Shown: in pieces, positions 1 to 64,000 of the stretch
How the letters are laid out: the number at the start of each line of letters is the position of its first letter
Numbering within the stretch: the first letter of the stretch is position 1
Assembly (NCBI RefSeq): GCF_017308985.1
Contig: NZ_JADWPE010000003.1
Coordinates: 558,001 to 622,000 of the forward strand
Direction of reading: 5' to 3'
Length of the DNA stretch: 64,000 nucleotides
DNA from: Lysobacter changpingensis
Lineage (GTDB): Bacteria; Pseudomonadota; Gammaproteobacteria; Xanthomonadales; Xanthomonadaceae
Translations under genes and position numbers: made by a program
The notes under the pieces: generated by a model
Told to the model about the DNA's origin: nothing
Seen by the model: the letters and a program-made list of their open reading frames with translations, nothing else
The model's database searches: none

Positions 1-735
1 GGGCGCATCGACGCCCTGCACCTCCAGCGTGTACTGGAAGTTCTGCAGCGATTGGCGCGGCCCTTCGCGATACCCGGCGGCGATCGCCAGCGTGTGCTGC
101 CCCGCCGGCAGCGGCTTGAGCATCAGCCAGTAACCGTCGGTCGCCACGGCGGCCTCGCCTGTCGTCGCCGTGAAGCACTCTCCGCCCGCCACGCGCATCC
201 GCTGGTACTGGCCGACCGGACGACCGTCCAGCAACACCAGCCCGGTGAATACGTGCTCGACGAAATTCGCCGCGCGCTGCTGCTTCTGCGTGCACGGCGC
301 CGCGCTTCCGGACCCTGCATCGGCGACGGCCCAGGCGATCAGCGGAACGAACACGTGCCGGTCGGCGGGGATCGCGCAGGTGCGCACCGCATCGAACGTC
401 CCGTCGGTCCCGGCGAGGAACCACACCGGTCCGTCCTGGTGCTGCGCGCAGCGGCTGCCGTCCCGGTCGGCGTACGGCGGCTGCCCGTCGAAGCGGCCGG
501 TCCATTGCCACCAGCGCGTCGCCCACGTCGCCTGCGAGGCGTCGGCGACGGCCGCATCGGCCGGCACCCACCGATCCTCCAGGCTCACCACCGGCGCGGG
601 CGGCGGGGCGTCGGGCTGCTTGCTCCAGCCCAGTTCCTCGCGGATGTCCTGCGCTTCCTTGCAACCGGCGGCGAGCAGCGCACCCATCGCGCACATCGTC
701 GCCAACGCCGCGCGCGATGCGGCGCGAATCCTCAT
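1..735 (-). CDS. Putative lipoprotein with a WWQW-type domain of unknown function (C-terminus off the window)
   Basis: The reading frame is open from an ATG at 735 to the left edge with no stop, so at least 245 residues are present and the C-terminus is missing. The N-terminus is a lipoprotein signal: basic start, hydrophobic stretch, then lipobox LLAAGC with Cys25. The body has a paired-Trp segment (TRWWQWTG), then a Cys, GPVWFLAGT, another Cys in RTCAIP, and FVPLI. I recall this arrangement from exported proteins of unknown function but cannot name the family. The ATG overlaps the stop of the upstream GST gene (ATGA), which fixes the start and suggests translational coupling. Likely anchored in a membrane facing the periplasm. 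Confidence 0.7.
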   Translation of the reverse strand, partial: MRIRAASRAALATMCAMGALLAAGCKEAQDIREELGWSKQPDAPPPAPVVSLEDRWVPADAAVADASQATWATRWWQWTGRFDGQPPYADRDGSRCAQHQDGPVWFLAGTDGTFDAVRTCAIPADRHVFVPLIAWAVADAGSGSAAPCTQKQQRAANFVEHVFTGLVLLDGRPVGQYQRMRVAGGECFTATTGEAAVATDGYWLMLKPLPAGQHTLAIAAGYREGPRQSLQNFQYTLEVQGVDAP

Positions 736-1361
736 GCCCATTCGGTCAGCCCCTCGCGTTCGTACAGCGTGCGGAACGACGGCCGCGCCTTCATGCGTTC
801 GGCCAGCTTCGCCAGATGCGGCCACGCGTGGCCCGGGCGCGGCATGTTGCGCGTCCAGCGCATCAGCATCGTCAGGTAGAAGTCGGCCGCGCTCGGGCCA
901 TCGCCGAGCAGGTACGGTCCGTTCGCGGCCAGATGCGCGTCGAGCCGGTCCCACGTCGCCTCGATGCGGCGACGCGCGCCGTCCTGCACGCGGTCGGTGT
1001 GCTCGGCGTCGATGTCCTGCGGATACCACCACAGCCGCAGCGGCGACTGCAGCGTGTTGGCGAGGTTGAGCACCCATTGCAGGTACGCGCCGCGCTTCGG
1101 ATCGCCCGGCGCCGGCGCAAGCCCCGCATGCGGATGGCGGTCGGCCAGGTGCAGCACCAGCGCGGCGGCCTCGTAGAGCGGCTGGCCGTCTGCGACCAGC
1201 GTGGGCACCACGCCGTTGGGATTGAGCGCGAGGTAGTCGGCGCTCTTCTGCTGCCCGGCGCTCGTGTCGACCAGCGCCAGTTCGTGCACGACGTCCAGCT
1301 CGATCAGCAGCCAATGGACGACCAGGCTCGCCGCTCCCGGCGAGTAGTAGAGACGGTACAT
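732..1361 (-). CDS. Glutathione S-transferase family protein
   Basis: A 209-residue protein of normal GST length. Residues 1-80 form the thioredoxin-like domain: YYSPGAASL at the start, the cis-Pro region NGVVPTLV near residue 50, and a LYEAAALVLHLADR helix. An all-alpha domain follows with GPYLLGDGPSAADFYL, the N-capping box and hydrophobic-staple region typical of GSTs. The SPGAASL start resembles beta-class bacterial GSTs, which use a Ser/Cys near the N-terminus to bind glutathione. Probably cytosolic, conjugating or reducing electrophiles; the substrate cannot be read from sequence. Its stop overlaps the start of the following lipoprotein gene by four bases. Confidence 0.85.
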   Translation of the reverse strand: MYRLYYSPGAASLVVHWLLIELDVVHELALVDTSAGQQKSADYLALNPNGVVPTLVADGQPLYEAAALVLHLADRHPHAGLAPAPGDPKRGAYLQWVLNLANTLQSPLRLWWYPQDIDAEHTDRVQDGARRRIEATWDRLDAHLAANGPYLLGDGPSAADFYLTMLMRWTRNMPRPGHAWPHLAKLAERMKARPSFRTLYEREGLTEWA

Positions 1362-1526
1362 GCGGCATTCCCCCGAATGAGCCGAAATGATCGCATGGGC
1401 GTGGAGCAGGTGCGTTCGCAGGAGCGGGAAGTGAGCAGGGCATCACGGCGCCCCGCTCACCGCCTTTCGCGCCACGTCCACCCGCGCGGGCGGAAGGTGA
1501 ACGCTCCACGTGCCGCGTGCCATGCA

Positions 1527-4082
1527 ATGAGCCTGACGGAATACCGCCGCAAACGGCAGTTCACCAAGACCCGCGAGCCCGAACCCGGCAAGCGCCTGCC
1601 GCAGGGGAAACGCGCCATCTTCGTCGTGCAACTGCACCACGCGAGCCGGCGGCATTACGACTTCCGCCTGCAGATCGGCGACGCGCTGAAAAGCTGGGCC
1701 GTGCCGAAGGGGCCGAGCTACGACCCGAACGTGAAGCGCATGGCGGTCGAGGTGGAGGACCATCCGGTCGATTACGCGCAATTCGAAGGCGAGATCCCGA
1801 AGGGCCACTACGGCGGCGGACACGTCGCGCAGTTCGACCATGGCGTGTGGGCGACGCAGTTCGATCCCGAGGAACAGCTCGCCAAGGGCCACCTGCGCTT
1901 CGAACTGTTCGGCGACAAGCTCAAGGGCGGCTGGCACCTGGTGCGCTCGGGCAAGCCGGCGCGACAGCCGCAGTGGCTGCTGTTCAAGGACAAGGACGAA
2001 TACGCCGGCACGCTGGAAGCCGACGACCTGCTCGCCGACGTCACGCCGCCGCCGGAGGAAGACGCCAAGCGCGCCGGTCGCGGCAAGACCAGGCGCAAGC
2101 GCGAAACCGAAGTGCCCGTGCACACTGCGAGCCGTCGCCGCGACTGGGCGAAAGCCGCGATGAAGCTCACCGGCGCGCGCAAGGGCGTCGCGCCGACCGA
2201 GTTCTTCGCGCCGCAACTGGCCAGGCTCGGCGACGCGCCGCCGGCCGGCGACCAGTGGCTGCACGAAATCAAATGGGACGGCTACCGCATCGTCGCGACC
2301 GTCGCGAAAGGAAAGGCGAAGCTCTGGTCGCGCAACGCGCTGGACTGGACCGGGAAGGTGCCGGAAATCACCGGCGCGATCGAAGCGCTGGGCGTGAAAT
2401 CCGCTGCGCTCGACGGCGAACTCATCGCCGGTAGCGGCACGCGCGACGACTTCAACCTCTTGCAGGCGACGCTGTCGGGCGAACGCCAGGGCCTGTTGTC
2501 GTACGCGCTGTTCGACCTGCTGCACATCGACGGCGTGGACATCTCGCGCGCGCCGCTGATCGAACGCAAGGCGCTGCTGGAGGAACTGCTGGGCGAAGGC
2601 ACGCGCCATCTTTCCTACAGCTCGCACGCGGTGGGCGATGGCGAGCAGGCGTTCGAACTCGCGGGCCAGCAGGACTTCGAAGGCATCATCTCCAAGCGCG
2701 TCGATCGTCCCTACCATTCCGGCCGTGGCGACGACTGGCGCAAGACGAAGGCGCTGCACAGCGACGAGTACGCCGTGGTCGGCTGGACCTCGCCGAAGGG
2801 CAGCCGCAGCGGCTTCGGCTCGCTGCTGCTCGCCACGCCGGACAAACGCCACGGGTGGGCCTACGTCGGTCGCGTCGGCAGCGGTTTTTCCGACACGCTG
2901 ATCAAGGACATCAGCAAACGCCTGGGGCGCGGCGGCTCGAAGGAACCGACCGTGCACGTGCCCGAGAACGACACCGACCTGCGCAGCGCGAAATGGTTCG
3001 AACCGCGCTTCGTGGTGGAGGTGAATTTCCGCGGCATCGGCGGCCAGGGACTGCTGCGGCAGCCGTCGCTGAAATCGGTGCGCGACGACAAGAGCGTCGA
3101 GGATCTTGCGGACAGCGATCGGGGTTCGTCGAAAACCTCTCCGTCGAAAGCGGCGAAGGCCACCAAAGCCCGCGCAGGAAAAACAGCGAGGAAGACGGCG
3201 AAAAGCGCACGCACGCCGCCGAAGCTCAGCAGCCCGACGAAGGTGCTCTATCCGGACGACGGCTACACCAAACTCGACGTCGCCAACTACTACGCCGCCG
3301 TGCGCGACCACCTGCTGGCGGAAATCGCCGGGCGTCCACTGTCGATCATCCGTTGCCCGGCCGGCACCGACAAACCGTGCTTCTTCCAGAAACACCACAC
3401 GCCCGGGCTGGAACTGGTCGAGTTCGTGCGCCTGAAGGAGGAAGCCGGCAACAACGCGAACTACCTGGTGGTGAACGACGAGGCTGCGCTGATGGAACTG
3501 GTGCAGTTCAACGCGCTCGAATTCCATCCGTGGGGTTCGCACGCGGACGATCCCGACCGCGCCGACCGCATCGTGTTCGACCTCGATCCCGGCCCCGACG
3601 TGCCCTTCGCCGAGGTCAAGCGCGCCGCCGTGGACGTGCGCAAGCGACTGGCGGAACTGGAGCTGGAATCCTTCCTGCGCACCACCGGCGGCAAGGGCCT
3701 GCACGTGGTGGTGCCGCTGAATCCCGGCTGCGAATGGTCGCTGGTGAAGCCGTTCGCGCAGAGTTTCGCGGAAGTCATGTCGCAATCGGAGCCGGACCGG
3801 TTCCTCTCGGTCTCCACCAAACGCCTGCGCAACAAGCGCATCTTCGTCGACTACCTGCGCAACGGCCGGGGCGCGACGGCGGTGGCGTCGTACTCCCTGC
3901 GCGCGCGCCCACGCGCGCCGGTGTCAATGCCGCTGGCCTGGAGCGAACTGTCGAAACTCAAGCGCGGCGACGCGTTCACGATCGCCGACGTGCCCGCGCG
4001 GTTGAAGCGGCGCAGGAAGGATCCGTGGGCGGGGATCGAGCGGGTGAAACAGAATCTTTCGAGGTTTTCGGCGAGGGGTTAG
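1527..4082 (+). CDS. ligD: Multifunctional ATP-dependent DNA ligase D (phosphoesterase-ligase-polymerase)
   Basis: An 851-residue LigD in the Pseudomonas-type order. Residues 30-150 are the 3'-phosphoesterase domain with the metal-site pattern His37, His43, Asp45 and His79. Residues 210-540 are the ATP-dependent ligase with nucleotidyl-transfer motif EIKWDGYR (Lys249) and an OB fold. A basic linker at about 545-585 leads to the primase-polymerase domain with catalytic Asp685 and Asp687 (FDLDPG) and TTGGKGLH. It repairs double-strand breaks with Ku by non-homologous end joining. The frame is open further upstream, but MSLTEYRRKRQF is the natural family N-terminus; upstream codons lack conserved sequence and overlap the divergent GST region. 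Ku lies about 4.4 kb downstream. Confidence 0.95.
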   Translation: MSLTEYRRKRQFTKTREPEPGKRLPQGKRAIFVVQLHHASRRHYDFRLQIGDALKSWAVPKGPSYDPNVKRMAVEVEDHPVDYAQFEGEIPKGHYGGGHVAQFDHGVWATQFDPEEQLAKGHLRFELFGDKLKGGWHLVRSGKPARQPQWLLFKDKDEYAGTLEADDLLADVTPPPEEDAKRAGRGKTRRKRETEVPVHTASRRRDWAKAAMKLTGARKGVAPTEFFAPQLARLGDAPPAGDQWLHEIKWDGYRIVATVAKGKAKLWSRNALDWTGKVPEITGAIEALGVKSAALDGELIAGSGTRDDFNLLQATLSGERQGLLSYALFDLLHIDGVDISRAPLIERKALLEELLGEGTRHLSYSSHAVGDGEQAFELAGQQDFEGIISKRVDRPYHSGRGDDWRKTKALHSDEYAVVGWTSPKGSRSGFGSLLLATPDKRHGWAYVGRVGSGFSDTLIKDISKRLGRGGSKEPTVHVPENDTDLRSAKWFEPRFVVEVNFRGIGGQGLLRQPSLKSVRDDKSVEDLADSDRGSSKTSPSKAAKATKARAGKTARKTAKSARTPPKLSSPTKVLYPDDGYTKLDVANYYAAVRDHLLAEIAGRPLSIIRCPAGTDKPCFFQKHHTPGLELVEFVRLKEEAGNNANYLVVNDEAALMELVQFNALEFHPWGSHADDPDRADRIVFDLDPGPDVPFAEVKRAAVDVRKRLAELELESFLRTTGGKGLHVVVPLNPGCEWSLVKPFAQSFAEVMSQSEPDRFLSVSTKRLRNKRIFVDYLRNGRGATAVASYSLRARPRAPVSMPLAWSELSKLKRGDAFTIADVPARLKRRRKDPWAGIERVKQNLSRFSARG

Positions 4083-4433
4083 GTCTCCAGGGGAGGTGCT
4101 GGTTGCCTTTGTAGCCCGGGTGAGCGAAGCGCACCCGGGGCGTGGTCGTTTCTCCAACCCGGGTGCGCTTCGCTTACCCGGGCTACCGAAGCAGCACCAT
4201 CGCCGGCGCTCAGCCATCGAGCCCCGATTCACCAAGCCCTTTCACGCCATTCCAACCGCCACTCCACACATCCCTCACAAACCCGCGCGCATCCTCCGCC
4301 GTCCGGATGCGCACGCTTTCGGAGGGGGAACTCCACAGGGATGCGGACGGCCTGTCGGCCGTCGTCGTCGCGTTTGCTCCGGGCAACCCTGTTCCGGCCC
4401 GCTTCCGCGGGCCCACTCCGAGGAGATCCACCC
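4083..4433. other. Intergenic region between ligD and the subtilase gene
   Basis: This 351-bp stretch holds a REP-like inverted pair in its first third. A leader of about 250 bp follows that ends in the AGGAG ribosome binding site of the subtilase. Reading frames here show no family resemblance or conserved start. I see no other gene. Confidence 0.6.
4108..4186. repeat. REP-like CCCGGG element, inverted pair
   Basis: Two arms, GTAGCCCGGGTGAGCGAAGC and its near-exact complement ending in TTACCCGGGCTAC, are separated by about 20 bp and can fold into a long hairpin. Similar copies lie at 5886, 18555, 36022, 52789, 54696, 56037 and 56158, always between genes. Confidence 0.9.
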
Positions 4434-5810
4434 GTGATCAACAAAGCCCTGAGCGTCCTCGCCCTGGCCTGCGCCCTGCCCGCCGCCGCGCACGCCGCCT
4501 CCGGTTCGCGCCAGATCGGCGTCAACGTCCTCCTGAATGGCGATCCCACCGCCGCCACCCTGTCCAGGCTCGGCACGTACGGCACCGTTCGCGAAGTGGT
4601 GGCCGAGATCGACCTGGTCACGCTCAAGACCACCGAAAGCCAGCTCGCCGCGATCCGCGCCCTGCCCTTCGTCCTCGCCGCCAATCCCGATGCCGAGCGC
4701 AAGGGCAGCCCGGTGGACACGGTCAGCGCAACCAACTTCGCCAACGGCCTGAGCACCTGGGACCAGGACGCGGTCGACGTCACCAACTTCGGCATGGGAC
4801 GCACCGCCGCCTACGACGGTGCCGGCGTGTACGTCGCGGTGCTCGACACCGGCCTTCTGGATACCTGGCGCCAGTACTTCCCGCAGGAACGTATCGCCAC
4901 GCAGTTCGCCACGGCCTTCAACGGCGGCGGCGGCGAACAGGGCAGCGTGTCGGAACCGCCGAACAAGTGGGAACACGACCAGAACTCGCACGGCACGCAC
5001 GTCACCAGCACCATCCTCGGCTACAGCCTCAACGGCACGCCGATCAACGGCACCGCGCCGCGCGCGACGGTCATCCCGGTGAAGGTGTTGAACCAGAACG
5101 GTTCGGGCTGGTCGTCGGTGGTCGCCGCGGGCATCGTCTACGTCGCCAACCTGAAGGCCAGCGGCGCGCTCGGCTCCTCGCCGGTGGTGATCAACATGAG
5201 CCTGGGCGGTTCGGTGCTCGATGCGGCCGAGAAGGCGGCGATCGACTACGCGATCGCGCAGGGCGTCGTCATCGTCGCCTCCGCCGGCAACGAGGGCGAC
5301 GCGGGCATGGGCTATCCGGGCGCGTACGCGCCGGTCATCTCGGTCGCCGCGTCGGGCTGGAACGGCCAGTGGAAACCGGGTGCCGACGGCAATCCGGGCA
5401 ACTGGTGGAACGCGGACGACGTGGCCGATCCGACCACGTCGACGGATTTCCACATCGCCGATTTCTCCAGCCGCGCGCTCGCCGGACAGGATCTCGACGT
5501 GGCCGCGCCGGGCTCGTGGGTGGTCGGCCCGTACCAGTTGCAGAGCGGCAAGACGTCGTACTTCTACCTGAGCGGCACATCGATGGCCTCCCCGCACGTG
5601 GCCGGCATCGCCGCGCTGATGTTGCAGAAGAATCCGAACCTGGAGCAGGCCGACGTCGAGGACATCCTCACGACCGCCGCCATCCCGCTGGCGCCGGGAT
5701 GCGCCCTGCTCTCGCAGCCTTCGGGCCCGCCGGTGAACGAATGCTGGGGCGCGAACGCGACGGGCTCGGGCCTGATCACCGCGACGAATGCGTTGTCGCT
5801 CACGCCGTGA
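4434..5810 (+). CDS. Secreted S8 family serine peptidase (subtilase)
   Basis: A 458-residue preproprotein. It starts at a GTG preceded by AGGAG with correct spacing; this start gives a clean signal peptide (NKALSVLALACALPAAAHA). A pro-region follows to about residue 100, then the subtilisin domain with the catalytic triad Asp138 (VAVLDTG), His186 (HGTHV) and Ser383 (GTSMASPHVAG). The oxyanion region ASAGNEGD is also present. There is no C-terminal P or PPC domain, so this is a compact secreted protease. Lysobacter-like bacteria secrete many such enzymes for predation and nutrition; that role is inferred. An in-frame ATG upstream at 4341 would bury the signal peptide and was not chosen. Confidence 0.93.
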   Translation: MINKALSVLALACALPAAAHAASGSRQIGVNVLLNGDPTAATLSRLGTYGTVREVVAEIDLVTLKTTESQLAAIRALPFVLAANPDAERKGSPVDTVSATNFANGLSTWDQDAVDVTNFGMGRTAAYDGAGVYVAVLDTGLLDTWRQYFPQERIATQFATAFNGGGGEQGSVSEPPNKWEHDQNSHGTHVTSTILGYSLNGTPINGTAPRATVIPVKVLNQNGSGWSSVVAAGIVYVANLKASGALGSSPVVINMSLGGSVLDAAEKAAIDYAIAQGVVIVASAGNEGDAGMGYPGAYAPVISVAASGWNGQWKPGADGNPGNWWNADDVADPTTSTDFHIADFSSRALAGQDLDVAAPGSWVVGPYQLQSGKTSYFYLSGTSMASPHVAGIAALMLQKNPNLEQADVEDILTTAAIPLAPGCALLSQPSGPPVNECWGANATGSGLITATNALSLTP

Positions 5811-5823
5811 CGTGAGGCTCCAA

Positions 5824-5850
5824 GGCCCCTCTCCCGTCGGGAGAGGGGCC
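5824..5850. repeat. CCCCTCTCCC hairpin element after the subtilase gene
   Basis: A perfect 12-bp stem (GGCCCCTCTCCC and complement) with a 3-base loop lies 13 bp past the stop codon. There is no U-run after it, so it is better read as a member of the dispersed CCCCTCTCCC family that may also act as a transcript-end hairpin. Confidence 0.6.
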
Positions 5851-5885
5851 GGGCGTGCGATCACGCACGCACCCGCGATGCCGCG

Positions 5886-5962
5886 TTTGTAGCGCGGGTA
5901 AGCGAAGCGCACCCGGGTCGAGCGTGACAGCTCCCGGCTGCGCTTCGCTTACCCGGACTACA
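5886..5962. repeat. REP-like CCCGGG element, inverted pair
   Basis: Arms beginning TGTAGCGCGGGTAAGCGAAG and ending CGCTTCGCTTACCCGGACTA are separated by about 20 bp. The outer bases are slightly diverged from the other copies. It sits between the convergent ends of the subtilase and LysR genes. Confidence 0.85.
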
Positions 5963-5967
5963 GAAGC

Positions 5968-6885
5968 TCACGACGGACGCTCCGCCCACGGCGCCTTCTC
6001 GAATTTCCGCAGCAGGTGCTCGATCAGCAACTGCACGCGCGCCGGACGCACCCGACCGGGTGGCGTGACCACGTGCAGCGCGATCGGCGGCGGCGACCAC
6101 TCGGGCATCACGACTTCCAGCTTGCCCGCCTTCAGTTCGCGCCACACCAGGAACTCCGGCTGCAGCGCGAGACCCAATCCCGCCAGTAACGCCGGATTGA
6201 GCGCCTCGGCGTTGTTCACGCGCAGCGGCGCGTTGACGCTGATCGAGAAATCGCCGTGCCGCTTGTGATGGAACCGCCATGCACCGCCGAAGCGCGAGAG
6301 CGTGTAGAACAGCGCGCTGTGCTGCGCCAGTTCGCGCGGATGACGCGGACGTCCATGCGCATCCAGATAGGCGGGCGACGCGACCAGCACGATGCGCACG
6401 CCGCACAGCCGTCGCGCGAGCAGGCTCGAATCGGCCAGCGTCGAGATGCGCAGCGCCAGATCGAAACCGCCGCCGACCAGATCCACCAGGCCGTCGTCGA
6501 AATCCACGTCGAGCGAGACGTCCGGATAGCGCGCCATGAATTCCGGCAGCACCGGCGCGAGGTGTTCGATGCCGAACGACATCGGCACCGCCATGCGCAC
6601 GGTGCCGCGCGGACTGGCCGCCTGCGCGGTGATTTCGGCCTCCACGGCCTCGCCTTCGGCGAGGATGCGGCTGGCGCGTTCCAGCGCGCCGCGCCCGCTT
6701 TCGGTCAGCGACATGCGCCGCGAGGTGCGATGGAACAGCACCGTCTTCAGGCGCGTTTCCAGCCGCGTGATCGCCTTGGAGACGGTGGCCTGCGAGAGGT
6801 TGAGCTCGTTCGCGGCGCGGGCGAAGGAGCCGGTTTCGGCGACCTTGGCGAAGATCGCCCAGGCTTCCAGGTCGGGCAGTTTCAT
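5968..6885 (-). CDS. LysR family transcriptional regulator
   Basis: A 305-residue LysR protein: N-terminal winged helix-turn-helix (residues 1-60, [20 protein letters not shown] then [13 protein letters not shown]), linker helix, and a periplasmic-binding-protein-like effector domain. The chosen ATG at 6885 gives the usual start; longer in-frame starts add a non-conserved tail. It is divergent from the pirin gene with a 116-bp shared control region. In many proteobacteria a LysR gene next to pirin regulates it, so this one probably controls 7002-7703 and itself. The effector is unknown. Confidence 0.9.
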
Positions 6886-7001
6886 GGTGGCGCCCATCAT
6901 GCAGAAAACGGAAACGATCATATTCGATTCGTTCCATTCCCAGCAGGCCGTCGGACGCCTATCGTTTGCCCCACGCAATCCACCCACTCCGGAGCAAGGT
7001 C

Positions 7002-7703
7002 ATGATCGAGCGTCGCCCGTTCAACTCCCTCGGCGGAGCCAACCACGGTTGGCTCGATGCCAAGCACCACTTCTCCTTCGCCAGCTACCACGATGCCGCC
7101 CGCATGGGCTGGGGCGCGCTGCGCGTGTGGAACGACGACACCATCGCCGCGAACACGGGCTTCCCGCCGCATCCGCATTCGGACATGGAGATCATCACCT
7201 ACGTCCGCGACGGCGCGATCACCCACCAGGACAACCTGGGCAACAAGGGCCGCACCATCGCCGGCGACGTGCAGGTGATGAGCGCGGGTACCGGCATCCA
7301 GCACGCCGAATACAACCTGGAACCGGACACCACGCGGATCTTCCAGATCTGGATCATCCCCGACGCGCGCGGCGGCGCACCGACCTGGGGCAGCAAGCCG
7401 TTCCCGAAGGGCGAGCGTTCCGGGCGCTTCGTGACGCTGGCCAGCGGCATCGCCGGCGACGAGGACGCGCTGCCGATCCGCGCGCAGGCACGGGTGCTCG
7501 GCCTGACCCTGGGCGCCGGCGAAACGGCCGAATACGCGTTCGGCGAGAACCGTTACGGCTACCTCGTGCCGGCCAAGGGCGCGATCGAGGTGAACGGCGT
7601 GCGGCTCGAAGCCCGCGACGGCGCGGCGATCCGCAACGAAGGCGCGATCACCGTGAAGGCGCTGGACGACGCCGAAGTCGTGCTGGTGGACTCGGCGCCG
7701 TAA
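7002..7703 (+). CDS. Pirin family protein
   Basis: A 233-residue two-cupin pirin. The N-terminal cupin carries the four metal ligands His57, His59 (PPHPHSDMEI), His101 and Glu103 (QHAE), so an Fe or other divalent metal site is intact. Bacterial pirins are variously quercetin dioxygenases or modulators of redox enzymes; sequence does not decide which. The start is the ATG at 7002 after GGAGCAAGG; an in-frame ATG at 6966 lacks a ribosome binding site and lies in the shared promoter region. Expression is probably under the divergent LysR protein. Confidence 0.9.
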   Translation: MIERRPFNSLGGANHGWLDAKHHFSFASYHDAARMGWGALRVWNDDTIAANTGFPPHPHSDMEIITYVRDGAITHQDNLGNKGRTIAGDVQVMSAGTGIQHAEYNLEPDTTRIFQIWIIPDARGGAPTWGSKPFPKGERSGRFVTLASGIAGDEDALPIRAQARVLGLTLGAGETAEYAFGENRYGYLVPAKGAIEVNGVRLEARDGAAIRNEGAITVKALDDAEVVLVDSAP

Positions 7704-7731
7704 GCGCCGCCGGTCGCAAGATGAGCACCGG

Positions 7732-7764
7732 GGCCCTCTCCCTCCGGAGAGGGGCCTTTCGCGT
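7732..7764 (+). terminator. Possible rho-independent terminator of the pirin gene
   Basis: A GC-rich hairpin built from CCTCTCC and its complement is followed by CTTTCGCGTTTT. The stem contains one bulge and the T-run is broken, so strength is uncertain. It resembles the dispersed CCCCTCTCCC hairpins. Confidence 0.5.
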
Positions 7765-7865
7765 TTTCCGGCCCGTTCGACCGCTTTCGTGCCGTTCCAT
7801 CCGCGCTTTCGCGTTCTCCTCCGAGGAACCGCCGCCGGCGGCCCCTTCCCCGCGAGGTAAACGTC

Positions 7866-8396
7866 ATGCTCGAGCTGCTCGACATTACCGCCTTCGGTGC
7901 GCTGCACACCGCAATCGCGATCGTCGGCGCCCTTGCCGGCTTCACCGCGCTCGTCCTGCATCGCGAAATCCGCGTCGCCTCGCGCTCTGGCGCGGTGTTC
8001 TTCTGGTTCACGATCGGCGCCGCGGTCACCGGGCTCTTCATCTTCCGGCGCGACGGATTCGGCGCGCCGCACGTGCTCAGCGTGCTCACGCTGGTGGTGC
8101 TCGCGCTGGGCTGGTTCGCGGAACGCCGCCGGGCCCTGGGCGGTCTTTCCGCGTATGCGGCACCGCTGCTCTACGTCACCGCGCTGTTCTTCCACTTCAT
8201 CCCGGCGTTCGTCGAGACGCTGACCCGCCTCCCGCTCGGCGCCCCCTACGCCGCAGGGCCCGAGGACCCGCGCCTGTTCGGGCCCATCGGCAGCGCCTTC
8301 GTGGCCTACCTGGTGGCCGTCGCGTGGCAGGCATGGCGGGTGCGCGGGGCGGCCCGGCGGCTGGCGCCGTCCCTGCGGGCGCAGCGCGAGGGGTGA
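7866..8396 (+). CDS. Four-helix membrane protein of unknown function
   Basis: A 176-residue protein with four predicted transmembrane segments (about residues 10-30, 45-65, 70-88 and 95-115) and a short fifth hydrophobic segment near 145-160. The cytosolic ends are rich in Arg. A His lies within the first and third hydrophobic segments, which could bind heme or metal, but no family motif is recognised. It begins after a GAGGTAAACGTC ribosome binding region. It lies alone between the pirin gene and ku with no overlap to either, so context gives no role. Confidence 0.7.
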   Translation: MLELLDITAFGALHTAIAIVGALAGFTALVLHREIRVASRSGAVFFWFTIGAAVTGLFIFRRDGFGAPHVLSVLTLVVLALGWFAERRRALGGLSAYAAPLLYVTALFFHFIPAFVETLTRLPLGAPYAAGPEDPRLFGPIGSAFVAYLVAVAWQAWRVRGAARRLAPSLRAQREG

Positions 8397-8493
8397 ACGT
8401 CCCGGCGGCGGGGGCTTTCACCGCCCGCCAACGCCGTTCCCCGGAAAGTCCTTAGTCCTCCGGCCTGATCCATCCGGTAGATAGAGGTGTCCC

Positions 8494-9387
8494 ATGGCCC
8501 GCCCCATCTGGACCGGCACGCTGTCGTTCGGTCTGCTCAACATCCCCGTGAAACTGATGACCGGCGAGCGCCGCGTCGATCTGTCCTTCCGCATGCTCGA
8601 CAGCCGCAACAACGCGCCGATCCGCTACGAGCGCGTCAACGCCGAGACCGGCGAGGAAGTGCCGTGGAAGGAAATCGTGAAGGCCTTCGAGTACGACAAG
8701 GGCAGCTACGTCGTGCTGGAGGAATCCGACATCGCCAACGCCGCGCCCGACCACAAGGAGTCGGTGGACATCGACACCTTCGTCGACCTGGAGGCGATCG
8801 GTCCGGAGTATTTCGAGAAGCCCTACATCCTCGAACCGGGCAAGAAAGCCGAGAAGGGCTACGTGCTGCTGCGTGAGGTGCTCAAGCGCACCGGCCAGGC
8901 GGGCGTGGGCCGCGTGGTGATCCGCACGCGCGAATACCTCGCCGCCGTGGTGCCGAAGGACGAAGCGCTGATGCTGCTGATCCTGCGGTTCGCGCAGGAA
9001 CTCGTCGATCCGGCCGACTACAAGCTGCCCGAGGGCAGCCTGGAGAAATGGAAGATCACCACGCGCGAGATCGACATGGCCAAGCAGCTCATCGAGTCGA
9101 TGAGTTCGGACTGGAAGCCGGAGGACTACAAGGACGATTTCCGCGAACGGCTGTCGAAGGTGATCGAGGATCGGGTGAAGTCCAAGAACGTCGTGCGCAA
9201 GGCCGCGACCGACGAGGACAACCTGCCCGAGAACGCCGCCACCAACGTCATCGACTTCGCCGACCTGCTCAAGCGCAGCCTGGAAAAGAAGGGCGGCGGA
9301 AAGCCCGCGCCGGCCAAGAAGGCGGCGAAGAAAACCGCGGCGAAGAAGACCACCGCGCGCAAGCGCACGGGGCGCAAGTCGGCCTGA
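8494..9387 (+). CDS. ku: Non-homologous end joining protein Ku
   Basis: A 297-residue bacterial Ku. It starts with the family signature ARPIWTGTLSFGLLNIPVKL and keeps the beta-barrel core to about residue 255. The C-terminus (residues 270-297) is a Lys/Ala-rich tail of KKAAKKTAAKK type that in other Ku proteins contacts DNA and aids threading. Ku homodimers ring broken DNA ends and recruit LigD. The gene is followed 28 bp later by a stand-alone LigD-type polymerase gene on the same strand, so the two are probably co-transcribed. Full-length LigD is at 1527-4082. Confidence 0.96.
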   Translation: MARPIWTGTLSFGLLNIPVKLMTGERRVDLSFRMLDSRNNAPIRYERVNAETGEEVPWKEIVKAFEYDKGSYVVLEESDIANAAPDHKESVDIDTFVDLEAIGPEYFEKPYILEPGKKAEKGYVLLREVLKRTGQAGVGRVVIRTREYLAAVVPKDEALMLLILRFAQELVDPADYKLPEGSLEKWKITTREIDMAKQLIESMSSDWKPEDYKDDFRERLSKVIEDRVKSKNVVRKAATDEDNLPENAATNVIDFADLLKRSLEKKGGGKPAPAKKAAKKTAAKKTTARKRTGRKSA

Positions 9388-9415
9388 CGGGGCCGCCCGC
9401 ATGCGGTGCTGACGC

Positions 9416-10282
9416 ATGTCCACGACGCCCCGGCTCACCAGTCCCGATCGCGTGGTCTATCCCGACGCGGCGATCACCAAGGCCGACGTCGCCGATTACT
9501 ACCGCGCGGTGTCGCGATGGATGCTGCCGGAACTCGTGCGCCGCCCGCTCTCGCTGGTGCGTTGCCCCGATGGCCTGGCGGGCTCTTGCTTCTTCCAGAA
9601 GCACCATGCCGATTCGCTCGGCGAGCACGTGGGTTCGATCACGCTGCGCGAAGTGGAAGGACGTGGCGAGTACCTCTATGTCGAGGACCTCGACGGCGTG
9701 CTCGAACTGGTGCAGATGAACTCGCTGGAATTCCACGTGTGGGGCTCGCACATCGACCACGTCGAGAAGCCCGACCGGGTGGTGTTCGACCTCGATCCGG
9801 ACGAAGGCATCGAATGGAACGCGCTGAAGGCCGCCGCGCGCGAGATCCGCGACCGCCTCGCCGAACTGCGCCTGCGCAGCTGGGTGCGCCTGTCCGGCGG
9901 CAAGGGCGTGCACGTGGTGGTGCCGATCCGGCCCGGCCCGGACTGGTCGCAGGTGAAGGCGTTCTGCGAGGCCTTCGCCGATTCGATGGTCGCCAAGGCG
10001 CCCGAGCGCTACATCGCCACCGCATCGAAGGCCAAGCGCGAGGGCCTGATCTTCATCGACTGGCTGCGCAACTCGCGCGGCGCCACCAGCGTCGCCAGCT
10101 GGTCGCTGCGCGCGAAACCGGGGGCGACCGTGGCGATGCCGCTGACGTGGGAGGAGCTCGGCCGCGTCCGCCAGGCCGGCGCGTTCGATCTCCCCCGGGC
10201 GCTGCGCCGCTCGCGCAACCTCAAGCGGGATCCGTGGCATGCGATGCATCGGGCCCGGCAGGGGTTGCCGGATCGGGTTTGA
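9416..10282 (+). CDS. Stand-alone LigD-type primase-polymerase (non-homologous end joining)
   Basis: A 288-residue protein matching only the polymerase domain of LigD: SPDRVVYPD start, SCFFQKHH, FHVWGSH, catalytic FDLDPDEG with both Asp residues, SGGKGVHVVVP, and a WSLRAKPGATVAMPL end. It resembles but is clearly diverged from the polymerase domain of the LigD at 1527-4082, and has no ligase or phosphoesterase domain. It probably fills gaps or adds ribonucleotides at Ku-bound ends. The start ATG is 28 bp after ku. Such separate polymerases are known in actinobacteria (PolD-type) and some other bacteria. Confidence 0.9.
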   Translation: MSTTPRLTSPDRVVYPDAAITKADVADYYRAVSRWMLPELVRRPLSLVRCPDGLAGSCFFQKHHADSLGEHVGSITLREVEGRGEYLYVEDLDGVLELVQMNSLEFHVWGSHIDHVEKPDRVVFDLDPDEGIEWNALKAAAREIRDRLAELRLRSWVRLSGGKGVHVVVPIRPGPDWSQVKAFCEAFADSMVAKAPERYIATASKAKREGLIFIDWLRNSRGATSVASWSLRAKPGATVAMPLTWEELGRVRQAGAFDLPRALRRSRNLKRDPWHAMHRARQGLPDRV

Positions 10283-10445
10283 CGCTCCTCCCGCGATCCC
10301 GGCGAAAGCCGCAGCCGGCACTCGTGCCGACGAACCACTCCACCGTTAATCATTCCCGGAAGGCGCGAACGCCTGCGCGTGAACGCCAGGCGAGCGTCCG
10401 CGAACATGAACAGCCCCTCCACCCCCGTCTGCTAGCGTCATCGCC

Positions 10446-10880
10446 ATGTCGCTACGGGTACTCATCGTCTGCAAAGGCAACATCTGCCGAAGTCCGATGG
10501 CCGAGGCCATCGTGCGCGCGCGGCTGCTTCGTCCGGGCATGCAGGTCGCGTCCGCCGGGCTGGCGGCGATGCGCGGGTTTCCGATCGATCCGAAGGCGCA
10601 GTCGGTGCTGGCCGCGCACGGTTACGACGGCTCCGGGCACATCGCGCGGCAGGCCACCAAGCCGCTGATGCTGCAATCCGACCTCGTGCTGGCGATGGAG
10701 CAACGCCAGGTCGCCGCGGTGCTCGCACTGTGCCCGACGCTGCGCGGGCGCGTGTGCATGCTCACGCACTGGGACGACGGCACCGACATCGACGATCCCT
10801 ACGGTCGCGACCAGAACGCGTTCGATCTCGCATTCGATCGCATCGAGTCTTGTATCCGCGATTGGAGAACGAAACTGTGA
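10446..10880 (+). CDS. Low-molecular-weight protein tyrosine phosphatase (Wzb-like)
   Basis: A 144-residue LMW-PTP. The P-loop is CKGNICRS: nucleophile Cys9 and Arg15. The general acid is Asp117 in DDPYG. It is the first gene of the exopolysaccharide cluster. Its expected substrate is the Tyr-phosphorylated tail of the Wzc kinase encoded at 13744-16038, so it would cycle the polymerisation complex. The usual second P-loop residue is Val, here Lys10, which is unusual but outside the catalytic positions. Confidence 0.92.
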   Translation: MSLRVLIVCKGNICRSPMAEAIVRARLLRPGMQVASAGLAAMRGFPIDPKAQSVLAAHGYDGSGHIARQATKPLMLQSDLVLAMEQRQVAAVLALCPTLRGRVCMLTHWDDGTDIDDPYGRDQNAFDLAFDRIESCIRDWRTKL

Positions 10881-11176
10881 CACGTTCATTCCAAACGCTT
10901 CAGCGTCGTGCCGGCGTCGTGAAGTGATTCATCCATCTGAACCTGAGCTATCGCCGCTTGCAGGTTAATCAGGGTGAACGTGTCTTTTTCATCCTTTCAT
11001 CAACCCGCCCTCCATAGGCTCCTTCGAGCACGGAGGCACCGCGTCGTTTTCATCGCGATGAATTTCACCCGATGAAGCGGGCGGTCGGCGGTGCCGATCG
11101 ACCATTGAGTGCGTACGCACACGGAACGCAACACGCCTTGCCCTTTGTCATTCGTGTTCTGATCCGAGGTGCATGC

Positions 11177-13615
11177 ATGAGGGACCCCAAGCTGGTGGCT
11201 GCCAGCGCCATCGCGTTGGCCGTGACGCTGTTCGCCATCTTCGCCATGCGACCGTGGGCGAGGAAGATCGGACTCGTCGACCGGCCCGATGCGCGGAAAC
11301 AGCACCGAGGCAGCATTCCGCTGATCGGCGGGCTGTGCTTCTTCCTTGGCACCCTGGTGGGGCTGAGTTACCTGGGCTACATCGACGGTTTCGTGACCAG
11401 CCTGCTCGCCGGCGGCGTGATGATCGTCGCGGCCGGCGCGCTGGACGACGCAAGCAACCTCAGCGTGACTTCACGCCTTCTGGTCGAGGCCGGCGCCGCC
11501 GGCCTCGTCATCTTCATGTCGGGCTTCTACGTGCACGACCTGGGCGAGATCATCGGCACGCGCCACATCGACATCGGCCTGTTCGGCATTCCCTTCACGA
11601 TCATCGCCGTCATCGGCCTGATCAACGCCTTCAACATGATGGACGGCATCGACGGCCTGGCCGCGTCGATGGCGATGGTGTGCATCGGCGCGATCCTGCT
11701 GTTCGACGAGTCGTCGTGGTCGGTGCCGGGCGTGCTGCTGATGCTGCAGGTGCTGTTCGCGGCGCTGATCCCCTACCTGTTCGTCAACCTGGGCTGGCCC
11801 GACGGGCGCAAGGTCTTCATGGGCGACGCCGGCAGCACGCTGATCGGTTTCATCCTGGCGTGGGCGCTGATCTACATGAGCCATGCGAAGGTCGGCCGCC
11901 TCAATCCACCGGACGTGCTGTGGTGCGTCGCGCTGCCGGTGATGGACACGCTGGCGGTGATGTATCGCCGCATCCGCGCCGGCGGATCGCCGTTCAAGGC
12001 CGATCGCCAGCACCTGCACCACCTGCTGTGCGACACCGGCATGCCGCCGCGCCTGGTGCTGCTGACGATGGTCGCCGTCGCGGGCCTGCTCGTGCTGCTG
12101 GGCTGGTCGCTGCGCGACATGCCGCAGTCGCTCGCGTTCGCCGCCTTCATGCTGGTGATGGCGCTGCACGTGTGGTGGGTGCCGAAAGTGCTCACGAAGC
12201 TGCGCGGGCGCTGGCCGAACAGCGCGCCCCGCCCTGCGCCGGCGCCGCTGCATGCGGTGCCGAACAACCACGGCATGAACTTCCTCACGTCGCTGGCGGG
12301 CTTCGACGACCACGACGGCGAGCGCATCGATGGGGCGCGCGTCAACGCCGGCACCACCGCGCCCGCGCGCGCCGGCATCGCGCTGCCGGACGTGCTGCAC
12401 CTGGCCGACGCCGCGGCGGAGGCGGCATCCGACATCAATCCGAAGCCGCCGGTGCGCGCGTTGTGCGTGCTGAGCGATTCCCCCGATGCCGTGCGCATGG
12501 CGCCGATCGCGCAGCAGCTCGCGCGCGACGAACGCTTCGAGACGACGGTGTGCCTGGCGACCGAATCCGAGCAGGAATCGGCGCGCGTGCTCGAACTGTT
12601 CGATCTCTCGCCCGACGTGCAGGTCGACGTGCCGTCGGCCGGCGAGGATCCCGCGGAGATCACCTCCACCGCGCTGGGCGGCATCAAGCGCGTGATGACC
12701 CAGGTGCGGCCGGACCTGGTGGTGGTGCCCGGCGATGCGCCCGCCACGCTGGCGACGACGCTCGCCGCGCACTACCACCAGGTCCCGGTGGTGTGCATCG
12801 ACGGCGGCCCGGCGAACACCGCCGCGCCGCGCGCGGCCGGCGACCCCGGGCGCCGCATCGCGCGCGCGCTCGCGGCGCTGCACGTCGCCTCGAGCCAGTC
12901 GACCGGACGCCAGCTCGTCGCCGAGGGCGTGCCCGCGCATCGCGTGCTGGTCAGCGGCAATGCCGCGCCGGATGCGTTGCGTATCGCGCTCGAACGCCTG
13001 CGGCCCGACATCGGCGTCGGCCTGGCGCTGGCCCAACGCTTCGCCGTCCTGCGCGACGACGCGCCGCTGGTGCTGATGCTCGGACACGAATGCGACCCCT
13101 CGCAGGCCGCGCTGATGTGCGAGGCGTTCACGCGCATCGCGCACGAACACCCCGGCGTCGACGTGGTCTGCGCGATCGGCCCGGTGTTCCTCGACGAGGG
13201 CCCGGCGAACCTGCATCGCATCGACGCCCCCGACTATCTCGCCGCGCTGTTCCTGCTGCGCCGCGCGCGCCTGGCGTTCGTCAGCCCGTCGCTGCACGCC
13301 GAAGCGCTGGCGCTGGACGTCCCGCTGATCGCCCTGGATCCGCCGCAGGCCGAAGCGCAGGGCCGCGTGCACCTGATGGTGCACGACGCGGAGGCGATCG
13401 CCGGCCACGTGTCGCGCCTGCTGGATGAAGCGTGGACGCTGCCGCTGCGCGCGTCGCACACGACCGAACGCATTCCCGAACCGGGCGACGCCGATGCGCG
13501 CGTCGCCGACGCATTGGCGAGCCTGCGCCCCGCAGCTCACGCACACACGAACCCGTCGCGGGTCCCAGGTTCGCCAAACCAGGTCGCGGTCCGCAACGCG
13601 TGGGGGGCGTCGTGA
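11177..13615 (+). CDS. WecA-like polyprenyl-phosphate sugar-1-P transferase fused to a degenerate UDP-GlcNAc 2-epimerase-like domain
   Basis: An 812-residue fusion, more than twice normal WecA length. Residues 1-350 are a multi-pass membrane transferase with every key WecA residue at the expected number: Asp90/Asp91 (LDDASN), Asp156/Asp159 (NMMDGIDGLA), FMGDAGSTLIG, and His279/His281/His282 (RQHLHH). This part should start repeat-unit synthesis by moving a HexNAc-1-P to undecaprenyl phosphate. After a low-complexity linker, residues 427-800 follow the WecB/MnaA fold (DAVRMAPIAQQLA, PGDAPATLATTLAA with Asp520, a late SPSLHAEA), but the catalytic acids of the VEAG and PEE.NR motifs are replaced (IDGGPAN at 542; GDPGRR). 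The domain is probably non-catalytic. Start is the ATG at 11177; no clear alternative. Confidence 0.88.
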   Translation: MRDPKLVAASAIALAVTLFAIFAMRPWARKIGLVDRPDARKQHRGSIPLIGGLCFFLGTLVGLSYLGYIDGFVTSLLAGGVMIVAAGALDDASNLSVTSRLLVEAGAAGLVIFMSGFYVHDLGEIIGTRHIDIGLFGIPFTIIAVIGLINAFNMMDGIDGLAASMAMVCIGAILLFDESSWSVPGVLLMLQVLFAALIPYLFVNLGWPDGRKVFMGDAGSTLIGFILAWALIYMSHAKVGRLNPPDVLWCVALPVMDTLAVMYRRIRAGGSPFKADRQHLHHLLCDTGMPPRLVLLTMVAVAGLLVLLGWSLRDMPQSLAFAAFMLVMALHVWWVPKVLTKLRGRWPNSAPRPAPAPLHAVPNNHGMNFLTSLAGFDDHDGERIDGARVNAGTTAPARAGIALPDVLHLADAAAEAASDINPKPPVRALCVLSDSPDAVRMAPIAQQLARDERFETTVCLATESEQESARVLELFDLSPDVQVDVPSAGEDPAEITSTALGGIKRVMTQVRPDLVVVPGDAPATLATTLAAHYHQVPVVCIDGGPANTAAPRAAGDPGRRIARALAALHVASSQSTGRQLVAEGVPAHRVLVSGNAAPDALRIALERLRPDIGVGLALAQRFAVLRDDAPLVLMLGHECDPSQAALMCEAFTRIAHEHPGVDVVCAIGPVFLDEGPANLHRIDAPDYLAALFLLRRARLAFVSPSLHAEALALDVPLIALDPPQAEAQGRVHLMVHDAEAIAGHVSRLLDEAWTLPLRASHTTERIPEPGDADARVADALASLRPAAHAHTNPSRVPGSPNQVAVRNAWGAS

Positions 13616-13737
13616 ACGCCCTGCCCGCGCGCGGCGCGCGCCTCCATCCCAGGACCGGCCGGTCGTGGGCGACATACGCGCGGCACGCCGCGTTCCTCCT
13701 GCGTGCGCTGTCGCATGCCCCGCTCTTCACCAGGTGA
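13612..13737 (+). CDS. Possible small ORF (41 residues) between the wecA fusion and wzc
   Basis: A GTG overlaps the upstream stop codon (GTGA) and the frame runs to a TGA six bases before the wzc start. The product would be basic and Arg/Ala-rich with no signal or membrane segment. The coupling geometry is like other pairs in this cluster, but the sequence has no known homology that I recognise and may be a spacer. Confidence 0.25.
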   Translation: MNALPARGARLHPRTGRSWATYARHAAFLLRALSHAPLFTR

Positions 13738-13743
13738 CGAAAC

Positions 13744-16038
13744 ATGGCCACTCACGTGATCTCCCGGGCCGATGCCCCCTACGCCGTCCCTCCCGCCGCG
13801 AACGCGCGCGAGGACGACATCGACATCCCCACCATCGTCTCGACGCTGACCGACAACAAATGGCCGATCCTGCTCGGCACGCTGGCGTTCTTCCTCGTCG
13901 CGGTCGCCTACGTGCTGCTGGCGACGCCGCAGTACGAAGCCAACGCCGTGGTGCAGGTGGAATCGCGCCCGCCAACGGTGCCGGGCCTCAACCAGCCCAA
14001 CACCGCGCCGACCCCGCCGATCGTCGACTCGCCGGCCGCGACCGAAACCCAGCTGCTGACCTCGCGCCGCGTGCTCGGTGAAGCGATCGAGCGCCTCGAC
14101 CTGGACACGGTCATCGAGCCGGTGCGCATGCCGGTGCTCGGCGACACGCTCGCGCGCATGCAGCAGCGCCTGCATCCGGGCGAAGTGGGCGAACCGTGGT
14201 TCGGCCTGAACAGTTACGCGTGGGGCGGCGAGCAGGTCGACATCGGCCAGTTCATCGTGCCCGAACAGCTGGTCGGCATTCCGCTGCAGTTGATCGCCGG
14301 CGAGCGCGGCCAGTACAAGCTGCTCGACCCGGACGGCAACCTGCTGCTGGAAGGCCGCGTCGGCCAGAAGGCCAGCAACGGCCGCGGTCTGTCGCTGCAG
14401 ATCGACCGCCTCGCCGCCAACGCCGGCACGCGCTTCGAGATGACGCGGTTGAACACGATGGCACTGATGACCCAGCTGAAGAAGGACATCACCGTCAGCG
14501 AGCAGGGCCGCAACTCGGGCATCATCAACCTCACCTATCCGCATCCGGATGCGCTGCGCGCCAAGCAGGTGCTCGACCAGATCACCCAGGCGTACGTGCG
14601 GCAGAACGTCGCGCGCAATTCGGCCGAGGCGGCCAAGCGGTTGCAGTTCGTCACCGAGCAGTTGCCGAAGGTGCGACGCGAACTCGCCGATGCGCAGCAG
14701 CGCCTGAACACGTTCCAGTCGCGCACCCGCACGATGGACGTGGGCGTGTCGAACAAGGCGCTGCTCGACCAGACCGTCGCGCTGGACCAGAGCATCCAGC
14801 AGTTGCAGGTGCAGCGCGCCGACATCGCCAGCCGCTACACGCCCGAACATCCGGTCTACCAGTCGCTGATGCGGCAGATCGGCCAGTTCGAGTCGAAGAA
14901 GAACCAGATCATGAGCCAGATCGGCAACCTCCCCGACACGCAGCAGGGGCTGTTCCGGCTCAACCGCGACGTGGAGGTCATCAACCAGACCTACGCGAAC
15001 CTGCTCGACCAGGCGCAGCAGCTGAACATCGCCGCCGCCAGCGCGGTCGGCAACGCGCGCGTGATCGACCCGGCCGACGTCAACATGGACAGCCCGTCGT
15101 GGCCGAAGCCGTTGATCGTGATTGGCGCGGGCACGCTGATCGGCGCGATGTTCATGATCGCCTTCGTGCTCACGCGGCAGATGTTCCGCCGCGGCGTGGA
15201 GGATCCGGTGGACATCGAGCTGCTCGGCCTGCCGGTGTACGCGTCGATCCCGTTCAGCCCGAAGGGCAAGCAGATCGCCACGCAGCCGGGCACGCACCGC
15301 CGCGACGGCAAGCAGCGGCTGCTGGCGTTCCGCTCGCCGTCGGACCTGGCGATGGAAGCGCTGCGCACGCTGCGCACGAGCCTGCATTTCTCGCGGTTCG
15401 AGATGAAGAACAACATGCTGATGATCGCCGCGCCGAGCCCCGGCGTCGGCAAGACCTTCGTCTGCGCGAACCTCGCGGTAACCATCGCGCAGGCCGGCCA
15501 GCGCGTGTTGCTGATCGACGCCGACATGCGTCGCGGCACCGCGCACCTGGCGCTGGGGACCCGCGCCGACGGCGGGCTTTCCGAGCTGCTGTCGGGCCAC
15601 ATCGACGACGTGCAGGCGGTGCGCAAGGTCGGCGGCACCGACAACCTGTCGTTCATCTCGCGCGGCGCCGTGCCGCCGAATCCGTCGGAGCTGCTGATGC
15701 ATCCGCGCTTCGGCGCGCTGCTCGACAAGCTCTCGCAGCAGTACGACATCGTGGTGATCGATACGCCGCCGATCCTGGCGGTGACCGATGCGGCGGTGAT
15801 CGGCCATCACGTCGGCACCTGCCTGATGGTGGTGCGCTGGGGCCTGAACCAGCAGCGCGAGATCGCGCTCGCCAAGCAGCGCCTGGAACAGAACGGCGTG
15901 GAAGTGCGCGGCGCGATCTTCAACGCGGTGCAGAAGAAGGGCTCGGGCCAGTACGCCTACACGTACTACGACTACCAGCCCATGAAGGACGGCCCCATCA
16001 AGGACGCGCCGTTCCGCGATCCGGCGCCGGCGAGGTGA
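13744..16038 (+). CDS. Exopolysaccharide co-polymerase with bacterial tyrosine kinase domain (Wzc-like)
   Basis: A 764-residue PCP-2a protein. A Wzz-type membrane domain has TM1 near residues 40-60, a long periplasmic coiled-coil region, and TM2 near 455-475. It is followed by a cytosolic BY-kinase with Walker A (PSPGVGKTF, Lys570), Walker A' (LLIDADMRR, Asp592/Asp594) and Walker B (VVIDTPP, Asp673). The C-terminus carries the autophosphorylated Tyr cluster YAYTYYDY (residues 737-744). It controls chain length and export with Wza and is the likely target of the phosphatase at 10446. Its stop overlaps the next start by one base. Confidence 0.95.
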   Translation: MATHVISRADAPYAVPPAANAREDDIDIPTIVSTLTDNKWPILLGTLAFFLVAVAYVLLATPQYEANAVVQVESRPPTVPGLNQPNTAPTPPIVDSPAATETQLLTSRRVLGEAIERLDLDTVIEPVRMPVLGDTLARMQQRLHPGEVGEPWFGLNSYAWGGEQVDIGQFIVPEQLVGIPLQLIAGERGQYKLLDPDGNLLLEGRVGQKASNGRGLSLQIDRLAANAGTRFEMTRLNTMALMTQLKKDITVSEQGRNSGIINLTYPHPDALRAKQVLDQITQAYVRQNVARNSAEAAKRLQFVTEQLPKVRRELADAQQRLNTFQSRTRTMDVGVSNKALLDQTVALDQSIQQLQVQRADIASRYTPEHPVYQSLMRQIGQFESKKNQIMSQIGNLPDTQQGLFRLNRDVEVINQTYANLLDQAQQLNIAAASAVGNARVIDPADVNMDSPSWPKPLIVIGAGTLIGAMFMIAFVLTRQMFRRGVEDPVDIELLGLPVYASIPFSPKGKQIATQPGTHRRDGKQRLLAFRSPSDLAMEALRTLRTSLHFSRFEMKNNMLMIAAPSPGVGKTFVCANLAVTIAQAGQRVLLIDADMRRGTAHLALGTRADGGLSELLSGHIDDVQAVRKVGGTDNLSFISRGAVPPNPSELLMHPRFGALLDKLSQQYDIVVIDTPPILAVTDAAVIGHHVGTCLMVVRWGLNQQREIALAKQRLEQNGVEVRGAIFNAVQKKGSGQYAYTYYDYQPMKDGPIKDAPFRDPAPAR

Positions 16039-17480
16039 TGCGCATGCGAACACAGATCACGATGTCGCCCTACTACGGCACGCCGGATTTCTCGCGCCTG
16101 ATGCGCGATGACGCGCCGCTGCCGCCGGTCGATACGGTGTCGGTCGCCGACCTGCTGCGCAATGCGTTCGTGTATCCGCCCTACTCGATCTACGAAGGCG
16201 TTCGCCTGGTCACGTTCGGGTTCTGTCCGCACGACGACATGCACACCGAACCCAAGTTCCGCTTCAAGTTCCGCAATGCGGGCGAGGTGCCCGAATACGC
16301 GGCGAGCGAACAGGACTGGGTGGCCGGCTACCACCGCCGCCTGTGCGACGCGATCCAGCGCAGCTGCGCCGGCATGCGTTCGCCGTGGCTGCTGCAGAGC
16401 GGCGGCAAGGATTCGACCACGCTCGCCATCGCCATCGCCGACGCGCGGCCCGACACCACCTGCATCACCTACCTCGGTGGACAGGAGGAAGACGAAGTCG
16501 AATCGGCCACGCACGTCGCGCGCACGCTCGGCCTGCGCCACGAAACGCTGCAATGCGATCCGGCGCGCGCGTACGACCGCTACCTCGACGTCGTGCATCG
16601 CATGCCGCTGCTGACCGCGGATTTCGCGCTGCTCTCGTGCATCGACCTGGGCACCGAGGTGGCGGCCAACGGCGGCGACGGCCTGATCGACGGGCTCGGT
16701 GCCGACAGCTATTTCGGCACGCCGATGAGCAAGCGGCAGGAAGTGCTCAAGCGTCTCTCGCGCGATCTGCCCCTGCCCGGCCGGCTGTCCGAGCTGCCCG
16801 GCGTGGATAGGAGTTTCAAGCTCTGCTACCTGCTGAGCACGCTGCGCATGAACGAGATCGAGCGCGTGTTCCCGGGTTCGCGCTTCACCGACGACGAGGT
16901 GGACGCGCTGTTCGGCCAACCGGTCTCGCAGCAGTCGCGCCGTCGCCTGGAACTGTTCAAGGAAGAAATCGGCACCGCGACCAGCCTGTGGGAATGGCGC
17001 GACATGTCCACCTCCATCGCCGGCTCCGCGGGCGCGTTCGCCAAGGGCCTGTACGCGAGCGCGGCGCTGTCGCTGAAGGTCGCCTATCCCTTCTGCGACC
17101 TGACGTTGCGCGAATGGATCCATCGCGAAGTGCCGCGTTACCAGAAGGTCGATCCGACGACGAAGCTCAACAAGCTGCTGATCCGCGAGCACATCGCCAC
17201 GCGCTTCGGCGAGTTGCCTTACGTCAGGGGCAAGGGCAGCTTCCGCTTCGACGTGCGCGGCCTGGCCAAGGCGCGGTTCGACCGCGTACGCGGGTTCGCG
17301 GTCGATTCGCCCGAACTTCCCGGCGCGGTCGCGTGGCTCGACCGCAACCGCCGCCGCCTCGACAACAAGTACCACGCCTCGAAGTTCTACCTGCTCGCGG
17401 TGGTGCTGCCGTGGCTGGCCTCGCGGCGGGAACGCGCCGTGCAGCCCGCCGACCCGACACGCGAACCCGCCTATGCCTGA
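16038..17480 (+). CDS. Asparagine synthase-like PP-loop amidotransferase in the EPS cluster
   Basis: A 480-residue protein with an ATP-pyrophosphatase PP-loop SGGKDST at residues 121-127, as in the synthetase half of AsnB. There is no N-terminal Cys2 glutaminase domain, so it would need free ammonia or a partner. Proteins of this kind in polysaccharide clusters are thought to amidate uronic acids or other carboxyl groups on the repeat unit; that role here is inferred from position. The ATG overlaps the wzc stop (TGATG), and the 3' end overlaps the next gene by 8 bp, so it is embedded in the operon. Confidence 0.75.
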   Translation: MRMRTQITMSPYYGTPDFSRLMRDDAPLPPVDTVSVADLLRNAFVYPPYSIYEGVRLVTFGFCPHDDMHTEPKFRFKFRNAGEVPEYAASEQDWVAGYHRRLCDAIQRSCAGMRSPWLLQSGGKDSTTLAIAIADARPDTTCITYLGGQEEDEVESATHVARTLGLRHETLQCDPARAYDRYLDVVHRMPLLTADFALLSCIDLGTEVAANGGDGLIDGLGADSYFGTPMSKRQEVLKRLSRDLPLPGRLSELPGVDRSFKLCYLLSTLRMNEIERVFPGSRFTDDEVDALFGQPVSQQSRRRLELFKEEIGTATSLWEWRDMSTSIAGSAGAFAKGLYASAALSLKVAYPFCDLTLREWIHREVPRYQKVDPTTKLNKLLIREHIATRFGELPYVRGKGSFRFDVRGLAKARFDRVRGFAVDSPELPGAVAWLDRNRRRLDNKYHASKFYLLAVVLPWLASRRERAVQPADPTREPAYA

Positions 17481-18546
17481 TCTGCAGCGGCGGCGCATCG
17501 CCGCATCCTTCGTCCTGTTGCCCGCGGCGCCGATCGTGTCGCGGGCGGCGTCTCCCATCGGCAGCGCCATCGTCGACGTGCGTCGTTTCGGCGCGCGCGG
17601 CAACGGCGTGGACAACGACACGCGCGCGTTCCAGGCGGCGATCGATTCGCTGCCGCAGCCGGGCGGAACCGTGCGGGTGCCGCCGGGCGATTACCTCATC
17701 GACCCCGTCGTCGGCATGCAGCTGCGCAGCCGCATGCACCTGGCGATGTCGCCGGGCACGCGCCTGCTCGCCAGGCCGAACGCCGCCGAACGCGCGTACG
17801 TGCTCAACGCGCACCGCGTGAGCGACGTGACGATCTCCGGTGGCCGGGTGATCGGCGAACGTTCAAAGCACAAGGGCACGACCGGCGAATGGGGCCACGG
17901 CCTGATGATCCGCGCGTCGGAGCGCGTGACGGTGCGCGACGTGCACTTCTCGCACTGCTGGGGCGATGGCATTTCGATCGGCGGCGCCAAGGTCGCGGGT
18001 CGCTTCGTGCCGAGCCGCGACGTGACGATCGAGCGCGTCGTCTGCGCCGACAATCGCCGCCAGGGCCTGACCATCGGCCGCTCGCGGCGCGTGCGCGTGT
18101 ACGACTCGGAATTCATCGACACCGGCGGCACGCTGCCGGGGGCGGGCATCGACGTGGAGCCGGACGAAGGCGACATCGCCGACGACATCGTGATTGCCCG
18201 CTGCACGATGCGCGGCAACCGCGGCGCGGGGATCCAGCTGTACAAGCGCGTGTCGGGTGCGACGGTGCGCGAGTGCCTGATCGAACACAACCGGGGCGCC
18301 GGCATCTTCACCCTGGCGGCGACCGATTGCCGCATCGAGGACAACCGCATCCGCCACAACGCCCTGGGCGGCGTCGCCGTGCGACCGGGCACGCGCGGGC
18401 TGATCGTGGCGCGCAACGAGTTCGCCGATAACGGGCCGTCGGGCACGAATGCCGACGGGAAGCGGCGTCCGGGGAAGCGTCACGTGACGATCGGCGAACG
18501 GACGGATGGCATCCGGGTGGATGCGGATAACCGCTACCTCGACTGA
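17473..18546 (+). CDS. Exported right-handed parallel beta-helix protein (pectate lyase 3-like)
   Basis: A 357-residue protein. The N-terminus LQRRRIAASFVLL is a twin-arginine-like signal. The mature part opens with VDVRRFGARGNGVDNDTRAF, the signature of Pectate_lyase_3 and glycoside hydrolase 28-like beta-helices, followed by repeated helix coils to about residue 330. It probably binds or cleaves polysaccharide in the periplasm or outside. Lyase or hydrolase catalytic residues cannot be assigned. It overlaps the upstream gene by 8 bp. A close paralogue lies at 19098-20303. Confidence 0.8.
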   Translation: MPDLQRRRIAASFVLLPAAPIVSRAASPIGSAIVDVRRFGARGNGVDNDTRAFQAAIDSLPQPGGTVRVPPGDYLIDPVVGMQLRSRMHLAMSPGTRLLARPNAAERAYVLNAHRVSDVTISGGRVIGERSKHKGTTGEWGHGLMIRASERVTVRDVHFSHCWGDGISIGGAKVAGRFVPSRDVTIERVVCADNRRQGLTIGRSRRVRVYDSEFIDTGGTLPGAGIDVEPDEGDIADDIVIARCTMRGNRGAGIQLYKRVSGATVRECLIEHNRGAGIFTLAATDCRIEDNRIRHNALGGVAVRPGTRGLIVARNEFADNGPSGTNADGKRRPGKRHVTIGERTDGIRVDADNRYLD

Positions 18547-19097
18547 GCCGCTACTCCGGGTGCGCTTCGCTTACCCGGGCTACCAAAGCGAAAGAAGCCC
18601 CTCTCCCGACGGGGTGATCCATTGCGCACACGCAGCGCCGTGCGCTTTCGCGAATGGATGAGCCCGCTGCGTCCAGGCGGCGGAGCGCTGGACCAGCGGA
18701 CACATCGACACGGCCCACCAAACGCGTGAAAACCCCTGCAAGCAACAAAGCTCGCAGTGAAGAAGACTTCACGCCGAAACACCAGCCTCATCCACGACAA
18801 ATCAGGCCGAGCCCGGTTCATTCTGCGCAACCGTGCCGATCAGGTCGTTTCGCAAAACGCAGTCATGAACTTGAATACGGAGGAATCTGAACGTCGCGGG
18901 TCGATTTGTTTGCCCGCGTGCACAATTAGTGAAGATTGGGGTTTCGATTCACGATTGTTCCGGTAGGGTGCACGGCAAGTCACGAAGATGATCGTGGCGT
19001 GATGACGTGAGCCGCGGGGGGCGCGCTGCACGTAACCAAGCCCCAATCGAGCCGGACTGCTCACCCCGGGGGCGTTCCTTACTACCGGAACCCTACT
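18547..19097. other. Intergenic region between the two beta-helix genes
   Basis: A 551-bp stretch, less GC-rich than its surroundings in 18840-18990. It contains one half REP element (18555-18583) and a CTCTCCCGACGGGG fragment. A 69-codon frame at 18757-18966 has no recognisable signature and is left out. The AT-richer part is the likely promoter region for the second beta-helix gene, but I could not fix -35 and -10 boxes. Confidence 0.5.
18555..18583. repeat. REP-like CCCGGG element, single arm
   Basis: Only the right arm (GGTGCGCTTCGCTTACCCGG) of the inverted element is present, 8 bp past the first beta-helix gene. The left arm has been lost or never inserted. Confidence 0.8.
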
Positions 19098-20303
19098 GTG
19101 AACGAAATCGAAGTGAAGGCGCCCGCGACCGCCGAACGTCGCGAATTCCTGCGCAAGACCCTGCTGCTTTCCATTCCGCCCATGCTCGGCATCGCCGGCA
19201 TCGGCAAGGCGATCGCCGCTGGTGCGACCACCGCCAACACCTACACTCCGCCGACGCGCGCACGTGGCTCCGCCTCGGTGAACGTCCGCAACTTCGGCGC
19301 ACGCGGCAACGGTTCGTACGACGATACCACCGCGTTCCAGAAGGCCATCGACTCCCTGCCCTCCACCGGCGGCACGGTCGTCGTCCCGGCGGGCAACTAC
19401 GTGATCGATCCCAAGCGCAACGTGCGCCTGCGCAGCAGGATGCACCTGAAGCTGGAATCGGGCGCCGAACTGTGGGCCAAGAGCAACAACGCCGATCGCG
19501 CGTACGTGCTGATGGCGATGCAGGTCAGCGACGTGCTGATCTCCGGCGGCAAGATCCGCGGCGACCGTTACCGCCACCTCGGCAGCACCGGCGAGTGGGG
19601 CCACGGCATCATGATCCGCGGCTCCACCCGCGTGACCGTGCGCGACATGTACATCGCCGACTGCTGGGGCGACGGCATCTCGATCGGCGGTGCGGCGCAG
19701 GCCAGCGGCTCGGTCGTGCCGTGCAACGACGTCGTCATCTCCAACGTGGTGTGCACCAACAACCGCCGCCAGGGCCTGACGATCGGCTGCTCGCGCAACG
19801 TGCGCGTGTACGACAGCGAGTTCAGCAAGTCCAACGGCGCCGCGCCGCAGTGCGGCATCGACATCGAGCCGGACATCAACGACCTGCGCACGACCGAAAC
19901 CGTGCACATCCAGAACTGCCTGATCCGCAACAACAAGGGCAACGGCATCCAGGTCTACAAGCGCGTGAAGGGCGTGACGATCAAGAGCAACACCGTCGAG
20001 TACAACGGCGGCTACGGCATCCTGACCATCGGCGCCAACTCGGGCTACATCGCCCTGAACCGCCTGAACCGCAACTACCTGTGCGGCGTGATGTTCTCCG
20101 CGTCGTCGACCGGCTACCAGGCCAGCAGCAACGTGTTCCGCAACAACTACACGCGGATCTTCGGCACGCACAGCACCAACTACCCGCTGGTGTCGATGAC
20201 CGGCATCCTCGCGGGCCCGCCGCCGAAGGGCAACGACCCGCACATCCAGAAGTCGAGCACCTGCACCAACATCCGCGTCACGTCGAACCAGTACGCGAAG
20301 TAA
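19098..20303 (+). CDS. Exported right-handed parallel beta-helix protein, paralogue of the preceding gene
   Basis: A 401-residue protein with a GTG start. The N-terminal region [16 protein letters not shown] is a twin-arginine signal. The mature part repeats the paralogue's landmarks in order: [67 protein letters not shown] and GIDIEPD. Conservation of [10 protein letters not shown] and NRRQGLTIG in both copies marks likely functional coils. It differs by a longer N-terminus and a longer, Asn-rich C-terminal part. It likely acts on the cluster's own polysaccharide in the periplasm. A strong terminator follows. Confidence 0.82.
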
Positions 20304-20351
20304 GACCGCGGCGCGACCTCCGGAAGGAGCGTTCGCCAAGGGATGAAGGCG

Positions 20352-20382
20352 AAGGCCGGCAGCGATGCCGGCCTTCGTTTTT
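20352..20382 (+). terminator. Rho-independent terminator after the second beta-helix gene
   Basis: A perfect 10-bp stem AAGGCCGGCA with complement, 4-base loop GCGA, then CGTTTTT. It ends the first half of the cluster, so the glycosyltransferase block after it needs its own promoter or read-through. Confidence 0.9.
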
Positions 20383-20435
20383 GCGGAAATGCAAGACCGT
20401 ATTGCGACGGCGTGACGACAATGGCATCGCGCCGT

Positions 20436-20457
20436 TCACGTCACGATGCGAACGTGA
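20436..20457. promoter_or_regulatory. Inverted TCACGT/ACGTGA pair upstream of the GT4 gene
   Basis: TCACGT and ACGTGA are separated by 10 bases, about 115 bp before the glycosyltransferase start. A related pair in the opposite arm order lies upstream of wza (25852-25870). Possible binding site for a shared regulator; not tested. Confidence 0.3.
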
Positions 20458-20572
20458 GCGGACCGTGCACGGGACGGAAAATCGGCATGGCTAGAATCGG
20501 GGCAACCCCGAACCGGACGCCTTGCCGAAGCATCGCACCAGGAAGGAGCGCTGCCCACGTGCACACAACCCG

Positions 20573-21751
20573 ATGCGCATCGTCTTCTTCGCCAACACCG
20601 ACTGGTATCTCTACAACTTCCGCCTTTCCACCGCAGCACACCTGCAGGCCCATGGCGCTGAAGTCGTCATGGTTTCGCCCGAGGGTCCGTTCGGCGAACG
20701 CTTCGCCCGACACGGCATCCGCTGGCTCACGCTGCCGATGGATCGCGCCAGCCTCAATCCGCTGCGCGAGGCGTTCACGATCAAGCATCTCGCGACGCTG
20801 CTGCGGCGCGAGCGCCCCGACCTCATCCACAATTTCACGGTGAAGTGCGCCGTGTACGGGGCGATGGCCGCGCGCCTGTCCGGCGTGCCGGCGGTGGTCA
20901 ACGCCGTCGCCGGACTCGGCTACGTCTACGCGAGCAACGGCCTGAAGGCGCGCATGCTGCGCCCCGTCGTCAGCACGCTGATGCGCAGCACGCTGGGCAG
21001 CGGCAATTCGCGCGTGATCCTGCAGAATCCCGACGACGCCGACGCCCTCACCCGGCTGCGCCTGGTATCGCAGGATCGCATCCGCGTGATCCGCAGTTCG
21101 GGTGTGAACGTCGAGCGCTTCCAGCCCTGCACCGACCGCGCGACCGACGCGCCGCTGCGCGTGCTGCTCGCCGCGCGACTGTTGCGCGAGAAGGGCGTGG
21201 GCGAGTTCGTCGAAGCCGCGCGCATGTTGAAGGAACGCGGTCGCACCGTGGAATTCCTGCTCGCCGGAAAGCCCGACCCGGGCAATCCGAGTTCGTTCCA
21301 GCACGAGGAAGTCCAGGGCTGGCACGACGCCGGCCTCGTGCAGTGGCTCGGCCACGTCGACGACATGCCGGCGCTTATGGCCTCCGTCGACGTGATGACG
21401 CTGCCGAGCTACTACCGCGAAGGCGTGCCGCGCTGCCTGATCGAGGGCGCCGCGAGCGGCCTGTGCATCGTCACCACGGACCTTCCGGGATGCCGCGAGG
21501 TCGTCACCTCGCACGGCGAGGACGGATTGCAGGTGCCGCCGCGCGATGCGGCCTCGCTGGCCGCACTGATCATGCAGCTCGACGACGATCGCGCGCAGGT
21601 CCGGCGCCTCGGCGCGAAGGCGCGCGAGCGCGCGCTCGCGCATTTCGATGAACGGCTGGTGATCGGCCGCACGCTGGAGGTGTATCAGGAGCTGCTGGCC
21701 TCGCCGCTTCCGGCGGCGCGCGCTCCGGCGCTCGGATGCGCGCGCGAATGA
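20573..21751 (+). CDS. Glycosyltransferase family 4 protein
   Basis: A 392-residue GT-B fold enzyme. Start chosen at the ATG opening MRIVFFANTDWYLYNFR, which matches the N-terminal beta strand of the family; an upstream in-frame ATG adds a non-conserved tail. The C-terminal half has VLLAARLLREKGVGEF and the nucleotide-sugar EX7E-type region YREGVPRCLIEGAASG. Closest in style to PglA/GT4 enzymes that add HexNAc or hexose to lipid-linked oligosaccharides. Cytosolic face of the membrane. It overlaps the flippase gene by four bases if the latter starts at 21748. Confidence 0.9.
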   Translation: MRIVFFANTDWYLYNFRLSTAAHLQAHGAEVVMVSPEGPFGERFARHGIRWLTLPMDRASLNPLREAFTIKHLATLLRRERPDLIHNFTVKCAVYGAMAARLSGVPAVVNAVAGLGYVYASNGLKARMLRPVVSTLMRSTLGSGNSRVILQNPDDADALTRLRLVSQDRIRVIRSSGVNVERFQPCTDRATDAPLRVLLAARLLREKGVGEFVEAARMLKERGRTVEFLLAGKPDPGNPSSFQHEEVQGWHDAGLVQWLGHVDDMPALMASVDVMTLPSYYREGVPRCLIEGAASGLCIVTTDLPGCREVVTSHGEDGLQVPPRDAASLAALIMQLDDDRAQVRRLGAKARERALAHFDERLVIGRTLEVYQELLASPLPAARAPALGCARE

Positions 21752-23040
21752 ACGCCAGCGCCTGGCGGCCGGCGGCAACGGCGATCAGCCTGTTGTGGCT
21801 GGCGACGATGGCCGGCGCGGGCATGGTGTTCCTCGCGCAGGTGCTGCTCGCGCGCAGGCTCGGGCCGGCGGAATTCGGACTGTTCGCCTCGTCGCTGGCG
21901 ACGGTGACGGTGGTCGCGCCGCTCGCGGGCTTCGGACTCTCGCAGTTCCGCCTGCGCGTGTACGGCGCCGAGGGCTGGGCGGGCGACCGCTGGCTGCGGC
22001 CGTCGTTCCGCTTTTCCGCGTGGACCTGCGCGCTCGCGGTCGGTGGCGTCGTCGCGTGGGCGCTGTTCGGACCGGTGGTCGACGCCGACACGCGCGATAC
22101 GCTGCTGCTGCTCACGCCGGTGATCGCCGGCTTGTTCGCGGTCGATCTGGTCGGCAGCAAGTTGCGCCTGGAAGAACGTCACGGCGCCCTCGCCGGCTGG
22201 CAGATGCTGATGTCCGCCGGGCGCCTCGCGGTCGCCGCGACGCTGATGGCGTTGCCGTTCGCGAACGCGCTGGGCGCCGCGCTCGGCTACGGCGTGGTCG
22301 CGCTGCTGGTCGCCGCGCTGGCGATCCCGCAACTCAACGCGATGTGGCACGGCCGCATGGAACTGCAGGGCCACGGGCCACGCCCGACCACGCTGGAGCC
22401 GTTGCAGACGCCAGGCGTCGCGCAGTTGTGGAACCAGGCCTGGGCGTACGGCGTCGCCGCGATCCTGTATCCGGTGTTCTTCCAGGTGAGCACGGTGCTG
22501 CTGAAATACCTCGGCAGCAACGCCGAAGCCGGCCATTACGGCGTCGCGCTCGGCGTGATGACGGCGATCTATCTCTTCCCCGCGACCGTCTACCACAAGT
22601 TCCTGCTGTCGCGACTGCATCGCTGGGCCGTGCACGATCGCCCGCGTTTCTGGCGCGTGTACCGCATCGGCAACCTGTCGATGCTCGGCGCGGGCGTGGT
22701 GGTCGGCCTGCTGCTCGCGCTGGCCGCGCCGTGGCTGGTGCCGCTCGCGTTCGGGCACGCGTTCGCCGACGTCGCCGCCCTGCTCGCGGTGCTCGCGCTG
22801 TGCGTGCCGGTGCGCTTCCTCTCCACCGCCGTGGAAGCCGCGCTGCTCACCGAAAGCCACATGCGCTATCGCGTGGTATCGATGCTGTTCGCCGCCGTCG
22901 TCGCGGTCTTGCTGAACTGGATCGCGATCCCGCGCTTCGGCGTGATGGGCGCGGCCTGGGCGACGGTCGCGTCGGAAATCGTGCTGCTCGTCGCACGCTG
23001 GCTGGGCGTGCGCGGCTTCATGCCGGAGCATTCCCGATGA
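21748..23040 (+). CDS. Polysaccharide flippase (Wzx-like, oligosaccharide transporter family)
   Basis: A 430-residue membrane protein with about 12-14 transmembrane segments of MOP/PST type and an N-terminal LLARRLGPAEFGLFASSLAT region characteristic of Wzx proteins. It should flip the lipid-linked repeat unit to the periplasmic face. I chose the ATG at 21748, which overlaps the GT4 stop (ATGA); an in-frame ATG at 21736 would give four more residues. Its own stop overlaps the next gene's ATG (ATGA), so the block GT4-wzx-GT2-wzy is tightly coupled. Confidence 0.88.
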   Translation: MNASAWRPAATAISLLWLATMAGAGMVFLAQVLLARRLGPAEFGLFASSLATVTVVAPLAGFGLSQFRLRVYGAEGWAGDRWLRPSFRFSAWTCALAVGGVVAWALFGPVVDADTRDTLLLLTPVIAGLFAVDLVGSKLRLEERHGALAGWQMLMSAGRLAVAATLMALPFANALGAALGYGVVALLVAALAIPQLNAMWHGRMELQGHGPRPTTLEPLQTPGVAQLWNQAWAYGVAAILYPVFFQVSTVLLKYLGSNAEAGHYGVALGVMTAIYLFPATVYHKFLLSRLHRWAVHDRPRFWRVYRIGNLSMLGAGVVVGLLLALAAPWLVPLAFGHAFADVAALLAVLALCVPVRFLSTAVEAALLTESHMRYRVVSMLFAAVVAVLLNWIAIPRFGVMGAAWATVASEIVLLVARWLGVRGFMPEHSR

Positions 23041-24020
23041 ATGGCGCGCCGTTCCGCGCGCGCGAGTCTGAACACAGGTTTGAAGCCCACCCGGGCTTCA
23101 CTCCGCGTATACGCAAAACCCGACGGGAACGGTTTCCAATGCGGCTCATGAACGACGATTCGCGCACCTCCGATCCGTCCACGGCCGCACCGGCGCAGGC
23201 CGCCACTGCGCCGGTGTCCGTCGTCGTTCCGTGCTTCCGCTGCGGGGCGACGATCGGCGAGGCGGTCGCGTCCGTCCACGCGCAGACGCTGCGGCCGGCG
23301 CAGGTCCTGCTGGTCGACGACGCGAGTCCCGACGACACCGCCGATGCGCTGCATGCGGTCGCCGCGCGCTACGCGCCAGGCTGGATCGAAGTGGTCGTGC
23401 TGCCCAAGAACGGCGGTCCGTCGCGCGCGCGCAACGCCGGCTGGGAGCGCGCGACGCAGCCGTACGTCGCCTTCCTCGATGCGGACGACACCTGGGTACC
23501 GACCAAGCTGGAACTGCAGATGCGCGCGCTCACCGCCGATCCGGACATCGCGCTGATCGCGCATCGCATGCGCGTGCGCGATCGCGAACGCCCTGCTCCT
23601 CCCGCGCCGCACGCGGCGCGCACGCGCATCGTGCCGAGGCGTCGGCTGCTGTTCAACAATCCGTTCCCGACCGCCTCGGTGGTGCTGCGGCGCGACCTTC
23701 CGTTCCGTTTCGACGAGAACTACCGGCGTGTCGAGGATTTCCTGCTGTGGGGCCAGATCGGCTTCTCCGGTTATCGCTGCGCCAAGCTCGACCAGGTGCT
23801 CGCGTACTGGCACAAGGCGAACTACGGCGCGGGCGGCCTGAGCGAGGACCTGAAGGCGATGCATCGCGCCGGCCGTGAAGTGCGTCGCGAACTGCTGCGC
23901 CAGGGGCTGGTGAGCTATCCCGAACACTGCTTCGCGCGCGGGATCGGCATGGTGCGCAAGGCGCGGCAGCGCATGCTGCTGGCGCTGCGCCGCGCCACCG
24001 AGGGAGGCGCGACGCCGTGA
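23037..24020 (+). CDS. Glycosyltransferase family 2 protein
   Basis: A 327-residue GT-A enzyme. The core starts near residue 60 with VSVVVPCFRCGATIGEAVAS and LLVDDASPDDT, has the metal-binding AFLDADDTW, and ends with a helical tail rich in Arg. The ATG at 23037 overlaps the flippase stop. Residues 1-34 look non-conserved, so the true start may be the ATG at 23139 (MRLMNDDS). It adds one sugar of the repeat unit. The DNA between the two starts reads like untranslated spacer. Confidence 0.88.
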   Translation: MNGAPFRARESEHRFEAHPGFTPRIRKTRRERFPMRLMNDDSRTSDPSTAAPAQAATAPVSVVVPCFRCGATIGEAVASVHAQTLRPAQVLLVDDASPDDTADALHAVAARYAPGWIEVVVLPKNGGPSRARNAGWERATQPYVAFLDADDTWVPTKLELQMRALTADPDIALIAHRMRVRDRERPAPPAPHAARTRIVPRRRLLFNNPFPTASVVLRRDLPFRFDENYRRVEDFLLWGQIGFSGYRCAKLDQVLAYWHKANYGAGGLSEDLKAMHRAGREVRRELLRQGLVSYPEHCFARGIGMVRKARQRMLLALRRATEGGATP

Positions 24021-25069
24021 ACGCGATTCCCGAGTACGCCATGGGACAGCGGCGTTCGACCTACGTGCCGGCGGCGACCACGCTGAGCCTGTTGCTGCTG
24101 TTCGCCGTCGCGGCATTCGGGTGCTGGCTGGTGGGCACGCGCTCGCCGGACATCGGCACCGACACGCAGACCTACGCCGGCTTCTTCCAGGGCCTGAATT
24201 CCAGCGGCGTGGAAACGCGGCTGGAGCCCGGCTTCGTCTGGCTCACCTACGCACTGTGGAAACTCGGCGTCGGCGTCACCGGCTACCAGACCGCGCTGTT
24301 CGCCTTCATGCTCGGCACGATCGTGATCGCCACGCGCCGCTACCAGGATTACCTCGGCGAAACGCGGGGGTATCTCACCTTCCTCGGCGCGGCGCTGATG
24401 CTGCTGTACGTCTCGCCGATGTTCGTCAATGCGACGATCAACGCGGTGCGACAGGGCCTCGCCGCGCTGCTGGTGTTTTCCTCGCTGCTGTCGTTCCAGC
24501 GCAAGCGATGGGCGAGCTTCGTGCTGCTGGGCGCGCTGGCCAGCAGTTTGCACCTGTCCTCGCTGCTGTACCTGGTGTTCGCGCCGGTGCTGCTGTTCGG
24601 CACGAAGATGCAACGCCTGATCGCGGTGATCGCGTTCGCCGCGTACGTCAGCGGGATCTCGATGCAGGCGGTGCGGATGCTCGTGCCGTCGCTGTACGAG
24701 CTGGTGATGACCTACACCGCCACGCAGTACTACCGCGCCGGCGTGCGCATCGATTTCGCGGTGTTCTCGTTCTTCTGGTACTGCCTGCCCTACGTCCTCG
24801 GCCCGCTGGTGCGCGCGGAGTACCGCGACAGGATCAAGGAAAGCGCGGCGGTCTACCTGGTGATGACGCTGCCGTTCTTCGGCGTGGGCTGGGGCTACTT
24901 CTCCAACCGCTACCTGCTGCCCGCGTGGCTGAGCGTGTCGCTGATCCTCGCGGCGATGCTCGTGCACAGCCGCCTTGCGCCGCTGCGCAATCCGCTGCTG
25001 CTGCGTTTCGGCTTGCTGTTGTCGTGCGCGGTGTTCTATTACTACGTCACCAACGAGATCCTGATCTGA
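24017..25069 (+). CDS. EpsG-family membrane protein, probable repeat-unit polymerase (Wzy)
   Basis: A 350-residue protein with 9-10 transmembrane segments and the EpsG layout: GTDTQTYAGFF near residue 50, LEPGFVWLTY, NAVRQGLAALLVFSS, SSLHLSSLLYL, and a late FSNRYLLPAWL. EpsG-type proteins fill the Wzy polymerase role in O-antigen and exopolysaccharide clusters. The GTG start overlaps the GT2 stop (GTGA). No other polymerase candidate occurs in the cluster, which supports the assignment. Specificity for the linkage cannot be read. Confidence 0.8.
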   Translation: MNAIPEYAMGQRRSTYVPAATTLSLLLLFAVAAFGCWLVGTRSPDIGTDTQTYAGFFQGLNSSGVETRLEPGFVWLTYALWKLGVGVTGYQTALFAFMLGTIVIATRRYQDYLGETRGYLTFLGAALMLLYVSPMFVNATINAVRQGLAALLVFSSLLSFQRKRWASFVLLGALASSLHLSSLLYLVFAPVLLFGTKMQRLIAVIAFAAYVSGISMQAVRMLVPSLYELVMTYTATQYYRAGVRIDFAVFSFFWYCLPYVLGPLVRAEYRDRIKESAAVYLVMTLPFFGVGWGYFSNRYLLPAWLSVSLILAAMLVHSRLAPLRNPLLLRFGLLLSCAVFYYYVTNEILI

Positions 25070-25085
25070 GGACACCCGCCCGGAA

Positions 25086-25847
25086 ATGCAGTCCCTGCAC
25101 TCGCTGCTCGTCGCCCTCACCTATCCTCCCGCCCTCACTGCCGCGCTGCTCGTCGCCGCGGCGCTGCTTGCGCTTACCCGCTGGCGCCGGCTCGCGTTGG
25201 CGACCGCCGTCCTGGCGATCGCGTGGTCCGGCCTGCTCGCGATCCCCAGCATCTCCGACTGGGTGCGCGGTCGCATCGAGCAGCAATATCCGCCGGTGGA
25301 CGAAACCACGCTTCCGCAAGGCGATGCCATCGTCGTGCTCGGCGGTGCGTCGCACTTCTACTGGATGGAACGCAAGAACGTCTCGCCGTACGAACTGGAG
25401 AACAGCCGCCTCGCCGCCGGCGCACGCGCTTGGCTCGCGGGAAAGGCGCCCGTGGTGGTGCTCTCCGGCGGCGGCGACAACGGCGGCAACGAGGCCGCGA
25501 GCGAAGCGCGCCTGATGGCGAACGCGATCCAGCGGCTCGGCGTACCGCAGGACGTGCTGCTGCTGGAAACCCGGAGCCGCAACACGCGCGACAACGCGCG
25601 TTACACCGCCGAACTTGCGCAGCAGCACGGCTTCGACCGCATCCTGCTGGTGACCTCGTCGCTGCACATGCCGCGCGCGGTGCTGGAGTTCGCGGAGGAG
25701 AACGTCCACGTCGTTCCCGTTCCCGTGCCCGAGAACGGCCATCGCGAAGGCTGGAGGCGCTGGGTTCCATCACGCCGTGCGTTATGGCGGAGTGGACGCG
25801 CCATCAAGGAAATGGGAGCGATGGTGATGGCGCGTACACGCAACTGA
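25086..25847 (+). CDS. YdcF/ElyC-family (DUF218) membrane protein
   Basis: A 253-residue protein with two N-terminal transmembrane segments (about 8-28 and 35-55) and a DUF218 domain: DAIVVLGGASHFY, SGGGDNGGNEAASEARLM, ETRSRNTRDNARYT, and LLVTSSLHMPRA. Family members such as ElyC and SanA affect envelope and lipid-carrier metabolism in E. coli. Position between the polymerase and wza suggests a role in recycling or protecting the lipid carrier during export. It starts 16 bp after wzy. Confidence 0.85.
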   Translation: MQSLHSLLVALTYPPALTAALLVAAALLALTRWRRLALATAVLAIAWSGLLAIPSISDWVRGRIEQQYPPVDETTLPQGDAIVVLGGASHFYWMERKNVSPYELENSRLAAGARAWLAGKAPVVVLSGGGDNGGNEAASEARLMANAIQRLGVPQDVLLLETRSRNTRDNARYTAELAQQHGFDRILLVTSSLHMPRAVLEFAEENVHVVPVPVPENGHREGWRRWVPSRRALWRSGRAIKEMGAMVMARTRN

Positions 25848-25851
25848 ACGA

Positions 25852-25870
25852 ACGTGACGCGCGTTCACGT
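25852..25870. promoter_or_regulatory. Inverted ACGTGA/TCACGT pair upstream of wza
   Basis: ACGTGA and TCACGT are separated by 7 bases, beginning 5 bp after the DUF218 gene and 234 bp before wza. It mirrors the pair upstream of the GT4 gene. Possible operator for wza; weak evidence. Confidence 0.3.
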
Positions 25871-26103
25871 CGGCATTCGCAACACTGAATGTAACTGCAC
25901 CGCTCGCCGATCCGATCACGCCGCGTGCGCCGTGCGCGATTTAGGCTCGATGCGCGAACCAAAGGACATCGCATCGTTCACGGTGTTGTTGCAACTCAGG
26001 CGTTGCCTGCAGCTCCGTCGATCCACCAATCCGGCACGTCCAGCAGGGAAAGCGTGACGAAGGCATGCACGCATTGCCGCGCCATCAACTCGAGGGCCAT
26101 GCA

Positions 26104-27219
26104 TTGAAGACGCTCACTCTTGCCTGCTCGGTCGCCGTCGCGACCGTGCTTTCCGGGTGCACCGGCCAGCAGATGACGCGCGGGGACGTGCAGGACGCGC
26201 GCTTCGTCGGCGGCGAGGTGAAGATGGTTCCGATCACCTCCGATGTGGTGTCCGCGCCCGCGCCGAAGGCGGTGGTGCCGCAGGAACTGCTCGCCTACCA
26301 GGGCGAAACCTACAAGATCCAGCCCGGCGACACGCTCATCGTCACGGTCTGGGACCACCCCGAACTCACCACGCCGGCCGGCAACCAGCAGCAGGCGGTG
26401 ACCAACGGACGCCTGGTGCAGCCCGACGGCACGTTCTACTTCCCGTATGCCGGCAAGCTCAACGTCACCGGCATGACGATCGAGGACCTGCGCAGCACGC
26501 TCACCAGCCGCCTGGCGAAGTACCTCACCAATCCGCAGCTGGACGTCAACGTGGTCGGTTTCGGCAGCCGCGTGGCGCTGCAGGGCGCGTTCGTGGACAC
26601 CACGCCGCAGGAAGTCACCACCGTTCCGCTGACGCTGTCGCAGGCGATCGGCCGCGCGCGCATCGACGTGCCGCAGGCCGACCTGTCCGGCCTGGTGCTT
26701 ACCCGCGACGGGCGCAACTACAACCTCGATCTCGACGCGCTCAACCGCGACGGCAACGTCGCGCAGGACATCTTCCTGCGTCCGGGCGATCGCCTGTACC
26801 TGCCGTTCAACGATCGCAAGGAGGTCTACGTGATCGGCGAGGTGATGCGCCCGCAGGCGCTGACCTTCAAGACCACCGACCTGACGCTGACGCAGGCGAT
26901 CGGCCGCAGCGGCGGCCTCAACCCGATCACGTCCAAGGGCGAGGCGGTGTACGTGATCCGCGGCCTGGAGGACATGCCGCAGCCGGGGCAGTCGGCGCAG
27001 TCGATGCAGGCGATGCAGTCGGCGGCGACGGTGTACCACCTCGACGCGAAATCGCCCGTGGCCTTCGCGCTGGGCGACCGGTTCCGCCTGCAGCCAGGCG
27101 ACGTGGTGTGGGTCGGCCCGGCCGGCATCACGCGCTGGAACCGCTTCCTGTCGCAGCTGCTGCCGTTGTCCTCGCTCGTGACGAACGCCGCTTCGGCGCA
27201 GTACGACATCGAGCGGTAA
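26104..27219 (+). CDS. Outer-membrane polysaccharide export lipoprotein (Wza/GumB-like)
   Basis: A 371-residue protein if it starts at TTG 26104, which places the lipobox LSGC (Cys19) at normal distance and follows GAGGG at proper spacing; an ATG at 26065 would add 13 residues ahead of the signal. A polysaccharide export domain (YKIQPGDTLIVTVWDHPEL) is followed by two SLBB-type repeats and a hydrophobic C-terminal helix that could span the outer membrane. It forms the channel through which the polymer leaves. It lies last in the cluster, 256 bp after the DUF218 gene, so it has its own promoter region. Confidence 0.9.
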   Translation: MKTLTLACSVAVATVLSGCTGQQMTRGDVQDARFVGGEVKMVPITSDVVSAPAPKAVVPQELLAYQGETYKIQPGDTLIVTVWDHPELTTPAGNQQQAVTNGRLVQPDGTFYFPYAGKLNVTGMTIEDLRSTLTSRLAKYLTNPQLDVNVVGFGSRVALQGAFVDTTPQEVTTVPLTLSQAIGRARIDVPQADLSGLVLTRDGRNYNLDLDALNRDGNVAQDIFLRPGDRLYLPFNDRKEVYVIGEVMRPQALTFKTTDLTLTQAIGRSGGLNPITSKGEAVYVIRGLEDMPQPGQSAQSMQAMQSAATVYHLDAKSPVAFALGDRFRLQPGDVVWVGPAGITRWNRFLSQLLPLSSLVTNAASAQYDIER

Positions 27220-27221
27220 GC

Positions 27222-27289
27222 CCGGGAACGAGTGGGAGGAACGGGGAACGAGGGAGGAGCGCGCGCTCCTTCCTCGTTTCGCGTTTTTT
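27222..27289. repeat. GAACGAG palindromic repeat, copy 1, acting as wza terminator
   Basis: The element begins GGGAACGAGTGGGAGGAACG. Its right part is a hairpin AACGAGG...CCTCGTT with GGAGCGCGCGCTCC at the core, followed by a run of six T. It starts right after the wza stop. Copies of the family also lie at 29525, 32341 and 35936. Confidence 0.75.
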
Positions 27290-27372
27290 GGGCCGGCGCG
27301 GATGTCGATTCGCCAATCCCCCGCTCGTCGGGGAAGATCGGGGCAGTCCGCCCCGCCTTTCCCGGAGCCGCC

Positions 27373-28023
27373 ATGCTGCAGCTGTACGCCCACCCGTTCT
27401 CGTCGTATTCGCAGAAGGTCCTGACCGCGCTGTACGAGAACGGCACGCCGTTCGAGTGGAAACTGCTCGAATCGCCCGAAGCCTGGAACGAACTCGCCGC
27501 GATCTGGCCGGTCAGGCGTTTCCCGGTGCTGGTGGAAGGCGACCGCATGGTCACCGAGGCCAGTTGCATCATCGAGTACCTGCACCTGCATCATCCCGGG
27601 CCGGTGAAGCTGCTTCCCGACGATGCCGACGAGGCGCTCGAAGTGCGGATGATGGACCGTTTCTTCGACCACTACATTTCCACGCCGCAGCAGAAGTTCG
27701 TGTACGACGCGCTGCGCCCGGAAGCCGACCGCGACCGGTACGGCGTGGAGGAAGCGCGCGCGATGCTGGAAACCGCCTACGCCTGGCTCGACGGCGTGAT
27801 GCGCGATCGCGAATGGGCGGCCGGTGCGCGTTTCAGCCTTGCCGATTGTGGCGCCGGACCGTTCCTGTTCTACGCCGACTGGACGCACCGCATCGATGCG
27901 CGCTACGCCAACGTGCGCGCGTACCGGGCGCGATTGCTCGCGCGGCGCGCGTTCGCGCGCGCGGTGGACGAGGCGCGTCCGTATCGGCCCTACTTCCCGC
28001 TGGGGGCGCCGGATCGCGATTAG
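27373..28023 (+). CDS. Glutathione S-transferase family protein
   Basis: A 216-residue GST with LYAHPFSSYSQKVLTALYEN at the start (Ser near residue 10 as candidate glutathione-binding residue), cis-Pro segment RRFPVL, TEASCIIEYLHLHH, and a C-terminal helical domain with GARFSLADCGAGPF. ATG at 27373 fits the start of the first beta strand. Probably cytosolic. It stands alone after the wza terminator and is unrelated in sequence to the GST at 732-1361 beyond the fold. Confidence 0.87.
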   Translation: MLQLYAHPFSSYSQKVLTALYENGTPFEWKLLESPEAWNELAAIWPVRRFPVLVEGDRMVTEASCIIEYLHLHHPGPVKLLPDDADEALEVRMMDRFFDHYISTPQQKFVYDALRPEADRDRYGVEEARAMLETAYAWLDGVMRDREWAAGARFSLADCGAGPFLFYADWTHRIDARYANVRAYRARLLARRAFARAVDEARPYRPYFPLGAPDRD

Positions 28024-28081
28024 CGCTTCCGTTTGCCGCCGTCTGACGGGATGATGCGCGCTGCTCGCCAGGGGAACGCGC

Positions 28082-28975
28082 ATGCTGTTGATCGTCACCG
28101 CCTTGATCCTGCTGGCCGGTCCCGCGCTGATGGCGCTGGCCGGCTGGCGCGTATCGTCGTCGAAGCCCGCCGTCGCCGCGTCGTCGCGCTGGCGCTGGCG
28201 CACGGTCGCCGTATCGGCGCTGCTCTACACGGTGGCCTTCAACCTGACGTTCTTCGTGCAGGAGCTGTTCCTCGTGGTGCCCAAGGCGCTGACGCCGGGA
28301 CTGCAGCCCACGCTGTTCCACAACAACCACGGCTGGACCGGCGCGAACCCGCTGGCGAGCCTGTTCCAGGGCACCGGCGCGCTCGCGACCGCGCTCGTCG
28401 GCATCGCGTGCCTGATCGCGGTGCGCGCGGGCCGTCCGCGTGCGACCGCGTGGCGGTTGTTCGCGCTGTGGATGGCGTACTGCGGATTGCTGATGGCCCT
28501 GCCGCAGGTGGTGATCGGCGCGCTGAGCACCGGCAGCGACGTGGGCATGGCGATGGTGTACTTCGGTCTTTCGCCGGCGACGAAGACCGTCGCGGCGGTG
28601 CTCGCGTTGCTGGCGATCGTCGCCGTCGCGCTCGCGCTGCTGCGGCCGGCGCTCGAACTGGCGGACGATCCGGCGGCCGTCGCCACGCCAGGCGCGCGCA
28701 CGCGCTTCGTCGCGCAGACGATCGCGTTGCCGACGCTGGTGGGCACCGCGCTGGTGATTCCCTTCCGCGTGCCGCGCGAGGCGCTGGAAGTCGTGCTGCT
28801 GCCGCTGCTGGTCGGCGTGCCGGGCGCGCTGTGGATGCTTGCCGGCGCATGGCGCGTGCGCGATGTGCGCGTGGGCGGAACGCGGCTCCGTGCGATCGCG
28901 GCGCCGCTGCTGTCGGCCGCCGCGCTGCTGCTGGTGTTCCAGCTGGTGCTGCGGCCGGGCATCGCGTTCTACTGA
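28082..28975 (+). CDS. Multi-pass membrane protein of unknown function
   Basis: A 297-residue protein with about eight hydrophobic segments. Conserved-looking loops are FFVQELFLVVPKAL and LFHNNHGWTG near residues 60-85, the latter with paired Asn and His that could be functional. I do not recognise a named family. It starts 58 bp after the GST gene and may share its transcript. No signal for secretion other than the first transmembrane helix. Confidence 0.75.
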   Translation: MLLIVTALILLAGPALMALAGWRVSSSKPAVAASSRWRWRTVAVSALLYTVAFNLTFFVQELFLVVPKALTPGLQPTLFHNNHGWTGANPLASLFQGTGALATALVGIACLIAVRAGRPRATAWRLFALWMAYCGLLMALPQVVIGALSTGSDVGMAMVYFGLSPATKTVAAVLALLAIVAVALALLRPALELADDPAAVATPGARTRFVAQTIALPTLVGTALVIPFRVPREALEVVLLPLLVGVPGALWMLAGAWRVRDVRVGGTRLRAIAAPLLSAAALLLVFQLVLRPGIAFY

Positions 28976-29039
28976 GGCGTCGTTCGCGCCTTCACGCGGG
29001 CGCGCGCATGCTGGCGCTCCCCGTCCGGGAGCGCGCGTC

Positions 29040-29513
29040 ATGGCCGTCGATCCGATTCCGCCCGGTTACCAGCGCATCACGCCCGGCATCGTCGTCGGCG
29101 ATGCGCGCGATGCGATCGCCTTCTACGAGAAGGCCTTCGGCGCGAAGGAAACCTACCGCCTGGAAGCCGGCGGCAAGGTCGCGCATGCGGAGATGCGCAT
29201 CGGCGATGCGCGTTTCATGCTCTCGGACGAATTCCCCGAATGGGACGCGCTGGGTCCTGAATCGCGCGGTGGCACCACGGGCAGCCTGCTGGTCTACGTG
29301 GATGACGTGGACGCCGCGTTCGAGCGCGCGATCAAGGCCGGCGCGAGCGTGCTGCAGGCGGTGGAGAACCAGTTCTGGGGCGACCGCATGGGCACCGTGG
29401 TGGATCCGTTCGGGCACCGTTGGATGCTCGGCACGCACGTCGAGGATGTGGACGAGGACGAGATGCGGCGTCGTGGCGAGGAATGGGCGCGGCGGTGGAG
29501 CGGTAACGAGTGA
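29040..29513 (+). CDS. VOC family protein (PhnB/glyoxalase-like)
   Basis: A 157-residue protein with the paired beta-alpha-beta-beta-beta units of the vicinal oxygen chelate fold: TPGIVVGDARDAIAFYEKAF, MLSDEFPEW, LLVYVDDVDAAFERAI and DPFGHRWMLGTH. It most resembles the PhnB-like group, in which metal ligands are variable. The start is the ATG at 29040 after GTCCGGGAGCGCG. Enzymatic role not known. A GAACGAG repeat follows. Confidence 0.85.
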   Translation: MAVDPIPPGYQRITPGIVVGDARDAIAFYEKAFGAKETYRLEAGGKVAHAEMRIGDARFMLSDEFPEWDALGPESRGGTTGSLLVYVDDVDAAFERAIKAGASVLQAVENQFWGDRMGTVVDPFGHRWMLGTHVEDVDEDEMRRRGEEWARRWSGNE

Positions 29514-29524
29514 CGAAGACAGGC

Positions 29525-29590
29525 GTGCGAAACGAGGAGTGGGAAACGAGTAAAGGCGCGGACTCGTTTCTCGTTACTCTCCGCTCGCTC
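29525..29590. repeat. GAACGAG palindromic repeat, copy 2
   Basis: Arms GAAACGAGGAGTGGGAAACG and CTCGTTTCTCGTTACTC flank a short centre. It lies 11 bp past the VOC gene stop. Confidence 0.8.
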
Positions 29591-29694
29591 CTTCCGCTCG
29601 TAAAGGTCGCGTCGCCGGCCGCCCCGTCCGCCTTCTCGGGCCGCTTACGGCGATCTCCCGACACTGCATCCCTCCACACCCACGCGAGGATGCC

Positions 29695-30561
29695 ATGGCC
29701 GTGCCCGATTACCCCCGTCCGCCGTTCAAGCCGCAGCAGCAGTCGTTTCCGGGCAAGACCGCGAGGATGGAGCCGGAACCCGATCACGGCGAGGAAAGCT
29801 ACGTCGGCCACGGCCTGCTCAAGGGCAAGAAGGCGCTGATCACCGGCGGCGACAGCGGCATCGGCGCCGCGGTGGCGATCGCCTTCGCGCGCGAGGGCGC
29901 GGACGTCGCCATCGTGCACCTGCCCAGCGAGGAGCACGACGCGGGGCACGTGCTTGGACTGATCGAGAAGGCCGGCACGAAAGGCACGGCCTACGCGTGC
30001 GACATCAGCGACCCGGCGCAGGCCGAGGCGATGATCGAACAGGCCGCCGGGGCGCTGGGCGGCATCGACGTGCTCGTCAACAACGCCGCGTACCAGCGCT
30101 ACTACCAGTCGCTGGAAGAGATTACGCTGGAGGAATGGACCAGACATTTCGACACGAACGTGCACGCGCCGTTCAACCTGGTGCGCCTCGCACTGCCGCA
30201 CATGCGCGAGGGCGCATCGATCATCAACACCGCTTCCGTGCAGTCGAAAAAGCCTTCGCCGAACATCCTGCCGTACGCGTCCACCAAGGGCGCGCTGGCG
30301 AACATGACGCTGGGCCTGGCGGGCCTGCTCGCGGAGAAGAAGATCCGCGTCAACGCGGTGCTGCCGGGGCCGATCTGGACGCCGTTCATTCCCGCCGGCA
30401 TGGACGAGGAGGAAGTGAAGCACTTCGGCGAATCGGTGCCGTTCAAGCGGCCGGGCCAGCCGGCGGAACTCGCGTCGGCCTACGTGATGCTGGCCGCCGA
30501 TTCGGCCAGCTACACCTCCGGCGCGCTGCTGACCGTGGCCGGCGGGGCGCCGATGTTCTGA
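29695..30561 (+). CDS. SDR family oxidoreductase (YghA-like)
   Basis: A 288-residue short-chain dehydrogenase. An N-terminal tail of about 45 residues (FPGKTARMEPEPDHG) precedes the Rossmann core, as in YghA and GsiB/Gsp39-type general stress proteins. Motifs: cofactor loop TGGDSGIGAA, NNAAYQ, catalytic Ser in NTASVQ, and YASTK. It reduces or oxidises a carbonyl/alcohol with NAD(P); substrate unknown. The homologues are often stress-induced. The mscS-like gene starts 34 bp later on the same strand. Confidence 0.92.
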   Translation: MAVPDYPRPPFKPQQQSFPGKTARMEPEPDHGEESYVGHGLLKGKKALITGGDSGIGAAVAIAFAREGADVAIVHLPSEEHDAGHVLGLIEKAGTKGTAYACDISDPAQAEAMIEQAAGALGGIDVLVNNAAYQRYYQSLEEITLEEWTRHFDTNVHAPFNLVRLALPHMREGASIINTASVQSKKPSPNILPYASTKGALANMTLGLAGLLAEKKIRVNAVLPGPIWTPFIPAGMDEEEVKHFGESVPFKRPGQPAELASAYVMLAADSASYTSGALLTVAGGAPMF

Positions 30562-30595
30562 CCGTTGCCGGCGCAGCGCGCGCGGGAGGCGCGCG

Positions 30596-31168
30596 ATGAA
30601 CGTCTTCTCGCCCGCCGGGCATTTCTCCAGCACGCCGTGGGTGCGCGAATGGGCGGACCTGATCGTGCCGCTCGGCGAAGCGGCGTTGATCCTCGCCGCC
30701 GCGTGGCTGCTGCGGCTGTCGCTGCGCAAGCTGCTCAACCGCGTGTGCACGCGCTACGAGTTGCCGCCGGAAATGACCATCGGCGCGCGACGCCTGGTCG
30801 GCACGGTGATCTATGTCGCGGCGACGCTGTTGATCCTGCAACGGCTGGGCGTCTCGGCCGGCGTGCTGTGGACGGCGCTGACCGGTTTCGCCGCGGTGGC
30901 GGCGGTGGCGTTCTTCGCGGCGTGGAGCGTGCTGTCGAACATCTTCTGCACGTTCCTGATCCTCACCGCGCGCCCGTTCCGGTTGCACGACGTGATCGAG
31001 CTGCTGGAAAACGGCGAGAAGCCGGGGCTGAAGGGCCGCGTGGTGGACATCAACCTCATCTACACCACGCTGCAGGAAATCCGCGAGGACGCGCCGGATA
31101 CGACGCTGCAGATTCCGAACAGCCAGTTTTTCCAGCGGTCGATCCGGCGGTGGCGGGAGGCAGGGTGA
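30596..31168 (+). CDS. Short MscS-family mechanosensitive channel
   Basis: A 190-residue protein, short for the family. Two or three N-terminal transmembrane segments lead to the pore-lining helix TGFAAVAAVAFFAAWSVLSN, then the beta domain FRLHDVIELL and LKGRVVDINLIYTTL. The C-terminal alpha/beta domain is absent, ending soon after IPNSQFF. It would open under membrane tension or modulate other channels. Downstream of the SDR gene in the same direction, suggesting a stress-related unit. Confidence 0.82.
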   Translation: MNVFSPAGHFSSTPWVREWADLIVPLGEAALILAAAWLLRLSLRKLLNRVCTRYELPPEMTIGARRLVGTVIYVAATLLILQRLGVSAGVLWTALTGFAAVAAVAFFAAWSVLSNIFCTFLILTARPFRLHDVIELLENGEKPGLKGRVVDINLIYTTLQEIREDAPDTTLQIPNSQFFQRSIRRWREAG

Positions 31169-31179
31169 GCTGTTGGCCG

Positions 31180-31318
31180 TTCTCCCTTCGGGAGAGGGAT
31201 TGGGGTGAGGGCGCGACATGCGGCGCGGTGCCGAAATAGGGCGCGCATTGTTCCTGCACCAGTCGATACGGCGTCACTTCACCCCACCCCAACCCTCCCC
31301 TGCATCGCAGGGGAGGAA
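31180..31318. repeat. CCCCTCTCCC-type mosaic repeat between convergent genes
   Basis: A TCTCCCTTCGGGAGAGGG hairpin with GATTGGGGTGAGGG on the left faces CACCCCAACCCTCCCCTGCA on the right. It fills the gap between the mscS-like gene and terC, where it could end transcripts from both sides. Confidence 0.65.
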
Positions 31319-31332
31319 GTAGGCAAACGCGC

Positions 31333-32100
31333 TTATTCCTGCTGCGCTTGCTCGAACCGCTCGCGCAGCTTCACCGGTTCGACCTTCCGCGCTTCGCGCC
31401 TGCGGATCCACAGGTTGATCATCTCGACGAACACCGAGAAGGCCATCGCCGTGTAGATGTAGCCCTTGCTGATGTGCTGGCCGAAGCCGTCGGCGATCAG
31501 CACCAGGCCGATCATGATCAGGAAGCTCAGCGCGAGGATCTTTACCGTCGGATGGCGTTCGACGAAATCGCCGATCGGCTTGGCGAAGGCCAGCATGAAG
31601 ACGATCGAGATCAGGATCGCGGCCACCATCACCCAGCGCTCGTCGACCATGCCCACGGCGGTGATGATCGAGTCCAGCGAGAAGACGATGTCCAGCACCA
31701 TGATCTGCGCGATCACGCCCATGAAGCTGGCGCCGAGCGCGCCGCCGGGCGTGGCGTGCTGGCCGGCGCCTTCGAGTTTCTGGTGGATTTCGTGCGTGGC
31801 CTTGGCGATCAGGAACAGGCCGCCGCCGATCAGGATCAGGTCGCGCCACGAGAACTCATGGCCCCACACCGAGAACAGCGGCGCGGTGAGGCCGACGATC
31901 CACGCGATGGTCAGAAGCAGGCCCAGGCGCGTGATCGCGGCGAGCGCGATGCCGAGCCTGCGCGCCTTGTCGCGCTGGTGCGGCGGAAGTTTCCCGGAGA
32001 GGATGGAGATGAAGATGATGTTGTCGATGCCGAGCACGAGCTCGAGCGCCGTCAACGTGGCCAGGGCGATCCAGATTTCGGGATTCAGGAGGGTTTCCAT
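31333..32100 (-). CDS. TerC family membrane protein, probable manganese exporter or homeostasis factor
   Basis: A 255-residue protein with seven to eight transmembrane segments. It holds the family's acidic intramembrane motifs ELVLGIDNIIF (residues 18-28) and LDIVFSLDSIITAVGM (around 125). The ATG at 32100 gives the standard METLLNPEIWIA start. TerC proteins of this type export Mn2+ or load secreted metalloenzymes. Presence of a yybP-ykoY-type riboswitch in the 5' leader strongly supports Mn-controlled expression. Extended starts upstream would run into the riboswitch. Confidence 0.92.
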   Translation of the reverse strand: METLLNPEIWIALATLTALELVLGIDNIIFISILSGKLPPHQRDKARRLGIALAAITRLGLLLTIAWIVGLTAPLFSVWGHEFSWRDLILIGGGLFLIAKATHEIHQKLEGAGQHATPGGALGASFMGVIAQIMVLDIVFSLDSIITAVGMVDERWVMVAAILISIVFMLAFAKPIGDFVERHPTVKILALSFLIMIGLVLIADGFGQHISKGYIYTAMAFSVFVEMINLWIRRREARKVEPVKLRERFEQAQQE

Positions 32101-32199
32101 CGGATACGTTCGGTTCGGTGGGCGGGGCCCACGACGCGAACGCATCCGCTGGATCGGCGGCTGGTCGGGTCACCGGACCAGTCCGCTGCGGACGCACCT

Positions 32200-32322
32200 T
32201 CGCCGTGGGTGTTACGGCGAAGGTCTTGCCCGCAGGCCGCGTGGCCTGCTGCTGCGCCGGGGACGATTCCCTTGCGGAACCTCCCGTAATGACGGCTACA
32301 GCACGATGGAGCTACTCCCCTT
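32200..32322 (-). ncRNA. yybP-ykoY manganese riboswitch upstream of terC
   Basis: Read on the minus strand the leader begins with GGGGAGTAGCTCC (32322-32308), followed by TCATTACGGGAGG and CAAGACCTTCGCCG (32229-32216). These match the conserved GGGGAGUAG start and the AGACCU loop of the Mn2+-sensing yybP-ykoY class, in the right order and spacing with a variable GC-rich stem between. A CGCCG...CGGCG stem follows and could be the switching element. The location directly before terC matches well-known cases such as alx. Ends are approximate. Confidence 0.9.
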
Positions 32323-32330
32323 CCGGGCCG

Positions 32331-32360
32331 ATCGTAGCAGGGGAACGGAGACACGAGCAA
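32331..32360 (-). promoter_or_regulatory. Candidate sigma-70 promoter of the terC leader
   Basis: TTGCTC (32360-32355) and TACGAT (32336-32331) are 18 bases apart on the minus strand, placing the start just before the riboswitch. The -35 box is inside the GAACGAG repeat. Both boxes match consensus at four positions only. Confidence 0.45.
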
Positions 32361-32470
32361 CGAGGGAAGAGGAACGAGAAACGAGTGGAGCACCTCGCTC
32401 TCGTTTCGCGCTCCTGTTCATGCGGCGACGAAACGGCGCCCTCGTTTCTCGTTCCTCTCTGCTCGTTCCC
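32341..32470. repeat. GAACGAG palindromic repeat, copy 3 (extended)
   Basis: The longest copy, about 130 bp, with repeated GGAACGAGAAACGAG on the left and CTCGTTTCTCGTTCCTCT on the right around an insert with a second CTCGTTTCGC. It reads like two elements merged. It lies upstream of terC and overlaps its promoter. Confidence 0.8.
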
Positions 32471-32476
32471 AGGCCG

Positions 32477-32650
32477 TCACGCCTGCCCGGCACTCAGCCG
32501 ACGCAAGCGCAATTGATGCTCCGCGCGATCGGCGCGCGTCGGCTTGCGCACTTCCTCCCGCCATGGCAGGCGCACGACCCGCGCGCGTGGACGGGGCGAC
32601 GGGGTCGCGCCCGGCACCTGGGAAGGAGTCGGCGGCTTGCGGGTGGCCAT
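32477..32650 (-). CDS. Small basic protein of unknown function (57 residues)
   Basis: ATG at 32650 to TGA at 32477. The product is Arg/Pro-rich: MATRKPPTPSQVPG start, then VVRLPWREEVRKPTRAD and QLRLRRLSAGQ. The codon choice and amino acid mix look like a genuine small protein, but the ribosome binding site is weak and no family is recognised. It lies between the GAACGAG repeat and the histidine kinase gene, on the same strand as both neighbours. Confidence 0.4.
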   Translation of the reverse strand: MATRKPPTPSQVPGATPSPRPRARVVRLPWREEVRKPTRADRAEHQLRLRRLSAGQA

Positions 32651-32758
32651 GGGGGAAGAACCTGTCGTTTCGGAGGCACAGGATCACGGCAGGGAGGTTA
32701 AGCCGTGGCGAAGCAATCATTCGCCGCGCCGTCACCGTGGCGGCGCGTGCTAATGACT

Positions 32759-35428
32759 TCATAACCGCCCGTCATGACCGTGCCATGACGTCGCTTCGCG
32801 CCGCGATATCGGCATGGCGATCGTGCAGTGCACGCCGGCTTCGGTGAGCTCGTAATGCGTGCGCGCGCCGAACTGGTACGGCAGCGCACGCTCGATCAGC
32901 TCGCGGCCCGCGCCGCCGCCGGGCGATGTCGCGCCGGTGGCGAAACTGACCACGCCGCCCTCGCGCCAGTCCACGTGGAGCCACGGGCGGCCGTCCTCCA
33001 GTTCCACATGCCAGGCGATGCGCAGGCAGCCGCCGGGGTCCTTCAGCGCGCCGTACTTCACCGCGTTGGTGATCAGCTCGTGGATCGCCAGCGCCAGCGG
33101 CTGCACGCTGGAGGACCGCAACGACACGCCGTCCGGCCCGGACAGCTCGAAACGCGAGCCGTCCTGCGCATCCAGGTGCGCGGCCAGTTCCATGCGCAGC
33201 AGTTCGTCGAAGGTCACGCGCTGGCCCTCCTTCAGCCGCGACAGCAGGCCCTGCACGCGCGCCAGCGCGCCCAGCCGTTCGCTGAAGGCGGTGGAGAACT
33301 GGTCCATGTCCGTGCTCTCGCGCAGCGTGCGGTCGGCGATCGCGCGCACCACCGCGATGAGGTTGCGCGTGCGGTGCTGGAGTTCGGCCACCAGCACGCG
33401 CTGGGCTTCCTCGAACTCGCGCCGATGCGTGGTGTCGAGCATCGAACCGACCATGCGGACCGGCTTGCCCGCCACGTCGTAGAAGAAGCGCCCGCGCGCG
33501 TTGGCCCAGTGGACCGAACCGTCCGGGTGCAGGAAACGCACCTCGCGCGCGTATTCGCCGCCAGTGAGCATCGCCTGCCGCACCGCCGCCTCGGCGGATT
33601 CGCGGTCTTCCGGATGGACGCGGGCGATCCACGCCTCATAGCTGGGCACGACCTCGCCCGGCGCATAGCCTTCGATGCGGTAGTGCTCGTCCGACCAGGC
33701 GACCTCGCCCGTCGCGAGGTTCCAGTCCCACGTCGCCAGTCGGCCCACCTCGATCGCGCTGCGCAGCCGGTCCTCGCTCTCGCGCAGGCGGAACTGCGCC
33801 TTCTTCAGCAGCGTGGCGTCCTGGGCGATGCCGCCGATGCGGTTGAGCCGGCACGCGGCATCGCGCATCGGGAACTCGGTGCTCTGGATCCACAGCTCCT
33901 CGCGGCTCTCGCCGTGCAGGATGCGGAACTCGTGCTCCACGCGCTCGCCCTGCTGCACGCGCCTGACCGTGCTGCACACGGCATGGCGATCGTCCGGGTG
34001 CACCATCGCCAGCCACGCCTTGAAGCCGTGGCCGACCACGTCCTCGCAGCGGCGTCCGGAGGTGGTTTCGAACGCCGGGCTGACGTATTCCATCTCCAGC
34101 GTGTCGGCGTTGCGGATCCACAGGATGCTGGAGGCCGCCTGGCCGAACTGGCGGAAGCGTTCCTCGCTGTCGCGCAGCGCCTTCTCCGCGTCGCGATGCG
34201 GCTTGATGTCCTGGAACAGGATGCCGACCTGCTTCTGCTGCCCCTTCAGGCGGAAGACGCGGTAGCGGAAATGGCGCTGCGTGCGCGGCGAGGGACGTTC
34301 GAGCGTGCGTTCGCGGCCGGTGCGCACCACTTCATCGACGACGGGCAGCCATTCGCGGCCGAAGTCCGGCGCGATCTCCGACACCCGCCGCCCGGCGATA
34401 TCGCGCCCGACGTAACGCCGCGCCATCGGGTTTTCCTGCAGGAACAGCAGGTCGACCACGGTGCCCTGCTCGTCCGTCAGCGCCTCGCCGATGTAGAACG
34501 CCTCGCCCATGCTGTCGAACAGGTCGCGATAGCGGCGCTCGCTGTCGTGCAGCGCCTGCGCCGCGCGCACCATCCGCGCCTGCAGCAGCAGCGCGTGGCG
34601 CAGCAGCAGCGCGAGCATCACCAGCGTGCCGATCAGCCCGTACACGCGGCCGACGTAGAAGCCCAGCTGGTAACGGGCGCTGATCATCATGCCGCTGAGC
34701 GCGAGTTCGATCACCGCCGCCACCAGTGTCACGCACAGCCACAGGTCGAGCAGCCGGCGCAGCCGCGTGCGCCAGACCAGCAGCGCGATCGCGGCGAGGT
34801 GCACGGCCCACACCGTGCCGCCGATCCACGGCGTGGTGGGGGCGCGGTACCGGGTCTTCAGCAGCAGCTTCGGCAACTGGTCGTCCATCCACACCAGCGC
34901 GAGCGCGATGGTCGCGATGATCCCGACCGTGGCCGGGTACGCGATGCGGTGCAGCGGCTTTCCGACGTCGTCCTCGCGCGCCGGGCCCGCGAAGGCGTAG
35001 GCGATGACGAACAGCGGCATCGCGCCGTGCCAGAAGATCCACAGCCACGGCGCGGTCTCCGCGCCGCCGAGCAGGCTGCCGCTGACGAACGCGTCCGGAA
35101 AGCTCAGCCCGTGGAGCAGCGCGAACATCGCGCTCAGCAGATAGCCGCACGCGAGCCAGAGGAAGCCGCGCTGGTGCAGGTCGCGGTATTGCGCGTGCAG
35201 CATCACCGCGGCGATGGACGCCAGCACCATGACCGCCGCGTCGTAGGCGGGCACGAAGGTCGGCACCGCCGGCAGCGCGATGCGCGCGAACGGCGCGGTC
35301 GCCGCGAACGCCAGCAGCAGCACGCCGGCGACGCACGCAGCGCGGCGGCGGTCGCCGGCGTCGGCCAGCGCGACGCCGAGGAACCCCGAGGCTTCCGTGC
35401 CCCGCGTCGGGACGGGCTGGACGGTCAC
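32759..35428 (-). CDS. HWE/HisKA_2-type sensor histidine kinase with membrane sensor and PAS domains
   Basis: An 889-residue kinase. Residues 20-290 form a membrane sensor with seven to eight transmembrane segments. Three PAS domains follow, with repeated heptad links such as LHDSERRYRDLFDSM, LRDSEERFRQFGQAA and LRESEDRLRSAIEVG. The dimerisation helix has AELQHRTRNLIAVV with phospho-acceptor His685. The ATPase part has IHELITNAVKYGAL and GGGAGRELIERAL, as in HWE/HisKA_2 kinases. A GTG at 35428 is the best start, as longer frames overlap the divergent regulator. The single-domain regulator at 35555 is its likely partner. Confidence 0.88.
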   Translation of the reverse strand: MTVQPVPTRGTEASGFLGVALADAGDRRRAACVAGVLLLAFAATAPFARIALPAVPTFVPAYDAAVMVLASIAAVMLHAQYRDLHQRGFLWLACGYLLSAMFALLHGLSFPDAFVSGSLLGGAETAPWLWIFWHGAMPLFVIAYAFAGPAREDDVGKPLHRIAYPATVGIIATIALALVWMDDQLPKLLLKTRYRAPTTPWIGGTVWAVHLAAIALLVWRTRLRRLLDLWLCVTLVAAVIELALSGMMISARYQLGFYVGRVYGLIGTLVMLALLLRHALLLQARMVRAAQALHDSERRYRDLFDSMGEAFYIGEALTDEQGTVVDLLFLQENPMARRYVGRDIAGRRVSEIAPDFGREWLPVVDEVVRTGRERTLERPSPRTQRHFRYRVFRLKGQQKQVGILFQDIKPHRDAEKALRDSEERFRQFGQAASSILWIRNADTLEMEYVSPAFETTSGRRCEDVVGHGFKAWLAMVHPDDRHAVCSTVRRVQQGERVEHEFRILHGESREELWIQSTEFPMRDAACRLNRIGGIAQDATLLKKAQFRLRESEDRLRSAIEVGRLATWDWNLATGEVAWSDEHYRIEGYAPGEVVPSYEAWIARVHPEDRESAEAAVRQAMLTGGEYAREVRFLHPDGSVHWANARGRFFYDVAGKPVRMVGSMLDTTHRREFEEAQRVLVAELQHRTRNLIAVVRAIADRTLRESTDMDQFSTAFSERLGALARVQGLLSRLKEGQRVTFDELLRMELAAHLDAQDGSRFELSGPDGVSLRSSSVQPLALAIHELITNAVKYGALKDPGGCLRIAWHVELEDGRPWLHVDWREGGVVSFATGATSPGGGAGRELIERALPYQFGARTHYELTEAGVHCTIAMPISRREATSWHGHDGRL

Positions 35429-35554
35429 GGGAGCGCTCCGGGCGGGATCCGGACACCTTCCGCTCCTGTACCGTGGCGCTGCGTGAATGCGGTGTCCTCT
35501 CGCCGCATTAACTTTTGCTCGCGAACAATGCCCGGGCGTCCGAGGAGAGCACCC

Positions 35555-35932
35555 ATGCGCCATGCAGGTCTCCGCGGCCTCCACCTGCTGCTGGTGGAGG
35601 ACGACTACCTCCTCGCCTCGGGCTTGCAGGAGGCGCTGGAACTGGAGGGCGCGACCATCGTCGGCCCCTACCCCGACGTGCAGGGCGCCCTGCACGGGAT
35701 CTCCCAGGCCGGCGCGCTCGACGGCGCCCTGCTCGACGTGAACCTCGGCGACGAAACCTCATTCGCCGTGGTCGAAGCCCTGCGCAGCCGGGGCGTCCCC
35801 ATGCTCTTCCTCACCGGCTACGACGACAGCGCGCTGCCGGCCGCGTACATCGACATTCCGCGCTGCCGCAAACCGGTGGGATTGGCGGAGCTGGTGCGGG
35901 AGTTGAACTCGCACGTGGCGCGGGTGGATTAG
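35555..35932 (+). CDS. Single-domain response regulator
   Basis: A 125-residue receiver domain. Acidic pocket Glu15/Asp16/Asp17 (VEDDYLL), phospho-acceptor Asp61 (LLDVNLG), Thr87 (LFLTGYD) and Lys106 (CRKPVG). No output domain. It is divergent from the HWE kinase with a 126-bp shared control region and GAGGAGAGC ahead of the ATG. Kinases of this class often work with stand-alone receivers, so it may be a phosphate sink or bind another protein. Confidence 0.93.
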   Translation: MRHAGLRGLHLLLVEDDYLLASGLQEALELEGATIVGPYPDVQGALHGISQAGALDGALLDVNLGDETSFAVVEALRSRGVPMLFLTGYDDSALPAAYIDIPRCRKPVGLAELVRELNSHVARVD

Positions 35933-35935
35933 GCC

Positions 35936-36010
35936 CGGGAGCGAGTGGAGAGGAACGGGAAACGAGGAAGAGGGGCTTTGCTCGTTTCTCGTTCCCCTCA
36001 CTCCTTCCTC
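35936..36010. repeat. GAACGAG palindromic repeat, copy 4
   Basis: Begins GGAGCGAGTGGAGAGGAACG and ends GCTCGTTTCTCGTTCCCCTC. It starts three bases after the response regulator stop and is directly followed by a REP-like element. Confidence 0.85.
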
Positions 36011-36021
36011 ACCCGGCATTG

Positions 36022-36097
36022 GTAGCCCGGGTAAGCGAAGCGCACCCGGGGAGCTGGCCACGTCTCACCCCGGGTGCGCTTCGCTTACCCGGGCTAC
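36022..36097. repeat. REP-like CCCGGG element, inverted pair
   Basis: Arms GTAGCCCGGGTAAGCGAAGC and GGGTGCGCTTCGCTTACCCG are nearly perfect complements separated by 18 bp. It lies between convergent genes. This is the least diverged pair in the window. Confidence 0.92.
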
Positions 36098-36119
36098 GGA
36101 AGCTGGCGCGTTTCCCGCC

Positions 36120-37571
36120 TCACCCCGCCACGCTCGTACGCAGCGAATGGAACACCCGCAGGATCGCCGCCACGCTGCGCTCCGCATCCACCTCGCTGGT
36201 CGCCCAATTGCACACGCTGATGCGCATGGCGCCCTGCCCCTGCCACGTCGTGCCGCCGAGCCAGCAGGTGCCGTCGCGCTGCACGCCGTCGATCACCGCG
36301 CGGGTGAGCTCGTCGTCGTCGCCGAAGCGCACCAGCACCTGGTTGAGCACGACGTCGTTGAGCACACGCACGCCCTCGACCTGGCGCAGCGCGTCGGCCA
36401 TCTGCCGCGCGCGTGCGCAGTTGCCGTCGATCAGGTCCTGCACGCCGTCGCGCCCGAGCGCGCGCAGCGTCGCGTACACCGGCACGCCGCGCGCGCGGCG
36501 CGAGAACTCCGGCACCCAGTCGACCGCGTCGCGCTCCTCGCCGCGTGTCTGGATCAGGTACGGCGCGGCGGAGGTCATCGCATCGCGATGGTCCTGCGCA
36601 TGGCGGACGATCGCCACGCCGCAGTCGTAAGGCACATTGAGCCATTTGTGCGCGTCGGTGGCCCAGGAATCGGCCAGTTCGATGCCGTCGGCCAGCACGC
36701 GCAACGACGCGCTCGCGCGTGCCCACAATCCGAACGCGCCATCCACGTGCAGCCACGCGCCGCGCTGGCGCACCACGTCGGCGATCTCGCGCAGCGGATC
36801 GAACGCACCGGTGTTCACGTTGCCCGCCTGCGCGCAGACGACCATCGGCCCTTCGATCGACGCGACCACCTTGCGCAGGCGCTCGGCGTTCATGCGTCCC
36901 TGCGCGTCGGTTTCCACGCGATGCACCGAACGCGTGCCCAGTCCGAGGTAACGCAGCGCGACGTCGATGGTGACGTGCGATTCGGCCGAGGCGACCACGT
37001 GCAGCCGGGGCGCACCCTGCAGGCCGTCGGCTTCCACGTCCCAGCCTTCGCGGCGCAGCAGGTGATGGCGCGCGGCGGCCAGGCAGGTGAAGTTCGCCAT
37101 CTGGCAGCCGGTGACGAAGCCCACGCCGGCCTCGCGCGGCAGGTCGAACAGGTCCAGCAGCCACTGCGCGGCCACTTCCTCCAGCACCGACACCAGCGGC
37201 GAGATCGCGTAGATGCCAGCGTTCTGGTCCCAGGTCGACACCAGCCAGTCCGCCGCCAGCGCGACCGGATACGCACCGCCGATCACGAAGCCGAAATAGC
37301 GCGGCGAACTGCACGCGACCGCGCCGCGTTCGGCCTGGCCCGCGAGCAGGTCGATCACGTCGCCGCCTTCGTCGCCCTGCCGGGGCAGCGCGATGCGCAG
37401 CGCGGACAGCAGTTCCTCGCGGGAGGCGCGCGCGCCGACGTGGCGATCGGGCAGCCGGCGCAGGTACTGCGCGGCATGGGCGCGGGCGTTGTCGAGGTAT
37501 TCGTCGAAGACGGCCGACTGGAAGGCGCTCGACGCGAGCGGATCGCTGGACGGAAGCGGATCGGTGGCCAT
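36120..37571 (-). CDS. PLP-dependent decarboxylase (aromatic amino acid decarboxylase family)
   Basis: A 483-residue group II decarboxylase-fold protein. The PLP Lys is Lys309 in SWATDAHKWLN; Asp277 (HVDGAFGLW) and His199 (SAESHVTI) bind the cofactor. SSPRYFGFVIGG and DQNAGIYAISPL match the aspartate/tyrosine decarboxylase-like group. Substrate unknown; typical annotations are aspartate aminotransferase family or pyridoxal-dependent decarboxylase. I chose the ATG at 37571 (MATDPLPSSD). Monocistronic, ending at a REP element. Confidence 0.88.
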   Translation of the reverse strand: MATDPLPSSDPLASSAFQSAVFDEYLDNARAHAAQYLRRLPDRHVGARASREELLSALRIALPRQGDEGGDVIDLLAGQAERGAVACSSPRYFGFVIGGAYPVALAADWLVSTWDQNAGIYAISPLVSVLEEVAAQWLLDLFDLPREAGVGFVTGCQMANFTCLAAARHHLLRREGWDVEADGLQGAPRLHVVASAESHVTIDVALRYLGLGTRSVHRVETDAQGRMNAERLRKVVASIEGPMVVCAQAGNVNTGAFDPLREIADVVRQRGAWLHVDGAFGLWARASASLRVLADGIELADSWATDAHKWLNVPYDCGVAIVRHAQDHRDAMTSAAPYLIQTRGEERDAVDWVPEFSRRARGVPVYATLRALGRDGVQDLIDGNCARARQMADALRQVEGVRVLNDVVLNQVLVRFGDDDELTRAVIDGVQRDGTCWLGGTTWQGQGAMRISVCNWATSEVDAERSVAAILRVFHSLRTSVAG

Positions 37572-37697
37572 GGCACGCGGCTCCTCGGGGCGAGGCCGCA
37601 GCATAGGGCGCGCTGGCGGACGGGACCGTTAAATCCGCGTCGTGCCGCGGCGCCGGTGGGGCGTACCCTTCGCGTGACGCACGCGGGCATCGGACGA

Positions 37698-38108
37698 ATG
37701 GCCAGGCATCCCTCACCGCCGCAGGCGCTGGTCGACCGCCTGCGGGCGATCTGCCTGGACCTGCCCGAGGCGGTGGAGGAAGCCGCGTGGACCGGCACGC
37801 GCTGGTGCGTGGCGCACAAGAACTTCGCGCACGTGGTGATGATCGCCGATGGCTGGCCCCCGGCCTACGCGAAGGCCACCGCATCGGACGGCCCGCTCTG
37901 CGTGCTGACCTTCCGCACGCCGCGCGCGGCGGCGCAGATCGGACGTTTGGCGCGCGCCCCGTATTTCCTTCCGCGCTGGTGGCCGGACATCGCGGGGATG
38001 ACGCTGGACGATCGCACCGAGTGGGACGACGTGGAGCGGCATGTCATTGACAGCTATTGCGCGCTTGCGCCGAGGAAGCTTGCGCGGCTGGTGGTGGATC
38101 GGAGGTAG
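37698..38108 (+). CDS. MmcQ/YjbR-family protein
   Basis: A 136-residue protein with the YjbR core: RAICLDLPEAVEEAAWTGTR near residue 15, WCVAHKNFAHV, VLTFRTPRA, and a tail DRTEWDDVERHVIDSY. The family has a CyaY-like fold and was linked to DNA binding and, in mitomycin producers, to drug binding; function here is not known. The start is the ATG at 37698; this gives the usual length. A mosaic repeat follows. Confidence 0.8.
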   Translation: MARHPSPPQALVDRLRAICLDLPEAVEEAAWTGTRWCVAHKNFAHVVMIADGWPPAYAKATASDGPLCVLTFRTPRAAAQIGRLARAPYFLPRWWPDIAGMTLDDRTEWDDVERHVIDSYCALAPRKLARLVVDRR

Positions 38109-38113
38109 CTTCG

Positions 38114-38286
38114 ACCCCTCTCCCTTCTGGAGAGGATCGGGGTGAGGGGCAACGAAGCGGAGAGCGGTGAACCGCCATTGCCACAGGACGCTGCGCTGTT
38201 GCTTCGTCACCGTCAGCGTGACGCGAAACCGGAAAAGCAGAATGGGCTTTCGCTGGAATGACGAAAGGATGGGAATGACGAAGGGG
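38114..38286 (+). repeat. Mosaic dispersed repeat, forward copy
   Basis: Starts CCCCTCTCCC, then GATCGGGGTGAGGG, CAACGAAGCGGA, GCGCTGTTGCTTCGTC, AGCAGAATGGGCTTTCGCTG and GAATGACGAAAGG. The same blocks in the same order occur at 46488-46695, and in reverse at 41478-41651. Confidence 0.75.
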
Positions 38287-38338
38287 AAGCGGACGGCATG
38301 AACCGCTATAGTCCCTCGAACGGCCGACGGAGCGCCTG

Positions 38339-39745
38339 ATGGACCTGCCGCACCCGCACCGCATGCAGCCCAAGTTCCCATGGCGTTACCTGTTGCTGGT
38401 CGTGGTGCCGCTGGTGGTGGCGGTGGTGGTCGCGCGCAACGGACTGCCGATGCCGGATGTATCGACCGCCGCGCCATCGACGACGCCAGGCACCACGCAT
38501 GGTCCGCTGACCTCCCCGCTCTCGCGCTTCCTCCTGCAGCTGCTGGTCGTGCTGTGCGTGGCCAAGAGCGCCGGCTGGCTGCTGCGGCGGTTCGGGCAGC
38601 CGGCGGTGATCGGCGAGATGGCCGCCGGGCTGCTGCTCGGGCCGCTGCTGTTCGGCGCCGTCGCGCCGCAGGCGCAGGGCTGGCTGTTCGCGCCGGAGAG
38701 CCTGGGCGCGCTCGGCATGGTGAGCCAGCTGGGCGTGCTGATGTTCCTGTTCGTCGCCGGTGCGGAGCTGGACATGGCCAGCCTCAACGGGCGGCGCGGC
38801 TTCGCGCTGCTGGTCAGCCATGCGGGCATCGCGCTGCCCTTCCTGGGCGGCGTGCTGCTGGCCTTCGCGCTGTTCGCCGATCACGCGCCGCAGGGCGTGG
38901 GCTTCGCGAGCTTCGCCCTGTTCCTGGGCGTGTCGCTGAGCATCACCGCCTTTCCCGTGCTGTTGCGGATCCTGTCCGACCGCGGCATCGCGCGCAGCGA
39001 CATGGGGCGCATCGCGATCGCCTGCGCCGCGCTCGGCGATGCCAGCGCGTGGTGCCTGCTGGCGGTGATCGTCGCGACCGTGCAGGCCAGCGGGTGGACG
39101 ATGGCGGCGGTGAGCCTGGCCGGCACGCTGCTGTTCGCCACCGCGGTGCTCGCGCTGGCGCGGCCGTGGATCGCGCGACGCGAGATCCCCGCCGAACGCG
39201 AAGGCCGCGCGCTCATCGGCCTGCTGCTGCTCGCCCTGGCGTGCGCGCTGGCGACCGAGGCGCTGGGCATCCACGCGCTGTTCGGCGCGTTCCTGGCCGG
39301 CATCGCGGTGTCGGGCAACGCGCGCCTGCGCCATCTGCTGGTCGAACGCGTGGAGCCGTTCGCGATCTCCCTGCTGCTGCCGCTGTTCTTCGCCATGACC
39401 GGCCTGCGCCTGCGCGTGGACGGGTGGCGGGCCGCCGACGTGCTGCTCGGCCTGGGCGTGATCGCGGTGGCGACGATCGGCAAGGGCGCGGGCACGTGGC
39501 TGGCCGCACGCAGCGCCGGCATGCCGAACATCGACGCGATGCGGCTGGGCGCGCTGATGAACACGCGCGGCCTGATGGAGCTGATCGTGCTGAACCTGGG
39601 CTACGAGCTCGGCCTGATCGGCGACCGCCTGTTCGCCGTGCTCGTGGTCATGGCGCTGGTGACCACCGCCATGACCGGCCCGCTGCTGGACCTGATCGAG
39701 AAACGCGCGGGCAGGAACGCGGAATCCGGGACGCGCACGCCGTAG
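38339..39745 (+). CDS. Kef-type cation/proton antiporter (CPA2 family)
   Basis: A 468-residue membrane protein: one N-terminal helix, then 12 segments of the Na+/H+ exchanger domain with GQPAVIGEMAAGLLLGPLL and a later ACAALGDASAWCLLAV. This last holds the conserved Asp of the antiport site. Late motifs MNTRGLMELIVLNLG match the CPA2 family. There is no RCK/TrkA_N regulatory tail. It probably exchanges K+ or Na+ for protons. Start is the ATG at 38339; an internal ATG 8 codons on is possible. Confidence 0.9.
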   Translation: MDLPHPHRMQPKFPWRYLLLVVVPLVVAVVVARNGLPMPDVSTAAPSTTPGTTHGPLTSPLSRFLLQLLVVLCVAKSAGWLLRRFGQPAVIGEMAAGLLLGPLLFGAVAPQAQGWLFAPESLGALGMVSQLGVLMFLFVAGAELDMASLNGRRGFALLVSHAGIALPFLGGVLLAFALFADHAPQGVGFASFALFLGVSLSITAFPVLLRILSDRGIARSDMGRIAIACAALGDASAWCLLAVIVATVQASGWTMAAVSLAGTLLFATAVLALARPWIARREIPAEREGRALIGLLLLALACALATEALGIHALFGAFLAGIAVSGNARLRHLLVERVEPFAISLLLPLFFAMTGLRLRVDGWRAADVLLGLGVIAVATIGKGAGTWLAARSAGMPNIDAMRLGALMNTRGLMELIVLNLGYELGLIGDRLFAVLVVMALVTTAMTGPLLDLIEKRAGRNAESGTRTP

Positions 39746-39770
39746 CGGGGCGCCCGGGACTCCACGGCTC

Positions 39771-40118
39771 CTACGCCTCCTCGATCTGCCGAACCTCGCA
39801 TTCGATGTTCCACTCGTCGCCGTGCAGCGCGGCGAAGCGGCGCGTGAGCTCGGTGGCCTCGTCCAGGTCGGCCGCTTCCAGGATCGCGTAACCGCCGATC
39901 ACTTCCTTGGATTCGGTGAACGGGCCGTCGATGCTGGACAGCTTGCCGTTGTGCAGCCGCACGCGGCGACCCTTCGCGGTCGGCTGCAGGCCGCCGGTGT
40001 CGACGAGCTTGCCGGCGGCGCGCATCTGCTCGATCAGCACGGTCATTTCGTCGATCAGCCGCTGGCTGGGCACCTGGCCGGTGTTCTCGTCGACGCGGAT
40101 CAGGGACAGGAATCGCAT
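39771..40118 (-). CDS. YCII-related (YciI-like) protein
   Basis: A 115-residue protein with the DGPF signature (SSIDGPFTESKEVIGGYAIL) and RFLSLIRVDE start of the YCII/DGPFAETKE family. Members are often encoded beside ECF sigma factors, but none is seen here. The ATG at 40118 with GGAGCTCC upstream is the start. Function unknown. Convergent with the antiporter gene. Confidence 0.85.
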   Translation of the reverse strand: MRFLSLIRVDENTGQVPSQRLIDEMTVLIEQMRAAGKLVDTGGLQPTAKGRRVRLHNGKLSSIDGPFTESKEVIGGYAILEAADLDEATELTRRFAALHGDEWNIECEVRQIEEA

Positions 40119-40288
40119 GGGAGCTCCTTGGGTGGGAGGGCGCGCCCGCCGTCGATGCCGGCGTGGAAGCGTGCCTTCGATGGGATCGACGAGCGGCCAC
40201 GCGCGGAATCGACAAACCGTGCGCAATGGCGCGCGGCACGGGCCGGTATGCTGCGGCGATCCCTTCCGCCCGCCCTGCGACGCGCCCG

Positions 40289-41467
40289 ATGACCCGACCC
40301 GCCGCCCTCCACGCCCGCGCCTTGGTCCTGCTCTGGCTGCTGCTCGCCAGCACCGCCTGGGCCCAGGGCGGCTATTTCCCGCCGCGCGGAGCGTGGGCGC
40401 GCGTGGCGCCGACTCAGGGCGGGTTCGATCCGAAGCGGTTGCAGGAGGCGGTCGACTACGCCCTCGCCCACGAAGCGAAGGAGCCGCGCGACCAGTCGAT
40501 CTCGCTGGCGCGGAGCTTCGGCGCGAAGGAGCCGTTCTTCGAAGGCCAGATCGGCCCGACGGCCGTTCGCGCCGGGCTCAACGGAATCATCATCCATCGC
40601 GGCAAGGTGGTCGCCGAGTTCGGCGATACCCGCAGCGTCGACATGAGCCACAGCGTCACCAAGACCTTCCTCAGCACGGTGGTCGGCGTGGCGTGGCAGC
40701 GCGGGCTGATCCGCGACACCCACGATCGTGCCGCCGAGTACATGCCGCGCGACGTGGATCTGTTCGCCTCCGCGCACAACGCGCCGATCACCTGGGAGCA
40801 CCTGCTGCGCCAGACCAGCGACTGGCAGGGCACGCTGTGGGGCAAGCCGGACTGGGGCGATCGTCCGTCCGGTCCGCCGGAACAATGGCCCAACCGCGAA
40901 CGCCACGCGCCCGGCACCCACTACATGTACAACGACGTGCGCGTGAACGTGCTCGCGCTGGCCGCGTTGCAGGTGTGGCGTCGCCCGCTGCCGGACGTGC
41001 TGCGCGAACACGTGATGGAACCCATCGGCGCGAGCACGCGCTGGCGCTGGCATGGCTACCGCAATTCGTGGGTCGAACTGGACGGGCAGAAGATGCAGTC
41101 GGTGTCCGGCGGCGGCCACTGGGGCGGCGGCATGTTCATCGATGCCTGGGACCTGGCGCGCTTCGGCTACCTCTTCCTGCGCGACGGGCAATGGGATGGG
41201 ACGCAGATCGTCTCGCGCGAATGGATCGCCAAGGCGCGCACGCCCGGCGCGGACAACCCCGAATACGGCTACTGCAACTGGTTCCTCAACACCGGCCGCA
41301 AGTCGCTGCCGTCGGCACCGGAAAGCAGCGTGACCTTCCGCGGCAACGGGCAGAACATCGTGTACATCGATCACGACAACGATCTGCTGATCGTGGTGCG
41401 GTGGATCGATCGTGGCGATGCGCTGGATACGTTCATCGGGAAGGTGTTGGCGGCGCGGGTGAAGTAG
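40289..41467 (+). CDS. Secreted serine hydrolase (class C beta-lactamase/penicillin-binding-like)
   Basis: A 392-residue protein with signal peptide (ARALVLLWLLLASTAWA). The catalytic SxxK is Ser122-Val-Thr-Lys125 (MSHSVTKTFLS), followed by THYMYNDVRVN as the Tyr-motif region and FRGNGQNIVYI near the C-terminus. The family covers esterases, D-amino peptidases and beta-lactamase-like enzymes; antibiotic hydrolysis cannot be assumed. Periplasmic or secreted. Starts at the ATG at 40289, which gives the signal peptide; the longer frame from 40163 does not. Confidence 0.88.
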   Translation: MTRPAALHARALVLLWLLLASTAWAQGGYFPPRGAWARVAPTQGGFDPKRLQEAVDYALAHEAKEPRDQSISLARSFGAKEPFFEGQIGPTAVRAGLNGIIIHRGKVVAEFGDTRSVDMSHSVTKTFLSTVVGVAWQRGLIRDTHDRAAEYMPRDVDLFASAHNAPITWEHLLRQTSDWQGTLWGKPDWGDRPSGPPEQWPNRERHAPGTHYMYNDVRVNVLALAALQVWRRPLPDVLREHVMEPIGASTRWRWHGYRNSWVELDGQKMQSVSGGGHWGGGMFIDAWDLARFGYLFLRDGQWDGTQIVSREWIAKARTPGADNPEYGYCNWFLNTGRKSLPSAPESSVTFRGNGQNIVYIDHDNDLLIVVRWIDRGDALDTFIGKVLAARVK

Positions 41468-41477
41468 GCGCTGCTGC

Positions 41478-41651
41478 GATCAATCAGTTGCGCACGATTG
41501 CGCGGCGCTGTGCCGCAATCGCGGTTCGCCGCCTCCGCTTCGTTGCTCCTCACCCGAACCCCTCTCCGTGGGGAGAGGGGCTTGAAACCGTCGTCCCGGC
41601 GAAGGTCGGGATCCAGGCTGTCACGTCATCAGCCCACTTCCGTCGTTCCCA
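41478..41651 (-). repeat. Mosaic dispersed repeat, reverse copy
   Basis: Read on the minus strand it has the blocks TGGATCCCGACCTTCGCCGG, CCCCTCTCC hairpin, GGGTGAGG, AACGAAGCGGA and CGCAATCGTGCGCAAC. It lacks the GAATGACGAA block of the forward copies. It sits between the serine hydrolase and a VOC gene. Confidence 0.7.
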
Positions 41652-41660
41652 GCACGACCC

Positions 41661-42092
41661 TCAGAACGTCACTTTCACCGACGCCGCGCTGCGCGTGTGC
41701 TCGCCGTGATACACCGCCTCGATGTTGTTCCCGTCGGGATCGAGCACGAACGCCGCGTAGTAGCCCGGGTGGTAAGCCCGCTCGCCCGGCGCGCCGTTGT
41801 CGATGCCGCCGCTGGCCAGCGCCGCCTTGTGGAAGGCATCGACCATCGCGCGATCCTTCGCCTGGAAGGCCAGGTGATGCCGCCCGGTCAGCTGGCCCAA
41901 CGCGGCTTCGCTTTCGGCGTTCGACACGAACAGCTCGTCGTACCAGAACGCGCCATCGTCGAGCGTGCCGCCGAGCGGCACCTGCAACACGTCGAACACG
42001 GCGTCGTAGAAGCGGCGGCTCGCCGGCAGGTCGCGCACGACCAACTGGACGTGGTCGATCAGCCGGCCGCGGTGGAGTTCCTGGGTTTCCAT
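41661..42092 (-). CDS. VOC family protein (glyoxalase/bleomycin resistance-like)
   Basis: A 143-residue VOC protein: LIDHVQLVVRDLPASRRFYDAVF, GRHHLAFQAKDRAMVDAFHKA, PGYYAAFVLDPDGNNIEAVYH. His in HVQ, His in HHLAF and the late Glu in NIEAVYH are the usual metal-ligand positions, so a metal-dependent enzyme is plausible. Start is the ATG at 42092; the frame upstream overlaps the next gene. It may share a transcript with the BON-domain gene upstream (26-bp gap). Confidence 0.88.
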   Translation of the reverse strand: METQELHRGRLIDHVQLVVRDLPASRRFYDAVFDVLQVPLGGTLDDGAFWYDELFVSNAESEAALGQLTGRHHLAFQAKDRAMVDAFHKAALASGGIDNGAPGERAYHPGYYAAFVLDPDGNNIEAVYHGEHTRSAASVKVTF

Positions 42093-42118
42093 CGTGTCGT
42101 CCCTGTGTCGTGGCGCGC

Positions 42119-42604
42119 TCAGTGCGGCGCGGAGGTCTGCATGGAGTGCGCCGGATGCGTGCGCAGCAGGCTTTCCAGGTTCTGCACGCCGCGCATCGAC
42201 GAGACGGTATGCAGCAGCTCGTGGAATTCGTCCTCCGACACGTGGCCTTTCAGCTGCACGTGGCCGCCGTGCACGCGCACCTCCACGTCGTGCGGGCGCT
42301 CGACCAGCCGGCCCAGGCGCGAACGGATGCGCTCGTGCAGCAGATCGTCGTCGACCGGCTCGGACGCCAGGCTCGCACGCGTGCGCGCGGCGACGCCGCG
42401 CAGGCGGTCGGCGGCACGTTTGGATTTGCCGCGCACGTAGCGCTCGGCATCGTGGCGCATCGAAACGCCGCGGTCGCGCATCATGGCGCGACGGCGACGG
42501 CCGGTATTGGGATCCATCAGGTACATCGCCAGAGCACCGGCCGCGAAGGCCAGCGCGACGTTGCACAGCGTGCCCAGGGCACTTCGCGCGGATCGATCAT
42601 GCAT
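42119..42604 (-). CDS. Membrane-anchored BON domain protein
   Basis: A 161-residue protein. One transmembrane segment at about residues 12-32 (LCNVALAFAAGALAMYLMD), then a basic stretch GRRRRAMMRDRG. The BON domain at about 85-150 has LLHERIRSRLGR, VEVRVHGGHVQLKGHV and VSSMRGVQNLESLL. BON domains bind phospholipid or assist envelope stability. The ATG at 42604 follows GGAGGTGG, a strong ribosome binding site. Upstream of the VOC gene on the same strand. Confidence 0.87.
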   Translation of the reverse strand: MHDRSARSALGTLCNVALAFAAGALAMYLMDPNTGRRRRAMMRDRGVSMRHDAERYVRGKSKRAADRLRGVAARTRASLASEPVDDDLLHERIRSRLGRLVERPHDVEVRVHGGHVQLKGHVSEDEFHELLHTVSSMRGVQNLESLLRTHPAHSMQTSAPH

Positions 42605-42791
42605 GGGTCCACCTCCAATCGGCTCGCGGGAGCCCCACCCTGCCAGAACGCGGGGAAACGCCGCGCGAAGGCCCGCCCGCCGTTTCCTTAACGGGGATGC
42701 GCAAAAGCCGCCGGTTTTTTCGGAGGATTCCGAGAGATCGCGCGGGATCGCGTTGCTAACGTTCCGCGCCTCCGCCGCTCCATTCGCCGCC

Positions 42792-43559
42792 GTGTCGAAC
42801 CTTCTTCCGCGCGCCGCGTCGCGCCTGTCCATCGCCACGCTCGCCTGCGTCGCCGTCTTCACGCTGGCCTCGTGCGAGCGCCCGGCCGCGTCCGTCCAGG
42901 CCGAAGCCAAACCCGCTCCAGTCGAGACGTTCAGCCCGCCGCAGGACGTGTTCCAACGCGACGCGCGCGCCATGGTCGGCATCAGCTATCCGCCGGGGCT
43001 GGAGCGTTTCCCGGCGCTCGCCAGGATCCTCGTCGCGCATGCGCAGGAACGTCGCGCCGCGCTCGCCGCCGCGCTGGAGAAAACGCCGCGCCCGGCGGTG
43101 CCGTTCGAGCTGACGCTGCGCTTCAGCACGGTCGCCGATGCGCCGCGCATGTTCGCGGTGACCGCCGACGAGGAGCTCTACACCGGTGGCACGGCCAGTC
43201 GCCCGGGCCGTACGGTATTCCTCTGGCTGCCGGCGGAGAACCGCCTGCTCACGCCGGAGGAAATGATCCCCAATCCCGCCGCGTGGTCGCGCCTGCACGA
43301 GCAGATCCGCCAGTCGCATCGCGAGGAATCCGCTTCGCTCAGCGCGCCGGCGAACGAACGCGCGATGCAGCGCGTGTTCGTGCCGCGTTTCAACTCCGCC
43401 GGCCGCATCGCCGGCCTGCGCTTCCGCACCGACAACGGCGACGAGATCGAAGTGCCGGGCGGCGAGCTCAAGGCGTTGGTCGCGCCGGCGTACGCGTCGT
43501 GGTTCGAGGACGCACCGGTCGCAGCGGCGGCACCGACCATCGCGACCGCGACGCCCTGA
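42792..43559 (+). CDS. Lipoprotein with DUF3298-like domain
   Basis: A 255-residue protein from a GTG start. The lipobox is TLASC with Cys28. The body has ISYPPGLERFPALARILVAH, RFSTVADAPRMFAVTADEEL, YTGGTASRPGRT and LLTPEEMIP, in the order typical of RsiV/PdaC-like DUF3298 proteins. A short Ala-rich tail follows. Likely anchored in the outer membrane or inner membrane facing the periplasm, binding peptidoglycan fragments or sugars; function unproven. No ATG gives a complete signal peptide. Confidence 0.78.
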   Translation: MSNLLPRAASRLSIATLACVAVFTLASCERPAASVQAEAKPAPVETFSPPQDVFQRDARAMVGISYPPGLERFPALARILVAHAQERRAALAAALEKTPRPAVPFELTLRFSTVADAPRMFAVTADEELYTGGTASRPGRTVFLWLPAENRLLTPEEMIPNPAAWSRLHEQIRQSHREESASLSAPANERAMQRVFVPRFNSAGRIAGLRFRTDNGDEIEVPGGELKALVAPAYASWFEDAPVAAAAPTIATATP

Positions 43560-43605
43560 CGGCGCACCGTGCGCCGCCATCGCTGGCGGCGCACGGGCGT
43601 TCGCT

Positions 43606-44514
43606 TCACGCCGACGGCTTGCGCAGCGTCTGGTCGAACAGCGCCAGCGTCTTCTTCCACGCTTCGCGCGCGGCGGCTTCGTCGTAACGCGGCGTGGTGT
43701 CGTTGTTGAAGCCGTGCTGCGTGCCGGGCGGCTGGAACAGTTCGTACTTCACGCCGGCCTGTTTCAGCGCGGTTTCGTACGAAGGCCAGCCCGCATTGAC
43801 GCGTTCGTCGTTGGCGGCCAGCACAACCAGCATGCGTGCCTTGATGTTCGGCACCTCGGCCAGCTCCGGCGGCGGACCATAGAACGGCGCGGCGGCGTCG
43901 AGGTCCGGCAGCTGCGTGGCGAGGAAGTTCGACATGCCCCCGCCGTAGCAGAACCCGACCACGCCCAGCCGTCCGTTGCCGCCTTCGATCGTGCGCAGCA
44001 TCTTCGCGGCGGCGAGGAAATCCTGCCGGGTCTTGGCCTGGTCGAGCTTGCCGAATTCGGCGCGCGCCTTGTCCTCGTCGCCCGGATACCCGCCCAGCGG
44101 GAACAGCGCGTCCGGCGCGAAGGCGATGTAGCCCTCCAGCGCGAGGCGTCGCGTCACGTCCTCGATGTGCGGGTTGAGGCCGCGGTTCTCGTGAACCACC
44201 AGCACGACCGGCAGCGGGCCGCTCTTTTTCGCCGGACGCACCAGGTAACCGCGCCCGGTGCCGTAGCCCTGCGGCGAGGGGAAGTCGAGGTATTTCGCGC
44301 TCAGCCGCTTGTCGTCCGGCTTGATCTGCTGCGCTGCGGCGAAGTTGGGCGCGAGCGCTGCCAGCAGGCCCGATGCGCCGGCCGCACCGACCGCGAAACG
44401 CGCAGCGCCGGTGAGGAAGCCGCGCCGGTCGATGATGCCGTGCACGTACTGGTCGAACAGTTTCAGCACTTCCGGATCGAAGTCGCTGGCCTTGCGACGG
44501 GGCGTGTCGGCCAT
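43606..44514 (-). CDS. Tat-exported dienelactone hydrolase family protein
   Basis: A 302-residue alpha/beta hydrolase. Twin-arginine signal with Arg30/Arg31 (IIDRRGFLTGAARF) and a 20-residue hydrophobic stretch, atypically late after a 29-residue leader, as in YghX-type proteins. The Cys-His-Asp triad is Cys189 (GFCYGGG), Asp236 (NDERV) and His267 (TQHGFNND); Glu109 of HENRG is also present. It hydrolyses lactones or esters, probably in the periplasm. Monocistronic. Confidence 0.9.
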   Translation of the reverse strand: MADTPRRKASDFDPEVLKLFDQYVHGIIDRRGFLTGAARFAVGAAGASGLLAALAPNFAAAQQIKPDDKRLSAKYLDFPSPQGYGTGRGYLVRPAKKSGPLPVVLVVHENRGLNPHIEDVTRRLALEGYIAFAPDALFPLGGYPGDEDKARAEFGKLDQAKTRQDFLAAAKMLRTIEGGNGRLGVVGFCYGGGMSNFLATQLPDLDAAAPFYGPPPELAEVPNIKARMLVVLAANDERVNAGWPSYETALKQAGVKYELFQPPGTQHGFNNDTTPRYDEAAAREAWKKTLALFDQTLRKPSA

Positions 44515-44660
44515 GGGAACCTCCGCGGCGGTGGTGGCACGTGCCGGCGAGGATAGCCGGTGCGCCGCCGTCGGCGTTCACGCGTCGCGACGACCCGATG
44601 CCATGGCGCGACGGGCGGTGTCGATGGATGCGGTCGAGGCGCGTCGCGCCCCCGGACTCC

Positions 44661-44703
44661 GAAGAAAAAAACCGCCGCCGACGCCCCACGCATCGGCGGC
44701 GGT
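44661..44703 (-). terminator. Rho-independent terminator of the DUF1328 gene
   Basis: On the minus strand an 11-13 bp GC stem CCGCCGCCGA/TCGGCGGCGG is followed by seven T. It begins seven bases after the gene's stop. Confidence 0.9.
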
Positions 44704-44709
44704 GGCGAC

Positions 44710-44883
44710 TTACGTCACCTTCTTGGCGATGGTCACGCCCAGAATGAAAAGCACGATCGCGATGATCAGGCCCACCCAGAACAGCAGCTTGGCGATGCCC
44801 ATCGCCGCACCCGCCGCACCGGTGAAGCCGAGCGCGCCGGCGATCAGGCCGATGACGGCGAAGATGATGGCCCACTTGAACAT
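44710..44883 (-). CDS. DUF1328 small membrane protein (YtjA-like)
   Basis: A 57-residue protein of two transmembrane helices: MFKWAIIFAVIGLIAGALGF and LLFWVGLIIAIVLFILGVT, joined by a Gly/Ala loop. It is a full match to the YtjA/DUF1328 pattern. Function not established; often induced in stress. The start is the ATG at 44883 and a clear terminator follows. Confidence 0.9.
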   Translation of the reverse strand: MFKWAIIFAVIGLIAGALGFTGAAGAAMGIAKLLFWVGLIIAIVLFILGVTIAKKVT

Positions 44884-44986
44884 GGCCGGACTCCGTGGAA
44901 CTTCGTTGCGAAGACGGTAGTCGCGGGGTTGTCGTTCTGGCGTGAGCGGCGAGACGTGATGGATCGACGTCATGGACCGGGCCGGG

Positions 44987-45748
44987 TCACCGGCACACCC
45001 GCGCCGCCCCACGATCGAAGTGGAAGTGATCCGCGTGCGCGCGGTTGTAATCCGGTCCGAGCACCACGTCGAAGTAGTCGCATGCGCCATCGTGCACGGC
45101 GCGGAGGAAGCGCGCTTCCTGCGGCGCAGCTTCCTGCGACGCAGCTTGCATGGGCACCGGCTCCTCAGTCCGAAGCGACTGCCAATCCGCCAGCACCCGC
45201 ACGCGCCGCCCGTCATCGAGCACGAAGCCCGCCACGTCGAATGCGTCTGCCGTCGCGTGCTGGCTGCGACGGCGTCCCTGTTCGCCGTAGAGATTGCGGC
45301 AGGCGTAGGAACCCAGGTGTTCGATCCGCACCACGCGCGCGCCGAGGTGTTCGCGTGCGGCCTGCTGCAGCACGTGGCGTTCCCACATCGCCAGCGACAG
45401 CGCCGCGCGGCAGCTCAGCGAGAACGGCGAACCGACCGCGACGCTGGTCCGCTCGATGCGCACCGCGTTGGTGAAGCCGCAATGCTCACCGGTGACGCGG
45501 TCGTCCAGTGGCGTGAGCCGCATGTCCGCCTGCGCCAGCGCGGCCTGGCACGCGGCGCGATCGTTCGACGCGCGGTCGAGCTTGAACCGCGTGAACAGGT
45601 TCGGCGGCGCGTCGATGCGCAGCGGCGCCCAGGGATTCCACGCTTCGGGAATGCGGAGCCGCCCGGTCCACACCGCCCATGCCAGGCCGAGCGCGACCAC
45701 CACGGGCAGCAGCCACGCCATCCGCACCAGCGGGTTCGCCTTCGCCAT
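44987..45748 (-). CDS. Extensin-like protein (M15/DUF882-like fold), membrane anchored
   Basis: A 253-residue protein with an N-terminal transmembrane segment (about residues 10-28). The extensin-like C-terminal domain holds LACRNLYGEQGRR-type and SQHATADAFDVAGFVL, and ends with NRAHADHFHFDRG. The His/Asp residues SxHATADAxD and HADHFH match the zinc sites of M15 peptidases, so a peptidoglycan-related activity is plausible. A short Gln/Ala/Glu direct repeat sits near residue 205. No operon partner is evident. Confidence 0.85.
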   Translation of the reverse strand: MAKANPLVRMAWLLPVVVALGLAWAVWTGRLRIPEAWNPWAPLRIDAPPNLFTRFKLDRASNDRAACQAALAQADMRLTPLDDRVTGEHCGFTNAVRIERTSVAVGSPFSLSCRAALSLAMWERHVLQQAAREHLGARVVRIEHLGSYACRNLYGEQGRRRSQHATADAFDVAGFVLDDGRRVRVLADWQSLRTEEPVPMQAASQEAAPQEARFLRAVHDGACDYFDVVLGPDYNRAHADHFHFDRGAARVCR

Positions 45749-45862
45749 GGAGCGACTGTCGGGGATGGCGCGTCAACCGCGCGTCGCGCCGTGGCGGTCG
45801 ATCCTCGTGCGCGGGGCCGGAAATCCTTATCGTATGCGCACCCGTCCGAAGTGGAGCGCGTC

Positions 45863-46447
45863 ATGGAATCCCTGTCGAAGCCTGCGATGTTCAAGCGTGC
45901 ATTCCTGAAGCGATCGATCGCCGGCGTCCTGGTGACCGCCGCGCTGGCCACGCCGGCGCTGGCGGCGCTGAAGACCGGCGCGAAGGCGCCCGATTTCAGT
46001 GCCCCGGCGTACCTGGCCGGCGAGCCGTTCACCTTCAAACTGTCCGATGCGCTGAAGAAGGGTCCGGTCGTGGTCTATTTCTTCCCCGCCGCGTTCACTC
46101 CGGGCTGCAACCTGGAGGCGCACCTGTTCTCCGAGGCCATCGACAGGTTCAAGGCCGGAAAAGCCACCGTCATCGGCGTGACCGCCGGCAACACCGACCA
46201 GCTGGCCGCGTTCTCCAAGTCCACCGAACACTGCGGCGGCAAGTTCCCGGTCGCGGCCGACAGCGGCGCGAAGATCGCGAAGCAGTACGACGCGATCCTC
46301 GCCAAGAAGCCCGAGTGGTCGGACCGCACCTCGTACGTGATCGCCCCGGACGGCACCATCGCCCACGTGTACTCCGACCTCAATCCGCAGAAGCACGTGA
46401 AGGAAACGCTGGATGCGGTGGCGGGGATGGAGAAGCAGGCGAAGTAA
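45863..46447 (+). CDS. Exported peroxiredoxin (AhpC/TSA, BCP-like)
   Basis: A 194-residue protein. An N-terminal segment KRSIAGVLVTAALATPALA is a signal peptide, unusual for BCP proteins, which are mostly cytosolic. The peroxidatic Cys is Cys82 in FFPAAFTPGCNLE; a candidate resolving Cys is Cys124 (TEHCGGKF). It reduces peroxides in the periplasm with an unknown thiol donor. ATG at 45863; the alternative start eight codons later (MFKRAFLKRS) also keeps the signal. Confidence 0.9.
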   Translation: MESLSKPAMFKRAFLKRSIAGVLVTAALATPALAALKTGAKAPDFSAPAYLAGEPFTFKLSDALKKGPVVVYFFPAAFTPGCNLEAHLFSEAIDRFKAGKATVIGVTAGNTDQLAAFSKSTEHCGGKFPVAADSGAKIAKQYDAILAKKPEWSDRTSYVIAPDGTIAHVYSDLNPQKHVKETLDAVAGMEKQAK

Positions 46448-46487
46448 CGCCTGTTGCCACGGCTCGCGGGAAGGTCGCGAGCGTTGA

Positions 46488-46695
46488 ACCCCTCTCCCGA
46501 CGGGAGAGGGGTTGGGGTGAGGGATAACGAAGCGGAAGCGGCGAATAGCAGTTGTCGCACAACGCTGTGCTGTTGCTTGATCTCTCGGCGACCACCAACC
46601 TCAAGAGCAGAATGGGTTCCGGCTTTCGCTGGAATGACGAAAAGGGACTGATGGCGTGACAGCCTGGATCCCGACCTTCGCCGGGACGACGGTAG
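46488..46695 (+). repeat. Mosaic dispersed repeat, forward copy (longest)
   Basis: Holds CCCCTCTCCCGACGGGAGAG, TTGGGGTGAGGG, AACGAAGCGGAAGCG, GTCGCACAACGCTGTGCTG, AGAGCAGAATGGGTTCCGGC, GCTGGAATGACGAA and CTGGATCCCGACCTTCGCCG. It contains every block seen in the other two copies and may be closest to the full element. Confidence 0.8.
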
Positions 46696-46712
46696 AGGTA
46701 AACAGCGTCCGG

Positions 46713-47420
46713 CTAACGCCCCTCCTGCCCCGCCTCGTCGCTCAACCCCGCGCCCAATCCCATCCCGACGCCGCCCGCGGCAAGCCCGCCTCCCATTCCG
46801 CCGCCGCCCATTCCGCCACCACGGCCGCCCTGCTTCCCTTCCTCGCGCCCGCCCTCGCCCTTCCCCTTGGAACCGGACGAAGGCCGGCTCGGCCCCTGCC
46901 TCGGAATCTCGAGGTTGCGCGGCACCGGCTCCAGGTCGAGCACGCCGCGGATGAAATCGCGCAGCGACACCACGAGTTCCGCCGTATGCACGGGCCGCCC
47001 CGCGGCGAGCTCCGACGCCGCACGTGCGGCCAGCCTCACCTGTTCGTCCGTGCCGAGCAGCAGGATGTCCGACAGCGCGCCCTCCACCGCGTCGCGGATG
47101 CGGCGCGAGCGGTCGGAACTCGGCCACGCCAACTCCGCGCTGCCCGGTTCGATACCCGCGGCTTCGCCGTCGCGGCGTTGCAGGTCGCGCAGGTGGGTGG
47201 GATCGACGGCGAGGTTGCCGGTGAACGAGCCGCCGAGCGTCTTGTACGCCGCGATGAGCGTGCGCAGGCGTTCGTTGATCTGCCGGTTCTCGCGCTCGCG
47301 TCGCGCCTGCACGGTCTGCATCACGATCAGCCGGATGCCCACCCCGATCAGCGTGATCACCGCCAGCCCGATCAGCGTCGAGAGCACGGCCTGCCAGGAA
47401 CTGAAATCCAGATTGCGCAT
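46713..47420 (-). CDS. Membrane protein of unknown function with Gly/Met-rich tail
   Basis: A 235-residue protein. One transmembrane segment near residues 12-32 is followed by RRERENRQINERLRTLIAAY, which could form a coiled coil, and IRDAVEGALSDILLLGT and LRDFIRGVLDLEP. The last 55 residues are low complexity: KGKGEGGREEGKQGG then alternating GGG and Met. A strong ribosome binding site (AAGGAGG) precedes the ATG. I recognise related proteins in proteobacteria without a named function. Confidence 0.8.
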   Translation of the reverse strand: MRNLDFSSWQAVLSTLIGLAVITLIGVGIRLIVMQTVQARRERENRQINERLRTLIAAYKTLGGSFTGNLAVDPTHLRDLQRRDGEAAGIEPGSAELAWPSSDRSRRIRDAVEGALSDILLLGTDEQVRLAARAASELAAGRPVHTAELVVSLRDFIRGVLDLEPVPRNLEIPRQGPSRPSSGSKGKGEGGREEGKQGGRGGGMGGGGMGGGLAAGGVGMGLGAGLSDEAGQEGR

Positions 47421-47485
47421 GGAACCTCCTTCACGGATGCGGGGAACGTAACGCATCGGCCGCGGGGGTGTTGTCGATCCAGCCC

Positions 47486-47540
47486 TCTCGCACCGGCGAC
47501 CGAAGGGCGTGCAGAGCCGAGAGGGGTTGGGGTGAGGGTC
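47486..47540 (+). repeat. CCCCTCTCCC-type repeat fragment
   Basis: CCCTCTCGCACCGG, then GAGAGGGGTTGGGGTGAGGG with an insert GAAGGGCGTGCAGAGC between. It is a diverged relative of the mosaic repeat, lying between divergent genes. Confidence 0.55.
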
Positions 47541-47704
47541 GTCGGGGCGAGCAGTGCAGTGATGTGCCGATGCTTCCATTGGCGATACGGCGCCGCGCAC
47601 GTCCCCTCCATCCTCGCTGCAAGCGCGGCAGCGAGCCCGCAACCTCACACCACCCTAATGCGCCCGCAACCACAGTGGCGCCACCCTCCGGCCAAGGACG
47701 CACC

Positions 47705-48337
47705 ATGAGAACGCCCGCCTTCGCGCTCGTTGTCGGCACGCTGCTCGCCACGCTCATGCCCGCCGCCGTCGCCCAGTCGCGCAAGCAGCCGGTCGCGCAG
47801 GTGGACGTGTCGAAAGGCGCCACCTCCCTGCCCGGCCCGACCTACGCCTGGGTGCCGATGCCGGCACGGCTGGAAGCGGAACTCGACCAGCGCGCACAGG
47901 ATCCCGCCTTCCGCACGCGACTTCAGGCCTCGCTCGACAAGGCGCTGCAGGCCAAGGGCTATCGCCGCATCGAGGACGTGCGCAAGGCCGACCTCGCCGT
48001 CGCCTATCGCGTCGGCGTGCGCGACGTGCAGCAGACCAGCGTCACCGAGCGCGCCACGCAGGGCGGCAGCCTGCGCGAGAGCGCGGTCGAATGCGGGCCC
48101 GGCGGCTGTTCGCAGATCGTCAGCCAGGGCGCGGGCGGCGTGCCCACGTTCAAGGTACACACGGTCGATACCGTCGAAGGCGGGTTGCAGGTCGAGGTGA
48201 TCCAGCCGTCGGACATCCGCGTGCTGTGGCGCGCGCTCTATCGCGGCTCGATGAAGGCGAAGGACACCGGCCACGTGAACCTCGACGCGATCGCCACGCA
48301 GACGCTCGCCTCGCTTCCGCGCGCGCCTGCCGAGTAG
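47705..48337 (+). CDS. Exported DUF4136-like protein
   Basis: A 210-residue protein with a cleavable signal peptide (FALVVGTLLATLMPAAVAQ). The body shows PTYAWVPM, LQASLDKALQAKGYRRI and KADLAVAYRVGV, a typical DUF4136 start where a Tyr/Trp-rich strand precedes an amphipathic helix. It lacks the lipobox Cys seen in many members. Periplasmic; function unknown. The ATG at 47705 gives the signal peptide. Confidence 0.82.
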   Translation: MRTPAFALVVGTLLATLMPAAVAQSRKQPVAQVDVSKGATSLPGPTYAWVPMPARLEAELDQRAQDPAFRTRLQASLDKALQAKGYRRIEDVRKADLAVAYRVGVRDVQQTSVTERATQGGSLRESAVECGPGGCSQIVSQGAGGVPTFKVHTVDTVEGGLQVEVIQPSDIRVLWRALYRGSMKAKDTGHVNLDAIATQTLASLPRAPAE

Positions 48338-48343
48338 CGCCGG

Positions 48344-48631
48344 TCACTCGCCGGCGGCGTCCTTCTCGTTCTGGGTGGCCTTCTCCACGATCTCCTCGTA
48401 GAGCTGCGCCAGCTGCGCGCCGAGCTTGTGGAACTCGGGATTGCGCGCGACGAAATGCTGCCCATCCTGCGCGTCCTCCAGCGATTCCTTCATGAAGGCG
48501 ATGTCGGCATCGGTCATGCGCTCGCCGGCATCGACGCGCTCCTTCAGCGCCATCGCGCGCGGCAGCCGGAACTTCAACAGGCGATCGAGCAGTGCCTGCA
48601 ACGTCGCCGTATCGTCGGTCGGTCCTGACAT
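48344..48631 (-). CDS. Conserved helical protein of unknown function
   Basis: A 95-residue protein, almost all predicted helix: LQALLDRLLKFRLPRAMALK, ERMTDADIAFMKESLEDA, and LAQLYEEIVEKATQNE. Similar short proteins occur across proteobacteria without a role I can name. ATG at 48631 (MSGPTDD) preferred to the upstream ATG at 48661. It is convergent with the DUF4136 gene, six bases between stops. Confidence 0.75.
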   Translation of the reverse strand: MSGPTDDTATLQALLDRLLKFRLPRAMALKERVDAGERMTDADIAFMKESLEDAQDGQHFVARNPEFHKLGAQLAQLYEEIVEKATQNEKDAAGE

Positions 48632-48699
48632 GGGTGGCCGCCTCGCGCGGGAGGCGGCCATTGTGCGCCCGCGCGGGGGCGCACGGCTTCACATGCGAT

Positions 48700-49875
48700 T
48701 CACCGCGTGGCGCCCGGCGCGAACGGCGCCGCCATCGCCTTCAGCAGGCTGCGCTGGTCGTCGTCGCCGGTGAGTTCCCACATGAAGACGCCCCGCAGGC
48801 CGCGCTCCTTCGCCAGCTGCGCGCGCAGCGCGATGGACCTGGGATCCTCGTAGCTCACGAACACGCGCTCGTCGGCGTTGAACAGGTACGGCGTCTGCGC
48901 GACGGGATGCCAGTGCTGCGTCCACTTGCCGTCCTTCAGCAGTTTCGACTGGATGTCGCGCCAGTCGCCGGCGGCATACGGTTCGCGGTAGCGCTGGTAC
49001 AGGCCGTCGTTGGCGGCACTGTCCACGCGGAAGCCGCGACCGTAGAACGGCACGCCCAGCACGAGCTTGTCGGCGGGCACGCCGTGTTCCAGGTAGAAAT
49101 CCACCGCGCCTTCGACGTTGTTGGTGCGGCGCAGCTCCGGCGCCAGCGGATCGTCGGCGACCTCGCGCAGCGGCGCGTTGAACGTGGACACGGTGGAGAA
49201 CGCGGTGCCCATGTCGTAGGTCATCAGATTGATGAAATCGAGCGTTTCGCCCAGCGCGGCCAGATCGAAACTGCGCGCCGGATCGTACGGCCCCGCCGAC
49301 TGCATGCGGCCCGCCGGCAACGCCGCGGTGAGCAGGTACGCCTGCCCGCGCGCCTTCGCCTTCGCGTCGAGCTGGCGGCGGAATTCCTTCGCCAGCAGCG
49401 TCATGTTCGCGCGATCCTCGGGCCGCGCCGGGAGGTGCTTCGGACCGCCGTACACCGGGAATTCCCAATCGATGTCCACGCCGTCGAAACTGCCGCGATG
49501 CGTGTCGAAGAACATCGCCACGCACGAGGACACCAGGCGCTTGCGGCTTTCGTCGGTCAGCGCGGCATCGGAGAAACCGCCGGCTTCCCAGCCTCCTATC
49601 GAGATCAGCGTGCGCAGTTCCGGGTGCTGCTGCTTCAGTCGCGCCAAGGCCTTGAAGTGCGCCGGCGCGTCGTTCGCCACGACGCAGCGGCCGTCCTCGA
49701 TGCGCGCGAAGGCGTAGAACAGGTGCGTGACGGTGTCGGCGGGGATGTTCGACACGGGATAGCGTTCGAAGGAACCGCCGGGGTAGTACGCGCCGACGAT
49801 GGGCTCGGCGGCGATCGCCGGCGCGGTGAGTGCGGAAAGGACGATGGCGACGGCGGCCAGGCGCTGGCGGAGCAT
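48700..49875 (-). CDS. Glycoside hydrolase family 18 protein (chitinase-like)
   Basis: A 391-residue protein with a signal peptide ending near residue 23 (ALTAPAIAA). A GH18 barrel starts at IVGAYYPGGSFERYP, and the active site DGVDIDWE contains catalytic Glu138 with Asp134/Asp136 before it. Later motifs are INLMTYDMGTA, KLVLGVPFYGRGF and GVFMWELTGDD. It degrades chitin or related GlcNAc polymers outside the cell. No carbohydrate-binding module is attached. A chitinase suits a predatory, Lysobacter-like lifestyle. The longer frame to 50028 adds no conserved sequence. Confidence 0.92.
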   Translation of the reverse strand: MLRQRLAAVAIVLSALTAPAIAAEPIVGAYYPGGSFERYPVSNIPADTVTHLFYAFARIEDGRCVVANDAPAHFKALARLKQQHPELRTLISIGGWEAGGFSDAALTDESRKRLVSSCVAMFFDTHRGSFDGVDIDWEFPVYGGPKHLPARPEDRANMTLLAKEFRRQLDAKAKARGQAYLLTAALPAGRMQSAGPYDPARSFDLAALGETLDFINLMTYDMGTAFSTVSTFNAPLREVADDPLAPELRRTNNVEGAVDFYLEHGVPADKLVLGVPFYGRGFRVDSAANDGLYQRYREPYAAGDWRDIQSKLLKDGKWTQHWHPVAQTPYLFNADERVFVSYEDPRSIALRAQLAKERGLRGVFMWELTGDDDQRSLLKAMAAPFAPGATR

Positions 49876-50027
49876 GCGGACGTCTCTTGGCTGGGGTGCG
49901 GGACACGATAACCGGAAGCGGTGGAAGTGGAGCTCGAGCTCGCTGGTGGTTTTAGCTCGCTCTCTCTCTGGCGTGAGCCCCTCTGCCCTCCCATGCATTC
50001 GCGGGGGAGGAACCTTCAATTCCCCCA

Positions 50028-51128
50028 CTAGGCCAACGAAACAGCCCTACCCGTCCTTGCCGACTCATAAATCGCCTGCATGATCCGCACATCGCGCAGC
50101 CCCTCCTCGCCCGGCACCTTCGTCGGCCGGTTCTCCAGGATGCACCGCGCGAAGTCGTCCATTTCCGCAGCGAACAGGTCGATCTCGGGAAACCGGATCT
50201 CCTTGCCATCGCTGCGCCGGCCATGATTGCCGTCGTAGAAGAACGCCGGGTCCAGTTCGAACCACCCGCGTTCGGCGTTCACGCGCAGGTTCTGGATGCG
50301 CCCGGCCTTGTAGCTGGTGCTGCAGTACGCGACCACGCCGCTGGGGAATCTCGTCGTCCACGCGATGGTTTCGTCCACCTCGGCGAACTTCACCGGATCG
50401 GTCTTCGTCTCGATCGCCGACACCAGCACCGGCTCCTCGCCGGTCAGATAGCGCGTGGCCTGCAGCGCATAGATGCCCACGTCCATGAGCGCGCCGCCGC
50501 CTGCGAGCGCGCGCTTGAGCCGCCATTGCCCCGGATCGCCCACGTCGATCGCGAATCCCGCCTGCACGATGGTCGGCTTGCCGAACACTTCCTCGCGCAC
50601 CAGGCGGATGCATTCCAGGTGATGCGGGTCGTACTGGCATCGGTACGCGGTGCCGAGCAGCCGGCGCGCATCGCGGCAGGCATCGATCATCGCCTGGCAG
50701 CGTTCGACCGAAATCTCCAGCGGCTTCTCGCAGAACACGTGTTTGCCGGCGCGCGCGGCGGCGATCGTGTGATCGGCGTGCAGCGCGTTCGGCGTCACGA
50801 CGTAGACGATGTCGATGTCCGGGTTGTCGGCCATGCGATGCAGGGTGTCGTACGAGTACACACCGCCATCGGGAATGCCGTACTTCGCCTGCCACGCCGC
50901 GGCTTTCGCCGGCGTTCCGGTGACGATGCCCGCGAGCCGGCAGTGCTTCGTCTTCATCAGCGCGGGCGCGATCTGATGCTCGCTCAACCGCCCCAGCCCG
51001 CAGACCGCCACGCCGAGCTTTCGCGATTGCCGGGACTTCTCGCGCGTGGCGGCCGTGCTGATGAACGGCGCGGCGGCCAGTGCGATGGCGGTCTCGGCGA
51101 GGAACCTGCGGCGGTGCTCGTTGGGCAT
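50028..51128 (-). CDS. Tat-exported Gfo/Idh/MocA family oxidoreductase
   Basis: A 366-residue protein. It opens with a twin-arginine signal (HRRRFLAETAIALAAAPF), so the NADP cofactor would be bound before export, as in Zymomonas glucose-fructose oxidoreductase. The Rossmann domain starts LGVAVCGLGRLSEHQIAPAL; the active-site motif is HVFCEKPLE, and ALMDVGIYALQATRYLTG is the family's C-terminal signature. It probably oxidises or reduces a sugar in the periplasm. A CCTCTGCCCTCCC repeat fragment lies past the stop. Confidence 0.9.
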   Translation of the reverse strand: MPNEHRRRFLAETAIALAAAPFISTAATREKSRQSRKLGVAVCGLGRLSEHQIAPALMKTKHCRLAGIVTGTPAKAAAWQAKYGIPDGGVYSYDTLHRMADNPDIDIVYVVTPNALHADHTIAAARAGKHVFCEKPLEISVERCQAMIDACRDARRLLGTAYRCQYDPHHLECIRLVREEVFGKPTIVQAGFAIDVGDPGQWRLKRALAGGGALMDVGIYALQATRYLTGEEPVLVSAIETKTDPVKFAEVDETIAWTTRFPSGVVAYCSTSYKAGRIQNLRVNAERGWFELDPAFFYDGNHGRRSDGKEIRFPEIDLFAAEMDDFARCILENRPTKVPGEEGLRDVRIMQAIYESARTGRAVSLA

Positions 51129-51179
51129 GGCGGCGTCTCGAAGGAAGCGTTCGGTCGCGGGATGCAGCGGTTTCCAGGC

Positions 51180-52100
51180 TCAGCCGTGCGCCAGCGCGTA
51201 CTCCAGCGCGGCGCACACGGCGGCGGCCTGCGCGGCGTTGCACTGTTCGGGCGTCGCGCGCGGGCTGTCGGGATACACCTCGGTCGTGGTCTTGTAGCGC
51301 GCGTCGGTGATACCCGCGCACAGGCCGAGCTTGCGCAGCGGATATTCGATGACGCCATGCGCGACCACCGGCGAGCCGATGATGCGGCCCTGTGCGTCCG
51401 CCGGCGCGATGTGCGTGACCTTCGCGACGGCTTCGATCACCGCCTGCTGGAACGTCGGCTGCGGATGCTCGCTGTCGCCGACGAGGTAGAACCCATCCGG
51501 CACGCCGTCGGCTTCGAACGGCTTGCCGTCGCGTGCGGCAAGCGCGGGACGGAATTCGGTTTCGTCCGTGTCGGTGGTCTCGTGCAGGTCGATGTGCAGC
51601 AGCACGCGATCGCGCACCGGCTCGACCAGGCGCATGAGCGCGGCGGATTCCTGCGCGGGGCTGTTCTCGCGGAAGGAGCGGTTCGGATCGATCGCATCGG
51701 GATTCCAGCGATGGATGCGCTCGTACGCCCACGGGCTGACGCACGGCGCGACCAGCAGGTTCACGCGCCCGGCGAAATCGGCCGCATGCTCGCGCACGAA
51801 TTGCAGCGCGCCGTGCACGCCGCTGGTCTCGTACCCGTGCACGCCGCCGGTGACCAGCGCGACGGGCAGGTCGTCGTTCCAGTCGCGGCTGCGGATCGCC
51901 AGCAACGGGAAGCGCTCATCGCCATATTCGAGGCGTCCGTATTCGACCACGTCGAACCGCGAGCGCAGCGCTTCGATCGCGCCCACCACTTCGTCCGCAT
52001 AACTGCGATGGCGCACCTGCCGCGAAAGCCACTGCGCCCGTTCCGCCGCGCCCCAGGGCGTTCCGGGCGTGCCGATGGGATACGGGGCGGTGTCGTTCAT
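51180..52100 (-). CDS. M14 family zinc deacylase/carboxypeptidase (succinylglutamate desuccinylase-like)
   Basis: A 306-residue protein with the M14 zinc site: His88 and Glu91 (GGVHGYETSG) and His173 (HIDLHETTD). Asn140-Arg141 (DPNRSF) are the substrate-binding pair. The length and DPNRSF motif fit aspartoacylase/succinylglutamate desuccinylase-like members. It removes an acyl or C-terminal group; substrate unknown. No signal peptide, so cytosolic. The gene ends 51 bp before the Gfo/Idh gene begins (same strand), so the two may be one unit. Confidence 0.88.
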   Translation of the reverse strand: MNDTAPYPIGTPGTPWGAAERAQWLSRQVRHRSYADEVVGAIEALRSRFDVVEYGRLEYGDERFPLLAIRSRDWNDDLPVALVTGGVHGYETSGVHGALQFVREHAADFAGRVNLLVAPCVSPWAYERIHRWNPDAIDPNRSFRENSPAQESAALMRLVEPVRDRVLLHIDLHETTDTDETEFRPALAARDGKPFEADGVPDGFYLVGDSEHPQPTFQQAVIEAVAKVTHIAPADAQGRIIGSPVVAHGVIEYPLRKLGLCAGITDARYKTTTEVYPDSPRATPEQCNAAQAAAVCAALEYALAHG

Positions 52101-52254
52101 GATGCGGGCTCGTGCGTTGCAGGAAGCGCGACTCTAGCATCGCCCCGCATGCGAGGGCCCGGATGCGATCACGTTGCGCCGATCACGCCGTGGACTTCAC
52201 CGGGGCTCGCACCGTCCGCTGTCTCCCGCGCGGCATCTGCGGTCCGCATGACGG

Positions 52255-52279
52255 AACGCCCGCCATCACGGCGGGCGTT
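52255..52279 (-). terminator. Rho-independent terminator of the small exported protein gene
   Basis: A perfect 10-bp stem AACGCCCGCC with complement and a 5-base loop. It may end transcription on either strand; the minus-strand gene at 52322 ends 43 bp before it. The T-run is short. Confidence 0.6.
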
Positions 52280-52321
52280 TCGGCCATCGCATCGGGCGAC
52301 TTGTCGCCCATGACCCGCGCA

Positions 52322-52582
52322 TCACCGCGCGTCGGGCACCTCGCACGACCAGATCGAACTGGCGATCCACTGGTTCGCGCGGGTGAGGTGGTTGTAGACC
52401 TCCTCGATCGGCTCGCCGCCCTGCGCGGTGCATTGCGCCACCGCGTCGGCGCGCGCGGCTTCCAGCGCGATGCCGGGGTCGTAGCTGATCCCGGTGCCGC
52501 TCACGTGCGTGATGGCGGCCAGCGCCGTGCCCGATGCGAACAGCGCGAGCGCCATCGCGATGCCGCTGAACGTCTTGCTCAT
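52322..52582 (-). CDS. Small exported protein of unknown function
   Basis: An 86-residue protein with a signal peptide (FSGIAMALALFASGTALA). The 60-residue mature part has two Cys residues (QCTAQGG and WSCEVPD) that could form a disulfide. Family unknown. The ATG has a GGAGATC site upstream. The DUF3228 gene starts 860 bp upstream on the same strand. Confidence 0.7.
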   Translation of the reverse strand: MSKTFSGIAMALALFASGTALAAITHVSGTGISYDPGIALEAARADAVAQCTAQGGEPIEEVYNHLTRANQWIASSIWSCEVPDAR

Positions 52583-52722
52583 GCTCGATCTCCTGCGTTC
52601 GTGGTGAACGCAGGCATTCGAAGCAGGCGGCGATGTTTCATCGGTGAAGATGCGGTAAGCGATGCGTAAAACGCGGACGTGGATGTCGTGCAGCGTGACG
52701 CGCGTCGCAACGGTGCCTTGCG

Positions 52723-52794
52723 CCCTTGTAGCCCTTGTAGCCCTTGTAGCCCTTGTAGCCCTTGTAGCCCTTGTAGCCCTTGTAGCCCTTGTAG
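52723..52794 (+). repeat. Tandem 9-bp repeat, eight perfect CCCTTGTAG copies
   Basis: Eight identical units without any mismatch, running directly into the REP-like element so that the last unit forms its left edge (TGTAGCCCGGG). The unit equals the outer end of the REP element plus CCCT. Perfect identity suggests recent slippage growth, so the copy number may vary between strains. Confidence 0.95.
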
Positions 52795-52873
52795 CCCGGG
52801 TAAGGCCGCAGGCCGCACCCGGGATGACGCGCCGCCGACCGTCCCGGGCGCGCTTCGCTTACCCGGGCTACAA
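52789..52873. repeat. REP-like CCCGGG element, inverted pair
   Basis: Left arm TTGTAGCCCGGGTAAGGCCG and right arm GCGCTTCGCTTACCCGGGCT. The left arm carries the GGCCGCAGGCC variant instead of GCGAAGC, so the inner stem is imperfect. It ends 14 bp from the DUF3228 gene stop. Confidence 0.85.
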
Positions 52874-52886
52874 GAGCGCTGGCGGA

Positions 52887-53444
52887 TTACCCCCGCCAGT
52901 TCGCATGCGTCCGCCAGAACTCCACGCTGCGCAGATACGCCTCGCGATCCAGCGGCACGCCGGAACCGCCCTCTTCCACGCCCAGCGCGTTGCGCATGAT
53001 GGTGATCGGCGCCATCGGCGTTTCCACCGGCTCGGCCGTGTACATGCAGCCCACCACGCCCCAGTCCGCGTCGATGCGCGTGCCTTCCTTCGCCAGCTGC
53101 TCGCGGCTGTAGAGGATGACGATGAGGTAGTTCGCCACCGGCGGTTCCAGCCCTTCGAACCAGCGCACCAGCACCGGCAGTTCGTCGCGCGTGCGCGCGT
53201 CGTAATCGGAGCGCAGCAGGTGGCGGTTCTGCTCGGTGATCGGCACCGCCAGGCATTTCGTCGACGTCCAGTTGCGATGCACGTGCAGCTTGCAGAACGG
53301 CGCGTAGCCTTCGAGCACCTCCAGCGGCGGTACCTCATTGAGATGCCGCTCGAACGCCTCCGGCGTGCAGTCCTGGATGGTGTTGCGGCGCGGCTCGCGC
53401 GGGAACAGGCGTGGGCGGGCGAATTCGGTGAGGACGATGGACAT
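52887..53444 (-). CDS. DUF3228 family protein
   Basis: A 185-residue protein. Recognisable DUF3228 features are [20 protein letters not shown] at the start, [20 protein letters not shown] in the middle and [19 protein letters not shown], followed by [20 protein letters not shown]. Function unknown. ATG at 53444. Not preceded by a clear operon partner. Confidence 0.82.
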
Positions 53445-53515
53445 GGGTGCGCGTGGCAGAAACCGGGTGCGCAAGCGTACCGGCCGTCGGCCTCGGCGTC
53501 GCGGGCTGCAGCGGT

Positions 53516-53881
53516 TCAGCGACCTGCGTACTCGAACAACTCCACGGCGTTTCCGGAGGGGTCTTCGAGCAGGATCTGACGCCCGGCCCCGGCCTCCGCC
53601 ACCTCGCCACGGAAGCGCGCGCCCGCTTTGCGGAGCCGGTCGATCATGCCGTCCAGGTCCCCGGTCACGACCATGAACCGGCTCCATCCGCCAGGCCGTG
53701 GATCTCCACCGGCTTTCCCTGCGCTGCCGGCTCCCGGCGCATTGAGGAACAGATGCAGATCCTCACGCACCAGTTCGGCGAATTTGCCCGGGTTGTGCTT
53801 TTCGACCGAAAAGCCGAGCAGATCCCGATAGAAGTCGACGCAGCGGTCGATCTCGTCGGCGATGTACCTGACCGATGCCAT
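53516..53881 (-). CDS. VOC family protein
   Basis: A 121-residue one-domain VOC protein: VRYIADEIDRCVDFYRDLLG, GWSRFMVVTGDLDGMIDRL and LLEDPSGNAVELFEYAG. The final Glu (AVELFEY) is the common metal-ligand position, while the first ligand position is occupied by Tyr, so metal binding is uncertain. Enzymatic role unknown. Confidence 0.85.
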   Translation of the reverse strand: MASVRYIADEIDRCVDFYRDLLGFSVEKHNPGKFAELVREDLHLFLNAPGAGSAGKAGGDPRPGGWSRFMVVTGDLDGMIDRLRKAGARFRGEVAEAGAGRQILLEDPSGNAVELFEYAGR

Positions 53882-54025
53882 GCATCACCTCCATGCCCGC
53901 ATCCGGGCACGAGCCAACGAGCGAATGCTATTGGACTCGCGGCGCAGGCAACGTGAGGGCCTGCGTGTGGCGGGACTCCGGTGAAGATGGACGACAGAAG
54001 GCGGCGAACGCAGGCGACCGGCGAG

Positions 54026-54505
54026 TCAGCCCCTCACCGCGCGTTCAATCGTCGCAACGTCGATCTTCGTCATCGTCATCATCGCGTCGAACGCGCGCTT
54101 GGCTGCCGCGCGGTCGGGATTGGTGAACGCGGCGATGAGGGCGCGCGGCGTGATCTGCCAGGACAGGCCCCACTTGTCCTTGCACCAGCCGCAGGCGCTT
54201 TCCTGGCCGCCGTTGCCGACGATGGCGTTCCACAGGCGATCCGTTTCCTCCTGGTCGTCGGTCGCGACCTGGAACGAGAACGCCTCGTCATGCTTGAACG
54301 CCGGCCCGCCATTCAGGCCGATGCAGGGAATGCCCATGACCGTGAACTCCACGGTGAGCACATCACCCTGCTTGCCGTCCGGATAGTCGCCCGGCGCGTG
54401 ATGCACCGCGGTGACTGCGGTGTCGGGAAAGGTGTTCGCGTAGAACGTCGCAGCGTCCAGCGCGGTGCCGTCGTACCACAGACACACCGTGTTCTTGCTG
54501 ACCAT
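54026..54505 (-). CDS. VOC family protein (3-demethylubiquinone methyltransferase-like, PhnB type)
   Basis: A 159-residue protein of the group named 3-dmu-9_3-mt: VCLWYDGTALDAATFYANTF, GIPCIGLNGGP, FSFQVATDDQEETDRLWNAI, CGWCKDKWGLSWQITP. Despite the name these are VOC-fold proteins without shown methyltransferase activity. The ATG at 54505 follows AAGGAG with good spacing; longer forms add a non-conserved tail. A second VOC gene lies 145 bp downstream on the same strand. Confidence 0.88.
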   Translation of the reverse strand: MVSKNTVCLWYDGTALDAATFYANTFPDTAVTAVHHAPGDYPDGKQGDVLTVEFTVMGIPCIGLNGGPAFKHDEAFSFQVATDDQEETDRLWNAIVGNGGQESACGWCKDKWGLSWQITPRALIAAFTNPDRAAAKRAFDAMMTMTKIDVATIERAVRG

Positions 54506-54695
54506 CTCGGTTCTCCTTGAGCCAGTGGTGATGGGCGGGCCGCATCGTCTTCCGGCCTGCCGCGAGCTTGCGCCACGCGCGGCGCGAGGACTATGCACGA
54601 TCGGGCATGAAGGGGCCACTCATGCAGGATCGGCTGGACCCGCCCCGCGCAGAGCCACAACGCCGCCGTCGGCACGACCGCGATCAAGCCGGGCT

Positions 54696-54731
54696 TTTGT
54701 AGCCCGGGTAAGGGCAAAGCCCGCACCCGGG
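54696..54731. repeat. REP-like CCCGGG element, single arm
   Basis: TTTTGTAGCCCGGGTAAGGG followed by CAAAGCCCGCACCCGGG. A single short hairpin without the second inverted arm. It lies just after the end of the epimerase gene. Confidence 0.8.
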
Positions 54732-54753
54732 TCGCCCCTTCCGCGTCACCCGC

Positions 54754-55902
54754 CTACGCACCCTGCTGTGCATGCCACGCCTTCAGCAGTTCGGCTTCCT
54801 TCTCGCGCGTGATGCCCGCGCGCAGTTGGGCCTGCCGTTCGGCGGGCTGGCTGCGGAACCAGGCCATCAGCTCCGTCACGGTGGTTTCCAGCGGGCGACA
54901 GGTGAGCCCCGCCTTGATGGCCCGCGCATTGCTGACCGCGCCATACCCCGCGAATTCGCCGTTCTTGCGTGACACCCAGATCGGCAGTTCGGCCACCTTC
55001 TGTGCTTCGAGGAACTCGGGCGTGACATGCGTATACGTCGGCTTGCCGCCGGTGGCCTTCTGGCAGACGCGCAGCATCTCGTCCATCGTCATCGGCGTTT
55101 CCGGGCCGACGGCATTGAAGGTGCCGATCGTGCCCGCTTCCGCCAACCGGATCATCCATTCGCCCAGGTCGCGGCCGTCGATGATCTGCACGGGGTCGAG
55201 ACCGTCGCCAGGCACCAGCATTTCGCCGCCCTGCGCGACGCGGTGCGGCCAATACGTGAAGCGATCGGTCTCATCGCGCGGGCCCACGATGTAACCCGGA
55301 CGCACGATGGTCACGCGCTCGCCGAACTGCTTGCGCGCCTCGGCCTCGCTCAGCGCCTTCAGCGGGCCGTAGAGGTTTTCGATGTCGGCGCGCAGCGATT
55401 CCTGCGTTTCGGCCATCGCATCCTTGCCCTTGTAGACGGCCAGCGGCGCGTTCTCGTCGATGCCCGGTCTGCTGCCGTCGGCATACACCGAAATGGTCGA
55501 GATGAAGAGGTAATGCCCCACGTTACCGGCCAGTACCTTGCCGGCGTCGCGCACCCAGAACGGCAGGCTGGTCGGGTTGTCGAGGCACACGTCCCACTTG
55601 CGGCCCTGCAGCGATTTCAGATCGCCCGTGTTGCGATCGCCGAACAACTGCTCCACCTCGCCCGGCCATTCCGGCGACGGCTTCTTGCCGCGATTGAACA
55701 GCGTGACCTTGTGCCCGCGCGCCAGTGCGTAGTTCACCTGGAACGGTCCGGTGAACCCGGTGCCGCCGAGGATGAGGATGTTGAGCGGCTTCTTCGCCCG
55801 GCCGACGGGCTTTGCCTTCTCGTCGGCGAACGCGAACGACGGCAGCGTCGCGGCAGCGGCGGCGAGCGCGCTGAACTTGAGCAGGTCACGGCGGGTGGTC
55901 AT
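54754..55902 (-). CDS. Tat-exported NAD-dependent epimerase/dehydratase family protein
   Basis: A 382-residue protein. Twin-arginine signal MTTRRDLLKFSALAAAAATL then LPSFAFA. The extended SDR domain starts ILILGGTGFTGPFQVNYALA; later IVRPGYIVGPRD and VQIIDGRDLGEW fit sugar epimerase/isoflavone reductase-like proteins. The Tyr-x3-Lys of the active site is not obvious, with YVADGSRPG-like STISVYADGS at the expected place, so activity is uncertain. Localisation to the periplasm is unusual for this fold. ATG at 55902; longer frame lacks the signal. Confidence 0.88.
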   Translation of the reverse strand: MTTRRDLLKFSALAAAAATLPSFAFADEKAKPVGRAKKPLNILILGGTGFTGPFQVNYALARGHKVTLFNRGKKPSPEWPGEVEQLFGDRNTGDLKSLQGRKWDVCLDNPTSLPFWVRDAGKVLAGNVGHYLFISTISVYADGSRPGIDENAPLAVYKGKDAMAETQESLRADIENLYGPLKALSEAEARKQFGERVTIVRPGYIVGPRDETDRFTYWPHRVAQGGEMLVPGDGLDPVQIIDGRDLGEWMIRLAEAGTIGTFNAVGPETPMTMDEMLRVCQKATGGKPTYTHVTPEFLEAQKVAELPIWVSRKNGEFAGYGAVSNARAIKAGLTCRPLETTVTELMAWFRSQPAERQAQLRAGITREKEAELLKAWHAQQGA

Positions 55903-56036
55903 CGGGACGTCTCCATGCAGGGCGGGCGGACCGTCCAACGCCCTGCCCCTCGCCTGGCGTCTTCCTGATCCAAACGGGGCCACTCTAGAGGCGCGCGCCG
56001 GGTGGGCGGGAATGTCGATAGTCACGGCCGCCGCGG

Positions 56037-56135
56037 TTGTAGCCCGGGTAAGGGCGAAGCCCGCAGCCGGGTGCACTCAACGTCGATGCTTGCGGGAAGG
56101 CCAACCCGGGTGCGCTTCGCCTACCCGGGCTACAA
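56037..56135. repeat. REP-like CCCGGG element, inverted pair (first of two)
   Basis: Left arm TGTAGCCCGGGTAAGGGCGA and right arm TGCGCTTCGCCTACCCGGGC. A 35-bp spacer separates them. Followed after 22 bp by a second pair in the same order. Confidence 0.88.
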
Positions 56136-56157
56136 ACTGGCTGAAAGTCACCGCCCT

Positions 56158-56256
56158 TTTTGCCCGGGTAAGGGCGAAGCCCGCACCCGGGATGCGCCGA
56201 GCGATAAGGCGGCGGCGACGTTGACCCGGGTGCGCTTCGCTTACCCGGGCTACAAA
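56158..56256. repeat. REP-like CCCGGG element, inverted pair (second of two)
   Basis: Left arm TTGCCCGGGTAAGGGCGAAG and right arm TGCGCTTCGCTTACCCGGGC, with the outer TGTAG lost on the left. It may have arisen by duplication of its neighbour with a different spacer. Confidence 0.88.
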
Positions 56257-56266
56257 CGCCGAGTGG

Positions 56267-56560
56267 CTACTCAAGCGCCGGCGCGGGGATGTCTGGAACC
56301 GCATCCATCTCGAAGTGCGGTCCACGAGGACCGCTGGATCGCGGGTTGCAGGTGGGAAGCGGTGGCGGCTGGAGGGGTGGAAAACTGGACGTCGGCAGCC
56401 GGTCGAGATACTCGTACCACGCCTTCTGATACTCAAGGTGCGTCTTCAGGCACGCTTCCTTCCCCGTCAGCTGACTGCGTCCCGCCAGTGCCTGGAGGTT
56501 CCGTTGCGTAGCATCGCGCTTCGATTCCGATCGCGAATGGTCGGCCGCGGCGCACGCAGG
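56267..56560 (-). pseudogene. Orphan open frame lacking a start codon, possible gene remnant
   Basis: On the minus strand a frame ending in TAG at 56269-56267 runs upstream for about 95 codons with protein-like composition: DHSRSESKRDATQRNLQALA, then LTGKEACLKTHLEYQKAWYE, then a Pro-rich segment and FEMDAVPDIPAPALE. There is no ATG, GTG or TTG at a plausible start; the frame continues into the 3' end of the next gene. The helical Lys/Glu-rich block is unlike shadow frames nearby. It may be the 3' part of a gene cut off by deletion. Family not recognised. Confidence 0.3.
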
Positions 56561-56589
56561 ATCATTACCCGCTCCGATACGAAAGTTCC

Positions 56590-57084
56590 CTACGTATACG
56601 TCATCTTGCTGAAACGCCCGGACAGTTCGCGCCGCAGCGCTTCCAGTCCCTGATTGCGGCCGGCCACCTTGAGCAGTGCGTAGCCTTCCAGTGCCAGCGA
56701 CATCACATCGCTGCCCAGCGCGACCTCAGAGTCATCCGCACGCTCGGCCAGCTTGCGCAGGCGGTTCAGGCGCGGACGCAGGCGGTCGAGCGTTTGCAGA
56801 TCGACCAGCGCCTCGGCCAGCCCGATGCTGGCCGGCACCACCTGCGGGTTGTCGGTCAGCACGCTGAGCGTCTGCCGACAGAACTGCTCCGACTTCGGCC
56901 CCATGCGGCTGAGGCCTTTGCGCGCGTCGGGGTCCAGCGCGATCAGGCCGGTGAGCGCGGCTTCCAGCGAGGACAGCGCCTGGTCCACGGCGGCCAGTTG
57001 TTCATCGGAAAGCGTGAGGGAAATGAGGTTCTGCGACATGGTGGATTCCAAAAGTTCGCCCGGATCGGGCGATTGAATCGTCAT
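56590..57084 (-). CDS. Conserved helical protein of unknown function
   Basis: A 164-residue all-helical protein: LISLTLSDEQLAAVDQALSS, KSEQFCRQTLSVL, VVPASIGLAEALVDLQTLDR, DSEVALGSDVMSLALEGYAL and GLEALRRELSGRF. I recall related sequences as unnamed conserved proteins in several bacterial phyla. It may start at the ATG at 57084 or at 57039 (MSQNLISL), 15 codons later. The downstream region holds the orphan frame and REP elements. Confidence 0.75.
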   Translation of the reverse strand: MTIQSPDPGELLESTMSQNLISLTLSDEQLAAVDQALSSLEAALTGLIALDPDARKGLSRMGPKSEQFCRQTLSVLTDNPQVVPASIGLAEALVDLQTLDRLRPRLNRLRKLAERADDSEVALGSDVMSLALEGYALLKVAGRNQGLEALRRELSGRFSKMTYT

Positions 57085-57182
57085 CGCCCGACTCCTTCCG
57101 TCGCCGTCAGCGAAGAACGCGTGGAGGGGTACGGAAATTCCGAGTCGGGGGTGAAAAAGTCGGGTTGAGATGCGCGCAAAGA

Positions 57183-57206
57183 AAAGGCCCGCCGAAGCGG
57201 GCCTTT
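57183..57206 (-). terminator. Rho-independent terminator of the DUF2188 gene
   Basis: AAAGGCCCGC and its complement with loop TTCG, ending in CCTTTTC on the minus strand. It lies 32 bp after the gene's stop. Confidence 0.85.
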
Positions 57207-57237
57207 GATTCGAACCGTAGTGGCGCGGAACACCGGG

Positions 57238-57471
57238 TTACGGCTTGGCGTCCTTCGGCGGGTTTGGGTCGTTCCCGTAGCTGTTGCTGCCCTGGATCTT
57301 CCCGTCCCTGCCGTGCTCCACGACTTCCACCTTGTCGCGGCGGCCCATGTCGCGGGCCTCGTGCATCGCCGCTTCCTTGGTCGAGTGGAGCGAGCTGGCG
57401 CGCTCGCCGCCTTCCCGCTGGACCGCCCAGCCGCCCGCGTGCGGAACCACGTGGATGTCCTTCTTGGTCAT
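57238..57471 (-). CDS. DUF2188 family protein
   Basis: A 77-residue protein matching DUF2188: KKDIHVVPHAGGWAVQREGG, SLHSTKEAAMHEARDMGRR and a tail VVEHGRDGKIQGSNSYGNDP. Function unknown; often annotated as general stress-related. The ATG at 57471 follows AAGGAGG. A perfect palindrome lies 19 bp upstream. Confidence 0.9.
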   Translation of the reverse strand: MTKKDIHVVPHAGGWAVQREGGERASSLHSTKEAAMHEARDMGRRDKVEVVEHGRDGKIQGSNSYGNDPNPPKDAKP

Positions 57472-57489
57472 ACCTGCCTCCTTGTCATG

Positions 57490-57508
57490 CCTACGGACCG
57501 TCCGTAGG
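57490..57508. promoter_or_regulatory. Perfect 19-bp palindrome upstream of the DUF2188 gene
   Basis: CCTACGGACCGTCCGTAGG, a 9-bp arm on each side of one base. Its size and symmetry fit a TetR-like operator or an mRNA hairpin next to the ribosome binding site. No regulator gene is nearby. Confidence 0.5.
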
Positions 57509-57662
57509 TCACCCGCAGGATCGCGCAGATGTGTCTCAAGTAGTGCGTTTGTGGGGTGCTGCGGTATCAGAAGAAGTCGGGGGCGCGGGGCGGCGATCAG
57601 GTGGAGGCGAACAGGGGCGGTTTGTTCAAGCCCCGCGTCTGGCAGTGGGCACGTCTGCTGTC

Positions 57663-57693
57663 GATGGGTTTCGCTTTGCTCAACCCATCCTAC
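57663..57693. repeat. REP-like GATGGGTTTCGC element
   Basis: GATGGGTTTCGCTTTGCTCA then ACCCATCCTAC. The layout, an inverted GATGGGTT/AACCCATC around a CGCTTTGCT core ending in CCTAC, mirrors the CCCGGG family and looks like a sister family. It marks the downstream end of the dGTPase gene block. Confidence 0.75.
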
Positions 57694-57705
57694 GCGCTGA
57701 TTCGC

Positions 57706-58062
57706 TCAGAAAGGGATGTCATCGTCTTCGCGCCTTAACACAGATTGGCGAACCGACTCAGGTAACGGAAGATTGCAGACAATGAATAGATTGAGGATGT
57801 CATCACGATCCATAAACATCACTTGGCTCCTTTTGGACGCATCAAGCTTTCCGCCCAACCAGTTTCTCGCCTGCTTAGTAATCACCCCTCCCGCCACGAT
57901 GAAAGCATGATCGACAAGCACGCGCCTGCTTGTCTCGGGATCGAACACCTCGTGCCCCAGCATCATCAAAGCTTGGTTAGACCTGTACTCAAAATGCTCG
58001 GCGTCGCCGATGACCATCTCGGCCAGCTCTCGCAGGTTTCGGCTCTTGAACTTCATCCTCAC
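57706..58062 (-). CDS. Short protein related to restriction-endonuclease-like domains, probably truncated
   Basis: A 118-residue protein. Residues 1-30 (KFKSRNLRELAEMVIGDAEH, FEYRS) recall the start of AbiJ-NTD-type proteins. Residues 38-100 (HAFIVAGGVITKQARNWLGG, then SQVMFMDRDDILNLFIV) recall the C-terminal half of REase-like sensor domains. The middle part that carries catalytic residues is absent, so this may be an internal-deletion product or a novel short form. The DNA is AT-richer than the flanks. It is third in the dGTPase/nucleotidyltransferase unit, 51 bp after the second gene. The assignment is from memory and tentative. Confidence 0.6.
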   Translation of the reverse strand: MRMKFKSRNLRELAEMVIGDAEHFEYRSNQALMMLGHEVFDPETSRRVLVDHAFIVAGGVITKQARNWLGGKLDASKRSQVMFMDRDDILNLFIVCNLPLPESVRQSVLRREDDDIPF

Positions 58063-58113
58063 ACCCTAAAGAGAAACGCCGAGCAGACCTCCGTCACACC
58101 CTGCACCACCCAA

Positions 58114-59028
58114 CTAAGACGCACGTAGCTGCCTTTGCAATGCGAGATCCAGCTGTTTCCACGAAGCCCCATCCCCACGATGGGCCAGCTCCGAAGTTGC
58201 CGCCGCAAAGCGCTGATCCACCGTTGCTTCTTGACGCATTCCTGACAAAGCAAAAAGACGATAGACAACGGGCTCTATCACGGTATTTCCGTAGCTACCG
58301 AGCTCCGCCTTCTGGAGTTCTTCAAGGGAGTACAGGGTTGTGCATCGTTCAAGATAGGCAACCGCAGTGCGCCCCACACTCTTTGCATCTTTAGACGAAA
58401 GATGTCTAAAAACCCGAACAGCCATCCCAAGTGGGTTTGGATTCTGCTCGAGAACGATGTCGAGTGATCGATCACGTAGCTCTTCTAAGTACGTCGGCCC
58501 GCATATGAAGCGCTTCGTCCTCCAATCCATAAGGATTGCGTCCCAGTTCAGGACCGTTGTCTTTGTTAACGATTCGACTCCCGAGTAAGCAACCAGCCCC
58601 TGTCTGATTGCCCAAGTTTCCTCAGCATTCCAGATATCTATTGGCCACTCACCTGCATAGAGCCGGTATCCCCCGAACTTGTTCTTGCGTGCACCAAGGT
58701 GCTCGAGGTAAGCGGCAAAGTACTTCCAGTCACCTTCAACGACAATGTCAACGTCCGAGTTGAATCCCTTTCTCCCAAACAGCGCCAAGTCACGCAGCAT
58801 CCCGCCGAAGAGATAGATCTCTCCAACGGGAAGGGACGCCGCGAGAAAGTCGATGAATCCCGTAAGGGTTGACTGGGGAATTGGAACATCAGACCTTCCC
58901 ATCTCTAACTGAAGAGGCAACTCCTGCTGCTTTGGATCGCGCGCCAGCTTTGCACTGCTAAATAGACGCCGAACTCGCGCGCGCAAGATTTCCAGCGACC
59001 CAGCCGATTTCACGGTTTCAACTTGCAT
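58114..59028 (-). CDS. Nucleotidyltransferase-fold protein (poly(A)-polymerase head-like)
   Basis: A 304-residue protein. Residues 65-135 hold the Pol-beta-type nucleotidyltransferase core: IYLFGGMLRDLALFG (Gly75-Gly76, Arg79-Asp80), NSDVDIVV (Asp92/Asp94) and a third acidic residue Asp131 (WPIDIW), so catalysis is likely intact. The order GG..RD..DxD resembles CCA-adding enzyme/poly(A) polymerase heads, but the rest, an all-helical C-terminus, does not match tRNA nucleotidyltransferases. It may add nucleotides to an RNA or protein. It overlaps the upstream dGTPase gene by 11 bp, which indicates a joint function. Confidence 0.78.
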   Translation of the reverse strand: MQVETVKSAGSLEILRARVRRLFSSAKLARDPKQQELPLQLEMGRSDVPIPQSTLTGFIDFLAASLPVGEIYLFGGMLRDLALFGRKGFNSDVDIVVEGDWKYFAAYLEHLGARKNKFGGYRLYAGEWPIDIWNAEETWAIRQGLVAYSGVESLTKTTVLNWDAILMDWRTKRFICGPTYLEELRDRSLDIVLEQNPNPLGMAVRVFRHLSSKDAKSVGRTAVAYLERCTTLYSLEELQKAELGSYGNTVIEPVVYRLFALSGMRQEATVDQRFAAATSELAHRGDGASWKQLDLALQRQLRAS

Positions 59029-60385
59029 TGGCTAAGCTCTTAAGTTCCCTATGCCTCTTTAGAAGATAACTTTCCGTCATGCCAGAAACCGTGTCACAGA
59101 TCAGCTGCCGCTTGTCGAAATCCGACTTCGCTGATGACTCGTAAACACGCCGATAGTTCTCCGACACGGAGCCGTAGACGTAGCGTCCAAACGGACACGT
59201 TCCTTTATCGCCATCATCCAACGAGTCCCATAGCATATCCATCGTCGACTGGATGTAGTTGTGCCCCTGGAGCTCCAGACGCAGCACTTCGCGATGCTGA
59301 AATCCATAGCGACGATCGAACGTCTTAACAACCTTGCAGAACTGGCCTACGTCTGAGGCTTTGATCAACTCGAACCCAGGATCCGGCTCGCCCGACATGA
59401 TCCTCCCCAGGTTAGCGACGAAGGCCTCCGTCGCAGCCTGCACCATCCTAGATATAGCGATCGCCCTGAAAACCTGCATTGAGACATCGTTGAGTTCGCG
59501 AGAACTCAATGAGGCCTGCTTGAAGGAGAGGTTCTCTGCTCTCGCACGACTGATAATGTCCTTTGATACAGGATCGTCCGCCTCACTCTCGATGAAATCC
59601 ATGAGGTCGTAGAATGAGGCGCAGGCCTTCTTCACTGTGTCCTCAGCGTCAATCACTGAGTAAGCAATGTCATCGCATGCCTCCATAACAACTGTCAGCG
59701 GATGGCGCACTCCCGGCAACAGCCCTGTGTGGGTCCAGACTTCATCCGCTATTGCTTTTTCGCTACTGAACACGCCCCACTTCTTGTAGCCCATTCGATC
59801 CTCGCCGTAGACGACTGGATACTTGATCAAAGCCGCAAGCGTGCCGACAGTCAGATTCAGCCCGAAATCGTCATTCAGAACCTGCAAGCGGGTGAGCAGT
59901 CTGAATGTCTGAGCATTTCCGTCAAACTTCAGGAAGTCCGCCTCGATTTCCATACCATCGCGCTCAGCCAAGGCGCGGAACCAATCCTGCATCGACGCCT
60001 CACCCTGATGACCGAAAGGCGGATTTCCCAGATCATGGGCCAAACCCACGGCCGCGAGTAGCGCCGGCACGTTCCGCTTTACCTTTAGACGCTCATGATC
60101 AGGACCGAACACTTCTTCGGCGTGATCAAACGCCAATCTCATGCCGATACTTCTCGCCAGATTGCTGACTTCATGCGAGTGAGTCAGGCGCGTCCTGACG
60201 GAATCATGCTCCTCCATTGGGAAGACTTGCGTTTTGTCAGCGAGCCTCCTCGTGGGAGCAGCAAAGAGAATGCGGTCGTAGTCGCGCTCAAACTCTTCGC
60301 GCCCGACGGCCGTCCCGAGGGACCTGGTCTTACCAGCGATTGCCTTCCGCCTTGATCCATTCAAAAGCTTTTCCCAAATCAACAT
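59018..60385 (-). CDS. dGTPase-like HD-domain deoxynucleotide triphosphohydrolase
   Basis: A 455-residue HD-superfamily protein. Metal ligands are intact: His69 (RLTHSHEV), His117-Asp118 (GLAHDLGNPPFGHQG) and an Asp at 238/239 (ACDDIAYS). The DRILFAAPTRRLADKTQVFP start and NPPFGH loop are those of class 2/3 dGTPases, which split dNTPs into nucleoside and triphosphate. Length and overall order resemble E. coli Dgt. Base use is AT-richer than in neighbours. Some dGTPases defend against phages by depleting dNTPs. Co-expression with the nucleotidyltransferase (11-bp overlap) suggests an accessory, perhaps defensive, operon rather than housekeeping. Confidence 0.88.
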   Translation of the reverse strand: MLIWEKLLNGSRRKAIAGKTRSLGTAVGREEFERDYDRILFAAPTRRLADKTQVFPMEEHDSVRTRLTHSHEVSNLARSIGMRLAFDHAEEVFGPDHERLKVKRNVPALLAAVGLAHDLGNPPFGHQGEASMQDWFRALAERDGMEIEADFLKFDGNAQTFRLLTRLQVLNDDFGLNLTVGTLAALIKYPVVYGEDRMGYKKWGVFSSEKAIADEVWTHTGLLPGVRHPLTVVMEACDDIAYSVIDAEDTVKKACASFYDLMDFIESEADDPVSKDIISRARAENLSFKQASLSSRELNDVSMQVFRAIAISRMVQAATEAFVANLGRIMSGEPDPGFELIKASDVGQFCKVVKTFDRRYGFQHREVLRLELQGHNYIQSTMDMLWDSLDDGDKGTCPFGRYVYGSVSENYRRVYESSAKSDFDKRQLICDTVSGMTESYLLKRHRELKSLANAS

Positions 60386-60480
60386 AGCGCCTCCCTTGTC
60401 CTTGCTGTCTCGGCCGCATCACCTGCAACCTTCCGTCTCGACTCGTGCACCTAACCACTTGTCACATCACTTATAGCGAA

Positions 60481-60503
60481 AGGCCCGCGTGTTCGCGGGC
60501 CCT
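60481..60503 (-). terminator. Rho-independent terminator of icmF
   Basis: On the minus strand, GGCCCGCGAACACGCGGGCC then TTTCGC. The stem is 8-9 bp, ending 20 bp past the icmF stop. It isolates icmF from the dGTPase unit. Confidence 0.8.
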
Positions 60504-60522
60504 CCAAGGTCGTGAGACTGAC

Positions 60523-63500
60523 TTACATATTCCGCCGGTATTCTCCACCGACGTCATAAAGCGCATGGCTGATCTGCCCAAGGCTATGCGTCTTAACCGC
60601 CTCCATCAAACTGGCAAACACATTCCGCCGCTCCCGCGCCGTCGCCTGTAGCGCCTTCAAGCCCTCGGGCGCGTAACCGTTGCGGTTGCCCTGGTAGCCG
60701 GCGACGTTATCGATCTGCTGGCCCTTTTCGCTTTCGGTGGAGCGGATCAGTTCGATCTCGGTGACGATGTCGCCGCCGTGGTTCTTCGGCAGGAAGGTGT
60801 TCACGCCGATCAGCGGCAGGGTGCCATCGTGCTTCTTGTGCTCGTAGTACAGGCTTTCTTCCTGGATCTTGCCGCGCTGGTACATGGTGTCCATGGCGCC
60901 CAGCACGCCGCCGCGCTCGCTGATGGCTTCGAATTCCTTGTAGACGGCCTCTTCGACGATGTCGGTGAGCTTGTCGACGATGAAGCTGCCCTGCCAGGGG
61001 TTCTCGTTGAAGTTGAGCCCCAGTTCCTTGTTGATGATCATCTGGATGGCGACGGCGCGACGCACGCTTTCTTCGGTCGGCGTGGTGATGGCTTCGTCGT
61101 ACGCGTTGGTGTGCAGGCTGTTGCAGTTGTCGAACAGCGCGTACAGCGCCTGCAACGTGGTGCGGATGTCGTTGAACTGGATTTCCTGCGCGTGCAGCGA
61201 CCGGCCGCTGGTCTGGATGTGGTACTTCATCATCTGGCTGCGCGCGGAAGCGCCGTAGCGCTCGCGCATGGCACGCGCCCAGATGCGGCGGGCAACGCGG
61301 CCGATGACGGTGTATTCCGGGTCCATGCCGTTACTGAAGAAGAACGACAGGTTGGGCGCGAAGTCGTCGATCTTCATGCCGCGCGCGAGGTAGTACTCCA
61401 CGATCGTGAAGCCGTTGCTGAGCGTGAAAGCCAGCTGGCTGATCGGGTTCGCCCCGGCCTCGGCGATGTGATAACCGCTGATGGACACCGAGTAGAAATT
61501 GCGGACATTCTTGTCCACGAAGTACTGCTGGATGTCGCCCATCATGCGCAGGGCGAACTCGGTGCTGAAGATGCAGGTGTTCTGCGCCTGGTCCTCTTTC
61601 AGGATGTCGGCCTGCACGGTGCCGCGCACGGTGGCCAGCGTCTGCGCCTTGATGTTGGCGTAGGTTTCGGCGTCGATGATCTGGTCGCCGGTCACGCCGA
61701 GCAGGCCCAGGCCGAGGCCGTCGTTGCCTTCGGGGAGCATGCCGCTGTATTCGGGGCGTTTCTTGCCTTCGAACAGTTTTTCGATCTTGTCGTGCGCCTC
61801 ATTCCAGCGCGCGTCATCGCTTCGCAGGTACTTCTCGACCTGCTGGTCGATGGCGGTGTTCATGAACATCGCCAGGATGATCGGCGCCGGGCCGTTGATG
61901 GTCATCGACACCGAGGTGCTCGGCGCGCACAGGTCGAAGCCGGAGTACAGCTTCTTCATGTCGTCCAGCGTGGCGATGTTGACGCCGGAGTTGCCGATCT
62001 TGCCGAAGATGTCCGGGCGTACGGCGGGGTCTTCGCCGTAGAGCGTGACGCTGTCGAACGCGGTGGACAGGCGCGCGGCCGGCTGGCCGACGGACAGGTA
62101 ATGGAAGCGGCGGTTGGTGCGCTCCGGCGTGCCTTCGCCGGCGAACATGCGGATGGGATCCTCGCCGGTGCGGCGGTACGGATACACGCCGCCGGTGTAC
62201 GGGTAGTAGCCCGGCAGGTTTTCCTTCTGCAGGAAGGTCAGCAGCTCGCCCCAGCTCTTGTAGGTGGGCGCGGCGATCTTCGGGATCTTCTGATGGCTCA
62301 GCGATTCGCGGTAGTTCTCGACGCGGATCGTCTTGTCGCGGACCTTGTATTCGTTGACTTCGTCGGTGATCGACTTCAGGCGCGCGGGCCAGTCGCGCAG
62401 CAGCTTCAGCGCCTCGGACGTGAGCGACTGCACGGCGTCGTTGTAGCGCTGGCGCAGGGTGAGGAGCGTCTTGTCGCCGCCGCTGGTGAGGGCGTCGCCG
62501 GCGTACAGGTCGAGCGCCTTCGGCAGGCTTTCGTCGCCCAGATCGTTCAGCGACTGCCAGTAACTCTGCGCGCGATCGGCGACTTCCGCCTGCGTCTCGA
62601 TCTTCGCGTTGATGCTGCGGCCCTGCTCGGCGATCTCGGCCAGATACCGCACGCGGGCGCCCGGAATCAGCACGGTGGCGCGCGGCTCCTTCAGCGAGGT
62701 GTCGATCTCCGGCGTCCACTTCTCGGCCGGCAGCTGGAGCTTGTCGCGCAGCAGGCGGCACAGGTTGGCGAACATCCAGCTGATGCCGGGGTCGTTGAAC
62801 TGCGAGGCGATGGTCGGATAGACCGGCACGTCCTCGTCCTTCGTCTGGAAGGCGACGCGGTTGCGCTTCCACTGCTTGCGCACGTCGCGCAGGGCGTCTT
62901 CGGCGCCGCGCTTGTCGAACTTGTTGAGCACCACGAGCTCGGCGAAGTCGAGCATGTCGATCTTCTCCAGCTGGCTCGGCGCGCCGAAGTCGCTGGTCAT
63001 GACGTACATCGGGAAATCGACGAGATCGACGATTTCAGAATCCGACTGGCCGATGCCGGCGGTTTCGACGATGACCAGGTCATAGCCCAGGCCCTTGAGG
63101 AACCCGATGCAGTCCTTCAGCACGGTGTTGGTGGCGGCGTGCTGGCGGCGCGTGGCCATCGAACGCATGTAGACGCGCTTGCTGCGCAGCGAGTTCATGC
63201 GGATGCGGTCGCCCAGCAGCGCGCCACCGGTGCGGCGACGCGTGGGGTCGACGGAGATCACGGCGATGCGCATCTCCGGGAACGCGGCGAGGAAACGGTT
63301 GAGCAGTTCGTCGGTGACGGACGACTTGCCGGCGCCTCCGGTGCCGGTGATGCCGATGACGGGCGTCTTGCCGCCGGCCAGCTGCCACTGCTTGCGAAGG
63401 TGCGCGAGCTGGGCGTCGTCGAAGATGCCCTCCTCGATGGCGCTGAGGGTGTGGCCGATGCTGATTTCGTCGTCGATGTCGGCGGTCTTGTCGGGATGCT

Positions 63501-63966
63501 GCGCGGACTTGCGCGCATCGCCGGCGCGGCGGATGACGTCCTCGATCATCGCAACGAGGCCCATGTGCATGCCGTCGTTGGGGTGGTAGATGCGCTCGAC
63601 GCCGTAGGCCTGGAGTTCGCGGATTTCTTCCGGCGTGATCGTGCCGCCGCCGCCGCCGAAGACGCGGATGTGGCCGGCACCGCGCTCTTTGAGCATGTCG
63701 ACCATGTACTTGAAGTACTCAACGTGGCCGCCCTGGTAGGACGACAGCGCGATGCCGTCGGCATCCTCCTGCAGCGCGGCGCGGACGACGTCTTCCACCG
63801 AGCGGTTGTGGCCCAGGTGGATGACTTCCGCCCCCTGCCCCTGGATCAGGCGCCGCATGATGTTGATGGCGGCGTCGTGCCCGTCGAACAGGCTGGCGGC
63901 GGTGACGAACCGCAGCGGGCTGGTCTCGGGGGCGGTTTCGGGCAGGTTGCTGGCGGGGGTGCTCAT
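60523..63966 (-). CDS. icmF: Fused isobutyryl-CoA mutase (B12-binding, G-protein chaperone and mutase domains)
   Basis: A 1147-residue IcmF. The B12-binding domain is N-terminal with the lower axial His30 in DGHDAA. A MeaB-like GTPase follows with Walker [10 protein letters not shown] (Lys214), [19 protein letters not shown] and NKFDKRG. A linker leads to the mutase TIM barrel with [35 protein letters not shown] and [16 protein letters not shown]. It interconverts isobutyryl-CoA and n-butyryl-CoA, and possibly isovaleryl/pivalyl-CoA, with adenosylcobalamin; the GTPase repairs the cofactor. Length and domain order match known IcmF. Confidence 0.95.
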
Positions 63967-64000
63967 TGCGCTCAGATACGGAAACGATCGAATCCGTATT

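Follow-up and report, generated by a model that had tools for sequence, protein, structure and literature searches.

Two overlapping genes lie on the minus strand of a 64,000-nucleotide stretch of Lysobacter changpingensis DNA (the window), within a low-GC insert (57510–60520, no strand assigned) between the end of icmF and a DUF2188 gene. The upstream gene, cloA (59018–60385, 455 aa), encodes a Clover dGTPase effector, assigned by its match to Salmonella CloA and by its residues; the downstream gene, cloB (58114–59028, 304 aa), encodes a Clover nucleotidyltransferase (NTase) predicted to synthesize the dinucleotide p3diT. Both frames are open and intact with 11 bp in common, and cloA comes first on the same strand, which is the single-operon arrangement by which Clover is recognized. 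An initial annotation had pointed to the overlap and to the intact catalytic residues of both proteins, and both observations hold. A third open reading frame (ORF) of 118 aa (57706–58062, minus strand), placed outside Clover, carries the two ends of a 326-aa plasmid protein.

Clover is an anti-phage system described in a July 2025 preprint (Yamaguchi et al., 2025; PMC12265719), in which Nicastro et al. (2023) are credited with first noting the two genes; our literature search gave no further paper on the system. In that account, CloA is a dGTPase that forms a dTTP-activated octamer, CloB makes p3diT, a suppressor of CloA, the pair protects against phage, and loss of CloB is toxic. According to the mechanism reported there for the Salmonella and E. 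coli systems, phage enzymes raise dTTP, which occupies an allosteric site at the interface of CloA protomers and turns on dGTP hydrolysis, and the drop in dGTP restricts phage growth. In an uninfected cell, CloB joins two thymidine nucleotides to form p3diT, which occupies a CloA site adjacent to the dTTP site and spares the cell from poisoning by raising the threshold for dTTP (PMC12265719). The initial annotation knew of no described system with this exact pair, a statement now superseded by the preprint, and an undescribed two-gene system was dropped as an explanation once the pair had been matched to Clover. Its broader suggestion of defense and nucleotide signaling was the right kind of function for a pair that reads, by sequence, as Clover.

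The window dGTPase matched the Salmonella CloA structures 9p8s and 9p8t over nearly its full length with 501 bits, and 9p8u and 9p8v with 494 bits (the data statement of PMC12265719 prints 8P9S–8P9V); the best non-CloA dGTPase, 2pgs, scored 174 bits. It is 52% identical to CloA from E. coli H5, where the two genes have the same order and also overlap (L061). More general models were also matched, with 284 bits for the dGTP triphosphohydrolase family TIGR01353 (NCBIfam, cut-off 152) and 245 bits for the PADLOC dGTPase model. The PADLOC score would suit a stand-alone anti-phage or housekeeping dGTPase that sits beside an unrelated CCA-type NTase, but we consider this explanation extremely improbable: the protein scored 319 of the 439 bits for PRK01096 and 190.5 of the 400 bits required by the NCBIfam antiphage_dGTPase model (NF041026), and the pairing with the NTase is kept in 45/45 loci (see below). 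Single-gene anti-phage dGTPases such as Shewanella SpdGTPase (PDB: 9p8w) share the HD dGTPase fold and catalytic residues with window CloA, which differs from them in its score (96 bits to 9p8w), its CloB partner, and its Clover signal pockets. A protein search of 12 genus genomes found a dGTPase in one, the window's own, and no second copy; a core chromosomal Dgt of the genus, a grouping that the initial annotation would have taken as evidence against its reading, was excluded on the same count.

Residues were compared in a table of CloAs in which 36 of 47 rows were used, with six non-Clover dGTPases as controls. Ten rows were left out because the ORF was 430 aa or shorter (L009, L021, L023, L038, L039, L043, L054, L055, L056, and L058) and one, L020, because it is a copy of L022. 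Window CloA keeps 7/7 catalytic residues of the HD motif and HE dyad (H69, H117, D118, H126, E129, D238, and D239) and 10/10 p3diT-pocket residues, including the base readers D37, N75, and Q311. Of the dTTP-pocket residues it keeps 8/9, with T432 in place of the main-chain contact A444; of the switch residues, 2/3, with S417 in place of Q427; and of the oligomer contacts, 1/2, with Y259 in place of H263. The preprint and H5 CloA agree in residue and number at all but one of the 41 positions tested; the exception is 377, which is E in 36/36 CloAs and is printed as Q in PMC12265719. Seven residues (R34, Q127, N181, Q311, Q172, K256, and N420) are each present in 34 to 36 of the 36 CloAs. The controls mostly carry other residues there, but the Haliscomenobacter control shares R34 and Q172, and E. 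coli Dgt shares N181; R38, R314, R47, and T449 are common to most or all controls, so these pocket residues do not discriminate. A maximum-likelihood tree placed the 36 CloAs together without the six controls (support 95), and window CloA fell into a 13-member group with H5 CloA that was weakly supported (63). From the conserved residues we infer that dTTP and p3diT would be the two signals of the window pair, with the same mode of action.

CloB is more diverged than CloA, with 33% identity to H5 CloB over 202 columns and a greater length (304 versus 276 aa). The NTase head residues G75, G76, R79, D80, D92, D94, and D131 are all present; D92, D94, and D131 fit the CloB active-site pattern [D/E]h[D/E]..h[D/E]h and are invariant in 46/46 CloBs, as are G75, G76, R79, F118, G119, G120, and W133. 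Profile matches were below threshold (Pfam NTP_transf_2, 20.2 of 21 bits; PolyA_pol, 13.5 of 23 bits), and NCBIfam NF041569 scored 11 bits against a curated cut-off of 1440. AlphaFold2 predicted a CCA-adding-enzyme-like fold for CloB (mean pLDDT 87.8), and the model matched 46 PDB structures (E ≤ 0.001), namely CCA-adding and tRNA-processing enzymes plus 3aqk, 3aql, and 3aqm, whose titles read “bacterial protein” and which we take to be E. coli poly(A) polymerase. TM-scores were 0.32–0.47, so the likeness to CCA-type folds is partial. CloB therefore shares with class II CCA-adding enzymes and poly(A) polymerases the GG..RD..DxD head and some of the fold, but it falls under the PolyA_pol cut-off and has a dGTPase beside it in all 45 loci examined. 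The predicted fold indicates that CloB is a CCA-type enzyme turned to signaling, as PMC12265719 shows for relatives. The initial annotation had proposed that the NTase senses or modifies RNA or the HD enzyme; p3diT is instead the expected product.

Relatives of the NTase were rare in genome samples at three taxonomic levels, all counts including the window's own genome: 2/398 in the order; 4/398 in the phylum, three of them judged true; and 7/369 in the class, four of them judged true. Set aside were G444 from the phylum sample, a 473-aa ORF that by eye resembles a CCA-type enzyme, and three weak matches from the class sample with E values between 2.7e-4 and 7.5e-4: G899 (907 aa), G1009 (916 aa), and G1011 (443 aa). 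A pattern scan of one genome per species across 84,980 species yielded 39 loci. An initial genome-contig scan with a single sequence gave 132 stretches and a scan of viral contigs gave 78, with none confirmed in either, and a tblastn search of phages found nothing. In all 45 loci examined that have a related NTase, a dGTPase match lay directly upstream on the same strand; 44 of these loci are distinct, since L020 and L022 represent the same contig. The pair was also present in three additional loci (L108–L110). The dGTPase match was partial inside the contig in L039, L054, and L055 and cut by or at contig ends in L023, L038, L056, and L058. Chance neighbors were dropped as an explanation on this evidence; the conserved pair that the initial annotation had proposed, together with a search across genomes, is borne out by homologous pairs that are widespread.

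In L009 (7075–9054) and L021 (7462–9720), the CloA match is split between frames, and in L043 (814–1843), it covers the first 50 residues only; the cloB frame is open in all three. Decay in this direction is what a CloA that is toxic on its own would predict, but the search was baited with CloB and is therefore biased. CloB relatives with an upstream dGTPase match were also seen in Planctomycetota, including Gemmata, and in a Campylobacterales metagenome-assembled genome (L058, L059, L039, and L056), groups that are absent from the summary sentence of PMC12265719 save as proteobacteria broadly. The Gemmata CloA (L059) is without Q311, N420, and Q127. A recurrent four-gene order was seen in five loci, where cloA is immediately preceded on its own strand by DUF5131 and TcmP genes (L004:4439–6457, L032:4475–6512, L035:4409–6457, L036:2848–4866, and L042:4318–6401). 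Neighboring genes were scanned in 37/39 loci (132 ORFs), of which 127 were run against PADLOC and Pfam and five left out (four of L050 and one of L059). Many were housekeeping genes, and the defense-model matches comprised a type II restriction enzyme, methyltransferases, CARF-RtcR, Aga_Helical-REase, and the DUF5131/TcmP candidates; the scan had no matched control, so we make no claim of enrichment.

The third ORF corresponds to residues 1–28 and 237–326 of the enterobacterial plasmid protein, and because both ends are kept and approximately 208 internal residues are missing, it is an internally deleted remnant. Its strand, its position approximately 50 bp after cloB, and its similarly low GC (51.9%) would be compatible with a three-gene system, but that arrangement is very improbable given the internal deletion. 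Moreover, the other loci compared contain no significant match to the ORF, nothing similar follows cloB in six close relatives (L022–L027), and the full-length gene adjoins VapBC-type genes rather than Clover in both plasmid loci read. Among 197 family genomes, it occurs in one, the window's own. No match to PADLOC, NCBIfam, or PHROGs was found, the sole Pfam match (NagA_N) was below threshold at 13.3 of 27 bits, and, at the limits applied, neither Pfam nor PADLOC matched the full 326-aa protein. The endonuclease-like features that the initial annotation saw here left no endonuclease signal in any of the four databases, and that identity was dropped for the internally deleted ORF. On its sequence, we regard the third ORF as a passenger remnant and not a Clover partner.

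The base composition of the pair sets it apart from positions 1–57000 of the window. Its GC of 53.7% (54.0% for cloA and 53.1% for cloB) lies below both the minimum (63.8%) and the mean (68.4%) of 548 windows of 2272 bp from that range; GC at third codon positions is 64% and 56%, respectively, compared with 77–92% in seven other measured ORFs. In 0/11 genus relatives did 57510–60520 give a blastn match longer than 60 bp (E up to 1e-5), and the flanks of the insert match on both sides in one of them (L098); icmF itself is present in 12/12 genus genomes. A search for a sigma-70-like promoter for the pair found none, with 1.1 expected by chance. Composition and synteny together indicate that the pair was transferred horizontally into a variable site that lies downstream of icmF, so the low GC and horizontal acquisition that the initial annotation put forward are both upheld.

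A scan of ten proteins at the icmF site from 8/11 genus relatives (all of L091–L101 except L091, L094, and L101) found a different set of genes in each: an AAA_21 ATPase like NsnB (L092), a piece of an AAA_21 gene (L095), Mrr-type restriction genes (L099 and L100), and zeta-toxin (L096), ParA-like (L093), NUDIX-domain (L098), and CAAX-protease-like (L097) genes. Another genus of the family has a diverged Clover (41% CloA, 28% CloB) at the same site (L011), followed by a Shedu gene (540 bits, PADLOC SduA), a SEC-C gene, and a HEPN-domain gene. This CloA lies outside all others except L059 in the tree, so the window and L011 Clovers were probably acquired independently. In this family, the 3′ end of icmF is a variable insertion site whose occupants differ between genomes and include Clover, Shedu, Mrr, AAA_21, and zeta-toxin genes, among others (L011, L091–L101, and window 57510–60520). 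The DUF2188 gene that adjoins the insert (57238–57471, minus strand) matches a PADLOC candidate model (PDC-S16, 105 bits) and has an 81% identical counterpart near icmF in one genus relative, G276. A family of 80–100 bp repeats occurs at window positions 52791–52871, 56039–56136, and 56162–56256 and at several places in relatives.

The L011 type of Clover (L011:8501–10815) recurs in two further genera of the window's bacterial family (L108:5009–7275 and L109:4853–7113), and this sub-clade has a remodeled signal pocket. All three of its CloAs carry the substitutions N181R, Q311D, L174Q, and T25I; N181, Q311, and T25 contact p3diT, and L174 is a switch residue (PMC12265719). The three CloBs co-vary with this pocket, each with N116T, T138S, W139Y, T158V, and P197K (window numbering) at positions that are otherwise near-invariant. 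The sub-clade retains both the dTTP site and the catalytic aspartates of CloB. A more distant relative, L110, retains N181 and Q311 and has R34 changed to K and Q172 to G; G1151 (E 5.3e-4) was set aside as a weak match in the search for further members. These changes hint, tentatively, that Clover is not tied to one signal and that the dinucleotide that restrains CloA in the sub-clade may differ from p3diT; a counterpoint is a distantly related Xanthomonas CloB that also makes p3diT (PMC12265719) and that may lie inside or outside the sub-clade. The window pair could likewise be a Clover relative whose CloB makes another signal, as the low CloB identity to H5 and the capacity of a related CloA pocket to change would allow. 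We consider this unlikely because window CloA, unlike the sub-clade, keeps the classical pocket with every p3diT-contact residue, and p3diT is the reported product of the distant Xanthomonas enzyme.

The window pair is very probably a Clover anti-phage operon, cloA-cloB, that would work like its Salmonella and E. coli counterparts and that arrived horizontally downstream of icmF. Gene order, catalytic residues, both CloA allosteric pockets, and the CloB catalytic aspartates are as in Clover, and this residue-level agreement supports the predicted function with high confidence; the pair differs from the tested H5 pair in CloA and CloB identity, in the longer CloB, and in its place beside icmF. 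We counted against this assignment the low CloB identity, the changes at A444, Q427, and H263, residue 377, the weak support for the H5 group, and the lack of a sigma-70-like promoter match. The locus is an intact, diverged copy, newly located, of a system that was already described. A previously unexplained gene pair is thereby assigned to a system with a known mechanism, adding an intact diverged Clover that keeps its signal-contact residues at a site with different genes in each relative examined, and the related sub-clade would make the question of whether Clover uses signals beyond p3diT directly testable.
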